Source of the DNA: Opitutus sp.
GTDB taxonomy: Bacteria > Verrucomicrobiota > Verrucomicrobiia > Opitutales > Opitutaceae
Direction of reading: 5' to 3'
DNA: 64,000 bases
NCBI GenBank assembly: GCA_009695305.1
Contig: SIBG01000004.1
Location: 1-64,000, forward strand
In this document: piece after piece, positions 1-64,000 of the stretch
How the letters are laid out: each line of letters begins with the position of its first letter
How positions within the stretch are numbered: position 1 is the stretch's first letter
The notes under the pieces: generated by a model
Told to the model about the DNA's origin: nothing
Database searches by the model: none
The model's input: the letters and a program-made list of their open reading frames with translations, nothing else
Program-made: the position numbers and the translations under genes

Positions 1-1
1 C

Positions 2-835
2 CTCGCCCTCTCGCTCGCGGCCACCGCAACGGCCGCACCGAAGAACCCGTTCTTCGCCATGGACAACATTGCGCGCGGCGGACCCGACGTCGCGCCCGCC
101 ATGCTCAAGGAACTCGGCTACGACGGCTTCGGCGGCCGCGTCCCCGACGGGACGATGCTGCCCGCCATCACCGCGCACGGCCTGAAATTTTTCAACGGCT
201 ACCACGTCCTCGACCTCGATCCCGCCCAGCCCGCCCCCAACGATCAACTCCGCGCCTGGCTCGTCGCGATGAACGGGAAAGACACCGCACTCTGGCTCGC
301 GATCAACCACGTCACCCGCTCCGACGGCAAACTCTTCGCTCCGTCCGCCACCGAGGCCGACGAATACGTCCTTTCCCAAATCCGCGCCATCGCCGACGTG
401 GCCAAAGCCAACGGCGTCCGCGTCGCGCTCTACCCGCACGCCGCGTTCTGGCTCGCGCGCGTCGACGATACGCTGCGCGTCGCGGAGAAACTCAACCGCC
501 CCGACATCGGCGTGACCTTCAATCTCTGCCACTGGCTGAAAGTCGAAGGCGTCGAACGCGATCCTGGGCCGGTCTTGCGCGCGGCGCTGCCGCGCCTGAT
601 GTTTGTCACAATCAGCGGCGCCGACACCGGCGATACGAAAGTGATGGGCTGGGACCGTCTCATCCAACCGCTCGACTCCGGCACCTACGATCTCGGCGCA
701 TTCCTCCGCACGCTCCGCACTGCCGGCTACACCGGCGCCGTCGGCTTCCAAGGCTACAACATCAAAGGCGAACCGCGCGACATCCTCGCCCGCAGCATCG
801 CTGCGTGGCGGCGGTTCAACCGCGAGCCGCGCTGA
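2..835 (+). CDS. Secreted sugar phosphate isomerase/epimerase-like TIM-barrel protein (5' partial)
   Basis: The reading frame is open from base 2, so the true start lies upstream of the window. The first visible residues (LALSLAATATAAPKNPFF) look like the end of a Sec signal peptide with an Ala-rich cleavage region, so the internal ATG at base 59 is probably not the start. The mature part has the look of the AP-endonuclease-2/xylose-isomerase-like TIM barrel: a GYDGFGG segment near the start, VALYPHA and FNLCHWLKVEG in the middle and AGYTGAVGFQGYNIKG near the end. Such exported family members are common in Verrucomicrobia. The substrate cannot be told. A related lipoprotein lies at 61648-62532. 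Confidence 0.8.
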   Translation, partial: LALSLAATATAAPKNPFFAMDNIARGGPDVAPAMLKELGYDGFGGRVPDGTMLPAITAHGLKFFNGYHVLDLDPAQPAPNDQLRAWLVAMNGKDTALWLAINHVTRSDGKLFAPSATEADEYVLSQIRAIADVAKANGVRVALYPHAAFWLARVDDTLRVAEKLNRPDIGVTFNLCHWLKVEGVERDPGPVLRAALPRLMFVTISGADTGDTKVMGWDRLIQPLDSGTYDLGAFLRTLRTAGYTGAVGFQGYNIKGEPRDILARSIAAWRRFNREPR

Positions 836-909
836 TTTACGCGGCGGCGGCGGCGCGGGCTCCGCGCGTCTCTTGACGCCCAACGCTCCTCCCTCACTCT
901 CGTCCCCCG

Positions 910-2115
910 ATGCAGAATGTCATCATCGCGAAACCCTACCGCTTTGTGGCGCCGCATCGCGGGAAGCTGTGGTGGCACTTGTTCCGTCCGCTGCTGCCGC
1001 TCTATTTGCGCAAGAGTCACGGCGTCGTCGGCGTCGAGTTTCGCGGCGTGGAGCGCCTGCGCGCCTCGCTGGACGCGGGCCACGGCATCATGCTTTCACC
1101 GAATCACTGCCGTCCGCCCGACCCCATGGTGCTCGGCATGCTCTCCTGCGAGATTGGCCGGCCGCCCTATATCGTCGCGAGCTGGCATCTCTTCATGCAG
1201 AACGCCGTGCAAACGTTTATGCTCCCACGGCTCGGCGTGTTCAGCATTTACCGCGAAGGTTCGGATCGCGAGGCGCTGAAGTGCGCGATGCAGGTGACCG
1301 CCGCGGCCGAGCGCCCGCTGGTGGTTTTTCCCGAAGGCGTGATCTCGCGGCACAACGACAAGCTGAACCATCTCATGGAAGGCACCGCGCTGATGGCCCG
1401 CGGTGCCGCGAAACAACGCGCCGCGGCAAATCCCCCCGGCAAAGTTGTCATCCACCCGGTGGCGATCCGCTATTTTTTCGACGGCGACGTGCGGGCCGCC
1501 GTGGCACCGGTGCTCCGCGACATCGAGCACCGGCTCTCGTGGCATGCTCACGAACACCTCTCCGTGGAGGAGCGCATCGCCAAAATCGGCGGAGCCCTGC
1601 TCACGCTGAAGGAGCTCGAATACCTCGGAGCCGCGCAGACCGGCGAACTGCCCGGGCGGTTGCAGCGCCTCATCGACCGGTTGCTCGAGCCGCTCGAGGA
1701 CGAATGGCTCAAGGGTCGCCGGGAGAAGGAAATCGTCGCGCGGGTAAAACTCCTGCGCATCGCGATCGTCCCCGACATGGCCAACGGCACGCTGAGCGAG
1801 GTGGAGCTGCAGCGCCGCTGGCGCCAGCTGGCCGACATCTACCTCGCGCAACAACTCGCGTTTTACCCGCCCGACTACCTTTCGGCCAATCCCACCCCGG
1901 AGCGTCTGCTCGAAACGGTGGAGCGATTTGAGGAGGATCTCACTGACGTCGCGCGCATCCTCACCCCAATCCGCGCCGTGGTCGAAGTCGGCGAGGCCAT
2001 CGAAGTTTCGCCTGAGCGCACGCGCGGCGCCGACGGCGACCCGCTGATGTCCACGATTCGCGACCGGCTCGAAGCGATGCTCGCCGCGTCACTCGCCAAC
2101 GGGAGGGGCGCATGA
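910..2115 (+). CDS. PlsC-like 1-acyl-glycerol-phosphate acyltransferase family protein
   Basis: The 401-residue protein has the acyltransferase signature block NHCRPPD (HX4D catalytic motif) near residue 60 and the acceptor-binding block FPEGVISRHND near residue 140. These are the hallmarks of the PlsC/LPLAT superfamily, which transfers an acyl chain to lysophospholipid-type acceptors at the inner face of the membrane. The C-terminal ~200 residues are a helical extension not needed for the core fold. The stop overlaps the start of the next gene, a PAP2-like phosphatase, by 4 bases (ATGA), so the two are probably translated together and act in lipid metabolism. The exact acceptor is unknown. 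Confidence 0.85.
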   Translation: MQNVIIAKPYRFVAPHRGKLWWHLFRPLLPLYLRKSHGVVGVEFRGVERLRASLDAGHGIMLSPNHCRPPDPMVLGMLSCEIGRPPYIVASWHLFMQNAVQTFMLPRLGVFSIYREGSDREALKCAMQVTAAAERPLVVFPEGVISRHNDKLNHLMEGTALMARGAAKQRAAANPPGKVVIHPVAIRYFFDGDVRAAVAPVLRDIEHRLSWHAHEHLSVEERIAKIGGALLTLKELEYLGAAQTGELPGRLQRLIDRLLEPLEDEWLKGRREKEIVARVKLLRIAIVPDMANGTLSEVELQRRWRQLADIYLAQQLAFYPPDYLSANPTPERLLETVERFEEDLTDVARILTPIRAVVEVGEAIEVSPERTRGADGDPLMSTIRDRLEAMLAASLANGRGA

Positions 2116-2759
2116 GCACGATCAGCCATTTCGCCGTGCGCCTCGGCTTCGTCGCGGTGGCACTCGTGCTGTGGTTTTGGACCCAGCGTCTGATCAGCGC
2201 AAAAGCCCCGGCCAACGGTGGCGTCGGCGATCGCTTGCACGACTGGAGTGCCCCGCTGCACTCGTGGTTCCTGACCAATCCGCGCGCGACCGACCTCACA
2301 CTGATTCTCACGTCGGCGCTCATCGATGCGTTTGGCCTCTACTTGCTCGCGAGCGCGGTCTTCGGATCAACGGTCCAGCCCTTCATCGCGATCCTGATCT
2401 TGTTCGCGATGCGCCAGGCCTGTCAGGCAATCTGCACCCTGCCGATTCCACCGGGATCAATTTGGCGCCATCCCGGTTTCCCGTCGCTGTTCGTGACCTA
2501 CGGCACGAGCAACGATTTTTTCTTCTCCGGCCATACCGCCATCTCCGTGCTGGGCGCGATCCAACTCGCCCACACCGCCCCGCCGTGGCTCGCCCTCCTC
2601 GGCGCGATCGTCGCCGGGATCGAGGCGATCATCGTGATCATCCTCCGGGCCCACTACACGATGGACGTCTTCGCGGCGTTATTCGCCGCCTGGGGCGCCG
2701 ATGGGCTCGCGCGGCACCTCGCGCCGCAGGTCGATCTCTGGCTTGGCCGACTCGGCTAA
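2112..2759 (+). CDS. PAP2-like (sphingomyelin synthase-type) phosphatase, multi-pass membrane protein
   Basis: This 215-residue protein has about five to six hydrophobic segments and the motifs FFFSGHT (near residue 138) and HYTMDV (near residue 180). They match the catalytic Ser-Gly-His and His-x3-Asp motifs of the PAP2_C/sphingomyelin-synthase branch of lipid phosphatases. It probably removes or transfers a phospho-headgroup at the membrane. Its ATG overlaps the upstream acyltransferase stop, which suggests translational coupling. Its TAA overlaps the stop codon of the convergent cytochrome gene by 4 bases. Confidence 0.85.
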   Translation: MSTISHFAVRLGFVAVALVLWFWTQRLISAKAPANGGVGDRLHDWSAPLHSWFLTNPRATDLTLILTSALIDAFGLYLLASAVFGSTVQPFIAILILFAMRQACQAICTLPIPPGSIWRHPGFPSLFVTYGTSNDFFFSGHTAISVLGAIQLAHTAPPWLALLGAIVAGIEAIIVIILRAHYTMDVFAALFAAWGADGLARHLAPQVDLWLGRLG

Positions 2760-4060
2760 TTTTTCCAGCGCGCCTTCGCCTCGGGCAGCGTCGCCACCAG
2801 CAGGTCGTGAATGCGCTGCTTCTCGTCCGCGGGCAGGTAGGCATAGCGGTCTTTCGGATCACGACTGCGCAGCGCGGCCTCAAGCCGGTCCAGGATGCGC
2901 ACCTTCAGGGGCTCGGGCAGCCCGCGGAAGGATTCGGAATAAATCAGATAACTGCAGCGCTGCGCGAAGAGCCGCTCGCCCAGCTGCAAGTCCTTCAGGG
3001 CATGGCCGGCCGGACTGCGCGGCGCACCGCGCGCAAAGTTTTTCACAAACGCCTCGTGGCCCGTCACGCCCGCGGGCAGGGGCGCGGCGTGGCGAAAGAG
3101 GAGGTGATCGACGACATCCTGCGCGGAGCTGGCAAACACGCTCTTCACGCTGTCGTAGGCCGGTTCGTCGCTTTCCGGCTCCTTAAACGTTTTCTGCAGA
3201 CCATGCTGGTAAGCGGTCATGCGCCAGGCCGCAAAGCCGGCGTGCGTCAGGCTGTTCTGCACCGACATCTGATGCTCAAACACCAGGAGCGCGACCACAT
3301 CACTCGTCGCTTTCAAATACGCCGACGGGTCGAAGAAGGCGGAAAGTTCATCCGGCCGAGTGGCCGCCGGCTCGAAAACCAACTGATCGCCCTGCTCCCG
3401 CGCCAGGGCATTGCCGCGGTGCGCCGCCGGGCCGCGATAGCCCGTCACATACCAGCCGCCCCACCGTTGCTCGAACGGCGTCTCGTCATCGACCAGCTGC
3501 GTGCCGTGGCGGAGCAGCGGATCTCCGTTGGCGTCGGGAAAAAGTGAGCGGGCGAATACGCCCGGAATCTCGCGCACGAACGCGCCCCCATGACAGCGCA
3601 GGCAGTCGGCCTCGCGCACAATCTTGGGAGCACCACCCCGCGGCCCCGGCAGTTCCAGCGAGTAGAAGACGGGCCCGAGCTGCGGATCGATCGCCGTGAC
3701 TTCCACCACGCCGCCCGGCACCCAGCCGACATAGACCGTGTCGGAAAAATACAACGCGCGCGGATGATCGGGCCGGATGCGGGTGCGCTGAAAACTCGTG
3801 CGGGAAAACACGAGCATCTGGCTCTCGGCGGAAACGCCCAGCTCGTCCAGCAACGTCTCCACCATGTGCCGCTCGCCGCCGGCCAGCGTCACGTCACCGG
3901 CCGCGAGGCGAACCTGCAACCGCGCGAGGGCGTCCCGCGGGGTCGAGGTGGAGTAGCTGACGGGCGGACGCTCATAATCGGGTTCGCTTTGCGCGCGGGC
4001 CGCCCCCACGCCGAGCAAAGCGGCGCCGCCGAGGAGAACGATGGCATGGTGGAAAGACAT
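2756..4060 (-). CDS. Exported c-type cytochrome family protein, single CxxCH
   Basis: The protein has 434 residues. A signal peptide (hydrophobic run IVLLGGAALLGVGAARA) is followed by a periplasmic domain with one heme-binding motif, CLRCH, at about residues 153-157. Near residue 375 the stretch GERLFAQRCSYLIYS reads like a second cytochrome c helix whose CxxCH has been lost. I recall similar uncharacterised proteins in Planctomycetes and Verrucomicrobia, but no function is known to me. It starts 79 bp downstream of ric on the same strand and may be cotranscribed with it, which would fit a redox or nitrogen-oxide role; that link is inference. Confidence 0.75.
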   Translation of the reverse strand: MSFHHAIVLLGGAALLGVGAARAQSEPDYERPPVSYSTSTPRDALARLQVRLAAGDVTLAGGERHMVETLLDELGVSAESQMLVFSRTSFQRTRIRPDHPRALYFSDTVYVGWVPGGVVEVTAIDPQLGPVFYSLELPGPRGGAPKIVREADCLRCHGGAFVREIPGVFARSLFPDANGDPLLRHGTQLVDDETPFEQRWGGWYVTGYRGPAAHRGNALAREQGDQLVFEPAATRPDELSAFFDPSAYLKATSDVVALLVFEHQMSVQNSLTHAGFAAWRMTAYQHGLQKTFKEPESDEPAYDSVKSVFASSAQDVVDHLLFRHAAPLPAGVTGHEAFVKNFARGAPRSPAGHALKDLQLGERLFAQRCSYLIYSESFRGLPEPLKVRILDRLEAALRSRDPKDRYAYLPADEKQRIHDLLVATLPEAKARWKN

Positions 4061-4139
4061 GGGCAGGGGTGGGACGGCCGGATTCGGACAGCGAAGGGCG
4101 GGGCGTTCAATCCCGCTCTCGCCCGAAAAGTCTGCTCAT

Positions 4140-4862
4140 TCAGGCGGCCGCGTGCGCTTCCAGCGCGAGCGCGCGCGGAAAGAGCACGTTGTTTTCCTTG
4201 TGCACGTGGGCGTGCAGATCGGACTCGAGCCGCGCGAAGCCCGCGAGCATCGCCCGGTGGGTGTTACAGGCCGCGGCGTCCGGGACGAAGCCATCGGTCA
4301 GCTCGCGCAGCCGCGCAACGGCCGCGCCCGCCCCGTCGTGCTCCAACTCCATTTGCCGGATGGGATTCGCGATCGAGCCACAGTGACTGGCCACCGTGCC
4401 CGCGCGCTCCAGCTCCCGCACCAGGGGAAACAGAATCTGCTCCTCCTTGGCCATGTGGTGAAACATCTCCCCGGCGAGCGCCCGGATCGTCTCGGCGACG
4501 ACCAGCAGGCGCGGGTCACGCCCGCCGTGTTTGCCCGCGACGCGGTCGGCCTTTTCGGCCAACGCCGGCAACTCCTCTTTCAAGTAGCAGTGATGCGTTT
4601 GCTCGATGTGGTCCGCCAGCGCGGTGAGCGACATCGCGCGGGCATCGACGGTCGGGCCGGCGGCCGGGAGCTTCGCCGCCGCGGCGAGCAGCACGGCAAA
4701 CGCCGCCGGATCGAGCCCTTTCCCGGCACACGCTTGGGCGAGCGTGCGCTTGCCGCCGCAGCAGTAGTCGATGCCGACGCGCTCAAACAGGCGCGCCAGA
4801 TCGGGCTGCGCGGCGACAATGTTTCCGACGGTCGCGTCGGGCGAAAATGATGAGTGGATCAT
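4140..4862 (-). CDS. ric: Iron-sulfur cluster repair di-iron protein (RIC/YtfE/ScdA)
   Basis: The 240-residue protein shows the full family architecture. An N-terminal DUF542/ScdA-N segment ends in GIDYCCGG near residues 29-36. A hemerythrin-like four-helix domain follows with the di-iron ligand motifs HHCYLKEE, FHHMAKEEQILFP, LEHDGAG and HVHKENNVLFP. Such proteins repair Fe-S clusters damaged by nitric oxide or peroxide and are often controlled by FNR/NNR-type regulators. A perfect FNR-type palindrome lies just upstream (4899-4912), supporting induction under low oxygen or NO. Confidence 0.93.
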   Translation of the reverse strand: MIHSSFSPDATVGNIVAAQPDLARLFERVGIDYCCGGKRTLAQACAGKGLDPAAFAVLLAAAAKLPAAGPTVDARAMSLTALADHIEQTHHCYLKEELPALAEKADRVAGKHGGRDPRLLVVAETIRALAGEMFHHMAKEEQILFPLVRELERAGTVASHCGSIANPIRQMELEHDGAGAAVARLRELTDGFVPDAAACNTHRAMLAGFARLESDLHAHVHKENNVLFPRALALEAHAAA

Positions 4863-4863
4863 G

Positions 4864-4912
4864 TCCGGTCATTCTGCCGGAAGCGGCCGCGCGCCGCATT
4901 GATTCGAATCAA
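4864..4912 (-). promoter_or_regulatory. FNR-type box and candidate class II promoter of ric
   Basis: Bases 4899-4912 read TTGAT-TCGA-ATCAA, a perfect match to the FNR/NNR/Dnr consensus TTGAT-N4-ATCAA. On the minus strand a candidate -10 (CAGAAT, 4876-4871) begins about 30 bases from the box centre. That is the spacing expected when an FNR-type activator sits at -41.5. The implied transcription start is near 4864, only about 2 bases before the ric ATG at 4862, so the transcript may be nearly leaderless. The box is seen directly; the -10 and start site are inferred. Confidence 0.7.
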
Positions 4913-4968
4913 GTTTTTCCACCTCGCCCGAGGTCAACCGGCCGCCGACTCTTCGGGCCCAGCCTGCG

Positions 4969-5196
4969 CTAAAATCTAAGGCGCACGTTTTCGTGCCCGC
5001 ACTTGGGGCACTTCGCCAATTCCGTGGCCGCCGGCGCTGCGTAGAGCGCGTCGCAGCGGATGCAATGAAAGGTCGTCTTGCGGCGTTCGCGTTCGAAGCG
5101 GCGATGTTCCCGCCGGTCATACCACAGCCACAGGCCGACGAAAGTCACGGCGACGACCACGCAGTAGAGGACGGTGGCGGAGGTGAGGTCGAACAT
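4969..5196 (-). CDS. Small membrane protein with C-terminal zinc ribbon
   Basis: The 75-residue protein has one N-terminal transmembrane helix (VLYCVVVAVTFVGLWLW), a basic juxtamembrane stretch (DRREHRRFERERRK), then two CxxC knuckles (CIRC and CPKC) about 17 residues apart that form a zinc-ribbon-like end. The order predicts a cytoplasmic zinc ribbon tethered to the membrane. I do not recognise the family. The gene stands alone between the ribosomal terminator at 5294-5319 and ric. Confidence 0.65.
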   Translation of the reverse strand: MFDLTSATVLYCVVVAVTFVGLWLWYDRREHRRFERERRKTTFHCIRCDALYAAPAATELAKCPKCGHENVRLRF

Positions 5197-5217
5197 GGCG
5201 AATTCAGCGTGGCAGAA

Positions 5218-5246
5218 TTGTCATGCTGAGCGAAGCGAAGAATCCA
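5218..5246. repeat. Dispersed 'TCATGCTGAGCGAAGCGAAG' sequence
   Basis: Bases 5219-5240 contain TCATGCTGAGCGAAGCGAAG, a short word I recall as an intergenic dispersed repeat in many environmental bacteria. It translates to the telltale CHAERSE peptide when swallowed by ORF calls. Only one copy is in this window, so the repeat nature here rests on recall. Confidence 0.4.
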
Positions 5247-5293
5247 ACGGGATGCTTCCCGGCGCGCCGCAGGGCGAACCGGAAAACAAAAAA

Positions 5294-5319
5294 ACGCGCC
5301 GAAGTTTCCTTCGGCGCGT
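5294..5319 (-). terminator. Rho-independent terminator after rplQ
   Basis: An 11-bp GC-rich perfect stem (arms 5294-5304 and 5309-5319, loop 5305-5308) is followed on the minus strand by a run of seven T (complement of 5288-5294). It lies 25 bases past the rplQ stop and closes the long ribosomal protein transcription unit. Confidence 0.9.
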
Positions 5320-5343
5320 CGGGAGTGGTCGTTCGAAAAGCGC

Positions 5344-5856
5344 TCAGCTCTTCGCTTCGGGGGTCGGCTCGGCCGCGGGGGCGGCGGTTTCCGCGGTGAC
5401 GGCGGCCTTCGGCGCCCTGGCTTTCTTGCCCTTGGCGGCCTTTTTACCCTTCGATTTTTTGTAACCGGGATCGTCCGCCTTCACGAACTCGATCAGCGCC
5501 ATCTCGGCGGCGTCGCCGAGGCGCTGCTGGCCGAGTTTGTAGATGCGCGTGTAGCCGCCCGGGCGATTCGTGAATTCCTTATGGGTTTCGTTGAACAGCT
5601 TGGTGATGGCGGTTTCGTCGCGCACATCGCTGAGGGCGAGGCGGCGGAGGTGGATCGCGTCCTTCTTTTCGGTTTTCGCCGCGGCCTGCTTGGCCTTGGT
5701 GATGACCTTTTCGATGAAAGGGCGGAGCGCCTTGGCCTTGGTCAAGGTGGTCTGGATGCGGCCGTGCGTGATGAGCGAGGCGGCCATGTTGGAGAGCATC
5801 GCGCGGCGATGCTCGACGGTCACGCCGAGGGAGGCGTGGTGTTTATTGTGACGCAT
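5344..5856 (-). CDS. rplQ: 50S ribosomal protein L17 with Lys/Ala-rich C-terminal tail
   Basis: The first ~120 residues match bacterial L17 (MRHNKHHASLGVTVEHRRAM at the start, TEMALIEF-type ending). The remaining ~45 residues form a basic then Ala/Pro-rich tail (KKSKGKKAAKGKKARAPK followed by AETAAPAAEPTPEAKS), making the protein 170 residues instead of the usual ~120-130. L17 is a large-subunit protein near the peptide exit tunnel. It is the last gene of the alpha-operon part and is followed by the terminator at 5294-5319. Confidence 0.97.
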   Translation of the reverse strand: MRHNKHHASLGVTVEHRRAMLSNMAASLITHGRIQTTLTKAKALRPFIEKVITKAKQAAAKTEKKDAIHLRRLALSDVRDETAITKLFNETHKEFTNRPGGYTRIYKLGQQRLGDAAEMALIEFVKADDPGYKKSKGKKAAKGKKARAPKAAVTAETAAPAAEPTPEAKS

Positions 5857-6015
5857 TGGATTTTGGTGTTAGGCGGCGCCCGATCGGCAATCCGGTCGTC
5901 CGCAGCACGCCGGGCCTTCGTTTATCGGAGAGTTTGTCATGTTTTCTTTGTTTACGACGACCGGTCGCAGCGTGGCGCGACGGCGGACGGCGCGAGCGCC
6001 GAAATTGAATCTGGC

Positions 6016-7017
6016 TTAGGCTTCCTTCTTCGTATCGAGAAGGCGCTCGTCGAACTTCATGCCGAGCGACAGGCCGAGGGCTTCGAGCTTTTCCTTGATT
6101 TCGTTGAGGGATTTTTTGCCGAAATTGCGATACTTCAGCATCTCCTGCTCGGTCTTCATCGCGAGTTCGCCGACGGTGGTGATGTTCGCGTTGTTGAGGC
6201 AGTTCGCGGCGCGGACGGAGAGCTCGATTTCGTTGACCGACATATTGAGGAGTTTGCGGAGCTTGTTCTGCTCCTCGCTCACCTCAGACTGCTGGTTCTC
6301 GAACTCGTAGGCTTCTTCGCTGACGCGATCAAACACGTCGAGGTGATGCTTGAGGATGGACGCGGACTGCTTGAGGGCATCGTCGGGGGTGATGCGGCCA
6401 TCGGTCCAGATTTCGAGGATGAGCTTGTCGTAGTCGGTGATCTGGCCGACGCGGGTCGCCTCGACGGAATATTTCACGAGCCGGACGGGCGAGAAGAGGG
6501 AGTCGATCGGGATGACGCCGATGGCCTGCTCTTCCTTCTTGTTCTCGACGCCAGGGTAGTAGCCGCGGCCAGTCTTGATCTCAATCTCGGCCTCGAAGCT
6601 GCGCTTCGAGTCGAGGGTGCAGATGAGCTGGTCGGGATTGACGATGGTGATGTTCGCATCGGCCTGGATGTCGGCGGCGGTCACGAGACCGGCTTTGCTG
6701 GCCTTGATGAGGAGCGTGAGCGGCTCGCGCTTGGTCGAGACGATGAGAATTTTCTTCAGGTTGAGCACGATGTCGGTGACATCCTCGACCACGTGGTCGA
6801 TGCTCTGGAACTCGTGGTTCACCCCGTCGATCTTGATCGACGAGATCGCGGCGCCCTCGATGGAGCTGAGGAGCACACGACGGAGCGAATTGCCGACGGT
6901 ATGGCCATAACCGGCCTCGAAGGGCTCGGCGATGAACTTGGCGTAGGTCGGCGTGGCGCCGTCCTCGACTTTGGTGAGCTTGCTGGGGAGTTCGAACTTT
7001 CCGAGGCGTTTAGGCAT
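6016..7017 (-). CDS. rpoA: DNA-directed RNA polymerase alpha subunit
   Basis: The 333-residue protein has the alpha N-terminal dimerisation and assembly domain (GYGHTVGNSLRRVLLSS near residue 34), a linker, and the alpha-CTD with ELSVRAANCL, carrying the Arg equivalent to E. coli R265 that contacts UP elements and activators, plus the helix-hairpin-helix RNFGKKSLNEIKEKL. Length is normal. The ~160-bp gap between rpoA and rplQ is longer than the other gaps of the cluster and shows nothing I can name. Confidence 0.98.
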   Translation of the reverse strand: MPKRLGKFELPSKLTKVEDGATPTYAKFIAEPFEAGYGHTVGNSLRRVLLSSIEGAAISSIKIDGVNHEFQSIDHVVEDVTDIVLNLKKILIVSTKREPLTLLIKASKAGLVTAADIQADANITIVNPDQLICTLDSKRSFEAEIEIKTGRGYYPGVENKKEEQAIGVIPIDSLFSPVRLVKYSVEATRVGQITDYDKLILEIWTDGRITPDDALKQSASILKHHLDVFDRVSEEAYEFENQQSEVSEEQNKLRKLLNMSVNEIELSVRAANCLNNANITTVGELAMKTEQEMLKYRNFGKKSLNEIKEKLEALGLSLGMKFDERLLDTKKEA

Positions 7018-7071
7018 GGCAGTGAGCGCTAACGTTGAGACGGGTGAAAAAAAGGTGGACGGGAGAAACGA

Positions 7072-7683
7072 TTAGAAGCGCGAGTAGAACTCGACGATCA
7101 GCTGCTCGTTGATATTTTGACCCATTTCGTCGCGGGTCGGGAGGCGGACGACGATGGCCTTGAAGGTCTCGGCATTCATCGTGAGCCAGCCGGGGACGTT
7201 ACGGATGCGGCTTTCCTCCAGGCAGCGGGTGGCGAGCTGGCGGGAGGCGGGCGTGTTCTTGACCTCGATCTCGTCGCCGGGCTGCACGTTGTAGCTGGCG
7301 ATGTCGACCTTGTGGGCGTTGACGCGAATGTGGCCGTGGTTGACGAACTGCCGGGCGGCGGCGCGACTTTTGGCGAGACCGAGCAGATAGATGGTGCTGT
7401 CGAGCCGGGTCTCCAGGAGCTGGAGGAAACGCTCGCCGGTGACGCCGCGCTCGCGCTTGGCGATTTCGAAGACGCGGCGGAACTGGCGCTCGAGCAGGCC
7501 GTAGATGTAACGGAGCTTTTGCTTTTCGTTCAGGCCAACAGCGTATTCGGAGACCTTGCGGCGGAGCTTCGCGCCGTGGACGCCGGGCGGGTAGCTGCGG
7601 CGCTCAAAAGCCTTGCCGGAGCCGAGGATGAACGTGCCGAAACGGCGGCTGATGCGGGTGGTGGGGCCGGTATAACGAGCCAT
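7072..7683 (-). CDS. rpsD: 30S ribosomal protein S4
   Basis: The start is set at the ATG giving MARYTGPTTRISRRFG, since the upstream extension of the frame runs into rpsK and has no S4 similarity. The 203 residues carry the S4 core (KQKLRYIYGLLERQFRR) and the S4 RNA-binding domain (LDSTIYLLGLAKSRAAARQFVNHGHI). The N-terminus lacks a four-Cys zinc motif, so this is the zinc-independent form. S4 nucleates 30S assembly and often autoregulates the alpha operon; no leader structure was identified here. Confidence 0.97.
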   Translation of the reverse strand: MARYTGPTTRISRRFGTFILGSGKAFERRSYPPGVHGAKLRRKVSEYAVGLNEKQKLRYIYGLLERQFRRVFEIAKRERGVTGERFLQLLETRLDSTIYLLGLAKSRAAARQFVNHGHIRVNAHKVDIASYNVQPGDEIEVKNTPASRQLATRCLEESRIRNVPGWLTMNAETFKAIVVRLPTRDEMGQNINEQLIVEFYSRF

Positions 7684-7729
7684 GGTAAATGGTGAGTTGA
7701 AAAATTTGGGTTGGAAAACGCGCGCGCGA

Positions 7730-8395
7730 TCAGACGCGACGGCGTTTACGGGGACGGCAGCCGTTGTGCGGGATCGGCGTGACGTCGACAATGGAGGTGA
7801 TCTCCAAGCCGATGGCCTGAAGGGCGCGGATGGCGGAATCGCGACCCAAGCCGGGGCCGGAGACGCGAATCTGAACATCCTTGAGGCCGTGCGACATGGC
7901 GTTGCGGGCGGCATCCTGCGCGACGACCTGCGCGGCGTAGGCGGTGGACTTGCGCGAGCCGCGGAAGTTGCACTTGCCGGCGCTGGACCACGCGATCACG
8001 GCGCCCTTGTGGTCAGTGATGGAGACGATCGTGTTGTTGAAGGAGGCGAAAACGTTGGCGTAGCCGGAGACGACGTTCTTGGAGCCCTTGGCCTTGCGGA
8101 CTTTGATCGTGCCGAGTTCCTCCTTGAGGAGCTCTTCGGCGGTGGGCTGCCGGGCGACGCCACCGATCAGTTCGACCGGCTTGTCGGAAGCGGGGGCTTT
8201 CGGAGCGGCCTCGGGACCGGCGCCAGGCGCTGCACCTTCGGCGGCAGCCGCCGCAGCGGCGGCGGCCTTGAGGCCTTTCGCCTTCTTTTCAGCGGGCGTG
8301 GCAGCGGGCGTGGCAGCGGGCGTGGCAGCGGGCGCGCCGTCGGCGGCGGGCTTCGCGGGTTTTTCTTTTTTAGGAGCTGACGATTCTTCGGCCAT
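7730..8395 (-). CDS. rpsK: 30S ribosomal protein S11 with ~95-residue low-complexity N-terminal extension
   Basis: Residues ~97-221 are a normal S11 ([19 protein letters not shown] through [17 protein letters not shown]). Before this comes an Ala/Pro/Lys-rich segment with AATP repeats, an eight-to-nine Ala run and an acidic [11 protein letters not shown] linker. No Met occurs between residue 1 and the core, so the ATG at 8395 is the natural start and the extension is probably real. At the DNA level the AATP repeats are three perfect 12-bp copies at 8291-8326 plus a decayed fourth. S11 lies on the 30S platform near the mRNA exit and Shine-Dalgarno helix. Confidence 0.95.
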
Positions 8396-8407
8396 GAGAG
8401 TGGGAGA

Positions 8408-8788
8408 TTAGACTTCTTTGACTTTGGTGACGCCAACGGTCTTGCGCGGGCCCTTGCGGGTGCGGGCGTTGGTGCTGGTGCGCTGGCCACGGACCGGAAG
8501 GCCGCGACGGTGGCGGATGCCACGATAACAATTGATCGCCTGGAGGCGTTTGAGGTTCGAGGCGATTTCGCGGCGAAGGTCACCCTCCAGCACCCATTTG
8601 TGCTCGGTGATGAGGTGCAGGATCTTGTTCATCTGCTCTTCCGTGAGATCCTGCGCGCGCATGTCCGGGTTGAGGCCGGCTTCTTTCACGAGGAGGTCAG
8701 CCCGCGTGGGGCCGATGCCGTTGATATAACGGAGGGAATACGCGACTTTCTTTTTCGCGGGAATTTCTACACCGAGGAGACGTGGCAT
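8408..8788 (-). CDS. rpsM: 30S ribosomal protein S13
   Basis: The 126-residue protein begins [19 protein letters not shown] and carries the S13 helix-two-turn-helix ([13 protein letters not shown]) and the basic tail [19 protein letters not shown] that reaches toward tRNA in the P site. Length is typical. The gene lies between map and rpsK. No rpmJ (L36) or infA reading frame is present in the short gap to map, where many bacteria carry them. Confidence 0.97.
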
Positions 8789-8835
8789 ATGGTATTAGGT
8801 TAAAAGTGAGATTGAAAATGAAGGGAAGAGAGTGA

Positions 8836-9627
8836 TCAGGTTGAAACTTGAGTGGCCGCCGGTCGCGGGATGGTGAGGATTTCGGGGCCGCGCTCAGTGG
8901 TGAGGACGGTGTGCTCGAAATGCGCGGAAGGCGTGCCATCAGCCACGACGACGGTCCAACCGTCGGAGAGGGTCTTCGTCTTGTAGGCGCCGAGGTTCAC
9001 CATCGGCTCGATCGCGAGGGTCATGCCGGGCTTGATTTTATCGCCAGTGCCCTTGCGTCCGAAGTTCGGGATTTCGGGCGGCTCGTGCATCGAGACGCCG
9101 ACGCCGTGGCCCACCATGTCGCGGACGACGCTGAAACCGTTGGCTTCGACGAACTGCTGGATCGCGTGGGAGACATCGCCGATGCGATGGCCGACTTGGG
9201 CCTGCCGGATGCCGAGGTCGAGCGCCTCCCGCGTGACGCGGAGTAGTTTTTCGACGGCCGGCGAAACGGGACCAACCGGGACGGTGAAGGCATTGTCGCC
9301 GATGTAGCCGTCGTGCCAGACAACGATATCGAGCGAAACGATGTCGCCTTCGCGGAGGATGCGGCGGAACGATGGGATGCCGTGGACGACCTCGTCGTTA
9401 ACCGAGATGCAGGTGTGCGCCGGGTAGCGGCGCGAACCGTGCTGGTAGCCATAACAGGCGCTGCGGGCTCCGAGCCGGGCGATCCAATCGCGGCCGGCTT
9501 CTTCCAAGTCTTGCGTCGTGACGCCGGGCCGCACGAGGGGCTTGAGGTTTTCAAGCACCGTGGCGGCGACCGCGCACGCCTCGCGCATTTTGGCGATGCC
9601 CGTCTTGTCTTTGATCGGGATCGTCAT
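8836..9627 (-). CDS. map: Methionine aminopeptidase, type I
   Basis: The start is the ATG at 9627 (MTIPIKDKTGIAKMREA), which overlaps the upstream adk-like gene stop by 4 bases; the longer frame is basic nonsense. The 263 residues carry the pita-bread fold signatures: CISVNDEVVHGIP with the catalytic His, DIVVWHDGYIGDNA with the two metal-binding Asp residues, GHGVGVSMHEPPEIPN with the metal-binding His, and AIEPM with a metal-binding Glu. The enzyme removes the initiator Met from nascent chains. Its position after secY and the adk-like gene is the conserved spc-operon order. Confidence 0.96.
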   Translation of the reverse strand: MTIPIKDKTGIAKMREACAVAATVLENLKPLVRPGVTTQDLEEAGRDWIARLGARSACYGYQHGSRRYPAHTCISVNDEVVHGIPSFRRILREGDIVSLDIVVWHDGYIGDNAFTVPVGPVSPAVEKLLRVTREALDLGIRQAQVGHRIGDVSHAIQQFVEANGFSVVRDMVGHGVGVSMHEPPEIPNFGRKGTGDKIKPGMTLAIEPMVNLGAYKTKTLSDGWTVVVADGTPSAHFEHTVLTTERGPEILTIPRPAATQVST

Positions 9628-10052
9628 GCGGCGAGGTCGCTGGCCTCGATGAGAAGGCCGAGCGTGCGATAGTGAGCGACGACGGACCCGGGGGAGCCGG
9701 AGCCGGCGAGAACGCCGTGGAGGCTTTCGTCGCGGGCATCGAGCCACTCGTCGAACACTTTGGCTTGGAGCAGCGTAGCCGGGAAGTCCGTGAGGACAAA
9801 ACCCGCATCAGGTTTACGCGCGAAGAACCAGCGGCGCATCTGCGCCAGCCGAGTCGCTTCCTCCGCCGCGGCCGAGGCCGGGCGGCGCGAAATCTCCGGC
9901 CGCGCGAGGCGGGCGGGAGAGACGTGCTCAAGATTCAAAGAACGCACCTGGTTCATCAGCTTTTCAGAGTGAAAATCCGGCAAACCGAGGAGAAGGAGCT
10001 TGGTTCTGGCGGCAGGACCAAAACGCGAAAAGAGGTCGTTGATGGGGTCCAT
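9624..10052 (-). CDS. Degenerate adenylate kinase-like protein in the adk position
   Basis: The 142-residue protein sits between secY and map, where most bacteria carry adk. It keeps a ghost of adenylate kinase: the first strand and P-loop region reads KLLLLGLPDFHSEK (residues 18-31) where GxPGxGKGT is expected. FVLTDFPATLLQAKVFDEWL (85-104) matches the family's FLLDGFPRTxxQA block but lacks its Arg. HYRTLGLLIEA (127-137) matches the C-terminal helix region. The P-loop Lys and the whole LID domain are missing, and normal Adk is ~190-215 residues. The gene has tidy spacing (18 bp after secY, ATGA overlap with map), so it appears maintained. It is probably catalytically dead or repurposed; a real adk must lie elsewhere. 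Confidence 0.7.
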   Translation of the reverse strand: MDPINDLFSRFGPAARTKLLLLGLPDFHSEKLMNQVRSLNLEHVSPARLARPEISRRPASAAAEEATRLAQMRRWFFARKPDAGFVLTDFPATLLQAKVFDEWLDARDESLHGVLAGSGSPGSVVAHYRTLGLLIEASDLAA

Positions 10053-10070
10053 CGCGACCGGAGTAAAGAA

Positions 10071-11576
10071 CTATCTGGTGAAATAGCGGTAAGCCGCGAT
10101 CCCCGACCCGAGGAGGAGCAATCCGAGCATCGGCAGGGCCAGTTTCAGCACGGCATCGGTCTGCAGCGCCTCGCCAGTCATCCCGCCCTGCGGGTTGGCG
10201 CTGCGGGCGCGAATACGGCCCTTTTTGAGGAAGCCGTCGTAGTGGCGCTGGAGCAGGAAGGTCTCGATCTGGCGCATCGTATCGAGGATGACGCCGACGG
10301 TGATCAGCATGCCGGTGCCGCCGAAGAAGTAGGCGATCGCGTGGGGGACATTGAGCTTGAACAGCAGAATGTCGGGCATGACGGCGATGATCGTGAGGAA
10401 GATCGCCCCGGCGAGGGTGAGTCGCGTCATGATAAAATCGAGGAACTGCGCCGTCGGCTCACCCGGACGAACGCCAGGGATGTAGCCGCCGTATTTCTTC
10501 AGGTCGTCGGCAATCTGGATCGGCTTGAACATGACGGAGACCCAAAAATAGCTGAAGAACAAGATCAGGAAGGTGTAGAAAAGATAGTAGAAGAAACTGC
10601 CGGGGGTGAGCGTCTGGGCGAGCTCGGTCAGGAACTTCAGGTTGTAGGCCGTGCCGATCCAGTGGAAGATCTGCTGCGGGAAGAGCAAAATCGCGCTCGC
10701 GAAAATCACCGGCATGACACCCGAGTAATTGACCTTGAGCGGGAGGAACGAGCTCTGCCCACCCATGACCTTGTTGCCGACGATCCGCTTCGCGTATTGC
10801 ACGGGGATTTTGCGCTGCCCCTGCACGACGGCGATGATGCCCATCGTCACCGCGATGAAGAGGGCGACCATGATCACCGCCTGCGGCACGCCGAGCGTCT
10901 GGCCGGTGCCGACGGGGCGGAAGAACATACCGTAAGTCAGCTTCGCCGCGTTGGGGATCTCGGACAGGATGCCGACGGTGATGAGGAGCGAGACGCCGTT
11001 GCCGATGCCACGTTGGGTGATTTGCTCACCGAGCCACATCAGCAGCATCGTGCCCGCGGTCATCAGGATCACCGAGATGGGAATGAATCCCCCCTGGCCC
11101 ATGATCACGATGGGACCGTATTGGGAGACGTCGTAGCCGCTGAACAGCTGGGCGGGATTATTGAGAGCCAGGAGGAGGAGGGTGCCCTGGATGATACAAA
11201 TGAAGACCGTCGCGTAGCGCGTGTATTGGGTGAGCTTCTGGCGGCCGACGTCGCCTTCCTGCTGGAGGCGGCTGAGGGCGGGCACCACCGCAGTCATCAA
11301 TTGAAAAATGATGGAGGCGCTGATGTAGGGCATGATGCCCAGGGCGCAAATCGCGCCCTTCGTGAGCGCGCCGCCGGTGAACATGCTGTAGAGGCCGACG
11401 AGACCGCCGCCCACCGAGCCGGCCTGCTCCTCGAAGAATCGCTGGAGCGGGTGCGGGTCGATGCCTGGCAGCGGAATGTGCGCGGCCACCCGCGACACGA
11501 AGAGCAGTGACAGCGTGTAGAAGATGCGCGAGCGGAGCTCGGGAATCTTCAGGGAGTTCGTAAAGGCGGAAAACAC
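10071..11576 (-). CDS. secY: Preprotein translocase subunit SecY
   Basis: The 501-residue protein has ten hydrophobic helices and SecY signatures: RVAAHIPLPGID near the N-terminus, MPYISASIIFQLM in TM2 and GEQITQRGIGNGVSLLI in the TM4-5 region. SecY is the protein-conducting pore of the Sec translocon in the cytoplasmic membrane; its partner secE is at 40545-40748. The start codon is GTG. It is ~55 residues longer than E. coli SecY, partly through a longer periplasmic loop near residue 40 (FFEEQAGSVGGGLVGLYS) and a C-terminal extra helix (LALPMLGLLLLGSGIAAY). Confidence 0.97.
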   Translation of the reverse strand: MFSAFTNSLKIPELRSRIFYTLSLLFVSRVAAHIPLPGIDPHPLQRFFEEQAGSVGGGLVGLYSMFTGGALTKGAICALGIMPYISASIIFQLMTAVVPALSRLQQEGDVGRQKLTQYTRYATVFICIIQGTLLLLALNNPAQLFSGYDVSQYGPIVIMGQGGFIPISVILMTAGTMLLMWLGEQITQRGIGNGVSLLITVGILSEIPNAAKLTYGMFFRPVGTGQTLGVPQAVIMVALFIAVTMGIIAVVQGQRKIPVQYAKRIVGNKVMGGQSSFLPLKVNYSGVMPVIFASAILLFPQQIFHWIGTAYNLKFLTELAQTLTPGSFFYYLFYTFLILFFSYFWVSVMFKPIQIADDLKKYGGYIPGVRPGEPTAQFLDFIMTRLTLAGAIFLTIIAVMPDILLFKLNVPHAIAYFFGGTGMLITVGVILDTMRQIETFLLQRHYDGFLKKGRIRARSANPQGGMTGEALQTDAVLKLALPMLGLLLLGSGIAAYRYFTR

Positions 11577-11638
11577 GGCGGAAGAGTGGAGGTTGAAGGT
11601 GTGAAGTGGAAGGGCCGGGCGCGCCGAAGCGCAGCGCG

Positions 11639-12085
11639 TCAGGCGACGATGGCCTGGCCGCCGGCTTTCTCGATCTTGGCCTTGGCCGACTCGGAGAACT
11701 TCGCGGCCGTGACTTTCAGCGCGCGGGTCAATTCGCCGTCACCAAGAATCTTGACGATCGTCTCACCCTTGCGGATGAGGCCGCTCGCCGCGAGGGAAGT
11801 GGCGTTGATTTCCTTGACGCTGGCGTCGAGGGCGGCGAAGTCGCCGACATTCAGGACGGCGATCTCGGTGCGATGCTCGTAATTGTTGAAACCGCGGTGC
11901 GGGAGTTTGCGGTAAAGGGGCATCTGGCCGCCTTCAAAGCCGGGACGGATGCTGCTGCCGGAGCGGGCCGTCTGGCCCTTGCCACCGCGACCGGAAGTCT
12001 TGCCGTGGCCGCTGCCTTCGCCGCAGCCGACACGCTTCTTGCGGTGCACCGCACCGGCGACGTTCTTGAGTTCGTGAAGTTTCAT
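11639..12085 (-). CDS. rplO: 50S ribosomal protein L15
   Basis: The 148-residue protein starts MKLHELKNVAGAVHRKKRVG and has the Gly/Lys-rich L15 N-terminus (GSGHGKTSGRGGKGQTARSG) and the middle LYRKLPHRGFNN. It is a late-assembling 50S protein. In many bacteria rpmD (L30) lies between rpsE and rplO; here only 97 bp separate them, too short for L30, and no such frame is visible, so rpmD is missing from this position. Confidence 0.97.
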   Translation of the reverse strand: MKLHELKNVAGAVHRKKRVGCGEGSGHGKTSGRGGKGQTARSGSSIRPGFEGGQMPLYRKLPHRGFNNYEHRTEIAVLNVGDFAALDASVKEINATSLAASGLIRKGETIVKILGDGELTRALKVTAAKFSESAKAKIEKAGGQAIVA

Positions 12086-12182
12086 GATGATTCCTAGGTG
12101 ATGGGCGCCCCACTCGGCGGGACAGTCAGGGCAGGTCCCTGGCTGCGAGAGTGGAACTCGGATGGTAGTTGGGAAATAAGGC

Positions 12183-12911
12183 TCAGCTCGTCGCGCGGAT
12201 CTTGGTGATGTCCGCCGCCAGGCGGAGCTGGAGCAGGCCGTTGAGCGTGGCGTGCACGACGGCGATGTGGTTCGAGGAACCCATCGACTTCGTGAGAATG
12301 TTCTTCACGCCGGCCGCTTCGAGCACCGCGCGCACGCCGCCGCCGGCGATGAGGCCGGTGCCGGGCGAAGCGGGCTTGAGCATGACCCGACCGCCATCGT
12401 ATTGACCGATGACGTCGTGCGGAATCGTGTCGCCCTTGAGCTTCACGTTGACGAGATGTTTGTGCGCGTTGGCGGTGCCTTTCTTGATCGCATCGGGCAC
12501 TTCATTGGCCTTGCCGTAGCCGATGCCGACCTTGCCCTTGCCATCGCCGACGACCGCGAGCGCGGCAAAGCTGAAGCGGCGTCCGCCCTTCACGACCTTG
12601 GCGCAGCGGTTGATGAAGACGACCTTCTCGATCATCGTCGGACCATCGCCCTCCTGCTTGTCGCGGTTGTTGCGGTTACGGTCATCGCGACGGGGGCCGC
12701 GGAAACCGCCGCCACCACCGCCGCCGCCACCCTGGCCGCGAAAGCCACCGCCACCACCGGGGCCGCGCTGATCGCGTCCGGGAGCGGACTTGCCCGCGGA
12801 CTTAGCCGGAGCGGGAGCCGGAGCGGGAGCCGCGGCGGGAGCCGGGGCGGAAGCGGCCGCTGCAGGAGCGGGCGTGACGGATTCGGGAGCGGAAGTGGGT
12901 TCGGTGCTCAT
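12183..12911 (-). CDS. rpsE: 30S ribosomal protein S5 with ~92-residue Ala/Pro and RGG-like N-terminal extension
   Basis: The S5 core begins near residue 93 ([18 protein letters not shown]) and contains [19 protein letters not shown], the usual S5 double-stranded RNA-binding region. The preceding ~92 residues are an Ala/Pro stretch, then a Gly-rich block with FRGQ and FRGP repeats ([13 protein letters not shown]) and a charged [11 protein letters not shown] linker, resembling RGG-type RNA-binding tails. The ATG at 12911 lies 8 bases past the rplR stop with no clear Shine-Dalgarno; a GTG at 12935 inside rplR is an alternative start. S5 helps shape the mRNA entry site and decoding fidelity. Confidence 0.93.
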
Positions 12912-12918
12912 GCAGTTT

Positions 12919-13281
12919 TTAGAATTGGAGGCCACCTTCGCGCGCGGCGTCGGCGAATGTTTTTACTTTGCCGTGATACGGGGCGCCGCAGCGGTCGAAT
13001 ACGACCGAGGCGATGCCGGCGGCCTTGGCCTTGAGGGCAAAAGCAACGCCGAGCACTTTCGCGCTGGCGATATTGGCCTTGAGCTTCTGCTTGCGGAGTT
13101 CGGCATCGAGGCTGCCGAGAAACACGAGCGTGGCGCCGGCGTCGTCGTTGATCGCTTGGGCGTAGATGTGCTTCGCGGTGAAGCGCACGCAGAGGCGCGG
13201 ACGGAGGGCGGTGCCGGTGATTTTCTTGCGGATGCGCCAGCGGCGATTTTGCAGGAGCCGGGCTTTCGTGACAGTTTTCAT
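12919..13281 (-). CDS. rplR: 50S ribosomal protein L18
   Basis: The 120-residue protein has the L18 pattern: basic N-terminus ([18 protein letters not shown]), [20 protein letters not shown] strand region and the ending [27 protein letters not shown]18 binds 5S rRNA together with L5. Length and position between rplF and rpsE are normal. Confidence 0.97.
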
Positions 13282-13298
13282 TGGAGAGGTTTTCGGCT

Positions 13299-13838
13299 TT
13301 AGGCGACGGTCTTGCCTTCTTTGCGGCGAACGCGCTCGCCAACGATCCGGACACCCTTGCCCTTGTAGGGCTCGGGCGGGTAGTAGCTGCGGATTTCCGC
13401 GGTGACGGCGCCGACCAGCTGTTTGTCCGCGCCTTCAACCTTGATCTTGGTGCCTTCGTCGACCGTGACCTTAATGCCGTCGGGAATATCCATCAGGATC
13501 GGATGCGAATAACCGAGCGCGAGATCAAGGCTCTTGCCTTTGAGGATGGCCTTGAAGCCGACGCCCTGAATTTCGAGATCCTTGCTGTAGCCTTCGGAAG
13601 CGCCTTTGACCATGCTGGCAATGACCGAGCGGACGGTGCCATACATCGCTTTCGCGAAGCGGCTGTCGTCGGCGGTGGGCGAGACGACGACTTGCTTGGC
13701 GTCCACCGAAATCTTCACGACGGGCGCGAAGAGTTTCGAGACGGTGCCTTTGGGACCCACGACGAGGACGGTGCTGTCGGTGACAGTGACCTTAACCTTG
13801 TCGGGGATGAGAACGGGTTGTTTGCCGATGCGGCTCAT
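13299..13838 (-). CDS. rplF: 50S ribosomal protein L6
   Basis: The 179-residue protein starts MSRIGKQPVLIPDKVKV and shows two L6 repeats and the C-terminal signature PEPYKGKGVRIVGERVRRKEGK, which binds 23S rRNA near the sarcin-ricin loop. Length matches the family. It lies between rpsH and rplR as in the standard spc operon. Confidence 0.97.
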   Translation of the reverse strand: MSRIGKQPVLIPDKVKVTVTDSTVLVVGPKGTVSKLFAPVVKISVDAKQVVVSPTADDSRFAKAMYGTVRSVIASMVKGASEGYSKDLEIQGVGFKAILKGKSLDLALGYSHPILMDIPDGIKVTVDEGTKIKVEGADKQLVGAVTAEIRSYYPPEPYKGKGVRIVGERVRRKEGKTVA

Positions 13839-13851
13839 GGTGCGTGGCGAG

Positions 13852-14244
13852 TTACCAAACGTTGCAGATCATTTCGCCACCGGCTTTGTTGCGACGGCAG
13901 TCGGCGTCTTTCATCAGGCCGCGCGAAGTCGACACGATGCCGATGCCGAGGCCGTTAAGAACGCGCGGGATTTCAGTGTAGCCGAAATAGAGGCGGCGGC
14001 CGGGCGAAGACACGCGAGTGATGCCGGTGATGGCGGGAGCGCCGTCGACATACTTCATTTTCACCACGAGGGTCTTGTGGCCCGCGGCGTCGGCGGCGTT
14101 GGTGTGGTCCACCACGTAGCCTTCGGTCTTGAGGATCGCAGCGATGCTTTCCTTGAGGGTGGAGTGCGGAATCACGCAATCGTCGAGGCGCGCCTTGCTG
14201 GCGTTGCGCAGACGCGTGAGGAGGTCACTGATCGGGTCGGTCAT
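13852..14244 (-). CDS. rpsH: 30S ribosomal protein S8
   Basis: The 130-residue protein starts MTDPISDLLTRLRNASKA and has the C-terminal S8 signature GIGIVSTSRGLMKDADCRRNKAGGEMICNVW that grips helix 21 of 16S rRNA. The segment is quoted here only by its ends, STSRGLMKDA and GGEMICNVW. Length is normal. In E. coli S8 also represses the spc operon through an mRNA mimic near rplE; no such element was verified here. Confidence 0.96.
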   Translation of the reverse strand: MTDPISDLLTRLRNASKARLDDCVIPHSTLKESIAAILKTEGYVVDHTNAADAAGHKTLVVKMKYVDGAPAITGITRVSSPGRRLYFGYTEIPRVLNGLGIGIVSTSRGLMKDADCRRNKAGGEMICNVW

Positions 14245-14322
14245 GGTGGATGTGGTTGGAGCGGTGGCCGTGGGTCATATCCGAGGCGCCAATGGCGCCC
14301 AAACCCCCGCGGCCGGGAAATA

Positions 14323-14628
14323 TTACCAGGAAGATTTGATGACGCCGGGAATCTTGCCGTTGAGGGCGAGTTCGCGAAACGTAATGCGGGAGACGCCGAA
14401 CTTGCCGATGTAGGCGCGCGGGCGGCCGCTCTGGGAGCAGCGGTTGCGGATGCGGGTGGGCGAGGAATTGCGCGGGAGCTTCTGGAGCTTTTTCTGCGCC
14501 GCGTAAAAGGCGTCGTCGGCGGTGGCGGGATTCTTGAGGACGGCTTTCAGCTCGGCGCGTTCCGCGGCGTGCTTGGCGGTGAGTCTTTTGCGCTTTTCGT
14601 TGCGCTGGATGGCGGATGTCTTGGGCAT
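14323..14628 (-). CDS. rpsN: 30S ribosomal protein S14, zinc-independent type
   Basis: The 101-residue protein starts [20 protein letters not shown] and ends [24 protein letters not shown] (ends quoted: [18 protein letters not shown]). It is the long S14 form with a helical middle, and the region [20 protein letters not shown] has only one Cys, so it has lost the CxxC...CxxC zinc site of the short form. It assembles late into the 30S head. Confidence 0.96.
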
Positions 14629-14642
14629 GGTCGGCGAAAAAT

Positions 14643-15224
14643 TTAGGCGGCGGTGGGCTTGGGAGCGGCGACTTGGGGTTCGATGCGGCGGAAAGGCATG
14701 CCGAGGAGCTTGAGGAGCTCACGGCCTTCGTCGTCGTTCGTGGCCGTCGTGACGATGGTGATGTCGAGGCCCATCGTCTTCTTAACATTTTCCACCGTGA
14801 TTTCGGGGAAGATCGTGAAGTCGGCGATGCCGAGATTGTAGTTACCCTGACCGTCGAGCTTGGAGCCGACACCGCGGAAGTCGCGGATCGCGGGGAGCGC
14901 GACGGCGAGGAGGCGGTAGAAGAACTCCCACATGGCGTGACCGCGCAGCGTGACGCTGCAGCCGACGATCTGGTTTTCCTTCAGCTTGAAATTAGCAATG
15001 GCCTTGCGCGACTTGTTCAGGATCGGCTTCTGGCCGGCGATGAGGGCCATGTCGCGCGCGATGTCGGTGATCTGGTTTTTGTCGGCGTCCGCGTCGATGC
15101 CGGTGTTCAGGTTGATCTTGGTGATCGACGGAACCTGATGCTTGTTTTTATAGCCGCGGGTCTTCACGAGCTCAGGGACAACCTGTTCGAGATAGATTTT
15201 TTTGAGAGAAGGGACGTAGCTCAT
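14643..15224 (-). CDS. rplE: 50S ribosomal protein L5
   Basis: The 193-residue protein has L5 motifs: [14 protein letters not shown] near residue 30, [19 protein letters not shown], and the end [20 protein letters not shown] (shown as [10 protein letters not shown] and DDEGRELL). It binds 5S rRNA and the P-site tRNA elbow. A short Pro/Ala tail ([10 protein letters not shown]) follows the family core of ~180 residues. Confidence 0.97.
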
Positions 15225-15292
15225 GTTCGTTGCCCCGGATTACCGACCCGGAGGCGTTGAGTGTGGTGTGATAAGGTGGAAGGACCGGCGGC

Positions 15293-15571
15293 TCAGGCGG
15301 CGACCGTGGCGGTGGGTTTCTTGCGCTTGCTCGCGTCGAAAACCGACTGGAGCATGAGATTGGAGACATGGATGGAGCCTTCGCGTTCGGCGATGGTGCC
15401 CTGCGGATGCTCCGCTGATTTTTTGAGGTGCCGCTTGATCATGCAGACGCCTTCGACGCGCGCGCGCGCCTTGGCGGAGAGCACCTCCAGAACTTTGCCA
15501 GTCTTGCCCTTGTGGGCGCCGGCGATGACGACGACCTGGTCGCCGCGTTTGACGTGAAATTTCAGGGCCAT
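15293..15571 (-). CDS. rplX: 50S ribosomal protein L24
   Basis: The 92-residue protein starts with the KOW motif KRGDQVVVIAGAHKGKTGKV that nucleates 23S rRNA folding, followed by GVCMIKRHLK and the basic C-terminus. It is at the short end of L24 lengths (~100). Its ATG begins one base after the rplN stop (TAA-C-ATG), so the pair is tightly coupled. Confidence 0.95.
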   Translation of the reverse strand: MALKFHVKRGDQVVVIAGAHKGKTGKVLEVLSAKARARVEGVCMIKRHLKKSAEHPQGTIAEREGSIHVSNLMLQSVFDASKRKKPTATVAA

Positions 15572-15572
15572 G

Positions 15573-15938
15573 TTAGAGAACCTCCGGAGCGAGCGAGATG
15601 ATCTTCATGAAGTTCTTCGCGCGCAGTTCGCGGGCGACGGGGCCGAAGATGCGGGTGCCCTTCGGATTGTTCGTCGCGTCGATGATGACGATCGCATTGC
15701 TGTCAAAACGCAGATAGCTGCCGTCGGGCCGGCGGACCGGCTTCTTCGTGCGGACGACGACGGCCTTGTGGACCTCGCCTTTTTTGACCGTCGCTTCGGT
15801 GGAGCTTTGTTTGATGTGGACGGTGATGATGTCGCCGATGCCGGCGGTGTCGGTGATCTGGCCCATGCGGGAGATCATCGCGGCCCGGCGGGCGCCGGTG
15901 TTATCGGCGACGTCGAGGATAGAGCGTAATTGGATCAT
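15573..15938 (-). CDS. rplN: 50S ribosomal protein L14
   Basis: The 121-residue protein starts [20 protein letters not shown] and ends [19 protein letters not shown], both family hallmarks. L14 lies at the subunit interface and contacts L19 and 16S rRNA helix 14. Length is exactly typical. Confidence 0.97.
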
Positions 15939-15975
15939 GGCGGGACTCCGGGGGAGTTAGTGGTTAGGCAGGAGT

Positions 15976-16341
15976 TCAGGCCGAGGGCGCAGGAGCGACC
16001 GGCTTGATGGTTTGCTTGGTGGGCACCTGGGCGGCGACATCGGCCTCAGAGATTGCGACGGCGTCGGTGGTGACCCCCTTGAGAATGATCGAGACGACGC
16101 GCCAGCGCTTGAGGCGGCTGAGCGGACGGGTCTCCATCACCTCGACCTTGTCCCCCACCTTGGTCTCGTTCTTCTCGTCATGGACGTGGAGGACGGTCTG
16201 GCGGTTGACGACCTTTTGGTAGAGCGGGTGCGGCTTCTTGTAGGCGACGGTGACCTTGACGGACTTGTCGCCGGAGCGGCTGGACACGAAACCGATTTGA
16301 GTGCGGCGCGCGCTGCGCTGGCCGGGAGTGACGATGGACAT
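15976..16341 (-). CDS. rpsQ: 30S ribosomal protein S17 with extended C-terminus
   Basis: Residues ~10-90 are the OB-fold S17 (GFVSSRSGDKSVKVTVAYKK, then VGDKVEVMETRPLSRLKRWR). About 30 extra residues (AISEADVAAQVPTKQTIKPV and an Ala/Pro end) follow, so the protein is 121 residues against the usual 80-90. S17 is a primary 16S rRNA binder in the 30S body. Confidence 0.95.
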   Translation of the reverse strand: MSIVTPGQRSARRTQIGFVSSRSGDKSVKVTVAYKKPHPLYQKVVNRQTVLHVHDEKNETKVGDKVEVMETRPLSRLKRWRVVSIILKGVTTDAVAISEADVAAQVPTKQTIKPVAPAPSA

Positions 16342-16371
16342 GGCGATAAAGGTGGTTCAGTTCCCGCGCGC

Positions 16372-16575
16372 TCAGGCGGCGACGGGGGCGGTTTTCTTTT
16401 GGTTCTGGATGGTCTCGAGGCGGGCGATGTCCTTGCGAAGCGTGCGCAGCTCGTGAGTTTTCTCGACCTGCCCGGTCTGCTTGCGCAGGCGGAGCTGGAG
16501 GAGCTGTTCGCGGATCTCGCGAAGCTTGGTGGTGATCTCGGCGGGCGAGAGGTCGCGAATTTCTTTGGCGGTCAT
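16372..16575 (-). CDS. rpmC: 50S ribosomal protein L29
   Basis: The 67-residue two-helix protein starts [20 protein letters not shown] and contains [20 protein letters not shown], the L29 signature. It sits at the exit tunnel next to L23 and helps form the docking site for nascent-chain factors. Confidence 0.95.
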
Positions 16576-16601
16576 GGGGACGACGGGTTGGAGGTTTCAG
16601 C

Positions 16602-17027
16602 TCAGACGGCGGTGCCTTCGCGAACGATGAATCGGCAGTGGAACGGCAGCTTGGCATCGGCGAGGCGGAAGGCCTCCCTGGCGACGCTGAGCGAGATACC
16701 GGCGAGTTCGAAGAGGACGGCGCCGGGCTTGATGACGGCGACGTAGTATTCGACCGGGCCCTTGCCCTGGCCCATGCGCACCTCGGCGGGCTTCTTGCTG
16801 ATCGGCTTGTGCGGGAAAATGCGGATCCAGAGTTTGCCCTTGCGCTTGAGGTGGCGCGAGATGGTGACGCGCGCGGCCTCGATCTGCTGGCCGGTCATCG
16901 GGCCCCGGGTGAGCGATTGCAGGCCGAATTCGCCGAAGGCGATCGTGTTGCCGCGCTTGGCATTGCCAGCGCGGGAGCCTTTCATCGACTTGCGGTATTT
17001 AGTGCGGGCGGGAGCGAGAGCGGACAT
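16602..17027 (-). CDS. rplP: 50S ribosomal protein L16
   Basis: The 141-residue protein has L16 signatures: [20 protein letters not shown] at the start, [20 protein letters not shown] and [20 protein letters not shown], including the Arg-Met-Gly-Gln-Gly loop that reaches the A-site tRNA. Length is a few residues over E. coli L16. Confidence 0.97.
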
Positions 17028-17067
17028 GGAAAAGTTCTCCTAAATTTTAAAGGCGGTCAGACGCGAA

Positions 17068-17700
17068 TCAGTTGTTGTCGGCTTCTTTTTTGCAGATCCA
17101 GCATTTGACGCCGATCTTGCCGTAAACGGTGAGCGCTTCGGCAAAACCGTAGTCGATGTTTTCGCGCAGGGTGTGCAACGGCACGCGGCCCTTGCGCTGC
17201 CACTCGCGGCGGGCGATGTCCGCACCGCCGAGGCGGCCGGAGCACTGAATGCGGATGCCTTCGGCGCCGAGCGCCATGGCCATTTCGACGGCCTTCTTCA
17301 TGGCGCGGCGGAACGCGATGCGGCGCTCGAGCTGGAGCGCGACGTTCTCGGCGACCAACGCGGCCTCGATCTCGGGCTTTTTGACTTCCTGGATGTCGAG
17401 GAGGATTTCCTTGCCGGTGAGCTTGGAGAGCTCGTCCTTGATCTTCTCGATTTCCTGGCCCTTGCGGCCGATGACGATGCCGGGGCGGGCGGTGTAAATT
17501 TTGACGCGGACGCGGTTCGAGGCGCGCTCGATGAAGATGCGCGGCACGGAAGCCTGTTTGAGTTTCTCCATCAGCTTGGTGCGGATGAGCTGATCCTCGG
17601 CGAGGAGCTTCGGGAAATCTTTCTTGGTCGCGAACCAGCGCGACTGCCAGTTGCGGCGGACGGCGAGACGGAAACCGATCGGGTTTGTTTTTTGGCCCAT
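17068..17700 (-). CDS. rpsC: 30S ribosomal protein S3
   Basis: The 210-residue protein starts [20 protein letters not shown] and has a type II KH domain with the loop [15 protein letters not shown] near residues 75-90, then the C-terminal [25 protein letters not shown]3 lines the mRNA entry channel and contributes helicase activity with S4 and S5. It is shorter than E. coli S3 because the poorly conserved tail is brief. Confidence 0.97.
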
Positions 17701-17709
17701 GGAAGGAAA

Positions 17710-18051
17710 TTAGTTGGATTGGCCGTCGGAGAGGACGATGCGGATGTGCGACATCTTCTTGCGGCGGGGCATCGCGGTGCCGCGGGCGCCGGCCTTGAAG
17801 CGCTTCAGCACCGGGCCGTTCTCAATCAAGGCGAACTTGATCGTGAGGCTGTCGGCCGAGAGGTTGTTGTTGTTCTCGGCGTTCGCGATGGCGCTCTTCA
17901 GCGTCTTGGCGATCAGGCGGGCGGACTTGCGCGGGATGAGCGCGAGGTAATCGACGGCTTCGGTGGCCTTGCGGCCTTGGACCACGCGGGAGATATCGCG
18001 CATCTTCTTGGGCGACATTCTCGCGTAACGGGTGAGGGCTTGGACTTCCAT
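17710..18051 (-). CDS. rplV: 50S ribosomal protein L22
   Basis: The 113-residue protein starts MEVQALTRYARMSPKKMRDI and ends with the beta-hairpin region KRFKAGARGTAMPRRKKMSHIRIVLSDG (shown as KRFKAGARGTAMPRRKK and SHIRIVL) that lines the exit tunnel. Normally rpsS precedes rplV almost directly; here an unrelated gene (18136-18504) separates them. Confidence 0.97.
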   Translation of the reverse strand: MEVQALTRYARMSPKKMRDISRVVQGRKATEAVDYLALIPRKSARLIAKTLKSAIANAENNNNLSADSLTIKFALIENGPVLKRFKAGARGTAMPRRKKMSHIRIVLSDGQSN

Positions 18052-18135
18052 GGTAGTGGTGAGAATTCCGAATTTTTCGGTTCGGCGATAGTGGTTCCGC
18101 AGGCGCGGGACCCTACCCTTTGGATCGGTTAGGTT

Positions 18136-18504
18136 TTAGGTTTTAAGGATTTTGATGCTGGCGGTGTCGCCGGCGTGGATCGACTGGCCCGGCGCCACGC
18201 TGAGGATCAAGGCGGCGCTGCAAGTCGGGCGCAGATCGACGAGGAGGACTTCCGCGATCCCGGTGGCACCGCGCGTGAGGCGGCAAACCATGCCCTGGCG
18301 CAGGCCCGCATCGAAACCCCGGCCCAGGAGAATCAGGTCGGCGGTGGACGTGGGCTGGATCGCCACGACGGAAGCGGTCGGGACCGCGGCAACCACCAAC
18401 GACCATGGACTAATGACCAAGGCCAGCACCGCCACCGCACGAAGACGGCGGAAACCGGAGGAAACTGGAGGAAAATTAGTCATTGGACGTCGGGCCTTGG
18501 TCAT
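18136..18504 (-). CDS. Exported hypothetical protein inserted between rpsS and rplV
   Basis: The 122-residue product starts at an ATG 16 bases after the rpsS stop, with a second in-frame ATG 7 codons later. After a basic N-terminus (SSGFRRLR) comes a hydrophobic segment AVAVLALVISPWSLVVAA, a probable signal peptide or anchor. The rest (LLGRGFDAGLRQGMVCRLTR, then a strand-rich part ending SIHAGDTASIKILKT) looks like a small SH3-like beta barrel of the kind at the C-terminus of FlgT-type proteins; that resemblance is weak. I do not recognise it as a ribosomal protein. The signal-peptide DNA contains degenerate heptamers (18396-18423). Confidence 0.6.
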   Translation of the reverse strand: MTKARRPMTNFPPVSSGFRRLRAVAVLALVISPWSLVVAAVPTASVVAIQPTSTADLILLGRGFDAGLRQGMVCRLTRGATGIAEVLLVDLRPTCSAALILSVAPGQSIHAGDTASIKILKT

Positions 18505-18520
18505 TACGTGCAGCCGCGCG

Positions 18521-18796
18521 TTAGATTTCCTTGCGGGTCATGCCGCCGTGCGACTTGAAGTTACGCGTGGGAGAGAACTCGCCGAGCTTGTGCCCGACCA
18601 TGTTCTCGGTGACGTAGACGGCGGTGAAGATCTTGCCGTTGTGAACGCTGAACGTATGCCCGATGAAATCGGGTGTGATCGTCGAGCGGCGGGACCAAGT
18701 CTGGATGGGCTTCTTGGCGCCGGCCTTGACCGCCTTCTCGATTTTCTCGAGCAGGTGGTAGTCGACAAAGAAACCTTTTTTGATGGAACGTGCCAT
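18521..18796 (-). CDS. rpsS: 30S ribosomal protein S19
   Basis: The 91-residue protein starts [20 protein letters not shown] and carries the S19 signature [31 protein letters not shown] (shown as [12 protein letters not shown] and VGHKLGEF). It pairs with S13 in the 30S head. Length is typical. Confidence 0.97.
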
Positions 18797-18813
18797 GGTG
18801 CGAAAGGGGCGGC

Positions 18814-19680
18814 TTATTTCTTATTGCGCGGCTTGCGGCCGTTATGGTGGACGATGATCTGGCTGGTGGAGAGCTTCGTGCGGCGACGCGTGACGTAGCC
18901 TTTGGCGAGCTGGCCCCACGGCGAGACGAGATGCTGGCGACCACCACCACCCTTGGATTTGCCCTGACCGCCACCGTTCGGGTGGTCGACCGGATTCATC
19001 GCCACGCCGCGAACGTGCGGGCGGCGGCCGAGCCAGCGGGCGCGACCGGCCTTGCCGAGCGACTGCTGGTTGTGATCACCGTTGCCGACTTCACCGATCG
19101 TGGCGCGGCAGTTCGGATGCAACTGGCGGAGTTCGCCCGAGGGCATCTTGAGCGTGGCCTGGCCATTCTCGACGGCGACCAGCTCGAGGCTGGTGCCGGC
19201 GCAACGGGCGATCTTCGCTCCCCGGCCCGGGACGAGCTCCACGCAATGAACGAGGGTCGAAGGCGGGATCAGGTGGAGCGGAAAGTTGTTCCCGACTTTA
19301 AAATCGTTCGTCGTCGCCTTGTTCGAGGCGATGATCATGTCCCCGGGTTTCAGGCCCTTCGGGGCGATGATGTAGGCCTTGTCGCCGTTGGTGTAGGCGA
19401 TGAGCGCGATGTTGGCGGAGCGGTTGGGATCATACTCGATCGCCTGCACCTTGGCCGGCAGGTCGAGCACGGCGCGGTGGAAATCGATGATGCGATAGAG
19501 CTGCTTGTGACCGCCACCGCGATGGCGCGAGGTGACGCGGCCATAGACGTTGCGGCCGCCGCTCTTGTGCTTGTGCTCGGTGAGGGCGCGGAGGGGCCGC
19601 TCTTTCGAAAGCCCGGCCTCCATGTTGAGGGAGGTGAAGCGGCCGGAAGGCGTGAGCGGGCGGAAGGAATGGATGGGCAT
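18814..19680 (-). CDS. rplB: 50S ribosomal protein L2
   Basis: The 288-residue protein has the L2 OB and SH3-like domains and the conserved basic loop [20 protein letters not shown], which supports the peptidyl transferase centre. The loop reads HPNGGGQ rather than the common HPHGGGE, a mild variation. The ending [21 protein letters not shown] is slightly longer than E. coli L2. Confidence 0.97.
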
Positions 19681-19711
19681 GGTGGAGTTTCTCCGGGTGA
19701 GGCGGGCGCGT

Positions 19712-19993
19712 TTAGACGAGCTCGATTTTATCGCCGGCCTTGAGGGTGACGATGGCCTTCTTGAAATCGGAGCCGATGCTGGGCTGGCCCTGCCGGCTCT
19801 TCTTGTTTTTGCCGCGGTAGGTCATCGTGTTCACACGACGGACCGTGACCTTGAAGGTCTGTTCAACGGCCTGCGCAATCTGGTGCTTGTTCGCGTGACC
19901 AAAGACCTCGAAGGTGTATTGGCCGAGCTCGGACGAGAGCTTGTTGGACTTCTCCGAGAGGCGGACGAGTTTGAGGATCTTGTCGGCTTGCAT
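19712..19993 (-). CDS. rplW: 50S ribosomal protein L23
   Basis: The 93-residue protein has [15 protein letters not shown] at the start, [20 protein letters not shown] and [17 protein letters not shown], matching L23, the docking site for trigger factor and SRP at the tunnel exit. Its ATG overlaps the last base of the rplD stop (TAATG), which implies re-initiation coupling. Confidence 0.96.
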
Positions 19994-20628
19994 TAGTTTT
20001 TACCTCCGTTCACGCGGGCCAAAATGGTCTCGAGGGCTTTCGTGCTGACGATGATTTTTTTGTATTGCGCGAGATCGAGGGTGTTGAGCTTCGAGGCGTC
20101 CTGCAGTGACACGCGCTCGATGTTGCGCGCCGCGCGGGCGTGCTCGGCGGTGAACGGCGCATCCACGAGGAGAATTTTTCCCTTCGGCGCGATGCGGCCC
20201 ACGATCACATCGACCAGCTTCGTCTTCGGCTGCGCGACGGAGAACTGCTCGATGACGGCGATTTCGCCGGCGATCGCGCGGTCGAACAGGGCGCGGCTGA
20301 AGGCGAGGTCTTTGACCTTGCCATTGATTTTCTTCGAGTAGTCGCGGGGCTTCGGGCCGAACACGACACCACCACCACCCCAGAGGGGCGAGCGGATGGA
20401 GCCGGCGCGAGCGCGGCCGGTGCCCTTCTGGCGCCATGGCTTCTTGCCGCCGCCGCGGACTTCACCACGAGTCTTCGTGGAGTGCGTGCCCTGGCGGTTG
20501 TTGGCGTTGATGGCGACGATGACTTCTTTCACGGCCTGGAGGCCCTTGTCGCCTTCGAAGGTGGGCAGACCGGCGAATTCTTTTTCGCTGCTGGTCGTGC
20601 CGTCGGAGCTATATACAGTAAGTTTCAT
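19993..20628 (-). CDS. rplD: 50S ribosomal protein L4
   Basis: The 211-residue protein has the tunnel-loop signature [30 protein letters not shown] (shown as [20 protein letters not shown]) and [19 protein letters not shown]4 lines the exit tunnel with L22. In E. coli L4 autoregulates the S10 operon; no leader of that type was identified upstream of rpsJ here. Confidence 0.96.
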
Positions 20629-20645
20629 GGCTGGGTGTCTCCGAA

Positions 20646-21326
20646 TTATTTCTTGGCGGCCGGGGCCGCAGCCGCCACGACCGGAAGCGGACGCTGGCCT
20701 TTGATGGCGGAACGGACCACGACGTCGTCGCCGTTGGCGCCGGGAATCGCGCCCTTCACGAGGATGAGATTCTTGTCGGCAATGATCTTAATGACGCGCA
20801 GGTTCTGCATCGTGCGGGCGTCGCTGCCCATGTGGCCGGGCATGCGCTGGTTTTTCCACGTGCGGCCGGGCGTCTGCCGCATACCGATGGAGCCGATACG
20901 CCGGTGAAACATCGAGCCGTGCGCCGCGGGACCGCCAGCGACCCGGAAGCGTTTCACGACCCCTTGGAAGCCTTTGCCCTTGCTGATGCCGCTGACATCA
21001 ACGAGCTGGCCTTCGGTGAAGGCCGCAACCGTGACGATGTCGCCGACTTTCAGCGTGGACGCAGCGGTGAGGCGGACTTCGCTGAGGACGCGGGGCGCGA
21101 CTGCGAGGCCGGCCTTCTTCGCGTGGCCAAGTTCACCGTTGGGGGTGTTCTTGGGTTTCTTGGTGGCGAAGCCGAGTTGGACAGCGTCGTAGCCGTCAAC
21201 CGCGACAGTCTTCACTTGGACGACCGAACAGGGTCCGGCTTCGACGACGGAGACGGGAACTAGGACGTTTTGAGCGTCGTAGACCTGCGTCATGCCGATT
21301 TTTTTGCCGAGGAGCGATGAGATCAT
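20646..21326 (-). CDS. rplC: 50S ribosomal protein L3
   Basis: The 226-residue protein starts MISSLLGKKIGMTQVYD and carries VDVSGISKGKGFQGVVKRF and GSIGMRQTPGRTWKNQRMPG, the loop that reaches the peptidyl transferase centre and holds the Gln methylated by PrmB in some bacteria. An Ala/Pro tail follows. About 115 bp separate it from rpsJ, more than elsewhere in the cluster, with no feature I can name. Confidence 0.97.
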   Translation of the reverse strand: MISSLLGKKIGMTQVYDAQNVLVPVSVVEAGPCSVVQVKTVAVDGYDAVQLGFATKKPKNTPNGELGHAKKAGLAVAPRVLSEVRLTAASTLKVGDIVTVAAFTEGQLVDVSGISKGKGFQGVVKRFRVAGGPAAHGSMFHRRIGSIGMRQTPGRTWKNQRMPGHMGSDARTMQNLRVIKIIADKNLILVKGAIPGANGDDVVVRSAIKGQRPLPVVAAAAPAAKK

Positions 21327-21440
21327 GGGCTAAGTGGTAGGTGGAAAGGTTTCCGTTTAACGACCTACATTAGTCGAGGCCTGGCGGTGCCGCGAAGGGC
21401 ACACAGGCAACTGCCAATGTGTGAATGTTAAGAGTGAGTC

Positions 21441-21749
21441 TTAGACGTTGATGGTAATATCTACGCCGGAAGGCAGGTTGAGTTTCTTGAGCTCATCCAC
21501 GGTTTGCGCGGTGGGCTCGATGATATCGATGAGACGCTTGTGCGTGCGGGTCTCGAACTGCTCCATCGACTTTTTGTCGACGTGCGGGGAGCGGTTGACG
21601 GAGAGTTTCTCGATGCGGGTGGGCAGCGGGATGGGGCCGGAAACGCGCGCGCCGGAGCGCTTGGCGGTTTCGACAATGTCCTTGGCGGACTGATCGATCA
21701 CACGATAGTCGAAACCCTGAAGTTTGATGCGGATGCGCTGGCCTTTCAT
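21441..21749 (-). CDS. rpsJ: 30S ribosomal protein S10
   Basis: The 102-residue protein starts [20 protein letters not shown] and has [20 protein letters not shown] and [20 protein letters not shown], the S10/NusE signature. It acts in the 30S head and, as NusE, links RNA polymerase to NusG. It follows fusA by ~20 bp with no tuf between, joining the str and S10 units. Confidence 0.97.
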
Positions 21750-21769
21750 GGTGAAAAAAGAACGGTGGT

Positions 21770-23965
21770 TTAGCTGCGGGCGGGCCCCTTGGCGTTGGTT
21801 TCGACGATCTTGGCGAGAAGGGCATTCGGCACTTGCTCAAAGTGCGACGGCGTGACCGAGGCGGAGGCGCGGCCCTTCGAAAGCGAGCGGATGTCGGTGA
21901 TGTAACCGAAGAGGGTCGCGAGCGGCACGCGGGAATCAATGATGCACGCGCCGTCTTTGTTTTCCAACCCGAGGATGGAGCCACGACGGCGGTTGATGTC
22001 GCCGATGAGATCGCCCTGGTAATCCTCGGGCGTGGTGACCTCGACGCCCATGATCGGCTCGAGGAGAATCGGGTTGGCGATCTTCATCGCATCCTTGAAC
22101 GCGAAGATGCCGGCCATCTTGAACGCGAGCTCAGACGAGTCGACTTCGTGGAAGGAGCCGTCGGTGATGCGGATGATGACATCCACGACCGGGAAACCGG
22201 CGACGACACCGTTGTTCGTCCCTTCCAGAATGCCTTCGGTCGCGGGCTTGATGAATTCTTTCGGGATGCTGCCGCCGACCGTCTCGTTGATGACTTCGAC
22301 GCCTTTGCCCTTTTCATTCGGCTCAAGCTTGATGCAGACGTGCCCATACTGGCCCTTGCCGCCCGACTGGCGGATGAATTTGCCTTCGCCGTCCGCGGAT
22401 TTCTTGACGGTCTCACGGTAGGCAATCTGCGGCTCGCCGAAGGTCGCTTCGACCTTGAACTCGCGCCTCATGCGGTCGCGGATGATGTCGAGGTGCAACT
22501 CGCCCATGCCGTGGAGAATCGTCTGACCGGTGTCGGGGTCGGATTTGACCCGGAGAGTCGGATCCTCGGCGACGAGGCGTTGGAGCGAGTTACCGAGTTT
22601 TTCCTGGTCCGCCTTCGAATTGGGCTCGATGGACATCGCGATGACGGGCTCGGGGAAGGACGGCGGCTCCAGCCGGATGTCGTAATCCTCGTCGCACAGC
22701 GTGTCACCGGTGATCACGTCCTTGACCCCGACGAGCGCGCAGATGTCGCCCGAGTAGGCCCGGTCGATTTCCTCGCGGTCGATGGCGCGCATGAGCACGA
22801 GGCGCGAGCAGCGCTCGCTGCGGCGGGTGCGCGGATTGTAGAGCGACATGCCCTGCTTCACCATCCCGGTGTAAACGCGGTAGAAGACCAGTTTGCCGAC
22901 GAACGGATCGGTCCAAAGCTTGAAGGCGAGACCGGCCAGCAAGGCTTTGTCGTCCACCACCGCATCGACGGGCTGCCCATCGCTGTCCTGACCTTTCATC
23001 GGCGGAACATCGATCGGGCTCGGGAGGAAGTTGACCACGCAATCGAGGAGACGCTGGACGCCCTTCTTCTTGAAGGCGGACCCCGGGACCACGCCACAAA
23101 ACTTGAGCGAGATGGTGGCTTTGCGCACACCAAGCGTGAGCTCTTCGACCGTGATTTCCTGACCGTTGAGATATTTGTCGGCAATGACGTCGTCGAAGTC
23201 ACAGATGGCCTCAACGAGTTTTTCGCGATAGCTTTTCGCCTCGGCGAGCAGGTTGGCGGGAATCTCGGAGGTCACCGGATTCATGCCGAGCGGATCCGTC
23301 GTGTCGTCGAACACGTAGGCGATCATCTGCACGAGGTCGATCAGGCCACTGAAATTTTCCTCGTTGCCGATCGGGAGGAACAGCGCGTGGGCGTTGCCCT
23401 TGAGCTTGACGCGGATGTCGTCAATCGCCCGATGGAAGTTCGCACCGACGCGATCCATCTTGTTGATGAAGGCGATGCGGGGAACCCGGTATTTGTTGGC
23501 CTGCCGCCAGACGGTCTCGGACTGCGGTTGCACGCCGGCGACCGCATCGAACACCGCGACCGCACCGTCGAGCACGCGGAGCGAACGCTCCACCTCAGCC
23601 GTGAAATCCACGTGACCGGGGGTGTCGATGATGTTAACGCGCTGCTTGATGCCCTTCCACGGCCCCCAAGAAGCGTTCCAGGCACAGGAGATGGCGGCGG
23701 CGGTGATCGTGATGCCGCGTTCGCGCTCCTGCTCCATCCAGTCCGTCACCGTGGTGCCTTCGTGCACTTCGCCCATCTTGTGGACGGCGCCGGAGTAAAA
23801 AAGAATGCGCTCAGTCGTGGTCGTCTTGCCCGCGTCGATGTGCGCGGCGATGCCGATGTTCCGGGTCCATTCGAGCGGGAACGGGCGGTCCTTCGAGTTG
23901 GCCGCGGAAATCTTGGCCTTGTCGGTGACGACAGAAATATTCACAGGTGCAATGACAGCGGACAT
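21770..23965 (-). CDS. fusA: Translation elongation factor G
   Basis: The 731-residue GTPase has all G motifs: G1 [12 protein letters not shown], switch [10 protein letters not shown]4 NKMD. Domains II to V follow in order ([16 protein letters not shown]-type domain III-IV region seen as [17 protein letters not shown]). The protein has ~30 extra N-terminal residues and a ~10-residue insertion ([11 protein letters not shown]) before the G3 strand. EF-G drives translocation and, with RRF, ribosome recycling. The gene lies between rpsG and rpsJ. Confidence 0.97.
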
Positions 23966-23983
23966 GAGCGTGGACCGGACGGG

Positions 23984-24457
23984 TTACCAGCGGAGATGGG
24001 CGAAGGCGCGATTCGCCTGGGCCATCTTGTGCGTGTCTTCTTTCTTCTTCACGACGCCGCCGGTGTTGTTGTAGGCGTCGATGATCTCGGCGGCGAGGGC
24101 GTCCTTCATCGTCACACCCTTGCGGGCATGGGCGGCGGCGACGATCCAGCGCAAGGCGAGGCTCTCCTGGCGCTCAAAGGAAATTTCCACGGGCACCTGA
24201 TAGGTGGCGCCACCGACGCGGCGGCTCTTCACTTCGAGGCGCGGGCGCGCATTTTCCAGCGCACCGAGCAGCAGATCAACCGGATCGCCCTTTTCGAGTT
24301 TCTCGGAAACTTTCTCGAACGCGCCGTAGACGATGCGCTGGGCAATGTTCTTCTTGCCGCTCTTCATGATGACGTTGACGAGGTGCGCAACGAGCAGGTT
24401 GTTGTAGCGGGCATCCGGAACGACCACACGTTTCTCGGCTCTGTGACGGCGTGACAT
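23984..24457 (-). CDS. rpsG: 30S ribosomal protein S7
   Basis: The 157-residue protein starts [20 protein letters not shown] and has [21 protein letters not shown] and the C-terminal [16 protein letters not shown]7 nucleates the 30S head and lines the mRNA exit region. Length and place after rpsL are standard. Confidence 0.97.
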
Positions 24458-24487
24458 GGCGAAATAGTTGAGGTTAAAAAGAACGGT

Positions 24488-24868
24488 TTACTTGGCGGCC
24501 TTCGGGCGCTTGACGCCGTATTTGGACCGGCTGCGGCGGCGTTTTTCGACCCCGGTCGCATCGAGCGTGCCGCGGACGATGTGGTAACGCACGCCGGGGA
24601 GATCCTTCACGCGACCCCCGCGGACGAGCACGATCGAGTGCTCCTGAAGATTGTGCCCCTCGTCCGGGATGTAGGAAATGACTTCATTGCCATTGGTGAG
24701 GCGGACCTTGGCCACTTTACGGATGGCGGAGTTGGGCTTCTTCGGGGTGCGGGTCATGACCTGCACGCAAACGCCACGACGAAACGGGTTGCCGTCCAAA
24801 GCCGGAGACTTTGACTTGACGCGCACGTTGCGACGGCCTTTGCGCACGAGTTGGTTGATGGTCGGCAT
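24488..24868 (-). CDS. rpsL: 30S ribosomal protein S12
   Basis: The 126-residue protein has the S12 loops [19 protein letters not shown] (Lys at the classic streptomycin-resistance position 43 is wild-type) and [17 protein letters not shown] (with the Asp that is methylthiolated in E. coli). S12 sits at the decoding centre. It is the first gene of the ~19.5 kb minus-strand ribosomal cluster, and a promoter is expected just upstream. Confidence 0.97.
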
Positions 24869-24914
24869 ACGAAGAGAAAGAAATTACAGAGTGGAAATTG
24901 GAGAAAAGAGGTGA

Positions 24915-24942
24915 ACGCTACATTTCCCCGAAAGCTCGGCAA
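24915..24942 (-). promoter_or_regulatory. Candidate sigma70-type promoter for the rpsL cluster
   Basis: On the minus strand TTGCCG (24942-24937) is followed after 16 bases by TAGCGT (24920-24915), about 47 bases before the rpsL ATG. The -35 is close to consensus but the -10 is weak, so the call is tentative. The remaining bases up to ~25170 are non-coding and show nothing else I can name. Confidence 0.35.
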
Positions 24943-25176
24943 GAACTTTCTGGCGAAAAGAAACTGAGTTCGCGAAATCTGGGATTTGGCCCCGGCTCGC
25001 GAAGGGAAAAAGCGTTCATCGGCCGGGGCCGACAACGCGTAGAAGGAAGAGGAAGGAGGGTTAAAAGTTGCGTGCGGCGCGGAGAACACAAGCAGATTTC
25101 CTCCCGACGTGGATAAATCTGCTGAGACTGCATTACCAGCGGACACATCGGAGCAGTTTCGACCTGGTCAAAAAAA

Positions 25177-25198
25177 CGCCCGGTCCAAAGACCGGGCG
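25177..25198 (-). terminator. Rho-independent terminator, minus strand
   Basis: A perfect 9-bp stem CGCCCGGTC/GACCGGGCG with loop CAAA is followed on the minus strand by seven T (complement of 25170-25176); the other side has five A. It would end transcripts coming from the split gene at 25360-26018 and insulate the rpsL promoter. The stretch 25199-25359 is otherwise without recognised features. Confidence 0.85.
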
Positions 25199-25359
25199 TA
25201 AAAACCTCATGGAGCTAGGCTCTACATGCGATTTTTGGCGGGAGGACCGGAGAAAGTGGGCGGTCACCCCAGGGCTGACAAGGTGAAGTTATTCACATTT
25301 CATTCCACCCTACTCCAAAAAAAGAAGCCGCGGACGAGTCGGCCTCTGGCAGCTCACCC

Positions 25360-26018
25360 CTATCTTCCCTTCGCCGCAAGGGGAGCGTCGTCAGGTAACG
25401 GGCGGCGCACGTTCCACGTCACCGGGGCGGTCAATTTCTGATTTTCCTTCCATTGCTGTGCGAGTGCCTGTCGGTCGGTGGCGGAGGCACTCGCCGTGAG
25501 TAACGCGCCTCGCAGTTGTTTCTCGAACTTGTCTTCGATTCCGTTGTTGTTGGCATTTTCGAAGAGCGGGTTTTCATCGGAGCTGACCAGACCGCAGATC
25601 CATGCACCCTCTTTGCAGCGTTCAGAGAGAATTATTTTCCCGCTGCGCCTTTCGTTTCGAGCAGCGGCAGGTCTCCAGCCACGAGGCGGTTGAAACGATA
25701 GAGAGCCCAAACTTGAGCAGCCGGGTCGAGCCGCACGGTGAGGACCGGCAGGGCGGCAAGCGAAGCTCGGTCGTGCCTTTCGATCTTCGCGAGTTCCGCG
25801 AGCGGACGCCATTGAGTGCCTTGGGGTGAAGGCTCATCCACAGAAATTTGCAGGTAGCCCGGCTTGCGACTGGCGGTGACGGAAAGTCTGGCTCCGCCGA
25901 TGTCGAACGTCGTGCCATCGGAGGGATAGTCGAGAAACGAAACAAACGTCGTGTCGTTGACTGCACCGCGCAGATTGCGGGTGCAATCGTTGCCAGAGTC
26001 GACGGCGGCCGATATCAC
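25360..26018 (-). pseudogene. Split-frame hypothetical gene with a -1 slippery heptamer at the junction
   Basis: Two overlapping minus-strand frames look like one protein. Frame A (GTG at 26018 possible, to the TAA at 25634-25632) encodes a strand-rich unknown domain (GYLQISVDEPSPQGTQWRPL). Frame B continues to 25360 with ENANNNGIEDKFEKQLRGA, a calcium-loop-like NxNGIxD segment, and a C-terminus. The frames meet where the minus strand reads GCG-GGA-AAA-TAA; G-GGA-AAA fits the X-XXY-YYZ slippery pattern exactly in frame A, and a -1 slip enters frame B. It may be a decayed gene, since it is 5' truncated-looking and in a scarred region, or a programmed frameshift. Family unknown. Confidence 0.45.
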
Positions 26019-26026
26019 AGTAATTA

Positions 26027-26038
26027 GGGGCTGACCCC
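26027..26038. repeat. Palindromic GGGG-CTGA-CCCC element
   Basis: The context TAATTAGGGGCTGACCCC resembles the 'AATTAGGGGTCTGACCCC' words found in repetitive extragenic palindromes near REP-associated transposases in other phyla (recalled). A short duplicated CCGTGGTTC follows at 26037-26053. It fills most of the gap between the split gene and the Nramp-like gene. Confidence 0.35.
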
Positions 26039-26122
26039 GTGGTTCCCCGTGGTTCGACGCCAATCCGGTTTTTCGAATCCCAGATTTGATTACAGCGAAA
26101 TCTTTCGCGCTCGCCGCGATCG

Positions 26123-27526
26123 TTACCCGCCGAGCGGCTTGAGCACCGAGACCCATAGCTCCCGCCCGAGCGAGTAGCCGACCACAACGATGATGGCCAG
26201 CGCCGCGACCCAAAGCGCCAGCGTCGAGATCCGATTTGGCGCGACGTCCGTCGGCAGCCGTTTGTGGCGGAGGTAAAGGGCGCCGAACGCGAGGATCGGA
26301 AGCATCGCCGCCTGCGCGACACCACCGGCCTTCACCATGTTGACCGGCGACTGAAAGACGAAAAACAGGCAAACCGGGATGAGGAGCGCGACCCAGGTGA
26401 ACCGGTTGACCCACTTCAAACGGGCCGGGTAATCATCGCGTTTGAAACCGCCGAGCAGCCCGGCCATGTCGGCAAACGCACGGCAGTTTCCCGCCGTCGC
26501 CGCGAAGATCGTGCCGTATAGCGTGGCGATGGCGCCGAGGTAAAAGAGCCACAGCGACCAGTCGCCGAGGGTTTCGGTATACATCTTCGAGAGGACCGGA
26601 ATCATGTCCATGCCCTTGGGCACGAGCCCGGCCGGGTGCAGCACACCGGCGCCCAGCATGTAGAACGCGGCCGTGGCCACGCAGTAAATGACCATCGACG
26701 TGAGGATATCGACGTTCATCACGCGAATCCAACCCCGCGCTCGCACCTGCCACCCGCCGCCCGCCTCACGGCGTCCGGCGAAGCGCGCGTAGCCTTTCTC
26801 GACACACCAATACGGATACATGAACAGCTCGGACGCCCCGACTCCGGTGATGCCGAAGACCGCGATCGCCGTGATGAGCCCATCCTTCGGAAGCTGGAAC
26901 GAAAAGCCTTCACGCAGGTTTTCCCAGGAAAAGCTCTGCGGCTGGCGCATCATAATCAGCGCGCAGAGAAACGTCAGCATCGTGAACAGGCAGACTTTCA
27001 CCGTCGCCAGTTTTTCGATGCGGCCGTAGTGTCCGCCGAGCAAAATCGCGAGCGTCGCCGCCATCAGCAGCACCACCCACGCGTTCACCGAGATGGCGGA
27101 CACGAGCTGGTGCAACACCCACGCCACGCCGCCGAACATCGCGCCAATTTGAAAAAACGTCAGGAGCGTCATGATCGCCCACGCCCACACGATCCAGTTG
27201 ACGCCAAAGAAGCGTGGACCGGGAACGCGGTTCAACCCCTCGCCGCCGGTTTCGCCGGTCGCGATCACGTAGCGGCCGAGTTCGGACTGCACCGCTGGCT
27301 TGATGATGCAGCTCAATGCAATGATCCAGAGGGCGAAATACCCGACCTCGGCCCCGAGCGTCGTCGTGGCGATGAGTTCGCCGGAGCCGACAATCGACGC
27401 CGAGAGAATCATGCCGGGACCGATCCGGCGGAGAATTCCGAACGCCGTGCGCGGGGGCTCCGTGACTTCGTCGAGATGAAACTCGTAGGGATTTCTTGGC
27501 TGTGCAGCAGTGGGGTTTTCAGGCAC
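26123..27526 (-). CDS. Nramp-like divalent metal transporter with altered metal-site motifs
   Basis: The protein has ~467 residues and about eleven hydrophobic helices of the LeuT-fold Nramp type (IGPGMILSASIVGSGELIAT in TM1, ITGVGASELFMYPYW in TM6). Classical Nramp carriers have DPGN in TM1 and a Met-Pro-His in TM6 that coordinate Mn/Fe. Here the TM1 site reads GSGE (residues 47-50) and TM6 reads MYPYW, so the substrate may differ, as in the Nramp-related Mg or Al transporters. The start is uncertain: GTG at 27526 (chosen) or TTG at 27562; no ATG and no clear Shine-Dalgarno are seen. Confidence 0.8.
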   Translation of the reverse strand: MPENPTAAQPRNPYEFHLDEVTEPPRTAFGILRRIGPGMILSASIVGSGELIATTTLGAEVGYFALWIIALSCIIKPAVQSELGRYVIATGETGGEGLNRVPGPRFFGVNWIVWAWAIMTLLTFFQIGAMFGGVAWVLHQLVSAISVNAWVVLLMAATLAILLGGHYGRIEKLATVKVCLFTMLTFLCALIMMRQPQSFSWENLREGFSFQLPKDGLITAIAVFGITGVGASELFMYPYWCVEKGYARFAGRREAGGGWQVRARGWIRVMNVDILTSMVIYCVATAAFYMLGAGVLHPAGLVPKGMDMIPVLSKMYTETLGDWSLWLFYLGAIATLYGTIFAATAGNCRAFADMAGLLGGFKRDDYPARLKWVNRFTWVALLIPVCLFFVFQSPVNMVKAGGVAQAAMLPILAFGALYLRHKRLPTDVAPNRISTLALWVAALAIIVVVGYSLGRELWVSVLKPLGG

Positions 27527-27589
27527 GAGGACAGTCAGAAGCCGCAAGGGGGAAGCGCGCAACTGGATTTGCGCGAAAAATGCCGGGGC

Positions 27590-28232
27590 TCACTTCGCCG
27601 CGACCTCGGCCGGCACCAGCGGCTCGCCATACGGCAGATCGTCCGGCAGGGGCACGAACTCACGAAACTGCGCCCACAGTTTTGAAAAATCCTTGTTCAC
27701 GTCGCCCGAGAGGCAGTCGGTGATTTCGCCGGCAGCCTCGGGGTAACGCTCAATCACCTGCCGGAAGGAAAAATCCGGATTGTAGAACGCATAGACGAGC
27801 TTCCGCATGTTCTCCACGCCCGTGCGGATTGCCGCGCCGTAGTCGGCGAAGCGCGCCGGCGAAAGGTCGCCGTCGACGAGTCCGGTGTGAACGGTCTCGG
27901 CGACCAGGACGCCGCTCTTGAGCGCGAGCATCACACCGCTGCTGAACACCGGATCGAGAAACGCCAGCGCGTCGCCCACGAGCGCGAGGCCCGGCGCTGC
28001 GCAATATTGCGAGTGCCGCGAAAACTCACTCGTCACCCAATACTCGCCCGTCGAGGCACCGACTGAGAGTCGGTCCTTGATCCAGAGGTTTGCCCCGATC
28101 TCGCGTTGAAAGATCGCTTGCGGATCCTTCACGCCGTCGCGCGTGAGATATTTTCCCTCAGCCACGACGCCCACGCTCACCATGCCGTCGTGTTGCGGGA
28201 TGTGCCAGAACCACCCCTTGCCGGGAGTAAAA
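27590..28232 (-). pseudogene. 3' remnant of an FAD-dependent oxidoreductase (halogenase/geranylgeranyl-reductase-like)
   Basis: About 213 codons match the C-terminal half of the flavin-dependent oxidoreductase family: [20 protein letters not shown], then GLALVGDALAFLDPVFSSG (the GD motif that contacts FAD) and SGVMLALKSG. The N-terminal half with the GxGxxG dinucleotide-binding motif, expected to add ~200 residues, is absent. Upstream of ~28235 the frame runs into a palindromic repeat and then an hsdM fragment in a different frame. The gene is therefore truncated at its 5' end by a rearrangement. Confidence 0.75.
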
Positions 28233-28236
28233 ATCC

Positions 28237-28252
28237 CCGGGGCAAGCCCCGG
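28237..28252. repeat. CCGGGGC-AA-GCCCCGG palindrome at a rearrangement junction
   Basis: A 7-bp perfect inverted repeat sits exactly where the oxidoreductase remnant meets the hsdM remnant, with the flank GGCAGTGCCGGC forming a second small dyad. It may be a dispersed element that took part in the deletion; only one copy is in this window. Confidence 0.35.
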
Positions 28253-28496
28253 CAGTGCCGGCTCCCCCTGGCGCGAGGTGGTGGATGAAGTGCTGCACCC
28301 AGGCGAAGTTGGCGTTGCCCTTGGGCGGGACGCCGAATTGACGCCGCTGCCGGGCGGCGCCCTGCGGGTCAACCTTCGGTTGCTCCTTCTCCGCTGCTGC
28401 TCCGTGCCAGCGCTGATCGACCGACGGCCAGAGCTTGGCCTCGAAGCCGATGGTGGCGGTGGACTGGGCGGAGGGGCTGAGTTTCGCGCGGGCCAT
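28253..28496 (-). pseudogene. Collapsed hsdM (type I restriction-modification methyltransferase) remnant
   Basis: From an ATG at 28496 the frame starts [20 protein letters not shown] then KLWPSVDQ, matching the N-terminus of one HsdM subfamily. It passes through a short [13 protein letters not shown] segment and then jumps to [20 protein letters not shown], the conserved stretch that follows the NPPF catalytic motif in the same subfamily. About 250 residues in between, including the SAM-binding and NPPF motifs, are gone. The reading frame is intact but the protein would be inactive. No hsdS or hsdR is nearby. Confidence 0.6.
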
Positions 28497-28605
28497 GGGG
28501 CGTAGGTGGACGACAGGGAATAATGAGCGGATGCGCAACCATCCGTTGGAGAATCGGTCCCGGAATTCCCCTCAAACACTGGCGCTGGCGGGCCAGCGAG
28601 CAGTC

Positions 28606-29007
28606 CTAAGGCACGGTAGTCGGTTGCGTGCTCGAAGCGGCGTGCAGTGGAAATCCTGGTGCAGACTTGCTGGCCGATTTCCTCAACCGCTGCCTCTCGT
28701 CACTAAACGCGTCCAAGTAGCCACGGGAAAACGCTTCTTCCCACTCGACCCGCTTACGGTGGCGGTAGCTGAGTGGGTCTGCACGCTTCTTAGCGAGGTC
28801 GATCACGCTGGTTGGAGGCGTATTCGCTCTCGCGTCCGCAAGCCCTGCAGCTTCGCCGGAGCGGTAAGCCAACGCCATTGCAATTTCCGGCAATGGCTCG
28901 TTCCGCTTCTCGGCAATCGGCGTTTCCATGTTTATCGCGACTAGGCCGAAAATGGAAACCATCGCAGTCACCGTGACCGCGATTTTTTGCCGTTTGCTCA
29001 GGGACAT
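28606..29007 (-). CDS. Small hypothetical protein with N-terminal membrane anchor
   Basis: The 133-residue product starts MSLSKRQKIAVTVTAMVSIF and has one hydrophobic helix (IAVTVTAMVSIFGLVAI), then a polar domain (MALAYRSGEAAGLADARANT, EEAFSRGYLDAF). The repeated Y-x-S/R-G-x-A/L-D-A pattern hints at a small helical repeat. I do not recognise the family. The ATG at 29007 was chosen because upstream codons belong to the IS3-like scrap. It could be a real small gene in a decayed island or itself a remnant. Confidence 0.45.
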   Translation of the reverse strand: MSLSKRQKIAVTVTAMVSIFGLVAINMETPIAEKRNEPLPEIAMALAYRSGEAAGLADARANTPPTSVIDLAKKRADPLSYRHRKRVEWEEAFSRGYLDAFSDERQRLRKSASKSAPGFPLHAASSTQPTTVP

Positions 29008-29090
29008 TGCGGGCCGAAGCCGAAACGGATTGCGAGCCGTGAGCAACAAAAAGGCGTAAGTGTGCAACTCTAACGTGACGACGCGACGCG

Positions 29091-29171
29091 CGAGATAAGC
29101 AGGCGCAGGGCACCACCATGCACCGTGGCATCGGCGATGAAGTTCCACGTCCAGACATGGCCGCGATGGGT
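29091..29171 (-). mobile_element. IS3-family transposase (OrfB) fragment
   Basis: Minus-strand residues THRGHVWTWNFIADATVHGG then ALRLL match the start of the rve integrase core of IS3-family OrfB (NHVWTWDFIADAT-type, first catalytic Asp changed to Asn). Only ~27 residues remain and no terminal repeats or flanking target duplications are seen. The rest of 29008-29411 is non-coding and holds palindromes and this fragment. Confidence 0.55.
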
Positions 29172-29187
29172 CGCCTGGGTCGGCAGC

Positions 29188-29484
29188 CCGTCGGCGAGCG
29201 ACGGCCCAACTGCTCGCCCACCTCGGCCTGCGCCTGCCGAAGGGCCCGCGCGAAGTCGCGAATGTAGTGCCGAAAACCGGGGGTTGAATCGCGCAACCAC
29301 CCGCCGGCCAGTTATTTGATTTTTCGAACTGCGGAACTTGAGTTAAAAGGTAGCGCTCTCAGTCGGCACGAACACTGCCCCCGGGTCGGCTGGACGCCGG
29401 CGCTACACGAAAAAGCCGCGCACCTTGCGGTGCGCGGCTTTGAAGTTGTTTGAAGCGGGGCGGCGGCCCGTCGGCGAGCGACGG
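29188..29484. repeat. Two copies of palindrome CCGTCG-GCGAG-CGACGG
   Basis: The 17-bp hairpin word occurs at 29188-29204 and 29468-29484, in both cases inside the larger identical context CCCGTCGGCGAGCGACGGCC. One copy lies beside the IS3 fragment, the other between the rpoC terminator and the rpoC stop. This is direct evidence for a dispersed palindromic element in this genome. Confidence 0.6.
29412..29441 (-). terminator. Rho-independent terminator after rpoC
   Basis: A perfect 13-bp stem (AAAGCCGCGCACC with its complement, arms 29412-29424 and 29429-29441, loop TTGC) is followed on the minus strand by T residues. It lies ~58 bases after the rpoC stop and ends the tuf-secE-rpoBC transcription unit. 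Confidence 0.9.
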
Positions 29485-29498
29485 CCCTACGCTTCCGC

Positions 29499-33632
<4,134 letters not shown>

Positions 33633-33681
33633 GTGGTTGTCTCCCTAATTTTATGAATGGTGGAACGACGCGGGCCGCGGC

Positions 33682-37461
<3,780 letters not shown>

Positions 37462-37638
37462 GAGAGTTTCCCGGTAGAGATTAAGAGACAGAAAAAAATG
37501 CGTCGCGCGGGCTGGTCAGCGTGAGAGGCGGGCAACGGACAAAGGGACAGAAATGGAAAAGGGAAAGGACAGGCCGTGCGGGCGCGCGGCCTGTCCCGAA
37601 GAATTCGGAAGCGATGCGAGTGGAATCGCCAAGCGATG

Positions 37639-38025
37639 TTACTTGAGCTCGACCGAGGCCCCGGCGGCCTCGAGCTTCTTTTTGATTTCCTCGGCCTCGG
37701 CCTTGGGGGCGTTTTCCTTGACGTTCTTGGGGGCCGCCTCGACGAGGTCCTTGGCCTCCTTGAGGCCGAGACCCGTGATGGCCCGGACTTCCTTGATGAC
37801 GCCAATCTTGTTCGCGCCAGCCGCCTTGAGGACGACGGTGAACTCGGTCTGCGCCTCGGCCGCCGGAGCGGCAGCGCCCGCAGCGCCACCCGCGGGTGCG
37901 GCGGCGACGGCAGCGGCGGCGGACACGCCCCACTTGCCTTCGAGATCTTTGACGAGGGCGGCGAGTTCGAGGACGGGCTGGGCGGACAGCCACTCGATAA
38001 CTTGGTCTTTGGTGATGTTGCTCAT
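37639..38025 (-). CDS. rplL: 50S ribosomal protein L7/L12
   Basis: The 128-residue acidic protein has the N-terminal dimerisation domain ([20 protein letters not shown]), an Ala/Gly/Pro hinge and the C-terminal factor-binding domain ([20 protein letters not shown] and [13 protein letters not shown]). It recruits translation GTPases to the stalk. A good Shine-Dalgarno (AGGAGA) precedes its ATG, in keeping with the need for several copies per ribosome. Confidence 0.97.
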
Positions 38026-38120
38026 GTTGACTTCTCCTGGGGTGGACTAGCGGTTTCGAAGAATGAAACGCGTTTAAGAGACGTGTCCCCTAGCGTGCCC
38101 CGTTGGATATTTTGCTTGCC

Positions 38121-38146
38121 GGGCGCAGCGCGAAAAGCGCACGCCC
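38121..38146 (-). other. Hairpin in the rplJ-rplL intergenic region
   Basis: Arms GGGCG...CGCCC (38121-38125/38142-38146) with an inner GCGC/GCGC stem and a GAAAA-type loop form an imperfect hairpin in the 149-bp gap between rplJ and rplL. There is no T-tract on the transcribed side, so it is more likely a processing or attenuation element than a full terminator. Confidence 0.35.
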
Positions 38147-38174
38147 AGAAAAATTGGTTGAGTGAAGGTGACGG

Positions 38175-38672
38175 TTAAACGGCCGGGGCAGCGGGCTGCT
38201 CCTTCTTGACCTTGGCATCGAGCACGCGGACGAAGGCGGCGGCGTTTTGCATGAAGAGGCCGAGGAGCTGCGCGCGCAGCACTTCGAAGGGGGGCAGGTC
38301 CGCGATCTTCGCGAGATCGACGGCGGTGATGAGCTTCTTGTCCATCACGCCCACCTTGACCTCGAGCTTCTGCTTGTCGGTGAAGAATTTCTTCAGGATT
38401 TTCGCCACGCCCGCGGAGTTCTTGCCGCCGACGATGACGGCCGTCGGGCCAATCAGCGCGCTCTCGAATTCGGGCAGGCCGAGGGCCTTGGCCGCGACGC
38501 GGAGCGAGCTGTTTTTTACGACGTGGAACTCGGCCTTCTCGGCCGCGAGCTTCGCGCGGAGGTCAGCGACGTCGGCGACGGTGACCTTGGTAAAGTTGGC
38601 GAGGATGACGTAGTCGGACTTTTTCAGGTGCGTCTCGACCTCGGAAATCAAGTATTGTTTTTCGGCTCTCAT
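38175..38672 (-). CDS. rplJ: 50S ribosomal protein L10
   Basis: The 165-residue protein has the L10 body (LANFTKVTVADVADLRAKLA, AEFHVVKNSSLRVAAKALGL) and the C-terminal helix (AAAFVRVLDAKVKKEQPAA) that carries L7/L12 dimers. The gap from rplA is only 14 bp, so the classic L10 leader of E. coli cannot lie in front of this gene. Confidence 0.96.
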   Translation of the reverse strand: MRAEKQYLISEVETHLKKSDYVILANFTKVTVADVADLRAKLAAEKAEFHVVKNSSLRVAAKALGLPEFESALIGPTAVIVGGKNSAGVAKILKKFFTDKQKLEVKVGVMDKKLITAVDLAKIADLPPFEVLRAQLLGLFMQNAAAFVRVLDAKVKKEQPAAPAV

Positions 38673-38686
38673 GGGTCGGGCTCCGG

Positions 38687-39385
38687 TTAGAATTTGCTGA
38701 ACTCGGTGGATGCGATCTGCACTCCCGGGCTCATACTGGACGACAGGGCGATGCTCTTGATGAACTGGCTGCCTTTGAACGAGGCGGGCTTGGACTTACC
38801 GACGGCCTCGAGGACCACCTGCACGTTTTCCAAAATCTGCGCCGGGGTGAACGAGCGCTTGCCGACGCCGACGCCAATGTTGGCCGTCTTGTCCATCTTG
38901 AACTCCACGCGGCCAGCCTTGACGGCCTTGATGCCGGCAACGATGTCGTCGGTCACGGTGCCGGACTTTGGGTTCGGCATGAGGCCCTTGGGGCCGAGGA
39001 CGCGGGCGAGGGTGCGGACGGTCTTCATCGCCTCGGTCGTCGCGATGGCGACGTCGAAGTCGAGCCAGCCGGCGTTGACCTTGGTCATCAGGTCCTGCAA
39101 GCCAGCGTGGTCGGCGCCGGCGGCGAGGGCCTTCGCGGCATCATCGGTGAAGACGAGCACGCGGACTTTCTTGCCGGAACCGTTCGGCAACGGCGTGGTG
39201 CCGCGGACGTTTTGGTCGCCGGACGTCGGATCGACGCCGAGGCGGAACGAGAGTTCGACGGTCTCGTCGAACTTCGCCTTCGGGAATTTGGCGAGGATGT
39301 CCACCGCGTCCTTGAGCGGGTAATCCTTGGTGAGATCGGCGACTTTGACGGCGCTGAGGTAGCGTTTGCTGTGTTTATTGGGCAT
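38687..39385 (-). CDS. rplA: 50S ribosomal protein L1
   Basis: The 232-residue protein has L1 signatures including KADFETVELSFRLGVDP-like (here KFDETVELSFRLGVDPTSGD), GPKGLMPNPKSGTVTDDI and the C-terminal region VGVGKRSFTPAQILENVQVV. L1 binds the mobile stalk that guides E-site tRNA out. Confidence 0.97.
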   Translation of the reverse strand: MPNKHSKRYLSAVKVADLTKDYPLKDAVDILAKFPKAKFDETVELSFRLGVDPTSGDQNVRGTTPLPNGSGKKVRVLVFTDDAAKALAAGADHAGLQDLMTKVNAGWLDFDVAIATTEAMKTVRTLARVLGPKGLMPNPKSGTVTDDIVAGIKAVKAGRVEFKMDKTANIGVGVGKRSFTPAQILENVQVVLEAVGKSKPASFKGSQFIKSIALSSSMSPGVQIASTEFSKF

Positions 39386-39495
39386 GTTGGACTCCGTGCG
39401 GTGCGAACGTCCCGGTGGGGACTCCCGCGGTGAGTGGTTGGTTGGATGAAAAAGTAGCTGGATGACTCAGTCGTTTTCGCGCGGTGCAAGGACGA

Positions 39496-39921
39496 TCAAT
39501 CGATGACGTCGATGCCCATGTTGCGGGCGGTGCCGGCGATGATCTTGATCCCGGCGGCCTCGTCCTTCGCGTTCATATCGGCCCGCTTGATCTTCCAGAT
39601 CTCGGCGAGTTGCTTCTTGGTGACCTTCCCGACCTTGTCCTGGTTGGGCTTGGCGGAACCGCTGGCGATGTTGGCGGCCTTCTTCAGCAGGATCGACGCC
39701 GGCGGCGACTTGAGGATGAACGTGAAGCTCTTGTCAGTGAAGACCGTGATCACGACCGGCAGGATCATGCCGTTTTGGTCTTTGGTTTTGGCGTTAAATT
39801 CTTTGCAGAACGCCATGATGTTGACGCCTTGCGCACCGAGGGCGGGTCCGACCGGGGGCGCGGGATTGGCGGCGCCGGCGGGGAGCTGGAGGCGGATATA
39901 ACCTTGGATCTTTTTGGCCAT
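39496..39921 (-). CDS. rplK: 50S ribosomal protein L11
   Basis: The 141-residue protein starts [20 protein letters not shown], followed by the [20 protein letters not shown] signature with its thiostrepton-site Pro residues, and ends [12 protein letters not shown]. It forms the GTPase-associated centre with L10 and L7/L12. Confidence 0.97.
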
Positions 39922-39951
39922 GATGAAAAAATTTAGCTGGGAAAGCAGGGT

Positions 39952-40530
39952 TTACTCGGCGGCGCGCTGGACCTGCCAATATTCGAGCTCGACCGGGGTG
40001 AACCGGCCGAAAATGGAAACGGACACCTTGAGCTTGCCGCGGTCCGGATCGATTTCGTCGATGCGACCGGTGAGCGAGGCGAAGGCCCCGTCGGTGATCT
40101 TCACTTCTTCGCCCACGGTATATTGGATCTTCGGCACTTCCTTGCCGTTGGCGGCTTCGATGCGGGCATGAATCTCGTCGATCTCGCTTTGGCGCAGCGC
40201 CGCGGGGCGGTCGCCGCCCACGAAGCCGATGACCCCGGCGACTTCCTTCACAAAATACCACGGCTTGTTGATGACTTTTTTGTCCTCCCCATAGAGGCAG
40301 ATCTGGATGAACACATACCCCGGGTAGAGCTTGCGGACCTTGGTGGACTTCTTGCCGTTCTTCACTTCCGACACAACCTCAGTCGGGAGGAGCACCTCGA
40401 AGATCGCGTCGTCGAGCTCCTCCACCTTCTTAAACTTCTCGATGTAGTTCTTCACCTTGTTCTCCTGACCGGAGAGCGTGTGCAGGGCGAACCATTGGGC
40501 GGTGGTGGGCACGGTCGAGGGAGTGGACAT
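39952..40530 (-). CDS. nusG: Transcription termination/antitermination protein NusG
   Basis: The start is the ATG giving MSTPSTVPTTAQWFALHTLS, since the longer frame overlaps secE. The 192 residues have the NGN domain (QWFALHTLSGQENKVKNYIE, KLYPGYVFIQICL) and a C-terminal KOW domain (VGEEVKITDGAFASLTGRID). NusG keeps RNA polymerase processive and bridges it to S10 or Rho. It follows secE directly, as in most bacteria. Confidence 0.97.
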   Translation of the reverse strand: MSTPSTVPTTAQWFALHTLSGQENKVKNYIEKFKKVEELDDAIFEVLLPTEVVSEVKNGKKSTKVRKLYPGYVFIQICLYGEDKKVINKPWYFVKEVAGVIGFVGGDRPAALRQSEIDEIHARIEAANGKEVPKIQYTVGEEVKITDGAFASLTGRIDEIDPDRGKLKVSVSIFGRFTPVELEYWQVQRAAE

Positions 40531-40544
40531 GGCGGGGATCGACT

Positions 40545-40748
40545 TTAGCTGACCCAGGAGGTGACGAGGTCGATGACCTGATAAAGCGAGTAGTCGCTGA
40601 TCGCGGTAAACACCCCGAGCAGGAGCGAGGCGGCGACCACCACGACGGTGGAGTCGCGCAGCTCGGTGCGAGTGGGCCAGGAGGCCTTCTCGAGTTCGCC
40701 CCACAGCTCACCGGTGAAGATGCGGACTTTTTGAAACGGGTTTTTCAT
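40545..40748 (-). CDS. secE: Preprotein translocase subunit SecE
   Basis: The 67-residue protein has the amphipathic SecE signature WGELEKASWPTRTELRDSTV followed by one transmembrane helix (VVVVAASLLLGVFTAISDY). It clamps the two halves of SecY. It is the short one-helix form. Confidence 0.95.
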   Translation of the reverse strand: MKNPFQKVRIFTGELWGELEKASWPTRTELRDSTVVVVAASLLLGVFTAISDYSLYQVIDLVTSWVS

Positions 40749-40759
40749 GGCTTGGAATT

Positions 40760-40835
40760 TGGCAGGCGCGGAGGGACTCGAACCCCCAACCGACGGTTTT
40801 GGAGACCGCTACTCTACCAATTGAGCTACACGCCT
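40760..40835 (-). tRNA. tRNA-Trp (CCA anticodon)
   Basis: On the minus strand the acceptor arms AGGCGTG/CGCGCCT, D arm GCTCAATTGGTAGAG, anticodon stem GCGGT/ACCGT with loop CTCCAAA (anticodon CCA) and T arm with GTTCGAGTC fold into a standard cloverleaf. The discriminator is G and the CCA end is encoded (40762-40760). It lies between tuf and secE, the common bacterial arrangement. A hairpin GCCGAGG/CCTCGGC (40861-40888) precedes it in the tuf-tRNA spacer. Confidence 0.95.
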
Positions 40836-40917
40836 GTGATGGGCTTTCTTAGCCGACGCAGCCGAGGCCCCGGAAACGAGACCTCGGCGGTGCCGGGTTA
40901 AAAGGTTGAGGGACCGT

Positions 40918-42108
40918 TTACTCGATGATCTCCGTGATGCGACCGGCACCGATGGTGCGGCCACCTTCGCGAATGGCGAACTTCTGGGCCTTCTCCATCG
41001 CGATCGCAGAAATGAGATCGATTTCGACCGCGATGTTATCGCCCGGCATGATCATCTCGACGCCCTTCGGGAGGTTGACGATCCCGGTTACGTCGGTCGT
41101 GCGGAAGTAGAATTGCGGACGATAACCGTTGAAGAACGGCGTGTGGCGGCCGCCCTCGTCCTTCGACAGGACGTAGATTTCGGCCTTCGCCTTCTTGTGC
41201 GGCGTGATCGACTTCGGAGCGGCGAGAACCTGGCCGCGCTCGATGCCTTCTTTCTCAATGCCGCGGAGGAGGATACCGACGTTGTCGCCGGCCTGACCGC
41301 TATCGAGCAGCTTCCGGAACATTTCGATGCCAGTCACGACCGAAGTCGTGGTGTCACGGAGGCCGACGATTTCAACGGTGTCGTTGACCTTGACCACGCC
41401 GCGCTCAATGCGGCCGGTGGCGACGGTGCCGCGACCGGTGATGGAGAACACGTCCTCGACGGACATCAGGAACGGCTTGTCCATCTCACGGACGGGCTCC
41501 GGGATCTCGTTATCGATGGCGGTCATCAAATCGGTGATGGCCTTCGTGCCCTCGGGCGTGCCCGCGAGGGCCGCCGTGGCGGAGCCGCGGATGATCGTGG
41601 CGGTATTACCGTCAAATTTATACTTCGTCAGGAGCTCGCGGATCTCCATCTCGACGAGGTCCAGCAGTTCCGCGTCTTCCAGCAGGTCGACCTTGTTCAG
41701 GAACACGACGAGCTTCGGCACCCCGACCTGATAGGCGAGGAGGATGTGCTCGCGGGTCTGCGGCATCGGACCATCCGCGGCCGAGACGACGAGGATCGCC
41801 CCGTCCATCTGGGCGGCGCCCGTGATCATGTTCTTGACGAAATCGGCGTGGCCGGGGCAGTCGACGTGCGCATAATGGCGCTTGTCGGACTCGTATTCCA
41901 CGTGGGCGACGGAGATCGTGACGATCTTCGACGCATCGCGGACGGTGCCGCCCTTGGCGATGTCCGCGTAGGACTTCGCCTCGGCAAGACCTTTGCGGGC
42001 CTGCACGGCGAGGATCGACGTGGTCAAGGTGGTCTTACCGTGGTCAACGTGGCCAATGGTGCCGACGTTTACGTGCGGTTTCTTGCGTTCAAATGTGGCT
42101 TTAGCCAT
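40918..42108 (-). CDS. tuf: Translation elongation factor Tu
   Basis: The start is the ATG giving [20 protein letters not shown]; the longer frame runs into tRNA-Thr. The 396-residue GTPase has [11 protein letters not shown] (G1), DCPGHADF (G3) and NKVD (G4), plus domains II and III ending [20 protein letters not shown]. It delivers aminoacyl-tRNA to the ribosome. It is the only tuf in the window and lies in the rpoBC cluster instead of beside fusA. Confidence 0.98.
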
Positions 42109-42185
42109 GTGCGTGTGAGACGGATGTTTGGGTTGAGATGAAAAGTGACTTCTGGTTTTGCGTCGGAGAAGCCTGGCCGACGTCT

Positions 42186-42298
42186 CGTTTATTGGCACTG
42201 GAGCCCAGAATCGGATTTGAACCGACGACCTCGTCCTTACCAAGGACGTGCTCTGCCAACTGAGCTATCTGGGCAGACCAAGGGAGTGCCAATAAACG
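42186..42298. repeat. Perfect 14-bp inverted repeat flanking tRNA-Thr
   Basis: CGTTTATTGGCACT (42186-42199) and its exact complement AGTGCCAATAAACG (42285-42298) flank the tRNA gene, starting at the CCA end on one side and ~10 bases from the 5' end on the other. In the tuf precursor RNA leader and trailer could form a 14-bp duplex around the tRNA. Confidence 0.85.
42199..42274 (-). tRNA. tRNA-Thr (GGT anticodon)
   Basis: Minus-strand acceptor arms GCCCAGA/TCTGGGC, D arm GCTCAGTTGGCAGAGC, anticodon stem CGTCC/GGACG with loop TTGGTAA (anticodon GGT) and T arm with GGTTCAAATCC give a clean cloverleaf. CCA is encoded (42201-42199) with discriminator T. It heads the tuf unit. Confidence 0.95.
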
Positions 42299-42311
42299 AA
42301 AAGAGCCGGTG

Positions 42312-42340
42312 AAAGTGCAGCCCGCATTTGGCACCGTCAA
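42312..42340 (-). promoter_or_regulatory. Candidate promoter of the tRNA-Thr-tuf unit
   Basis: Minus-strand TTGACG (42340-42335) is separated by 17 bases from CACTTT (42317-42312), ~38 bases before the tRNA. The -35 is strong and the spacing ideal; the -10 is poor. A GTGCCAA word between the two boxes repeats part of the tRNA-flanking inverted repeat. Confidence 0.45.
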
Positions 42341-42368
42341 CAGCAAATTAGCTCTTTTCCCGGAAAAT

Positions 42369-43121
42369 CTAGGGGCCGATGCCAATCCGATAAAATCCAG
42401 GAGCCAAACGCTCCCCCACCCGCAGCGTCCGCACGAGGTAATTCTGAAAATAAGCGTCCACCTCCTCCACCCCCGAGCGCGCCGTCAGCACGAGCGGACC
42501 GACCAGTCCTGCCGCATCCACTGCCGCCAGAAACTCCATCGGCTGCCAGGTTCGACCGGCCGGTGGCCGCGCCGCCGCCGCCAGAGCCTGCACCTGGGCC
42601 AGGCGCTGCCTCGGCAGCGCCTGCTGCCCGGTGCCCGCTGCGACGATTTCCACGAATGCCCCGCGCGCCGGCAACACCACCCCCGGCGGCTCGGCCCGCC
42701 CTAACCCCAGCAACAAAACCCCGGGCGCGTCCGCCGCGAGCGCGTCGGTTGGCCTGGCCGGCGCATCAACCGGCGGGGGCAATCTGAACTCCGGCCCGGT
42801 CTCCGCAAAATTCAGTTTCGGCGGAATACGATAACTCTGAAAAGTCCCACCCGGTTCGAGCGGTGCGACGTCCTTTTGAGCCGAATTGTGCTTCGTCGGC
42901 AGAAACAACGGCGTCGGATCGAGCAGGGTCGCCGCATCATTCAGCGCCGAGTTCGCATCAAGCTTTTGCAGGTCGATCGACTGGCCGGCCCGTGGCGCCG
43001 ACGGGCCGGGCGGCAGCCGCTTGGGCCCGCTGAGCAACGCCACCACCAAGGCCGTCGCGACCACGCCGCAACCTGCCGCCCACGCCCAGCGGCGTTTGCC
43101 GCCTTTGGTCCGCGTGCTCAT
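42369..43121 (-). CDS. TonB-like periplasmic energy-transducing protein
   Basis: The 250-residue protein has an N-terminal membrane anchor after a basic start (GGKRRWAWAAGCGVVATALV), a Pro-rich periplasmic spacer and a C-terminal domain (GLVGPLVLTARSGVEEVDAY then LAPGFYRIGIGP) that resembles a TonB C-terminal fold. It ends the TPR-ExbB-ExbD-TonB-like module. The TonB assignment rests on layout and context; primary sequence similarity is faint. Confidence 0.55.
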   Translation of the reverse strand: MSTRTKGGKRRWAWAAGCGVVATALVVALLSGPKRLPPGPSAPRAGQSIDLQKLDANSALNDAATLLDPTPLFLPTKHNSAQKDVAPLEPGGTFQSYRIPPKLNFAETGPEFRLPPPVDAPARPTDALAADAPGVLLLGLGRAEPPGVVLPARGAFVEIVAAGTGQQALPRQRLAQVQALAAAARPPAGRTWQPMEFLAAVDAAGLVGPLVLTARSGVEEVDAYFQNYLVRTLRVGERLAPGFYRIGIGP

Positions 43122-43122
43122 T

Positions 43123-43572
43123 TCAACGTGCTCCCGCTGACTTGAGTGTGGCGGGCTCTTCCGCGCCCCAAAGCACCGTAAATCCCGCTTCGGCCGCCGC
43201 GCCGGCGATATCGGCTAGATCACCCGACGTCACCCCGGCGCTCGCTTTTACCAGGAGCGAAGGCTGCCGCGTCTTCTTGGCCTCCACTTTCAGCCAATCG
43301 CGCAAGCGCCGCAGGTCAGCGGGGCCATCGTCGAGGAAAATCAATCCCGCTTGCGTCACGGTGATGTGATGGGTCGCCCGCGCCGCACCCGCGCGCGCGC
43401 CGGCCACCTGCTTCATTTGAAAGTTCACCCCGAGTCCCGGCGCGAGCACGAAACGCGACCCAAACATCGAGAAAAACAGCGCCACCAATCCCGCGTTCAC
43501 GAGGAACAGCGCGTCGAAATTCCGCGGCGCGGGCCGCAGCTTTGCGACGAGATCGAGCGGACGCGTGATCAT
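43123..43572 (-). CDS. exbD: ExbD/TolR-family biopolymer transport protein
   Basis: The start is the ATG at 43572 (MITRPLDLVAKLRPAPRNFD), which overlaps the exbB stop. The 149-residue protein has one N-terminal transmembrane helix (ALFLVNAGLVALFFSMFG) and a periplasmic domain with LGVNFQMKQVAG and LLVKASAGVTSGDLADIAGA. In ExbD/TolR the helix holds an essential Asp (D25 in E. coli ExbD); the aligned residue here is Asn26, and the nearest acid is Asp20 at the membrane edge. Partner of the ExbB gene that precedes it. Confidence 0.8.
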   Translation of the reverse strand: MITRPLDLVAKLRPAPRNFDALFLVNAGLVALFFSMFGSRFVLAPGLGVNFQMKQVAGARAGAARATHHITVTQAGLIFLDDGPADLRRLRDWLKVEAKKTRQPSLLVKASAGVTSGDLADIAGAAAEAGFTVLWGAEEPATLKSAGAR

Positions 43573-44243
43573 TTTTTCTCCCCGTCCGCGGCCCCGCCCG
43601 GGGCGTCGTCGCCCGGCTTCACCCCGCGATACTCGGTCAGCAGATAGCGCATGATCTCGTTGCCCGACCATTCCATGTCGCGCACGATCGCCCGCACGCG
43701 ACTGCTCAGAAAATGGTGGGCGAGGTGCGCGGGGATCGCGAGCATCAGGCTGCCCGCCGTGCTCAACAATGCCTGCCACATGCCCTTCGACAACGCGCTG
43801 GCCGTCACGTAGTCGCCCTGCTCAAACGCGACAAACGTCGTGATCATGCCCAGCACGGTGCCGAGCACCCCGACGAGCGGCGCCACCTGCGCGATCGCCG
43901 CGATCGAGCCGAGTCGTCGCTCGAGCGCGGGCAACTCCACCACCGCCGCCTCCTGCACTTGAAACCGCATCGCATCCGCCTCGTCGCCCGCGTGCAACAG
44001 CGCCGTCTTCACAATCGCCGCGACTGGACCGGGGGTCTCCTCGCAGACCGTCAGCGCCTCGACCAGCCGGCGCTTCGCCAGGATGTTCTTAAGGCCGTCG
44101 ACGAACTCCTTCGCGCGGATCTGCCCGCGATGCAGATACAACATGCGTTCGACAAACAGCACGAGCGCGAGCCCGCCGAGCCCGAACAGCACATAAATCA
44201 TCGGGCCGCCCTTGGCGAGGAGTGTGAAATCGAAAGCGGACAT
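43569..44243 (-). CDS. exbB: ExbB/TolQ/MotA-family proton channel protein
   Basis: The 224-residue protein has three transmembrane helices and the family core AIAQVAPLVGVLGTVLGMIT (near residue 115) and LLSTAGSLMLAIPAHLAHHF. With ExbD it forms the proton-driven motor that powers TonB- or Tol-type envelope work. It starts 107 bp after the TPR gene. Confidence 0.9.
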   Translation of the reverse strand: MSAFDFTLLAKGGPMIYVLFGLGGLALVLFVERMLYLHRGQIRAKEFVDGLKNILAKRRLVEALTVCEETPGPVAAIVKTALLHAGDEADAMRFQVQEAAVVELPALERRLGSIAAIAQVAPLVGVLGTVLGMITTFVAFEQGDYVTASALSKGMWQALLSTAGSLMLAIPAHLAHHFLSSRVRAIVRDMEWSGNEIMRYLLTEYRGVKPGDDAPGGAADGEKK

Positions 44244-44350
44244 CGGTGACGAAAGTTAGAGTGGGTTCACCCTCGGGCGTAAATTCGAAACGCTCCGCGC
44301 GCCGGCGCTGCCGGCGGTGAGCCTGGTCGAATCGAGCTTGGCCGAAGGGC

Positions 44351-47161
44351 TCATGGCTTCGCCTCCGGCGGGCCAAAGCGCGCGAGCCGTTCCTTCGCGA
44401 GCGACTCGCCCGGCAGCTTCGTTTGCAGGATCAGCCGCCACGCCTGCTTCGCATTCTCGAGTTTCTCCTGTTTCTCGTAAACCTCGCCCACGCGCAGCAA
44501 CGTGCGCGCCATCCAATAGCGGCCCTTGGATTCCTCCCGGAGCACTTTGGCCGCGGTCGCCGGCTCGCCCAACAGGAATGGCGTCACCACGTCGGTCCAC
44601 CACACTTCCAGCGCCTTGTCCGGGTTGCCGCGGCGGATGTGCACCTCGCCAAGATTGTAGCCCGCCTCCACTCGCACGTCCACCGGTGCATCGACGCGAT
44701 CCCTTAACTGCTCGAACAACGCTTGCGCGCTCATCAAGTGCGCCGGGTTGCCCGCCGACTGCGCGTTGAGGCACTCGGCCAGGGCGAGTTGCGCGAGCAC
44801 CACGTCGTTTCGTCGCGAAAATTTCGTCACGAGATCCTGGTAAATCTGCTGCGCCGGCTGAAACTGTTTCAAGTTCCGCAGCAGGTCGCCCTCTTTCAAC
44901 TGCGCCGCAAACACCAGGTCACTTTGCGGATATTTTTTCACCAAATCGACCAGCAGCCGGTTCGCCTCCCGGTAACTTTCATCCTGCCCGAGCTGCTCGA
45001 CCTGCAGCGCCGCTTGATACAGGGCATAGGGCGCGTAGTTGCTCTCGGGAAAGTCATCCGCGAGTTTCGTGAGCAGCTTCTGCGCGTCCACGATCCGGCC
45101 CTGCTCCGGGCTCGCGTAATAGGCGGCCTCGACCAGGTAGGAAGCGATCGCCGCCTCGGACTTGCCATGCTCGGCGCGCAATTTCTTCAACGTCTCCAAC
45201 GCCGCCGCCTCGCGTTCGCGTTTGGTTTGAGGCGCCACCGCCTCGCGCCCCAGCATGAAATTCGCCTCGGCCGCCAGCAACGCCCCCGTGCTCGCGATCT
45301 CCGTTTTCAGCGCATCGTCCAGCCCACCCGGCAGCTCGGCCAGCTGCTTCACCAGACTCAATGTCACCTCCGGCTGCTTTTCATCGAGCGACAGCCGCGC
45401 CTGCAGCCAGGCCATCCGCGCCCGCAGCTCCGCGGGCAGGGCCGCGGCGTTGGCCGGGGCCGTCGTGAGCAATTTGTTCACGCGCTCATAGGCATCGTGG
45501 GGCTTGCCGTCCGCCTGCAACGCGCGCGCGAGCGTCCACTCGGCCTGCCAGCGCGCCTCCCGCTCCACGCCAAACGCCGGATCGCGCGCCATCTCGTCGA
45601 GCAGCGGCTGCGCCTTGTCGAGCGCACCCGCCTTGATCTCGGACAGCACGCGCTGGAACATCAGCGCGCCCGCCGCCACGCCGGCGGGGCGTTCGCGCAG
45701 CGCCGCGGCGTAGGCGATCGCGGCGTTGCGAAAATCCTCCGTGTCGCCCGCGCGAAACCAGGCCTCGGCCTCCAGCACCCCGAGCCGCGCCCGCGCCTCG
45801 GCCCGGGCCTCGGGCGCACCCACCGTGGACGCCGCCAGCTCGGCGCGGGCCCGGTTGGCGTTGTCCGCCGCGAGCCGGAAGCGCCCCTGCTCCCACGCCA
45901 CGCCGGTCAGCACGCCGTAGGCATGGACGCGGAGCGGTGAGCCGGGAAAATTGTTCAACAGTTCCCGGGCGTCCGTTTCCGCCCGCATGAAATCCTTCTC
46001 CGCCAGCGCCACCTGCGCCCGGAACAGCCGCAAGCTTTCCAGGATCGGATGTGGCGGCGTCGCCGCGATGAGTTTCTCAAGCACCGCCCGAAAGGGTCCG
46101 CGCGCCGGCTCCGCCTGCGAATCGTTCGACAACAACTGGAGCGCCATCCGCTGCTTGACCGGGTCACTGCCCTTTTCCAGCAGTTGCACCAGCGCGGTGC
46201 GCCCCGCGCCGTCCCGCGCCTTTCCATCGGCGATCAGCCCAAGCAACAGCCGGAATTCGTCCGCCCACGCCCGCTCCTCCGCCGGCAACGTCGCCAGCAC
46301 CCGCAGCTGCAAAAATCTCGTCGCCGCACTCGCGTCACCCGACGCCCACAGCATCACGGCGTAGGATCGGGCGAAATCATAGCCCGTCGCCTGCCCCTGA
46401 AACCGCTCGTAGTTGGCGCTCGCTTTGTCGAGGTCCGGCTTCGTGACCGGCCCGGGCAGCCGCAGCCGCGCGCGCTCGTAGGCGATTTCGAACCGCGCCC
46501 GGGCGAGCTCCGTCGTCGCCGCCTTCTCGGCCTTCTGATAAAAATCCTTGGCCCGCGCCACCGCGCCCGGATCGCCCGCCGCCTCCGCCAGCAGCGCCTG
46601 CAAAAAATAATGCCACGCCCGGTCCGCCTCCGGGAGTTCGTCGAACTTCATCGCCGCCAGCTCCGCCGTCGCCACCGTGAGCTTCTTCAACTGCGCCGCG
46701 GCGAGCGCCGCCCGCAAATGCCACGCTGCTCCGCGCAGGCCCGTAAAATCGGCCAGCGCCTGCTCCGACTCCGCGGCCTTGCCGTCGTCGAGCAGCACCG
46801 TGGCTAGCGCCAGCGTCAGCCCCGCCCGATCACCGCCCGCCCCTGGCAGGTTGAGCAACTGCCGGTAAATCCCCGCCGCCACCGCAGCGAAGCCCAGTTC
46901 CTGCGCCCGTTGCGCCGCCGTCAGCGTCACCGCACTGGACCCCGGCGAACCCATCGCGTCCCCCGCGCGCATCAGCGGCACCGGCGGATTGAGCGGCTCC
47001 TGCGCCCGCCCCCATGCGATCGCCACCAGGCACAGCCCCACCAGCCCGCGGTGGGGCGCGCGCTCCGATTTCGCCGCGGCCCGCGGCGAAAACCACGACA
47101 CGCCCACCCGGCCGAGTAAACGGATCGCGTTCAAACTGAAATCGGTTTTTCTAAATCGCAT
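44351..47161 (-). CDS. Large exported tetratricopeptide-repeat protein
   Basis: The 936-residue protein starts at MRFRKTDFSLNAIRLLGR with a hydrophobic segment (GLVGLCLVAIAWGRAQE) that looks like a signal peptide, then is almost wholly helical Ala/Leu-rich repeats with TPR spacing, for example AQQIYQDLVTKFSRRNDVVL and ELGFAAVAAGIYRQLL. Such proteins sit next to ExbB/ExbD/TonB-like genes in many Verrucomicrobia, probably as periplasmic or outer-membrane scaffolds of the motor. It is divergent from lemA. Its promoter would lie in 47162-47328. Confidence 0.8.
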   Translation of the reverse strand: MRFRKTDFSLNAIRLLGRVGVSWFSPRAAAKSERAPHRGLVGLCLVAIAWGRAQEPLNPPVPLMRAGDAMGSPGSSAVTLTAAQRAQELGFAAVAAGIYRQLLNLPGAGGDRAGLTLALATVLLDDGKAAESEQALADFTGLRGAAWHLRAALAAAQLKKLTVATAELAAMKFDELPEADRAWHYFLQALLAEAAGDPGAVARAKDFYQKAEKAATTELARARFEIAYERARLRLPGPVTKPDLDKASANYERFQGQATGYDFARSYAVMLWASGDASAATRFLQLRVLATLPAEERAWADEFRLLLGLIADGKARDGAGRTALVQLLEKGSDPVKQRMALQLLSNDSQAEPARGPFRAVLEKLIAATPPHPILESLRLFRAQVALAEKDFMRAETDARELLNNFPGSPLRVHAYGVLTGVAWEQGRFRLAADNANRARAELAASTVGAPEARAEARARLGVLEAEAWFRAGDTEDFRNAAIAYAAALRERPAGVAAGALMFQRVLSEIKAGALDKAQPLLDEMARDPAFGVEREARWQAEWTLARALQADGKPHDAYERVNKLLTTAPANAAALPAELRARMAWLQARLSLDEKQPEVTLSLVKQLAELPGGLDDALKTEIASTGALLAAEANFMLGREAVAPQTKREREAAALETLKKLRAEHGKSEAAIASYLVEAAYYASPEQGRIVDAQKLLTKLADDFPESNYAPYALYQAALQVEQLGQDESYREANRLLVDLVKKYPQSDLVFAAQLKEGDLLRNLKQFQPAQQIYQDLVTKFSRRNDVVLAQLALAECLNAQSAGNPAHLMSAQALFEQLRDRVDAPVDVRVEAGYNLGEVHIRRGNPDKALEVWWTDVVTPFLLGEPATAAKVLREESKGRYWMARTLLRVGEVYEKQEKLENAKQAWRLILQTKLPGESLAKERLARFGPPEAKP

Positions 47162-47328
47162 GGGTGACACCGGATCGCGGTCAACTTGCTTCGCGCCTTG
47201 AAAACAATCAACCGCGTTGTAAGTAGTTCCGTCTGGCACGCCGCGGTTCCCTCCGCACACTCGCCGACGCCCAGATTTCGTCCCGCCTCCTCCCTCCCAC
47301 CTCCCGCGCTCCTCTTTCCCCCGTCACC

Positions 47329-47931
47329 ATGAAAATCGCCATCATCGCCCTCGGTGTCCTGCTCGCCCTCGTCGTTGTCCTCGGCCTCTGGGTCGCGGGC
47401 ATCTATAATACCCTCGTCGGCCTCCGCAACCGTTTCAAAAACGCGTTCGCCCAGATCGACGTCCAGCTCAAGCGCCGCTACGACCTCATCCCGAATCTCG
47501 TCGAGGTCGCCAAGGGCTACATGAAGCACGAGAGCAGCACGCTCGAAGCTGTCATCAAGGCCCGCAACATCGCCCTCGCCGCCTCGCAGACCGCCGCCGC
47601 GAATCCCGCCGACGGCAACGCGATGAAAAATCTCGTCTCCGCCGAAGCCGGCCTCGGCGGCGCGCTCTCCCGGCTCATGGTCGTGTCCGAGCAATACCCC
47701 GACCTGAAGGCCAACCAAAACATGCTCCAGCTCACCGAGGAGCTGACCTCGACCGAGAACAAAGTCTCCTTCGCCCGTCAGGCCTACAACGACTCGGTCA
47801 TGGGCTACAACACGACCCGCGAAATTTTCCCGAACGTGATTTTCGCCGGTATGTTCGGCTTCCTCCCCGCCGAGCTCTTCCACATCGAGGACCCGACGGA
47901 GCGCAACGCGCCGAAGGTGAGTTTCAACTAA
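47329..47931 (+). CDS. lemA: LemA family protein
   Basis: The 200-residue protein has an N-terminal transmembrane helix (IAIIALGVLLALVVVLGLWV) and the LemA signature YNTLVGLRNRFKNAFAQIDV then QLKRRYDLIPNLVEVAKGY, followed by a long helical domain. LemA proteins are membrane-anchored helical proteins often encoded with M48 proteases, as here; the molecular role is unclear. A GGGCCGG/CCGGCCC hairpin lies just after the stop at 47938-47958. Confidence 0.93.
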   Translation: MKIAIIALGVLLALVVVLGLWVAGIYNTLVGLRNRFKNAFAQIDVQLKRRYDLIPNLVEVAKGYMKHESSTLEAVIKARNIALAASQTAAANPADGNAMKNLVSAEAGLGGALSRLMVVSEQYPDLKANQNMLQLTEELTSTENKVSFARQAYNDSVMGYNTTREIFPNVIFAGMFGFLPAELFHIEDPTERNAPKVSFN

Positions 47932-48022
47932 ATCGCAGGGCCGGTCTCCGCCCGGCCCTCGCCTGCGCCTACCTCGCCCCGCACCACGCCGACCTCAGAT
48001 GATCCGGGGAACGCCCCTCCGC

Positions 48023-48068
48023 GCTGATAAACGCTAATTCAAATTCAGATCAGCGGAGATTGGCGTTC
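48023..48068. repeat. 'Atcagcg'-type degenerate repeat before the YbjQ gene
   Basis: The stretch GCTGATAAACGCTAATTCAA then ATTCAGATCAGCGGAGATTG repeats degenerate ~11-base words and resembles intergenic dispersed sequences I recall from Planctomycetes and Verrucomicrobia. It separates lemA from the YbjQ gene and is less GC-rich than its surroundings. Confidence 0.3.
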
Positions 48069-48087
48069 CAGAAAATCTCCTTCCCCC

Positions 48088-48408
48088 ATGCACAACACCA
48101 CCTGCCTCACCCTTACTGGCTTCCGCGTCACGCAGGAACTCGGCACCGTCCGCGGCATTGTCGTCCGCTCGCGCTCCATTATCGGCAACATCGGCGCCGG
48201 CCTCCAGACGCTCTTCGGCGGCGACATCACGCTCTTTACTGAGCTCTGCGAACACGCGCGCCAGGATGCCTACGAGCGCATGTGCGCGCACGCCACCGCC
48301 CTCGGCGCCAACGCCATCCTCGGCCTCCGCTACGACGCCACCGAAGTCATGGGCGGCGTGACTGAAGTCCTTTGCTACGGCACCGCCGTCGTTGTCACTC
48401 CCGCCTAA
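48088..48408 (+). CDS. YbjQ/UPF0145 heavy-metal-binding-domain family protein
   Basis: The 106-residue protein matches the YbjQ family from end to end: TGFRVTQELGTVRGIVVRSR, then ARQDAYERMCAHATALGANA and ILGLRYDATEV. Members form compact pentamers; a metal role has been suggested from the fold but not shown in general. The gene lies between lemA and an M48 peptidase gene, a recurrent neighbourhood. Confidence 0.88.
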   Translation: MHNTTCLTLTGFRVTQELGTVRGIVVRSRSIIGNIGAGLQTLFGGDITLFTELCEHARQDAYERMCAHATALGANAILGLRYDATEVMGGVTEVLCYGTAVVVTPA

Positions 48409-48496
48409 ATTTCCGCGCTCGCTTGCCGCGCCGTAGCTTGGCGAAGGCGGGCCGCCGAATCCTTTCCGCCTCCCTCTGCTTTCCGTCCTCTGCGCA

Positions 48497-50503
48497 ATGG
48501 ACTTCTTCGAAGCCCAGGCCCACGCGAAGAAGCGCACCTCGCGCCTCGTCGCGCTCTTCGCGCTCGCCGTCGCCGGCACGATTCTCGCCGGCTATTTCGC
48601 CGCCGTCTTCGCTCTCCGCCAGACCTCCGGCTACCGCGCGAACCGCATCTACGGGGGCTACGAAATCTCATCCGTCACGCGCCCGCCGCCCGCCCTCTGG
48701 CAGCCGGAGCTCTTCCTCGGCGTCACGTTCGCCACACTCTCCGTCATCGGCCTCGCCTCACTCTATAAATGGAACGAGTTCTCCGCCGGCGGCTCCGCCG
48801 TGGCCGAAAGCGTCGGCGGCCGGCGCGTCGATCCGCACACCACCGACACCGCCGAACGCCGCCTCCTCAACGTCGTCGAGGAGATGGCCATCGCCTCCGG
48901 CGTCCCCGTGCCCGCCGTCTACCTCCTTCCCGACGAGCCCGCGATCAACGCCTTCGCCGCCGGCCTCACCACCAGCGACGCCGTCGTCGCCGTCACCCGC
49001 GGCACGATGGAAAAGCTCACGCGCGACGAGCTCCAGGGCGTCGTCGGCCACGAGTTCAGCCACATTCTCAACGGCGATATGCGCCTCAACATGCGCCTCA
49101 CCGCGATCGTGTTCGGCATCCTCGTCCTCGGTCTCGCCGGTCGCGGCATCCTCTGGACCCTCTCCCGCGGTCGCATCAGCTCGCGCGACAGCAAAGGATC
49201 CGGCGGCCTCATCCTCGCGATCGGTGCCATCGGGCTCGCGCTGCTCATCGTCGGCTACGTCGGCTACTTTTTCGGCCGGCTCATCCAGGCCGCCGTCTCA
49301 CGCCAGCGCGAATTTCTCGCCGACGCCTCCGCCGTCCAGTTCACCCGCAACCCCGGTGGTCTCACCGGCGCGCTGAAAAAAATCGGCGGCTACGCCCTCG
49401 GCTCCTCGCTGCAATCCACCAAGGCTGGCGCCATCGGCCATTTCTTTTTTGCGTCGGGCTTCACCTCGATGTTCGGCGGCGCGTGGGCCACGCACCCGCC
49501 ACTCGGTGAACGCATCCGCGCCATCGACCCGCAGTTCGACGGCCAGATGTTCGACCCGCCGGAAGTCGTCGACGTCGCCCACGAATCTTTCGTCACCGCT
49601 GGTCTCGCCCCCGCGCGCAAGCCCCTCCCGCTCGACCTCACGCCCCGTGTCTCGCGCCCGCTCGCCGCGATCGCGTCCATCGGCACGCTGACTCCCGATC
49701 AGATTTCCAACGCCACGACGCTCCTCGGCTCCACCCCCGCCCGCCTCCGCACCGCCACGCGAACCCCCGCCGAAGCCACCGTCCTCCTCTACGGTCTCCT
49801 CCTCGACGACGCTCCCGCGATCCGCGCGAAGCAACGCGGCCTCGTCGCCAGCCGCGCCGGTGCCGATGCGCTTCGCACCCTCGATGAACTCGACCCGTCG
49901 CTCCGTGCGCTCCGCACCGAACACAAACTTCCACTCCTCCAACTCGCACTCCCCGCGCTGCGCTCCCTCCCGCGGACGGCCCTCGACCCGTTCTTCGACA
50001 CGCTGGATGAACTAGTCCATGCCGACGAGCGCGTCTCCACTTTCGAATTCCTCCTGCAAAAACTTCTCCTCCGCACGCTCGCGGTCGGCCGCGCCCCTGA
50101 CGCCGCGGTCGTGCAGATCTATTCGTTCAACGCCGTCGCCGCCGAAATCGCCGTCGTCCTCTCCGCGCTCGCGCGCGCCGCGAACAACGCCGACCTGAAC
50201 GCCGCCGACGCCTTCGCCGCCGGTGCGTTCGCTTCCAGTGCCTTCGCCGCCGGCGCCGCGCAAATCAAGCTCATCGCAGACCGCATCGGTTTCCTCGACG
50301 CCTCCGCCTGCGATCTCGTCGCGCTCGATGCCGCGCTCGACAAACTCGCCACCGCGAGCCTGCCGATCAAGCAGCGCACCCTCCTGGCCTGCGCGCACGT
50401 CGTCGGTGCCGACGGCCAGATCCTGATCGCCGAAGCCGAACTCCTCCGCGCCATCTCCGCCGCCCTCGACTGCCCGATGCCCCCGCTTACCGCTGCTGCA
50501 TAG
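48497..50503 (+). CDS. M48-family membrane metalloprotease with C-terminal TerB-like region
   Basis: The 668-residue protein has two N-terminal transmembrane helices (residues ~17-40 and ~74-94), then the HtpX-type catalytic part: zinc motif HEFSH at residues 185-189, two more helices, and the third ligand in REFLADASAVQF (Glu272). This core normally ends near 300-350. The extra ~300 residues are helical; the last ~40 (AHVVGADGQILIAEAELLRA) fit the TerB-like pattern. It may degrade damaged membrane proteins. A dispersed CGTAGCTTGGCGAAGGCGG word lies upstream at 48431-48450. Confidence 0.88.
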   Translation: MDFFEAQAHAKKRTSRLVALFALAVAGTILAGYFAAVFALRQTSGYRANRIYGGYEISSVTRPPPALWQPELFLGVTFATLSVIGLASLYKWNEFSAGGSAVAESVGGRRVDPHTTDTAERRLLNVVEEMAIASGVPVPAVYLLPDEPAINAFAAGLTTSDAVVAVTRGTMEKLTRDELQGVVGHEFSHILNGDMRLNMRLTAIVFGILVLGLAGRGILWTLSRGRISSRDSKGSGGLILAIGAIGLALLIVGYVGYFFGRLIQAAVSRQREFLADASAVQFTRNPGGLTGALKKIGGYALGSSLQSTKAGAIGHFFFASGFTSMFGGAWATHPPLGERIRAIDPQFDGQMFDPPEVVDVAHESFVTAGLAPARKPLPLDLTPRVSRPLAAIASIGTLTPDQISNATTLLGSTPARLRTATRTPAEATVLLYGLLLDDAPAIRAKQRGLVASRAGADALRTLDELDPSLRALRTEHKLPLLQLALPALRSLPRTALDPFFDTLDELVHADERVSTFEFLLQKLLLRTLAVGRAPDAAVVQIYSFNAVAAEIAVVLSALARAANNADLNAADAFAAGAFASSAFAAGAAQIKLIADRIGFLDASACDLVALDAALDKLATASLPIKQRTLLACAHVVGADGQILIAEAELLRAISAALDCPMPPLTAAA

Positions 50504-50712
50504 AAGCGCCAAAAGCTTTCGCCGACTCAAAACTCCCGCAGTCGTTCACTCGTCCGACGTAGCCTTGGCGAAGGCGGATGCCTCCATTAGCGGCCGCTGC
50601 ATAAAAGCGCGGAGAACCGGTGCCGACTCACAATCCCCGCGACCGATGACTCGTCCGCCATCTCGTCCGTCATAGCTCAATGTGCGAAGTCGGAAGCCTT
50701 GGCGTAAGCGGA
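50491..50712. repeat. Imperfect direct repeats and dispersed words after the M48 gene
   Basis: Two ~65-bp copies, 50491-50555 and 50592-50657, share GCTGCATA(G/A)AAGCGC, GCCGACTCA(A/C)A and ACTCGTCCG. The first overlaps the M48 stop. CGTAGCCTTGGCGAAGGCGG (50558-50577) repeats the word at 48431-48450, with a decayed third copy at 50694-50712. No gene is seen in 50504-50739. Confidence 0.55.
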
Positions 50713-50739
50713 TGCCACCGCCAAAGCCGACGGGTTGGC

Positions 50740-51642
50740 TCACTCCAACTCATCCCGGCACGCCCACTCCGGCCACGTCTCGCGCGCGTAACCCTGCACG
50801 ACTTCGATCGCGGCGCGCACCAGCGGTGAGGGTTCGCCGCGCCACAGCACGCCAATCGTCATCGGCTCGAAGCCGGGCAACGGCAACACGCGCACGTCCT
50901 TCTTGCGCGTGATCGGCGCGATCGCGATGCTCACGCCGTAGCCGTCGCCGTTGGCGACGTAGTCGGCGACCAGCTCGATTGACGTCGCCTCGACCGTTTG
51001 GGGCCAGACGACGCCGTGTTTTTTTAGGCCTCGTTGAAAATTCCGCGCCACCACGCCACTCGCCGGCACGGCGATGAGCGGTTCGGTGAGATTCTTTCGG
51101 GCGAACAACTCCTCGCACGACTTCACCCCGGAGTTACGATGCACGAGCAACACGAGCGGCACGTCGGTCAGCCGCAGCCGCCGCAGTTTGGCCGGCGGAC
51201 GCGCTTCCACGGCGGTCACTCCGAGATCAATCACGCTTTCGCGCAACCAGTCCTCGAGCTGCGTCTGAAATCCTGACCGCAGGCTGAAGCGAAGTTTAGG
51301 GAACCGCTGCTTCACGCGTTGCATCACCACGGGGATGTGGTGGCGCAGCGCGAGCTCCGCGCCGCCGAGCCGCAGCTCCGGCTCCACGATGCCGCGCAGT
51401 TGCGCGGCGATGCCATCGAGGTTTTCGAAAAACGGCCGCACATGCTCAAACAATTGCACGCCCGCCGGTGTGAGCTTGAACGGCGTGCGCTCGAATAGTT
51501 TCGCCCCCGAGTCCTCCTCCAGCTGCCGCATCTGCCCGCTCACCGCTGGCTGCTGGATCCCGTAGGGAAAGTGCCGCACCGCCGCGCTGATGCCGCCGTG
51601 CTTCGCGACGTAATAGAACAACTCCAAGTGATGGACATTCAT
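50740..51642 (-). CDS. LysR-type transcriptional regulator
   Basis: The start MNVHHLELFYYVAKHGGISA was chosen because it fits the family; ten more codons precede it in frame. The 300-residue protein has the winged helix-turn-helix (ISAAVRHFPYGIQQPAVSGQ then RQLEEDSGAKLFER) and the two-lobed co-inducer domain. It lies 51 bp after the symporter gene on the same strand and may respond to the symporter's substrate. Confidence 0.9.
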   Translation of the reverse strand: MNVHHLELFYYVAKHGGISAAVRHFPYGIQQPAVSGQMRQLEEDSGAKLFERTPFKLTPAGVQLFEHVRPFFENLDGIAAQLRGIVEPELRLGGAELALRHHIPVVMQRVKQRFPKLRFSLRSGFQTQLEDWLRESVIDLGVTAVEARPPAKLRRLRLTDVPLVLLVHRNSGVKSCEELFARKNLTEPLIAVPASGVVARNFQRGLKKHGVVWPQTVEATSIELVADYVANGDGYGVSIAIAPITRKKDVRVLPLPGFEPMTIGVLWRGEPSPLVRAAIEVVQGYARETWPEWACRDELE

Positions 51643-51693
51643 CGACCTTTTCCCCGCGAACCGCCGCACCATGAGCCGGCCTCCGCGGCGCGC

Positions 51694-53001
51694 TCAATCG
51701 CTTCGCCGCCCCGCCAGAATCTCCCCCGCTTTCGTCTCGTCGAACGATTTGTCCCACTTCGCCACCACGAGCGTCGCGACCGTGTTGCCGATAAAATTCG
51801 TGATCGCCCGCGCCTCGGACATGAAGCGGTCCACCCCCAGAATCAGCGCCATGCCCGCGACCGGAATCTTTCCCATCGCCCCGAGCGTCGCCGCCAAGGT
51901 GATAAATCCGCTGCCCGTCACCCCGGCCGCGCCCTTCGAGGTCAGCAGCAGCACTCCCATCAGCACCACCTGCTCCCAGAGCGAAAGCGGCGTATCCGTG
52001 GCCTGGGCGACGAACAGCGCTGCCATGGTCAGGTAGATGCACGTGCCGTCCAGGTTGAACGAGTAGCCCGACGGCACCACGATCCCCACGACTGGCCGCG
52101 CGCAGCCGACCTTCTCCAACTTGTCCATCAACGCCGGCAACGCCGACTCCGACGACGACGTGCCCAGCACCAGCAGCAGTTCCTCGCGGATGTAGCGGAC
52201 AATTTTCCACAGACTGAAGCCCGCCAGCCGCGCCAGCCCGCCCAGAACGAGAACGATAAAAATCGCGCACGTCAGATAGACACACAACAGCAGACCACCG
52301 AGTTTTGCGAGCGAACCGAGCCCGAATTGTCCGATCGTATACGCCATCGCTCCGCCCGCCGCCAACGGCGCGAGCTTGGTCACGAGGCTCACGATTCCGA
52401 AGAAAATCCGCGCCACCTCATTCAGTAAATTCAGAATCGGCCGGCCGTGGTCTCCGAGTTTCCCCAGCGCCAGTCCAAACAGCACGGCCAGCAGCAGCAC
52501 CTGCAGAATCTCGCCTTCGGCAAACGCGCTCACAAACGTCTTCGGAATAATGTGCATCAGAAAATCCCCCGTGCTCATGCCCTGCGCGGCCGACGTGTAT
52601 TTCGTCACGCTGCTCGCCCCTTTCGCGAGCGTCTCTGCCGTCGCGTGAAACCCCGCGCCCGGCGCAAACACGTTGGCCACGATGAGCCCGATGATCAGCG
52701 CCAGCGTCGTCACGATCTCAAAGTAGATCAACGCCTTCGCCCCCACGCGCCCGACTTTCTTCAAGTCCCCCATGCCCGCGAGCCCGACCACCACCGTCGA
52801 AAAAATGATCGGCGCGATCAGCATCTTCACGAGGTTCACGAACGCGTCGCCGAGCGGTTTCAGTTCCACGCCCCACGCGGGTTTGACGTAGCCGAGCGCT
52901 CCGCCGAGCACGATGCCCGCCAGGACTTGGAGATAGAGGGTGTTGCGCACCGACGTCGGCCGGGGGTCAGACGTCGTCGCAGGGGCAGACTCGTGATGCA
53001 T
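51694..53001 (-). CDS. Dicarboxylate/amino acid:cation symporter (DAACS family)
   Basis: The 435-residue membrane protein starts [20 protein letters not shown] and has eight helices and two re-entrant hairpins with the family motifs [13 protein letters not shown] and [20 protein letters not shown], the substrate and cation site. It resembles DctA/GltP and would import C4-dicarboxylates or acidic amino acids with H+ or Na+. The gap 53002-53229 to the divergent DUF1501 gene likely holds both promoters; none was recognised. Confidence 0.92.
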
Positions 53002-53229
53002 CGGCAAAGTTGAGTGGCGCGGCGTGGGCGCGTCAAAGGCGGAAAAAATTGTCGGCGAGCGCCGCCCGGGTCTTTCCGCCGCCACGCCGCCAGGCGTGAT
53101 CTCGCTCCGGCGGCTGCACTCCATGTGGTCCACCTCAGCCCACTCCCCGCCGATTTCCGTTGAAACTGCGCCACCGGCCCGGCGTCTTTAAGCCAAGCTA
53201 GGTCAGGTTCCCCCCAAATTCCCACGCCC

Positions 53230-54690
53230 ATGTTTTCGCCTTCCGCCGACCATTTTCATCGCGCACCCTGCCACGGCGTTTCGACGAACGTCGCCGATTA
53301 TTTCCAGACCCGCCGCCAGTTCCTGAACCGCACGGGCATGGGCCTCGGCGCGCTCTCCCTCGCCACGCTGCTCGATCCAAAATATCTAGTCGCCGCCGAC
53401 GCCCCGCTCCCGCCCAAAGGCGCTCTGCCGGGCGCCGCGGGACCGCTCACGCCGCGTCCCGCGCATTTTCCCGGCAAGGCCAGGGCCGTCATCCACATCT
53501 TCGCCCAAGGCGCGCCCTCGCACGTCGACACGTGGGATCCGAAGCCGACGCTCACCAGAATGAACGGCAAGACCATCGCCGATGGTATTGCGATGGGCTC
53601 GCCCTTCAAGTTTTCCAAATACGGCCAGAGCGGCCTCGAGATCAGCGACCTCTTTGCGAAGACCGCCGCGCATGCCGACGACCTCGCTGTCATTCGCTCC
53701 ATGTGGACCGATATCCCCGCGCATGAAGTGGCCACCGTGTTCATGAACACCGGCTCGCTCCGGATCGCGAAACCCAGCCTGGGCTCATGGCTCATCTACG
53801 GGCTCGGCACGGAAAACCAAAATCTCCCCGGCTTCATCGCCCTCCGCGGCGGCGGCCTGCCGCCCGGCGGCTCGACCAACTACCAGGCCGCCTTCCTCCC
53901 CGGCGTTTTCCAAGGCACCAGCATCAACACCACGGCGCCCAGCGTGCCGCTGATGATTCAAAACATCCGCAATACCTACGTCGGTAAGGCTGAACAGCGC
54001 CGCCAGCTCAATTTCATCCATCAGCTCAACGAAATCCACGCGCAGAATCTCCAGCGCGACGCGGCACTCGAAACGCGCCTGGAGAGCTACGAAATCGCCT
54101 TCCGCATGCAGGCCGAATCGCTCGACGCCTTTGACATCAACCGGGAGTCCGAGGAAACCCGCGCCGCCTACGGCAAGAGTGAGCAGGGCAAGCAACTCTT
54201 GATCGCCCGCCGCCTCATCGAGCGCGGCGTCCGTGTCGTCCAAGTCTGGCACCAGGGCTGGGACCATCACCAGCAGCTCCAGACGCGACTCACGCAAAAA
54301 GCCGGCGAAGTTGACCAGCCCCTCGCCGCCCTCCTCGCCGACCTCAAGCAACGCGGCCTCCTCGACTCCACGCTCGTCGTATGGGGCGGCGAATTCGGGC
54401 GCAAGCCGACCAAGGACAAGAACGGCTACGATGATCCCGGTCGCGACCACAATGCGAAGGCATTCTCCGTCGTCCTGGCCGGCGGCGGCGTCAAGGGCGG
54501 CACCATTCACGGCGCGACCGACGAATTCGGCGGTGCCGCCGTGCAGGACAAGGTCCACGTCCACGATCTCCACGCGACAATTCTGCACGCGCTGGGCCTC
54601 GATCACACGAAACTCACCTACCGGTTCAACGGTCGCGATTTCCGCCTCACCGATGTCGCCGGCCTCGTCGTCAAGCCGATCTTCGCGTGA
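53230..54690 (+). CDS. DUF1501 domain exported protein (sulfatase-like fold)
   Basis: The 486-residue protein has a Tat-type N-terminus TRRQFLNRTGMGLGALSLAT and the DUF1501 landmarks HIFAQGAPSHVDTWDPKP, MWTDIPAHEV, and WGGEFGRKPT near the C-terminus, with metal-ligand-like Asp/His residues. The family is widespread in Planctomycetes and Verrucomicrobia, always paired with a cytochrome-domain gene, as here. It has an alkaline-phosphatase-like fold; substrates are unknown but polysaccharide breakdown is suspected. Confidence 0.93.
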   Translation: MFSPSADHFHRAPCHGVSTNVADYFQTRRQFLNRTGMGLGALSLATLLDPKYLVAADAPLPPKGALPGAAGPLTPRPAHFPGKARAVIHIFAQGAPSHVDTWDPKPTLTRMNGKTIADGIAMGSPFKFSKYGQSGLEISDLFAKTAAHADDLAVIRSMWTDIPAHEVATVFMNTGSLRIAKPSLGSWLIYGLGTENQNLPGFIALRGGGLPPGGSTNYQAAFLPGVFQGTSINTTAPSVPLMIQNIRNTYVGKAEQRRQLNFIHQLNEIHAQNLQRDAALETRLESYEIAFRMQAESLDAFDINRESEETRAAYGKSEQGKQLLIARRLIERGVRVVQVWHQGWDHHQQLQTRLTQKAGEVDQPLAALLADLKQRGLLDSTLVVWGGEFGRKPTKDKNGYDDPGRDHNAKAFSVVLAGGGVKGGTIHGATDEFGGAAVQDKVHVHDLHATILHALGLDHTKLTYRFNGRDFRLTDVAGLVVKPIFA

Positions 54691-54691
54691 G

Positions 54692-57400
54692 ATGAGAACT
54701 CGCGCGCGGTTTTCCCTGCCTCTTGTCGAAGCGTGCTGGCACGCGATGGCGTTTCGCCCTCATCGCCTGCCAGCAGGCTCCTCCCTTTTGTTGTTCGGCG
54801 CGCTGGCCGTAGTCCTCCGCGCCGCCACCCCCACCCCCGCGATCTCCCCGAACGATCTCCAGTTTTTCGAATCCAAAATCCGCCCCGTGCTCGTCGACAA
54901 ATGCTACAAGTGCCACAGCAAGGAAGCCGACAAGGTGAAAGGCGGTTTCCTCCTGGACACCCGCGAGGCGCTGGCGCAGGGCGGCAACACCGGCCCCGCC
55001 ATCGTCCCCGGCAAACCCGATGACAGCCTCCTCATCCAAGCCATCCGCTACCTGGACGAGGATCTGCAGATGCCGCCCAAGGGCGAAAAACTTTCCACCA
55101 CGCAAATCGCCGATCTCACCGAGTGGGTCCGGCGCGGCGCGCCCGATCCCCGCACGGTCGTCGCCAAGGGCGTCTCCGCCGCCTACGCCGGGGTCGGCAA
55201 GAATCATTGGTCCTTCAAACCCGTGAAAAAGCCCGCGGTCCCCGTCGTCCAAAACCCCGCGTGGATTCAAAACCCCATCGACAATTTCGTCCTCGCGAAA
55301 CTCGAGGACAACGGCATGGCGCCCAATTCCCCCGCCGAGAAAACCACGCTCATTCGCCGGGTGTTCTTCGACCTCATTGGCCTCCCACCGCACCCGGCGG
55401 ACGTGCAGGCCTTCGTCAAAGATAATTCGCCTGACGCCTACGCGAAGCTGGTGGACCGCCTGCTCGCCTCGCCCCAATACGGCGAACACTGGGCCCGCTA
55501 CTGGCTCGACGTCGCCCGCTACTCCGACACCAAGGGCGACGCCCCCAAGCAGGAAGACAACCGCTACCCGCATGCGTGGACCTATCGCGATTTCGTCATC
55601 GACGCCCTCAACGCCGATCTGCCCTACGATAAATTTGTCCTCGCGCAACTCGCTGGAGACTATCTGGCCGCCTACCTCGAAAAGCAGGTCAAACTAAAGC
55701 CGACCCCCTCCGTCGCCCGCAACGTCGCGACCGGCAAACCCGTCCCGGTCTCCTCCGCCCCCGTGGTCGAGCTGCCGAAAGTCGAGGTCACGGCCGACCG
55801 CACCATCGACACCCGCTGGCCCCTCGCAGCCCTCGGCTTTCTCTCCCTCGGCAATCAGTTCAACGGCCGCAAGGACGACATCATCGGCGATCAAATCGAC
55901 GTCACTTGCAAAGCCTTCCTCGGCCTCACCGTCGCCTGCGCCCGCTGCCACGACCACAAGTTCGATCCCATTCCCACCAAGGATTACTACTCTCTCTACG
56001 GCATCTTCGCGAACAGCCTGACGCCCTCCGCGCTCCCGCTGCTGGCGGCGCGCTCGCCCACCACGGCCGACTACCTCGACTACGTGGAAAAACTCCAGGC
56101 CCTGGAAAAACGGGGCGAAGACCTCAAGAGCCAGCGCGCGGAATTGCAAAAGGCCGTCCGCGCCAGCGGCGGCAAGGGCAAGGGCGCGGCCAGCGGGAAT
56201 CCCGAAGCCCGCCAGAAGCTCCAGCAACTCCAGCGAGCCGACCGGGAATACTACCGGGACCTCACCGACCTGGAAATCAAACACCCGGGCGCTCCTGCCC
56301 GCGCGAACACTGTCGTCGATGTCCTCCGCTCCCGCGACTACCCTGTCCTCCTCCGCGGGGAAGTCGCCAACAAGGGCGACATCGTCCCCCGCCGTTTCCT
56401 GGAAATCCTCTCCCCCAATCCGAAAAAACGCCCCGAGTGGCACGAAGGCTCCGGCCGCCTGCAGCTCGCGCAAGCCATCGTCGATCCGCAAAATCCCCTC
56501 ACCGCCCGCGTCATGGTGAATCGCCTCTGGCAGCAACATTGGGGCGCCGGCTTCGTCGCCACGCCCGACGACCTCGGCAACATGTCCTCATTCCCCACTC
56601 ACCCCGAGCTCCTCGACTGGCTCGCCGCGACCTTCGTTGAAAACAAGTGGTCCATCAAATCCATCCAGCGCCTCATCGTCCTCAGCGCCGCCTACCAACA
56701 AAGCAGCCAGACCAACGCCAAATACGCCGAGGCGGACTCCACGAATAAATTTCTTTGGCGCTATAATCTCCGGCGCATGGATTTTGAGGAACTGCACGAC
56801 TCGCTCCTCGCCATCACCGGCGAACTCGACCGCACCCGCGGCGGCCGACCCGTCGCGATCAGCAGCGAAGGCTTCGCGAAGCGCCGCGCGATCTACACGA
56901 TGATCGACCGCACCAACCCCCCCGAACTCCTCACGCAATTTGATTTCCCCAGCCCCGACGTCTCCTCTGGGCGCCGCTACGAGACCCTCGTGCCCCAGCA
57001 GGCGCTCTTCCTCATGAACAGCCCGATGGTCATCGAGACCGCACGCAAGCTCGTCGACCGCCCCGCCTTCGCCGACCTCCAGTCCGACGACCTGCGCGTC
57101 ACCTCGCTCTACCTGGCGATCTTCCAGCGCTGGCCCTCGAAAAAGGAAGTCGAGATCGGCCTCCGCTACGTGAAGGCCAATCCCGCCGGCAAGGAAGTCG
57201 TCCTCACCTCCGAGATGCCCGCCGCAAAAATCTCCGCCCGCGACGCCCGCATCGCCGAGAAAAAAGCCAAGGCCCCCAAGGGCGGCGGCAAGTTCAACCC
57301 TCAAGTCGGCGGCGTCTACGACAACCAGACGCCCCTCGACGCCTGGACGAAACTCGCCCACGCCCTCTTCCAGTCGAACGAGGCGATGTTCTACCATTGA
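54692..57400 (+). CDS. PSD1-type protein: cytochrome C-like, DUF1549 and DUF1553 domains
   Basis: The 902-residue exported protein starts two bases after the DUF1501 stop (ATG 54692; a later ATG at 54746 fits a shorter signal peptide). After the leader comes the planctomycete cytochrome domain with CYKCHSKEADKVKGGFLLDT (CxxCH near residue 71), then DUF1549 (FFDLIGLPPHPADVQAF, HWARYWLDVARYSDTKGD) and DUF1553 (FVATPDDLGNMSSFPTHPEL). It is partner of the DUF1501 protein. The order is reversed relative to many planctomycete pairs, where the cytochrome gene comes first. Confidence 0.93.
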   Translation: MRTRARFSLPLVEACWHAMAFRPHRLPAGSSLLLFGALAVVLRAATPTPAISPNDLQFFESKIRPVLVDKCYKCHSKEADKVKGGFLLDTREALAQGGNTGPAIVPGKPDDSLLIQAIRYLDEDLQMPPKGEKLSTTQIADLTEWVRRGAPDPRTVVAKGVSAAYAGVGKNHWSFKPVKKPAVPVVQNPAWIQNPIDNFVLAKLEDNGMAPNSPAEKTTLIRRVFFDLIGLPPHPADVQAFVKDNSPDAYAKLVDRLLASPQYGEHWARYWLDVARYSDTKGDAPKQEDNRYPHAWTYRDFVIDALNADLPYDKFVLAQLAGDYLAAYLEKQVKLKPTPSVARNVATGKPVPVSSAPVVELPKVEVTADRTIDTRWPLAALGFLSLGNQFNGRKDDIIGDQIDVTCKAFLGLTVACARCHDHKFDPIPTKDYYSLYGIFANSLTPSALPLLAARSPTTADYLDYVEKLQALEKRGEDLKSQRAELQKAVRASGGKGKGAASGNPEARQKLQQLQRADREYYRDLTDLEIKHPGAPARANTVVDVLRSRDYPVLLRGEVANKGDIVPRRFLEILSPNPKKRPEWHEGSGRLQLAQAIVDPQNPLTARVMVNRLWQQHWGAGFVATPDDLGNMSSFPTHPELLDWLAATFVENKWSIKSIQRLIVLSAAYQQSSQTNAKYAEADSTNKFLWRYNLRRMDFEELHDSLLAITGELDRTRGGRPVAISSEGFAKRRAIYTMIDRTNPPELLTQFDFPSPDVSSGRRYETLVPQQALFLMNSPMVIETARKLVDRPAFADLQSDDLRVTSLYLAIFQRWPSKKEVEIGLRYVKANPAGKEVVLTSEMPAAKISARDARIAEKKAKAPKGGGKFNPQVGGVYDNQTPLDAWTKLAHALFQSNEAMFYH

Positions 57401-57437
57401 CGCGTTCGTCGCCGTTTCTTGAGCGCTGAAGCCCACG

Positions 57438-57456
57438 CCGGCCCGCCGCGGGCCGG
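57438..57456. repeat. Perfect GC-rich palindrome after the PSD1 gene
   Basis: CCGGCCCGC-C-GCGGGCCGG gives a 9-bp hairpin 38 bases after the PSD1 stop. There is no T-tract on either side. A second dyad GGTGG...CCACC follows at 57463-57484. The 57401-57649 gap holds no other feature I recognise. Confidence 0.45.
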
Positions 57457-57649
57457 TCCGAGAGGTGGAGCGGGTTGACCCCACCGCGCTTCAGGATTTT
57501 CGCTCACCCCGGCGGGTTGGGGCCAGCGGGCTCCTTCGCCGGACTGGATCGTTCCGCCGGCGGGCGGTGGCGGCGAATGGGCCCTCGGGGTTCCCTTGAT
57601 GCAACTTGCCTTGCCAGCCGCGGTGCGCGCGCAAAGCTGCCGGACCACG

Positions 57650-58567
57650 ATGAGTTCCTCGGCGACCTGGGTCTTGATTGGTTATTTTCTTCTCTACGCC
57701 ACCGTCGTGGTGGCGTTCGTCGTCTGGCGCCGCATCAGCCGCCAGGACCGCAAACCGTTTCCCGACCACTTGAAACTTTTGCGCGGCCCGGGCGAAACTC
57801 AGCGCCGGCTCGTGGCCGCGCTCGACGAAAATCTCTACCAGACGCTCGTCGTCGCCAGCCTCCCACCGTTGCTCGTCGCCGCCGCGCTCGTGTCGTTAGC
57901 CCTGCGCCTGCCACCCCCGGCGCTCTGGTTCGCGCTCACCGGCACGCTCGGCGTCTTCCTCGCGGTGCTGTTTCTGGTAGCGCGCTGGCTCGTGGCGAAA
58001 ATCACCGAGCGTCAGAACCGCGACCTCGGCTGCTTCGGCGAGCGCGTCGTCGCGGAATTTCTCGAACCGCTAAAAACCCAGGGCTGCCGCGTGTTTCATG
58101 ACGTCCCGTGCGGCGACGCCAAATCTCCGTTCAACATTGACCACGTCGTCGTGGGTCCGGGCGGCGTCTTCGCCATCGAGACCAAGACCCGCCGCAAGGG
58201 CCGCAGCCGCGAGGGCTTCGCCGCTCACGAAATCATCTACGACGGCCAGGTGCTCGCCTACCCGTGGGGCGAGGACCGCCATGGCCTCGACCAAGCGCAG
58301 CGCCAGGCACGATGGCTCGAGGATACCCTGGCCTCGCTCCTCGGCCGCCGCACCCCGGTGCGCCCCATCCTCACCTTTCCCGGCTGGATGATCATCCGCC
58401 GCGGCAGCGGCGCCGTGAACGTGCTCAACCCCCGGGAAATCCCCGCCGCCGTCGCCCCCGCCCTGGGCTCGTCGCCGGGACCACGCGGCGTGTCCGCCCT
58501 CGACGCCCGCGAATGCGACCTCATCGCCCGCCAGCTCGACGCCCGCTGCCGCGACGTCGAATATTGA
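57650..58567 (+). CDS. Membrane protein with NERD nuclease-related domain
   Basis: The start MSSSATWVLIGYFLLYATVV was chosen; an in-frame ATG at 57599 would add 17 residues. Three hydrophobic helices (residues ~7-25, ~75-95, ~100-120) precede a NERD domain: GCFGERVVAEFLEPL, then NIDHVVVGPGGVFAIETKTR, with Asp and ExK catalytic residues of the PD-(D/E)xK type. The role is unknown; NERD proteins are thought to act on nucleic acids. Confidence 0.85.
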   Translation: MSSSATWVLIGYFLLYATVVVAFVVWRRISRQDRKPFPDHLKLLRGPGETQRRLVAALDENLYQTLVVASLPPLLVAAALVSLALRLPPPALWFALTGTLGVFLAVLFLVARWLVAKITERQNRDLGCFGERVVAEFLEPLKTQGCRVFHDVPCGDAKSPFNIDHVVVGPGGVFAIETKTRRKGRSREGFAAHEIIYDGQVLAYPWGEDRHGLDQAQRQARWLEDTLASLLGRRTPVRPILTFPGWMIIRRGSGAVNVLNPREIPAAVAPALGSSPGPRGVSALDARECDLIARQLDARCRDVEY

Positions 58568-58576
58568 TTTTCCCTC

Positions 58577-58993
58577 GTGACCCTCGCCGAAAAACAGCGG
58601 CAACTCGCCGACGACTTCGCGATCATCGACGACCCGCACGAGCGCCTCGCCGCCGTCGTCGACCGCGCGAAAAAAATTCCGCCACTCTCCCCGGCCGACC
58701 GCACTGATGAGCGCCGCGTGCGCGGCTGCATTTCCGTGGTCTGGTTGGTCGGCGCCGTCGACGCCGCGGGTCGCTGCCAGTTCCGGTGCGATGCCGATTC
58801 TCCTCTCGTGCGTGGCCTGGTCGCGCTCCTGTGCGAATTCTTCAGCGGCGCCACGCTCGCGGAGATCGCGGCGTCCGACGCCGATCCGCTCACCGCGCTC
58901 GACCTCGTGAAAAATCTCTCGCCCACCCGCCAGCATGGCCTCGCCAGCGCCCTCGCCACCATCCGCGCCTTCGCTCAAGCCCACCCAACCTAA
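58577..58993 (+). CDS. SufE-like sulfur acceptor protein for Fe-S assembly
   Basis: The 138-residue protein starts at GTG and matches SufE: a helical N-terminus, then ERRVRGCISVVWLVGAVDAA with the sulfur-accepting Cys at residue 51 (same number as in E. coli SufE), then DADSPLVRGLVALLCEFFSG. It accepts persulfide from a SufS-type desulfurase; none is encoded next to it here. Confidence 0.9.
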   Translation: MTLAEKQRQLADDFAIIDDPHERLAAVVDRAKKIPPLSPADRTDERRVRGCISVVWLVGAVDAAGRCQFRCDADSPLVRGLVALLCEFFSGATLAEIAASDADPLTALDLVKNLSPTRQHGLASALATIRAFAQAHPT

Positions 58994-59020
58994 CCTCATC
59001 CCCGATCTGCCGTCTCACGC

Positions 59021-59041
59021 TTGTAACCTATTAGGTTACAA
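59021..59041. promoter_or_regulatory. Perfect 21-bp palindrome, candidate operator of tatD
   Basis: Arms TTGTAACCTA and TAGGTTACAA surround a single T. This AT-rich perfect dyad lies 20 bases before the tatD ATG in very GC-rich DNA, the typical size and place of a repressor operator. Which regulator binds cannot be told; the start of the tatD message may overlap it. Confidence 0.6.
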
Positions 59042-59061
59042 ACTTTGCCTCGGCCCCGAGC

Positions 59062-59913
59062 ATGTTTTACGACGCGCACAACCATCTCCACGACGCTTCG
59101 CTCGCGCCCCATCGCGGGAAGATCTTCGCCGACCTCGTGTCCGCCAGCGTGAAGCGCGCCGTCGTCAACGGCTCCTGTGAGACCGATTGGCCGGAAGTTG
59201 CAGCACTAGCGAAGCAACACCCCATCGTCACTCCCAGCTTTGGCCTCCACCCGTGGGACGCTGGCAATCGCACGCCGGACTGGCAAAAAAATCTTCTCGC
59301 CCACCTCGACTCCGACCCGCGGGCCACCGTCGGCGAGATCGGCCTCGACCGCTGGATCCTCGACCGGGCGCGCCCCGACGACGCCCGACTCGCCGGCCTC
59401 CGCCGCGCCCCACTCGCCGAGCAAATGGAAGTCTTCATGTGGCAACTCGCCCTCGCCGCGGCGCGCGATCTGCCCGCGTCGATCCACTGCCTCGCCGCCT
59501 TCGGTCCACTCCTCGACGCGCTCCGCGCCACGCCGCTTCCCGCGCGCGGTTTTCTCCTTCATGCCTACAGCGGCCCGACCGAGATGGTTAAAGACTTCGC
59601 CAACCTCGGCGCGTATTTTTCCTTCAACGGTGGCTACCTCGCCCCGCGCCACGCCCGCCTCCGCGGACTCTACGCCGCACTCCCCGCCGACCGCCTCCTC
59701 GTCGAAACCGACGCACCGGCGATGCGCCTGCCCGCGCCGCTCGAAAAATTTTCTCTGCCCGCGGGCGACGACCGCTCATTCCTCAACCATCCGGGCAACC
59801 TCGCCGCCACCTACGCCGCCCTCGCCGACCTTCGCGGTCGCACGCTCGACTCGCTCACCCGTCAAGTAGAAGAAAATTTTCTCCGACTTTTTGGGAATCC
59901 TGGTGGACGTTGA
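59062..59913 (+). CDS. tatD: TatD-family metal-dependent hydrolase
   Basis: The 283-residue TIM-barrel protein has the family motifs in order: DAHNHLHD (metal-binding His pair), VGEIGLD, SIHCLAAFG, LHAYSG and ETDAPAMRLP. TatD enzymes act as metal-dependent nucleases or hydrolases in DNA and RNA quality control. It is convergent with tcdA; an AGGCTGA/TCAGCCT hairpin (59938-59961) lies between them. Confidence 0.9.
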   Translation: MFYDAHNHLHDASLAPHRGKIFADLVSASVKRAVVNGSCETDWPEVAALAKQHPIVTPSFGLHPWDAGNRTPDWQKNLLAHLDSDPRATVGEIGLDRWILDRARPDDARLAGLRRAPLAEQMEVFMWQLALAAARDLPASIHCLAAFGPLLDALRATPLPARGFLLHAYSGPTEMVKDFANLGAYFSFNGGYLAPRHARLRGLYAALPADRLLVETDAPAMRLPAPLEKFSLPAGDDRSFLNHPGNLAATYAALADLRGRTLDSLTRQVEENFLRLFGNPGGR

Positions 59914-59954
59914 TCTCCGCTATTTTTCGGCGGATTCAGGCTGAGGGGCGAAGA

Positions 59955-60752
59955 TCAGCCTTTCCCTGCCGCCATCATCCGCACCACCTCTCCCGCCGCC
60001 ACGAACCCGAACGCCCCGGTCACAAACACCGCCGTCCCGAACCCCGTCTCACAGTCCAGCTTGAGATTACTCCCCGGTTCCGCGACCGCCGCACAGGTGC
60101 CATCCGCCCACGGAAATACCGGCCGTTCGCCCGACCACACACACCGCACGTCAAACTGCATCCGTCCTCTCGTCCCGCCCTTCAGAAACCCAAAGTCCCG
60201 CCGCAGTTTTTTCCGCACCTGCCGCAGCAACAAATCGTTTTCCGCGTCGCCGAGATCGCCCGTGCGGATCTGCGTCGCATCGCGCCGTCCGCCCGCCGCC
60301 CCCACCGTAAGACACCGCCGGCCGCGATCCCGGCACCCGGCGATGATCAGCGCCTTGTGCGACATGAGATCGACCGCATCGACCACGCAGTCAAAGGCCG
60401 GGGCCAGCAGCCGCTCGGCCGTTGTCTCCGTAAAAAACTCGGCCACCGATTCGACGCGGCACTCCGGGTTGATGAGGCGCACGCGTTCCGCGAGCACCGC
60501 GACTTTCGGCCGGCCAACGGTGCCGTCGAGCGCAGGAAGCTGGCGGTTGACGTTGGTCACGCACACGTCGTCGAGATCAACGAGCGTAAGCGCGCCCACG
60601 CCGCTGCGCGCGAGCCCTTCGACCGTCCACGACCCCACGCCGCCGACGCCGATCACGCACACGTGCGCCGCGCGCAGCCGCTCCAGCCCGGCGCGGCCCA
60701 CGAGTCGCCCCACCCCCGCGAAACGGTCGAGATAGTCTGAGTCCAACGTCAT
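59955..60752 (-). CDS. tcdA: tRNA threonylcarbamoyladenosine dehydratase TcdA (ThiF/E1-like)
   Basis: The start MTLDSDYLDRFAGVGRLVGR is chosen over the longer frame. The 265-residue protein has the E1-like nucleotide motif HVCVIGVGGVGSWTVEGLAR, LVDLDDVCVTNVNRQLPA, and a C-terminal hydrophobic tail (GFVAAGEVVRMMAAG). TcdA cyclises the t6A modification at tRNA position 37 using ATP. Its start lies only ~100 bp from the divergent DUF1080 gene. Confidence 0.93.
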   Translation of the reverse strand: MTLDSDYLDRFAGVGRLVGRAGLERLRAAHVCVIGVGGVGSWTVEGLARSGVGALTLVDLDDVCVTNVNRQLPALDGTVGRPKVAVLAERVRLINPECRVESVAEFFTETTAERLLAPAFDCVVDAVDLMSHKALIIAGCRDRGRRCLTVGAAGGRRDATQIRTGDLGDAENDLLLRQVRKKLRRDFGFLKGGTRGRMQFDVRCVWSGERPVFPWADGTCAAVAEPGSNLKLDCETGFGTAVFVTGAFGFVAAGEVVRMMAAGKG

Positions 60753-60852
60753 GCTGGGCGAAGCGAGAATCAACTTCGCCGCCGTTGGCAACACCGCACT
60801 CAATTTCGCACTTCGCCCTCGCCTCAATTTCCGCCTGCATCAACCTACCTCG

Positions 60853-61578
60853 ATGAAAATTTCTGCCCGCACTTTCGGCGTCATCGCGACGGTCGTCTTC
60901 GCCCCGCTCTTCGCGCAGCCCGCGCCCTCCGCACCCCCCGCCGACTCCAACGCCGGCTACACGCCGATCTTCGACGGCCAGACGCTCACCGGCTGGGATG
61001 GCGATCCAAAATACTGGCGCGTTGAAAACGGCTGCATGGTCGGCGAGATCACGCCGGAGACGATCATCAAGCGAAACACCTTCATCATCTGGCGCGGCGG
61101 TGCGCCCGGCGATTTTGAGCTCAAAGTTGAGTATCGCATCAGCGACCGGGGGAATAGCGGGATCAATTACCGCAGCATTCAGCTCACCGACGCCCGGTGG
61201 TCGCTCGCCGGCTACCAGGCTGACATCGACGGCCCGAGCCGGCACACCGGCCAGAACTACGAGGAACGCGGTCGCACGTTTCTCGCGTTGCGCGGCCAGA
61301 TGGTCCGCCTCATCGAGGGCCAGAAACCCATCCTCGTCGCCTCGCTCGGCGAACCCGAGGCGCTCAAGGCGTTTGTGAAAACGGGCGACGAGTGGAATCA
61401 CTACCATCTCATCATTCGCGGCCATCTCCTCATTCACAATCTCAACGGCCACGTGATGAGCGTCGTGCTCGACGACGATGCCGCAAAACGCCGTGCCGAC
61501 GGCCTCATCGGCGTGCAGGTCCACGTCGGCCCGCCGATGAAAATCGAATACCGCAGTTTCCTGCTGAAGCCGCTTTGA
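60853..61578 (+). CDS. Exported DUF1080 (3-keto-disaccharide hydrolase-type) protein
   Basis: The 241-residue protein has a signal peptide ([15 protein letters not shown]) and a concanavalin-like jelly-roll with the DUF1080 signatures [20 protein letters not shown], then [20 protein letters not shown] and [20 protein letters not shown]. Some members hydrolyse 3-keto sugars. It is convergent with the lipoprotein TIM barrel next door, and both would work in the periplasm on sugars. Confidence 0.9.
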
Positions 61579-61647
61579 TCTACGATCGAAGCAGCCCCGG
61601 AGCGCGGATGGCGACCGCCACCGCCGTGCGGCATCGCCCTCCGGCGC

Positions 61648-62532
61648 TCACTTCGTGTTCGCCTTAAAAAACGCCACTGCGCCCGCGACCAGCTTGTTTG
61701 GATCCTGGGCGAAGCCGGCGTTATCCGTCTCGATCGCCATCACGCCGGACCACTTCGCCTTTTTGATTTCCGCGAAGAGCCCCTGATAGTTCGCTTGGCC
61801 GGTGCCGATCTCGACATCGAGCACCACCGGCCCGGCCGCTTTTTTGCCTCCCTTCTTACCCCCTTTCGCGTCCGGTGCATTCGCCGCCACTGGAGCCGCC
61901 GGCTCGACGCGCTTGTCCTTCAAATGCATGTCGAACACGCGGCCGTTATACTCGCGGAAAACCTTCGCCGCGTCGAAACCCGCCGAGGTCACGTGGCCGA
62001 TGTCGAGGCACACGCCGATGCGCGCGTCGCGCGTCGCGAGGATTTTCTTCACCGTCTCCGGGTCGCCATAAACCGACCCCGTGCCGTGGTTGTGGATCGC
62101 GAGCTTAATGTCATATTCCTTCACGAGCTGCTCGAGGTTGTCCCACTCGGCCATGTTCTTCGGCTCCACGACGATAATTTTGCACCCCATCACCTTCGCA
62201 AATTCGAACAGCTTCCGGTTGTCCTCCTTGTTGGCCGAAGTGCCGGCCACCCCAAACGTGTAGCACACGAGCCCGCGCTGATCCAATAGGGCCTTCTTCC
62301 GCAGGGTCTCCTCTTTCGTCCCTTTCGGGTCCACGTGCTTCGAAAACATCTGCACCTGCTTGATCTGATGCTTCACGGCGAACTCCACGACTTCTTCAAA
62401 CGACATGTTGCGACACGTATAAGACTGCAGGCCGAGTTGCGGGCCGCCTTCGCCCGACGACGGCATTGAGGTCTCGCAGCCCGCGAGCAGCGCAAGCAGT
62501 GCAACAAAAAGGATACGAATCGGAGTTTTCAT
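61648..62532 (-). CDS. Lipoprotein sugar phosphate isomerase/epimerase-like TIM barrel
   Basis: The 294-residue protein starts MKTPIRILFVALLALLAGCE with a lipobox LLAGC (Cys19). The TIM barrel follows: QLGLQSYTCRNMSFEEVVEF, KLAIHNHGTGSVYG, GVCLDIGHVTSAGFDAA and VMAIETDN. A Lys/Gly-rich insert (DAKGGKKGGKKAAGP) lies near residue 230. The barrel would be displayed on the periplasmic side; its substrate is unknown, probably a sugar. Confidence 0.85.
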   Translation of the reverse strand: MKTPIRILFVALLALLAGCETSMPSSGEGGPQLGLQSYTCRNMSFEEVVEFAVKHQIKQVQMFSKHVDPKGTKEETLRKKALLDQRGLVCYTFGVAGTSANKEDNRKLFEFAKVMGCKIIVVEPKNMAEWDNLEQLVKEYDIKLAIHNHGTGSVYGDPETVKKILATRDARIGVCLDIGHVTSAGFDAAKVFREYNGRVFDMHLKDKRVEPAAPVAANAPDAKGGKKGGKKAAGPVVLDVEIGTGQANYQGLFAEIKKAKWSGVMAIETDNAGFAQDPNKLVAGAVAFFKANTK

Positions 62533-62680
62533 CGGAGAGAGATTATTCAACCAGAGCAGGCAGAGACGAAGGCCAGAGCCAAACGTTACGCGCCCAGCGA
62601 ATCGATGGGGGGTTTCATCGCCGCCGCCAAGACCCCTTCGCGCTCCGCTCACGTCCCGCTATTCGGCCCGCGCCGCTCCC

Positions 62681-63757
62681 TTACTTAATCTTAAACAGGC
62701 GCTTCACCTCCGCCTCAACGCGTTCGGCGCGCTGGTTGTTGGTGAGCAGGATGCCTTTCTGATCGAAAAACACGATCGCGGGCACGCGCGAAATGTTGAG
62801 CATTGACGCCCACTCGTTCTTCGCCCCCTGGCCGTCGAAGTGCACGGGCCATGCCAGCTTGTTGGCCTTCACCAAGGCGTCCACCTTCTCCCGATCGGCT
62901 TCCTGGTCGAACGACACGGCGATCACGGCCAGCTCGCGCTTGTAGTCGGCTTGCACTTTCTTCAGCGCCAGCAGGCTTTTGACCGAACCCTCGTTCGTCG
63001 TCGCAAAAAATACCAGCGCCACGGCCTTGCCCCGCAGCTTCGCCACGTCGCACTCTTTGCCGTCCAGGGCGGTGAACTTGAGTTCATACGGTGCCTTTTT
63101 TATTTCGAGCAGGTTGAGATCGGCGCGCGCCCAGCCCGCCACCCCCTTGTCAGCATGCTGGGTCAGCTTGCGCAGGTGCCGCTCACCGGCGGCCGCGTTG
63201 ATCGCCTTGGTTTGGATTTCGACATACGAGCGCTCGCGATCCACGAGGAAACGGCCGCCGCCGGGCATCGCGGTCAGGCGATCGATACTCTCGCGCAAGG
63301 CATCGAGCGTTTCCTTGTCGGGCGATGCGCGCATATCCGCATCCAGCGATGCAGCCTCGAGCGCGGCCATCGCCGCGCGTGCCTCCGGCGTCAGACCCTC
63401 CTTGTTCCGCTCGTCAATCAGCGCGAATTTCAGCACGCCGCGGTAATGCCCGCGGAACGCGGCGAGATTCTTGTCCGTCATCGTGTCGGAGAAGTTCGCC
63501 AGGCCGTTGACGACGCCGTTCACCTGTCCGTGGGTCGGGTTCTGCTGGATGAACGCGATGCCCGCCGCGATCAGCTGCTTGAAGCGCGCTTCGTCAACCT
63601 TGGCGGCCTTGTCGTTTCGCAGCGTATAAAAATCCGCCGCAGCCAAATCGACCGGGGATTTCTGGGGCGCCGCCTTCGGCTGGCCGGCGGGCGCCTGGGC
63701 CAGCCCGACCGGGTTGAACGTGAGACAAGCGAGGGCAACGACAGGTGGAATTTTCAT
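62681..63757 (-). CDS. Exported thioredoxin-fold (AhpC/TSA, TlpA-like) protein lacking catalytic cysteines
   Basis: The 358-residue protein has a signal peptide (VVALACLTFNPVGLAQA), a helical N-terminal domain of ~200 residues and a C-terminal redoxin domain with LRGKAVALVFFATTNEGSVK then RVPAIVFFDQKG, where the cis-Pro is kept. The site where TlpA-like enzymes have WCxxC reads TTNEGS, so it cannot act as a disulfide oxidoreductase. Its role is unknown. Confidence 0.82.
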   Translation of the reverse strand: MKIPPVVALACLTFNPVGLAQAPAGQPKAAPQKSPVDLAAADFYTLRNDKAAKVDEARFKQLIAAGIAFIQQNPTHGQVNGVVNGLANFSDTMTDKNLAAFRGHYRGVLKFALIDERNKEGLTPEARAAMAALEAASLDADMRASPDKETLDALRESIDRLTAMPGGGRFLVDRERSYVEIQTKAINAAAGERHLRKLTQHADKGVAGWARADLNLLEIKKAPYELKFTALDGKECDVAKLRGKAVALVFFATTNEGSVKSLLALKKVQADYKRELAVIAVSFDQEADREKVDALVKANKLAWPVHFDGQGAKNEWASMLNISRVPAIVFFDQKGILLTNNQRAERVEAEVKRLFKIK

Positions 63758-63904
63758 CGAGAGGGAGGTTACGCGCGCGGCGATTCGCTGTCGAGACTAC
63801 GGCGCGAGCCCGCCCAGCATCGAACCGCAGATTTGGATTGCCCCACTTACGCCCGGTTTCACCGCCGGGCAAGCCATAAGATTCCGCGCCTCCAAACCCG
63901 TGGT

Positions 63905-64000
63905 TCACCCCAGCGCCCCAACCGCCGCGATCGCCGTGCGCTCGCGCGCCGCCCACTCGCCGCGGATTTCCACGAACGGCAATCCGCGTTTTTCTAGCGC
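63905..64000 (-). CDS. Probable NadR-like AAA kinase family protein (3' end only)
   Basis: The frame is open from the window edge to a TGA at 63907-63905, giving the last 31 residues, ALEKRGLPFVEIRGEWAARE and an Ala-rich end. This resembles the C-terminus of NadR-type/AAA_28 nicotinamide riboside kinases (xxVEIxGxWxER pattern). The rest lies beyond base 64000. Confidence 0.4.
   Translation of the reverse strand, partial: ALEKRGLPFVEIRGEWAARERTAIAAVGALG

Follow-up and report, generated by a model that had tools for sequence, protein, structure and literature searches.

A conserved, probable Dnr-type class II promoter, near-leaderless by prediction, precedes the NO-repair gene ric in an Opitutus genome

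In a stretch of 64,000 nucleotides from Opitutus sp. (assembly GCA_009695305.1, contig SIBG01000004.1, positions 1 to 64,000; "the window" below), the NO-repair gene ric is preceded by a conserved, probable Dnr-type class II promoter, which by prediction is near-leaderless. We regard it as probable that ric belongs to a Dnr-type regulon and that positions 4864-4912 are its promoter, operating in the class II manner. As read from its sequence, it looks like an NO-responsive promoter that is ordinary in kind; the more novel aspect of the finding is that a near-leaderless layout is conserved.

The ric product matches TIGR03652 with 219.2 bits against a cut-off of 204.7 and covers positions 1-216 of the 216 of the profile, as expected of a full-length RIC protein. 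Its start codon is secure, because the ATG at 4862 is the sole ATG, GTG or TTG in frame after the upstream stop and ahead of the conserved domain. The 106-nt intergenic region bounded by the end of the zinc-ribbon-like gene and the ric start contains a box whose inverted repeat, an exact TTGAT-N4-ATCAA, is that of an FNR/DNR-type operator (Table 1). Class II promoters have such a box centred at -41.5, and the E. coli -10 consensus is TATAAT. The hexamer CAGAAT matches this consensus at 4/6 positions, and six bases separate it from the class II start predicted at 4864. The initial annotation had described a perfect FNR-type box, a CAGAAT -10 at class II distance and a nearly leaderless transcript starting about 2 nt before the ATG. 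All three points are supported: the box has no mismatch and its function is backed by conservation in relatives, the 22-nt spacing recurs across these relatives, and their conservation likewise supports the predicted start. The gene downstream of ric, encoding a 434-aa protein for which no Pfam or NCBIfam match was found, is possibly co-transcribed with it. Its synteny with ric is kept, and its frame is still open in genome G026 despite the decay of ric there.

Table 1. Features of the ric locus, in window coordinates
Feature	Position	Strand	Remarks
Gene for a 434-aa protein with one CxxCH	2756-4060	-	79 nt downstream of ric; adjoins ric in L062, L133, L136 and L131
ric (ytfE/scdA/dnrN family), di-iron Fe-S cluster repair protein, 240 aa	4140-4862	-	TIGR03652; ScdA_N and Hemerythrin domains
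Predicted transcript start (4864) with 2-nt leader (A4864, C4863)	4863-4864	-	Placed by class II geometry
-10 hexamer CAGAAT	4871-4876 (read 4876-4871)	-	A2 and T6 are the conserved letters of the clade
Spacer of 22 nt between box and -10	4877-4898	-	Read from sequence
FNR/DNR-type box TTGATTCGAATCAA	4899-4912	-	Centred at -41.5 from predicted start; 0 mismatches to TTGAT-N4-ATCAA
Gene for a zinc-ribbon-like protein, ~75 aa	4969-5196	-	Upstream of ric; CxxC pairs; same neighbour in L133 and L131

The evidence that carries this reading comes from relatives. A search for ric in 150 genomes of the same family gave a match in 33, some of them fragmentary, and 30 ric loci were read, that of the window included. 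Named genome contigs were also scanned, and the best 80 of 574 ric candidates were taken as further loci, which are mostly metagenome-assembled genomes of Opitutae/Opitutaceae, Planctomycetota and others. Removal of 11 duplicates left 99 distinct ric upstream regions, of which 56 were assigned to Verrucomicrobiota, either from the record title or as members of the family. The promoter reading did not extend to additional second copies and fragments of ric, such as those in G133, G007, G104 and G038. With the box defined as TTGAYN5TCAA at 45-150 nt before the conserved VGNIV codons, it is present in 46/56 distinct verrucomicrobial promoters (own included) versus 3/43 from other phyla. In 300 dinucleotide shuffles of the verrucomicrobial set the number of boxed regions averaged 0.02 and never exceeded 1, and the mirrored pattern gave 0 (one of the 43 regions from other phyla was too short and was omitted from the shuffle control). 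The boxed genomes are related, so that these 46 are not 46 independent events, yet the cores and spacers vary whereas the arms are constant. This is also seen at the loci syntenic with the window, which have TTGAT-GCGG-ATCAA (G145/L132) and TTGAT-CCGC-ATCAA (L133). The commonest form is the asymmetric TTGAC-N4-CTCAA (16/46), and not the FNR palindrome TTGAT..ATCAA (11/46); TTGAC..GTCAA accounts for 10/46. No box was found in one of the two ric copies each of G023 and G135, the other copies of which (L134, L170) are boxed, in the ric promoters of G088, G143 and G015 (1 mismatch), or at five loci that belong to other verrucomicrobial lineages (L193, L195, L203, L204, L207). The boxed ric genes from outside the phylum come from records with the titles Leptolyngbya, Oculatellaceae cyanobacterium and Vampirovibrio (L165, L175, L197).

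The spacing is conserved too. A -10 with the A2/T6 pattern lies at an offset of 22 nt from the box in 40/46 boxed promoters, as it does at the window locus. Another 3 have it at 21 nt, and no other offset between 15 and 31 shows the pattern in more than 4 of the 46. The distance from the -10 to the ATG, on the other hand, floats between 2 and 56 nt. A fixed 22-nt offset combined with a floating ATG indicates that the -41.5 geometry is under selection: class II activation at -41.5 would predict a fixed offset, and chance would not. An extended -10, with TG before the hexamer, is seen in 18/46, and a GG directly follows the box in 37/46; the window promoter has neither. Its lack of the GG weighs against our reading, as do the two mismatches of CAGAAT to TATAAT and the five boxless loci of other lineages.

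A candidate activator is also found in the relatives, namely a CRP/FNR protein that combines a cNMP-binding domain with HTH_Crp_2. Among the 150 family genomes this Dnr-like regulator is present in 31/33 with a ric match versus 38/117 without (Fisher p = 8.0e-11, with fragmentary ric matches counted and kinship ignored), and its start lies within ~1.3 kb of the ric start in 13/31 genomes with both. A match was likewise obtained in 9/10 further genomes behind the named loci, two being weak at 164-184 bits (L146, L159); the genome behind L163, a boxed locus, gave no Dnr-like match. Box, -10 and regulator are all present for the metagenome-derived loci L147, L152 and L154, which are from Lacunisphaera and Opitutus. 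The location of the regulator varies. G145 has it flanked by a DUF2249 gene and a globin gene. A different site is used in G150 (the genome of L133): there the regulator adjoins a PanB-like frame, with genes for CopD, NrfA-like, NapC/NrfH-like, SCO1 and FGE proteins nearby, as well as a gene that fuses copper oxidase and cytochrome c. G020 has a dense cluster of exact boxes, again 22 nt from a -10, ahead of genes for a cytochrome c, an Rrf2 regulator and a COX1-like protein (L077, 11674, 13772 and 14366); a fused copper-oxidase/cytochrome c gene is close by. The surroundings in G150 and the boxes in G020 fit a nitrite/NO regulon. As a separate observation, a Dnr box in G020 seems to drive the gene of a second regulator, Rrf2.

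Only two of the 33 ric-matching genomes are without the regulator, G026 and the genome analyzed here. In the latter, the completeness of which is 87.41%, no Dnr-like gene was found in the assembly, the best match (E 0.157) being part of the MntR-like L004. No CRP-type HTH regulator was found in the assembly either, with L004 as the sole PF13545 match, nor was DUF2249, the partner beside the regulator of G145. L004, which we take by reading to be MntR/DtxR-like, was rejected as the regulator, since this 152-aa frame matches the HTH only in part and the cNMP-binding domain not at all. The seven PF00027 matches (five proteins) were rejected because none has a CRP HTH; by our reading they are presumably cNMP+TIR (L005), SulP/STAS+cNMP (L006), cNMP only (L007, L008) and cNMP, repeated, with ferredoxin-like clusters (L009-L011). 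The initial annotation had tied its case to a CRP/FNR gene in the genome; on the assembly none is found, which at this completeness does not decide the matter.

A reading to be weighed here is that the Dnr-like regulator was recently lost, leaving the perfect box as a relic and ric constitutive, silent or otherwise regulated. In line with this, neither the regulator nor DUF2249 is in the assembly, and other genes stand at the site syntenic with G145: on C22, which is syntenic with part of the G145 contig, DUF2237 and YqeY-like genes replace the globin, regulator and DUF2249 genes. Placing the missing regulator by synteny was rejected, however, since the regulator of G150 sits elsewhere and the other genes on C22 are not proof of loss; with its location differing between relatives, a single site without it says little. 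G026 shows that the regulator can be lost in this lineage, but there the loss is accompanied by a ric broken across three frames (L131, 4304-5008) with no ATG at the usual place and by a box eroded to TTGATGCCGGCCAA, although the -10 TAGACT is unchanged from G145 and the neighboring genes are kept. Here both ric and the box are intact, so that the locus does not resemble a loss. Moreover, the regulator is present in all 31 other ric-matching genomes outside G026, and ~13% of this genome is unassembled. Because of these 31/31 genomes we prefer a regulator gene in the unassembled ~13%, which is likelier than a lost one, about threefold by judgement and not by computation, and we hold a relic box to be rather improbable.

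The regulator of the relatives is likely a Dnr-type CRP/FNR protein without conserved cysteines, and not FNR, to judge by its sequence. An E-T-x-S-R motif is invariant in the recognition helix of 24 aligned regulators, the best match among solved structures is DNR (PDB 3dkw, E 1.1e-27), and the curated FtrB model also stays far below its cut-off. It is very unlikely that the sensor is instead an FNR that detects oxygen through a cysteine-ligated iron-sulfur cluster: the box does equal the exact FNR consensus, but according to the available part of PMC1274295 this is shared by FNR and DNR, no invariant or nearly invariant cysteine was found in the 24 aligned regulators, and the FNR model NF008365 gives 55 to 75.7 bits in four of them versus a cut-off of 228. 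Of the oxygen- or NO-sensing CRP/FNR regulator earlier suggested for this lineage, the CRP/FNR protein stands, co-occurring with ric; it is, however, Dnr-like (NO) and not FNR-like (oxygen), and none was found in this genome.

Counts of the box within the window and the genome were rejected as evidence, since they are near chance. With up to one mismatch there are 2 matches in the 64-kb window versus 1.06 expected. The whole-genome search that had been proposed earlier returned 3 exact sites in the 4.29-Mb assembly (0 for the mirrored pattern), only the one before ric lying outside coding sequence. The other two fall within reading frames, which we take by reading to be aldehyde-dehydrogenase-like and TonB-receptor-like. 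A looser pattern has 16/19 sites by strand, versus 10/8 for its mirrored control. Neither set of counts thus supports the box, and proof has to come from the relatives; the position of the box less than 50 nt from an NO-repair gene is suggestive. That the box is a chance palindrome is scarcely credible, for although these counts and the two exact boxes in coding sequence would allow it, the relatives conserve both box and fixed -10 spacing, which refutes it for the clade.

The short leader predicted for ric is shared by many of its relatives. Both a -10 and an ATG could be assigned in 43 promoters, and in 23 of these the predicted leader does not exceed 3 nt (a gap of at most 9 nt from -10 to ATG); the gap is 15 to 56 nt in the remaining 20, and none has 10-14. 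Predicted leaders are therefore bimodal, either up to 3 nt or at least 9 nt with none between. A Shine-Dalgarno-like 4-mer is seen in 1/20 of the longer leaders. We surveyed 172 kb of this genome, some stretches of which overlap and in which gene calls are rough, and found such a 4-mer before 7/81 first ATGs versus 28/327 internal ATGs, the same rate; TANNNT is found more often 6-9 nt ahead of first ATGs than of internal ones. As first ATGs show no Shine-Dalgarno enrichment, its absence at ric is normal for this genome, and from these sequence counts near-leaderless genes may be not rare in it. Some Verrucomicrobia are listed as Shine-Dalgarno-scarce in the accessible portion of PMC10783764. 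A bolder proposition, which we consider doubtful, is that Opitutales keep their NO-repair gene on a near-leaderless Dnr class II promoter as a unit of ~50 nt that joins switch, start site and start codon, and that, in a lineage with no Shine-Dalgarno signal, selection and not accident would have favored this way of translating ric under nitrosative stress.

These observations suggest the following mechanism. A homodimeric Dnr-like CRP/FNR activator, presumably switched on by NO, would bind TTGATTCGAATCAA at -41.5 and substitute for the missing -35 contact, recruiting RNA polymerase to the CAGAAT -10 by class II activation. Transcription would begin at about 4864, giving an mRNA that starts ~2 nt before the AUG and that would be translated in leaderless fashion with no Shine-Dalgarno signal, whose absence seems to be usual for genes here. 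The resulting Ric would repair iron-sulfur or di-iron centers damaged by NO. The basis for this scheme is the box, its spacing, its conservation, and the fact that regulator, box and ric occur and decay together among the relatives.

Verrucomicrobia go unmentioned in the available parts of the DNR/HcpR regulon paper (PMC1274295) and of the RIC review (PMC9268430). We found no literature on CRP/FNR proteins and NO in Opitutaceae, and none on leaderless transcripts or transcription start sites in Verrucomicrobia; as far as we searched, a Dnr-type ric promoter is new for this lineage. It extends a Dnr/NO regulatory logic mainly derived from Proteobacteria to many verrucomicrobial genomes, nearly all of them metagenomic, and the operator with its spacing is sharp enough for regulon prediction. 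With the predicted transcript start close to the AUG in a seemingly Shine-Dalgarno-free lineage, leaderless translation becomes testable in a defined stress response.

In E. coli, FNR class II promoters lack a good -35; their box is centred at -41.5 and the -10 follows after 22 nt. The predicted ric promoter shares all three features, but it has no Shine-Dalgarno sequence and almost no leader, and no FNR protein was found here. The HcpR regulon offers a second comparison: the HcpR consensus TTGACnnnnGTCAA is given for deltaproteobacteria and two cyanobacteria in the available text of PMC1274295, 10/46 boxes have the form TTGAC..GTCAA, and two of the three boxed loci from outside Verrucomicrobiota are titled cyanobacteria, the third Vampirovibrio. 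However, according to the same text HcpR chiefly controls hcp, and among solved structures DNR is the best match of the regulators here, a comparison that did not include HcpR. A further parallel concerns the DNR regulon of Pseudomonas and relatives, with the consensus CTTGATnnnnATCAAG; the same portion of PMC1274295 has dnrN (ric) regulated by NsrR, NorR or HcpR, and the RIC review, in its accessible part, has P. stutzeri ric activated by DnrD (PMC9268430). The type of box is the same, the regulator of the relatives is closest to DNR among solved structures, and that of G150 lies near copper-oxidase/cytochrome c, NrfA-like and SCO1 genes. In contrast, the verrucomicrobial motif is looser, TTGAY-N4-NTCAA, with TTGAT..ATCAA making up just 11/46, and in the verrucomicrobial clade ric is a core target, often beside the regulator gene, with about half of its promoters predicted to be near-leaderless.

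Follow-up and report, generated by a model that had tools for sequence, protein, structure and literature searches.

Gene order in the S10 cluster is a textbook case of conservation, and accounts of the cluster normally list ribosomal protein genes together with secY. In a 64,000-nt stretch of DNA from Opitutus sp. (contig SIBG01000004.1; hereafter the window), this cluster also contains a gene for a small exported-type protein, placed between rpsS and rplV. Several described systems come close to it. With the C-terminal domain of FlgT (PF16538; 3w1e; 8z5n chain 0), the predicted product shares the barrel fold and, as predicted, its export, but with only about 80 residues after its signal peptide it leaves no room for the N-terminal and middle domains of FlgT. 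MreC (PF04085; 2j5u, 7eft) resembles the long forms among the relatives of the window protein in its layout of anchor, coiled coil and beta-barrel, yet it has two barrel domains where these have one; moreover, the window form lacks the coiled coil, and its gene lies outside the mre operon. SecM and other export-linked arrest leaders are likewise exported products encoded upstream of genes that they could sense; in contrast, the domain predicted here is folded up to the C-terminus, an arrest motif was not seen, and the long form contains a coiled coil. Finally, the PVC signature protein (CT421.2 family; 53-80 aa, present in all PVC phyla) is similarly small, without assigned function and confined to this part of the tree (PMC3444138). 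In the available part of that paper, however, no rplV link is seen for it; the two proteins are set apart here by description rather than by sequence. We considered the same paper as a possible description of the present gene and rejected it, as it deals with a different protein.

On the minus strand of the window, genes named from their own sequences follow the order fusA (EF-G), rpsJ, rplC, rplD, rplW, rplB, rpsS, the junction ORF and rplV, continuing with rpsC, rplP, rpmC, rpsQ, rplN, rplX, rplE, rpsN, rpsH, rplF and, later, secY (Table 1). The ORF is intact and co-oriented with rpsS and rplV; as called, it starts 16 nt after the rpsS stop codon and leaves 84 nt to rplV. In close homologues, the start corresponds to Met8 and lies 37-39 nt past the rpsS stop, a spacing shared by the ATG at 18483. 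The segment around the first ATG (18473-18505, minus strand) resembles weak repeats dispersed in the genome (at C75:9061, 85% over 33 nt), which suggests that residues 1-7 lie outside the protein. Since homologues start at Met8 and residues 1-7 overlie this repeat, the true start is probably the ATG at 18483 rather than the one at 18504.

Table 1 Features of the rpsS-rplV junction and its surroundings in the window.
Feature	Position	Strand	Length or basis
Junction ORF	18136-18504	minus	122 aa as called mechanically
Likely CDS of the junction ORF	18136-18483	minus	115 aa, ATG 18483; homologues start at the Met8 equivalent
Predicted N-terminal signal peptide, residues 8-40	18385-18483	minus	sequence, modelled helix, homologue hydropathy
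Conserved beta-barrel domain, residues 41-120, with predicted FlgT_C/MreC/F1-barrel-like fold	18145-18384	minus	AlphaFold2, fold matches, alignments
rpsS (S19), upstream neighbour	18521-18796	minus	ORF list, tblastn synteny
rplV (L22), downstream neighbour and phylum-wide linkage partner	17710-18051	minus	ORF list, synteny
Structured RNA element between the ORF and rplV	18068-18121	minus	covariation analysis
secY	10071-11576	minus	same cluster, further downstream

The predicted signal peptide of the window protein consists of a basic RRLR stretch followed by AVAVLALVISPWSLVVAA, with a signal-peptidase-I-like site after VAA. Signal peptides were assigned by hydropathy and by eye, without a dedicated predictor; by this measure, a strongly hydrophobic N-terminal segment is present in 85 of the 91 proteins found at rpsS-rplV junctions (see below), the remaining six comprising three just below the limit and three that look like misplaced mechanical starts. 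Just past the predicted signal peptide, many long forms and several short forms of the protein carry an (E/T)RS(L/V/I) motif, which may mark the mature N-terminus.

Homologues with about 44-70% identity occupy the same junction in other genera. Among 57 relatives, other genera of the family yielded homologues of 47-62% identity, and the order's other families yielded weaker ones; every clear homologue sat in the rpsS-rplV junction, co-oriented with both genes. For the DNA-pattern search, we used an alignment at the family level, the order-wide one being too divergent. A named collection contributed 35 further loci, mainly from metagenome-assembled Opitutaceae and including the isolate Geminisphaera colitermitum TAV2 (L142); the arrangement rpsS-ORF-rplV was present in all of them bar one on a truncated contig. 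For the relatives in this collection, the median pN/pS of the ORF was 0.52, with pS near saturation, as against 0.12-0.30 for the flanking ribosomal genes, which points to selection at the protein level that is looser than that on ribosomal proteins. The genome is high in GC and has many long chance ORFs, and residues 1-7 are weakly similar to dispersed repeats; even so, the probability that the ORF is a spurious frame in the gap is close to nil, given that frame, domain and position are all conserved phylum-wide, that selection appears to act on the protein and that its fold is modelled confidently. An ordinary chance ORF was rejected, as conservation contradicts it. The junction ORF is a real, conserved coding gene. 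The preliminary description of this DNA had proposed a gene for an exported-type protein at the S19-L22 junction and had staked the claim on conservation of its frame in relatives; the intact ORF, its conserved homologues and the N-terminal export-type segment bear the proposal out, and the frame is kept across relatives, so that the claim survives.

Scans of the window protein against Pfam and NCBIfam returned chance matches only, and no model in them covers the family. A search of the literature on rpsS, rplV and Verrucomicrobia found no description of the gene, and the Methylacidiphilum genome paper and the literature on essential genes of Akkermansia yielded nothing usable on it.

We define here an rplV-linked family of exported barrel proteins, to which the window protein belongs: its gene immediately precedes rplV in the same orientation, and the protein combines a signal peptide or anchor with a barrel that matches profile A1 or A4. 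We searched 372 genomes of the order and 286 of the class with a short-form profile. Beyond the order, its best matches were proteins of about 215-360 aa, many of them also encoded in the rpsS-rplV junction, and a profile of the long form extended the family to additional classes of the phylum, where the gene likewise sits at the junction. We then compared 150 rpsS-rplV junctions with both neighbours present, of which 91 were occupied (342-1116 nt) and 59 empty (1-218 nt); as the genomes had been picked with and without hits, the occupied fraction carries little meaning, but the clean split does. All 91 gaps longer than 300 nt encode a family member that fits profile A1 or A4. Across the 150 junctions, the gap showed no gene other than this one, and the 59 short gaps contain none.

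Some genomes have a divided S10 operon, with rpsS as the last gene of one cluster and rplV at the head of another one elsewhere (the break lies between the two genes in L207, L208, L213, L219, L227-L229 and L232-L236, with partners L252-L270). The homologue lies directly upstream of rplV in 16 of the 19 split-operon genomes checked, which were chosen partly for holding a hit, so that the figure is not a prevalence. Since it adjoins rplV in split operons as well, the gene is tied to rplV and not to the rpsS-rplV pair. The preliminary description was right about the wedged position but missed this tie, along with the phylum-wide arrangement and the long coiled-coil form.

Parsimony on a tree of concatenated L2, S19, L22 and S3 (146 loci) requires at least 16 gains or losses of the gene; with presence as the ancestral state, absence falls into 21 separate groups, one of them with 14 genomes. 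With at least 16 changes of state, the gene is old, mostly vertically inherited, often lost and dispensable in many lineages.

The family comes in two forms. The short form (about 105-135 aa) is found in relatives at the level of the Opitutales, and the long form (about 160-360 aa) mostly in other orders and classes. As judged from sequence, the latter combines a signal peptide or transmembrane anchor with a coiled coil, in which an ESLAxAxxEAExFxxxxxELxxRxEALG-like stretch recurs, and the same C-terminal barrel. Profile-profile comparison aligned the two forms over the whole barrel (probability 98.3, E = 1.4e-14, 84 columns). In a tree of the domain, junction proteins and paralogues encoded elsewhere are separated by one label change, with weak support, and short and long junction forms by two, most forks being weak. 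The genome of the window itself contains such a paralogue, a 248-aa protein at C32:39016-39228 (L105 2005-2751, minus strand) between pgi and rsmI. It resembles the family in having a membrane anchor or signal, a coiled coil (as in the long form) and a related C-terminal domain; it differs in its locus, in its low identity over the domain (27%) and in falling on the opposite side of the domain tree. Related domains are also found in other family genomes without the junction gene. The presence of the same domain in paralogues elsewhere in these genomes would fit independent insertions of similar domains at one hot spot instead of a single inherited gene. We consider such a history very improbable, as occupied junctions hold only this family, the two forms can be aligned along the full length of the barrel and the domain tree puts the paralogues on one side, albeit with weakly supported forks. 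The simplest reading is one orthologous lineage that lost its coiled coil in the order of the window.

AlphaFold2, applied to the window protein and 30 relatives, modelled residues 41-120 with pLDDT values of 93-97 as six strands and placed a helix (residues 19-30) inside the signal peptide. Foldseek searches with this model gave nothing at E = 0.001 or better; the best matches were 8z5n chain 0 from the LPHT ring, FlgT (3w1e), the N-terminal barrels of F1-ATPase, and MreC. To judge from the matching part of the chain, 8z5n chain 0 is probably FlgT. A second structural alignment yielded Z scores of 11.1 for 8z5n and 10.4 for FlgT 3w1e (rmsd 2.1 over 74 residues, 15% identity). The F1-ATPase barrels, however, tied with FlgT at Z = 10.2-10.5, so that the similarity is one of fold only and no function follows from it. 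The model thus agrees with the preliminary assignment of a beta-barrel with the fold of the FlgT C-terminal domain, but the match is not particular to FlgT. At the profile level, FlgT_C (PF16538) did not match the window protein even at E = 10; long relatives gave sub-threshold matches (E = 0.0047-0.13; no more than 17.8 bits, with the cut-off at 27), and none in eight genomes exceeded the Pfam cut-off. The MreC profile likewise stayed well below threshold, both in Pfam (best 12.7 bits against a cut-off of 28) and in NCBIfam. As modelled, the fold is a common small beta-barrel for which FlgT is the best exported analogue, relatedness to FlgT being unproven.

Between the ORF and rplV, we found a conserved, strongly covarying structured RNA element, formed by a helix (AAAGGGYAGGG...CYRTCGCC) and a second short hairpin. 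The structure forms in 93.9% of cells over 37 family sequences and reaches a covariation score of 0.401, as compared to 0.163 for shuffles; a U-A pair is switched to C-G in 17 sequences, and slid controls drop to 0.05-0.12. An Rfam search over positions 13000-24000 gave no match up to E = 1. The element is kept in family genomes both with and without the ORF, and since it is kept where the ORF is absent, it belongs to rplV and not to the ORF. It may represent a ribosomal-protein leader, a ribosomal-protein binding site or a translational control site of rplV.

A covarying hairpin at this position in Opitutaceae, an exported product encoded immediately upstream of rplV even in split operons, and secY downstream in the same cluster would all suit a gene that serves rplV and the spc genes after it, secY among them, as a secretion monitor or translational leader, with stalling or export of its nascent chain setting downstream translation in the manner of secM-secA. 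We nevertheless regard this as highly doubtful. The alignments show no conserved C-terminal arrest motif, with conservation limited to the barrel; the C-terminus is the last barrel strand, is lineage-variable and ends 0-130 nt from rplV; and the hairpin is retained in genomes without the ORF. Known arrest peptides, moreover, are much smaller than the long coiled-coil form.

The location in the S10 cluster had also led to the expectation that the gene is expressed at ribosomal levels, for which we find no support. Codon adaptation, an index that can be biased in a short hydrophobic protein, is 0.446 for the ORF (0.609 for the mature part), and the window's ribosomal genes reach 0.58-0.78; in 28 of 31 related loci, the value of the ORF is below that of every flanking ribosomal gene. 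Synonymous sites also diverge faster in the ORF (pS 0.59 versus 0.35-0.38). Shared transcription with the ribosomal genes is likely, and translation at ribosomal levels is not indicated.

Weak codon adaptation, repeated clean losses, variable length and architecture, and the recurrence of the domain in paralogues at other genomic loci, among them the one beside pgi and rsmI, are what would be expected of a passenger gene: one inserted by chance upstream of rplV in an early ancestor and kept since breakage of the operon is costly, with a job unrelated to ribosomes or growth rate. Against this stand the linkage to rplV, which outlasts an operon break on the gene's other side, and the persistence of the gene in deep branches of several classes; we therefore deem a passenger unlikely, if within reason.

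We favour, with moderate confidence, a different reading, namely that the ORF encodes a shortened, Opitutales-type form of an ancient rplV-linked family that acts as an exported scaffold or adaptor of the cell envelope and is co-transcribed with rplV and secY. The protein would be translated from the S10-spc transcript, which in the window would also carry secY, and exported by Sec. In the periplasm or envelope, its role would, as our best guess, be that of a small oligomeric scaffold or adaptor. By analogy, it may work like MreC (anchor, coiled coil, barrel) or like a ring domain of FlgT, the MreC analogy being weaker for the Opitutales form because the coiled coil is absent there. Its place in the operon would tie supply of the protein to growth rate, with translation below that of ribosomal proteins. 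A further-reaching version, in which the exported protein directly links the Sec pathway or the cell envelope with how the rplV-spc block is expressed throughout the phylum, as a sensor or regulator kept by rplV despite breakage of S10, appears improbable to us.

Taken together, the gene is real, lacks annotation and spans the phylum; its place is very unusual and stable, and its fold is of a known kind. Across the whole phylum, the S10 cluster carries an rplV-linked exported protein for which neither a family model nor a description was found. The gene is a candidate phylum marker. It may also supply a component so far missing from the picture of a cell envelope that has been little studied, and would offer a testable case for coupling between ribosome synthesis and envelope growth.
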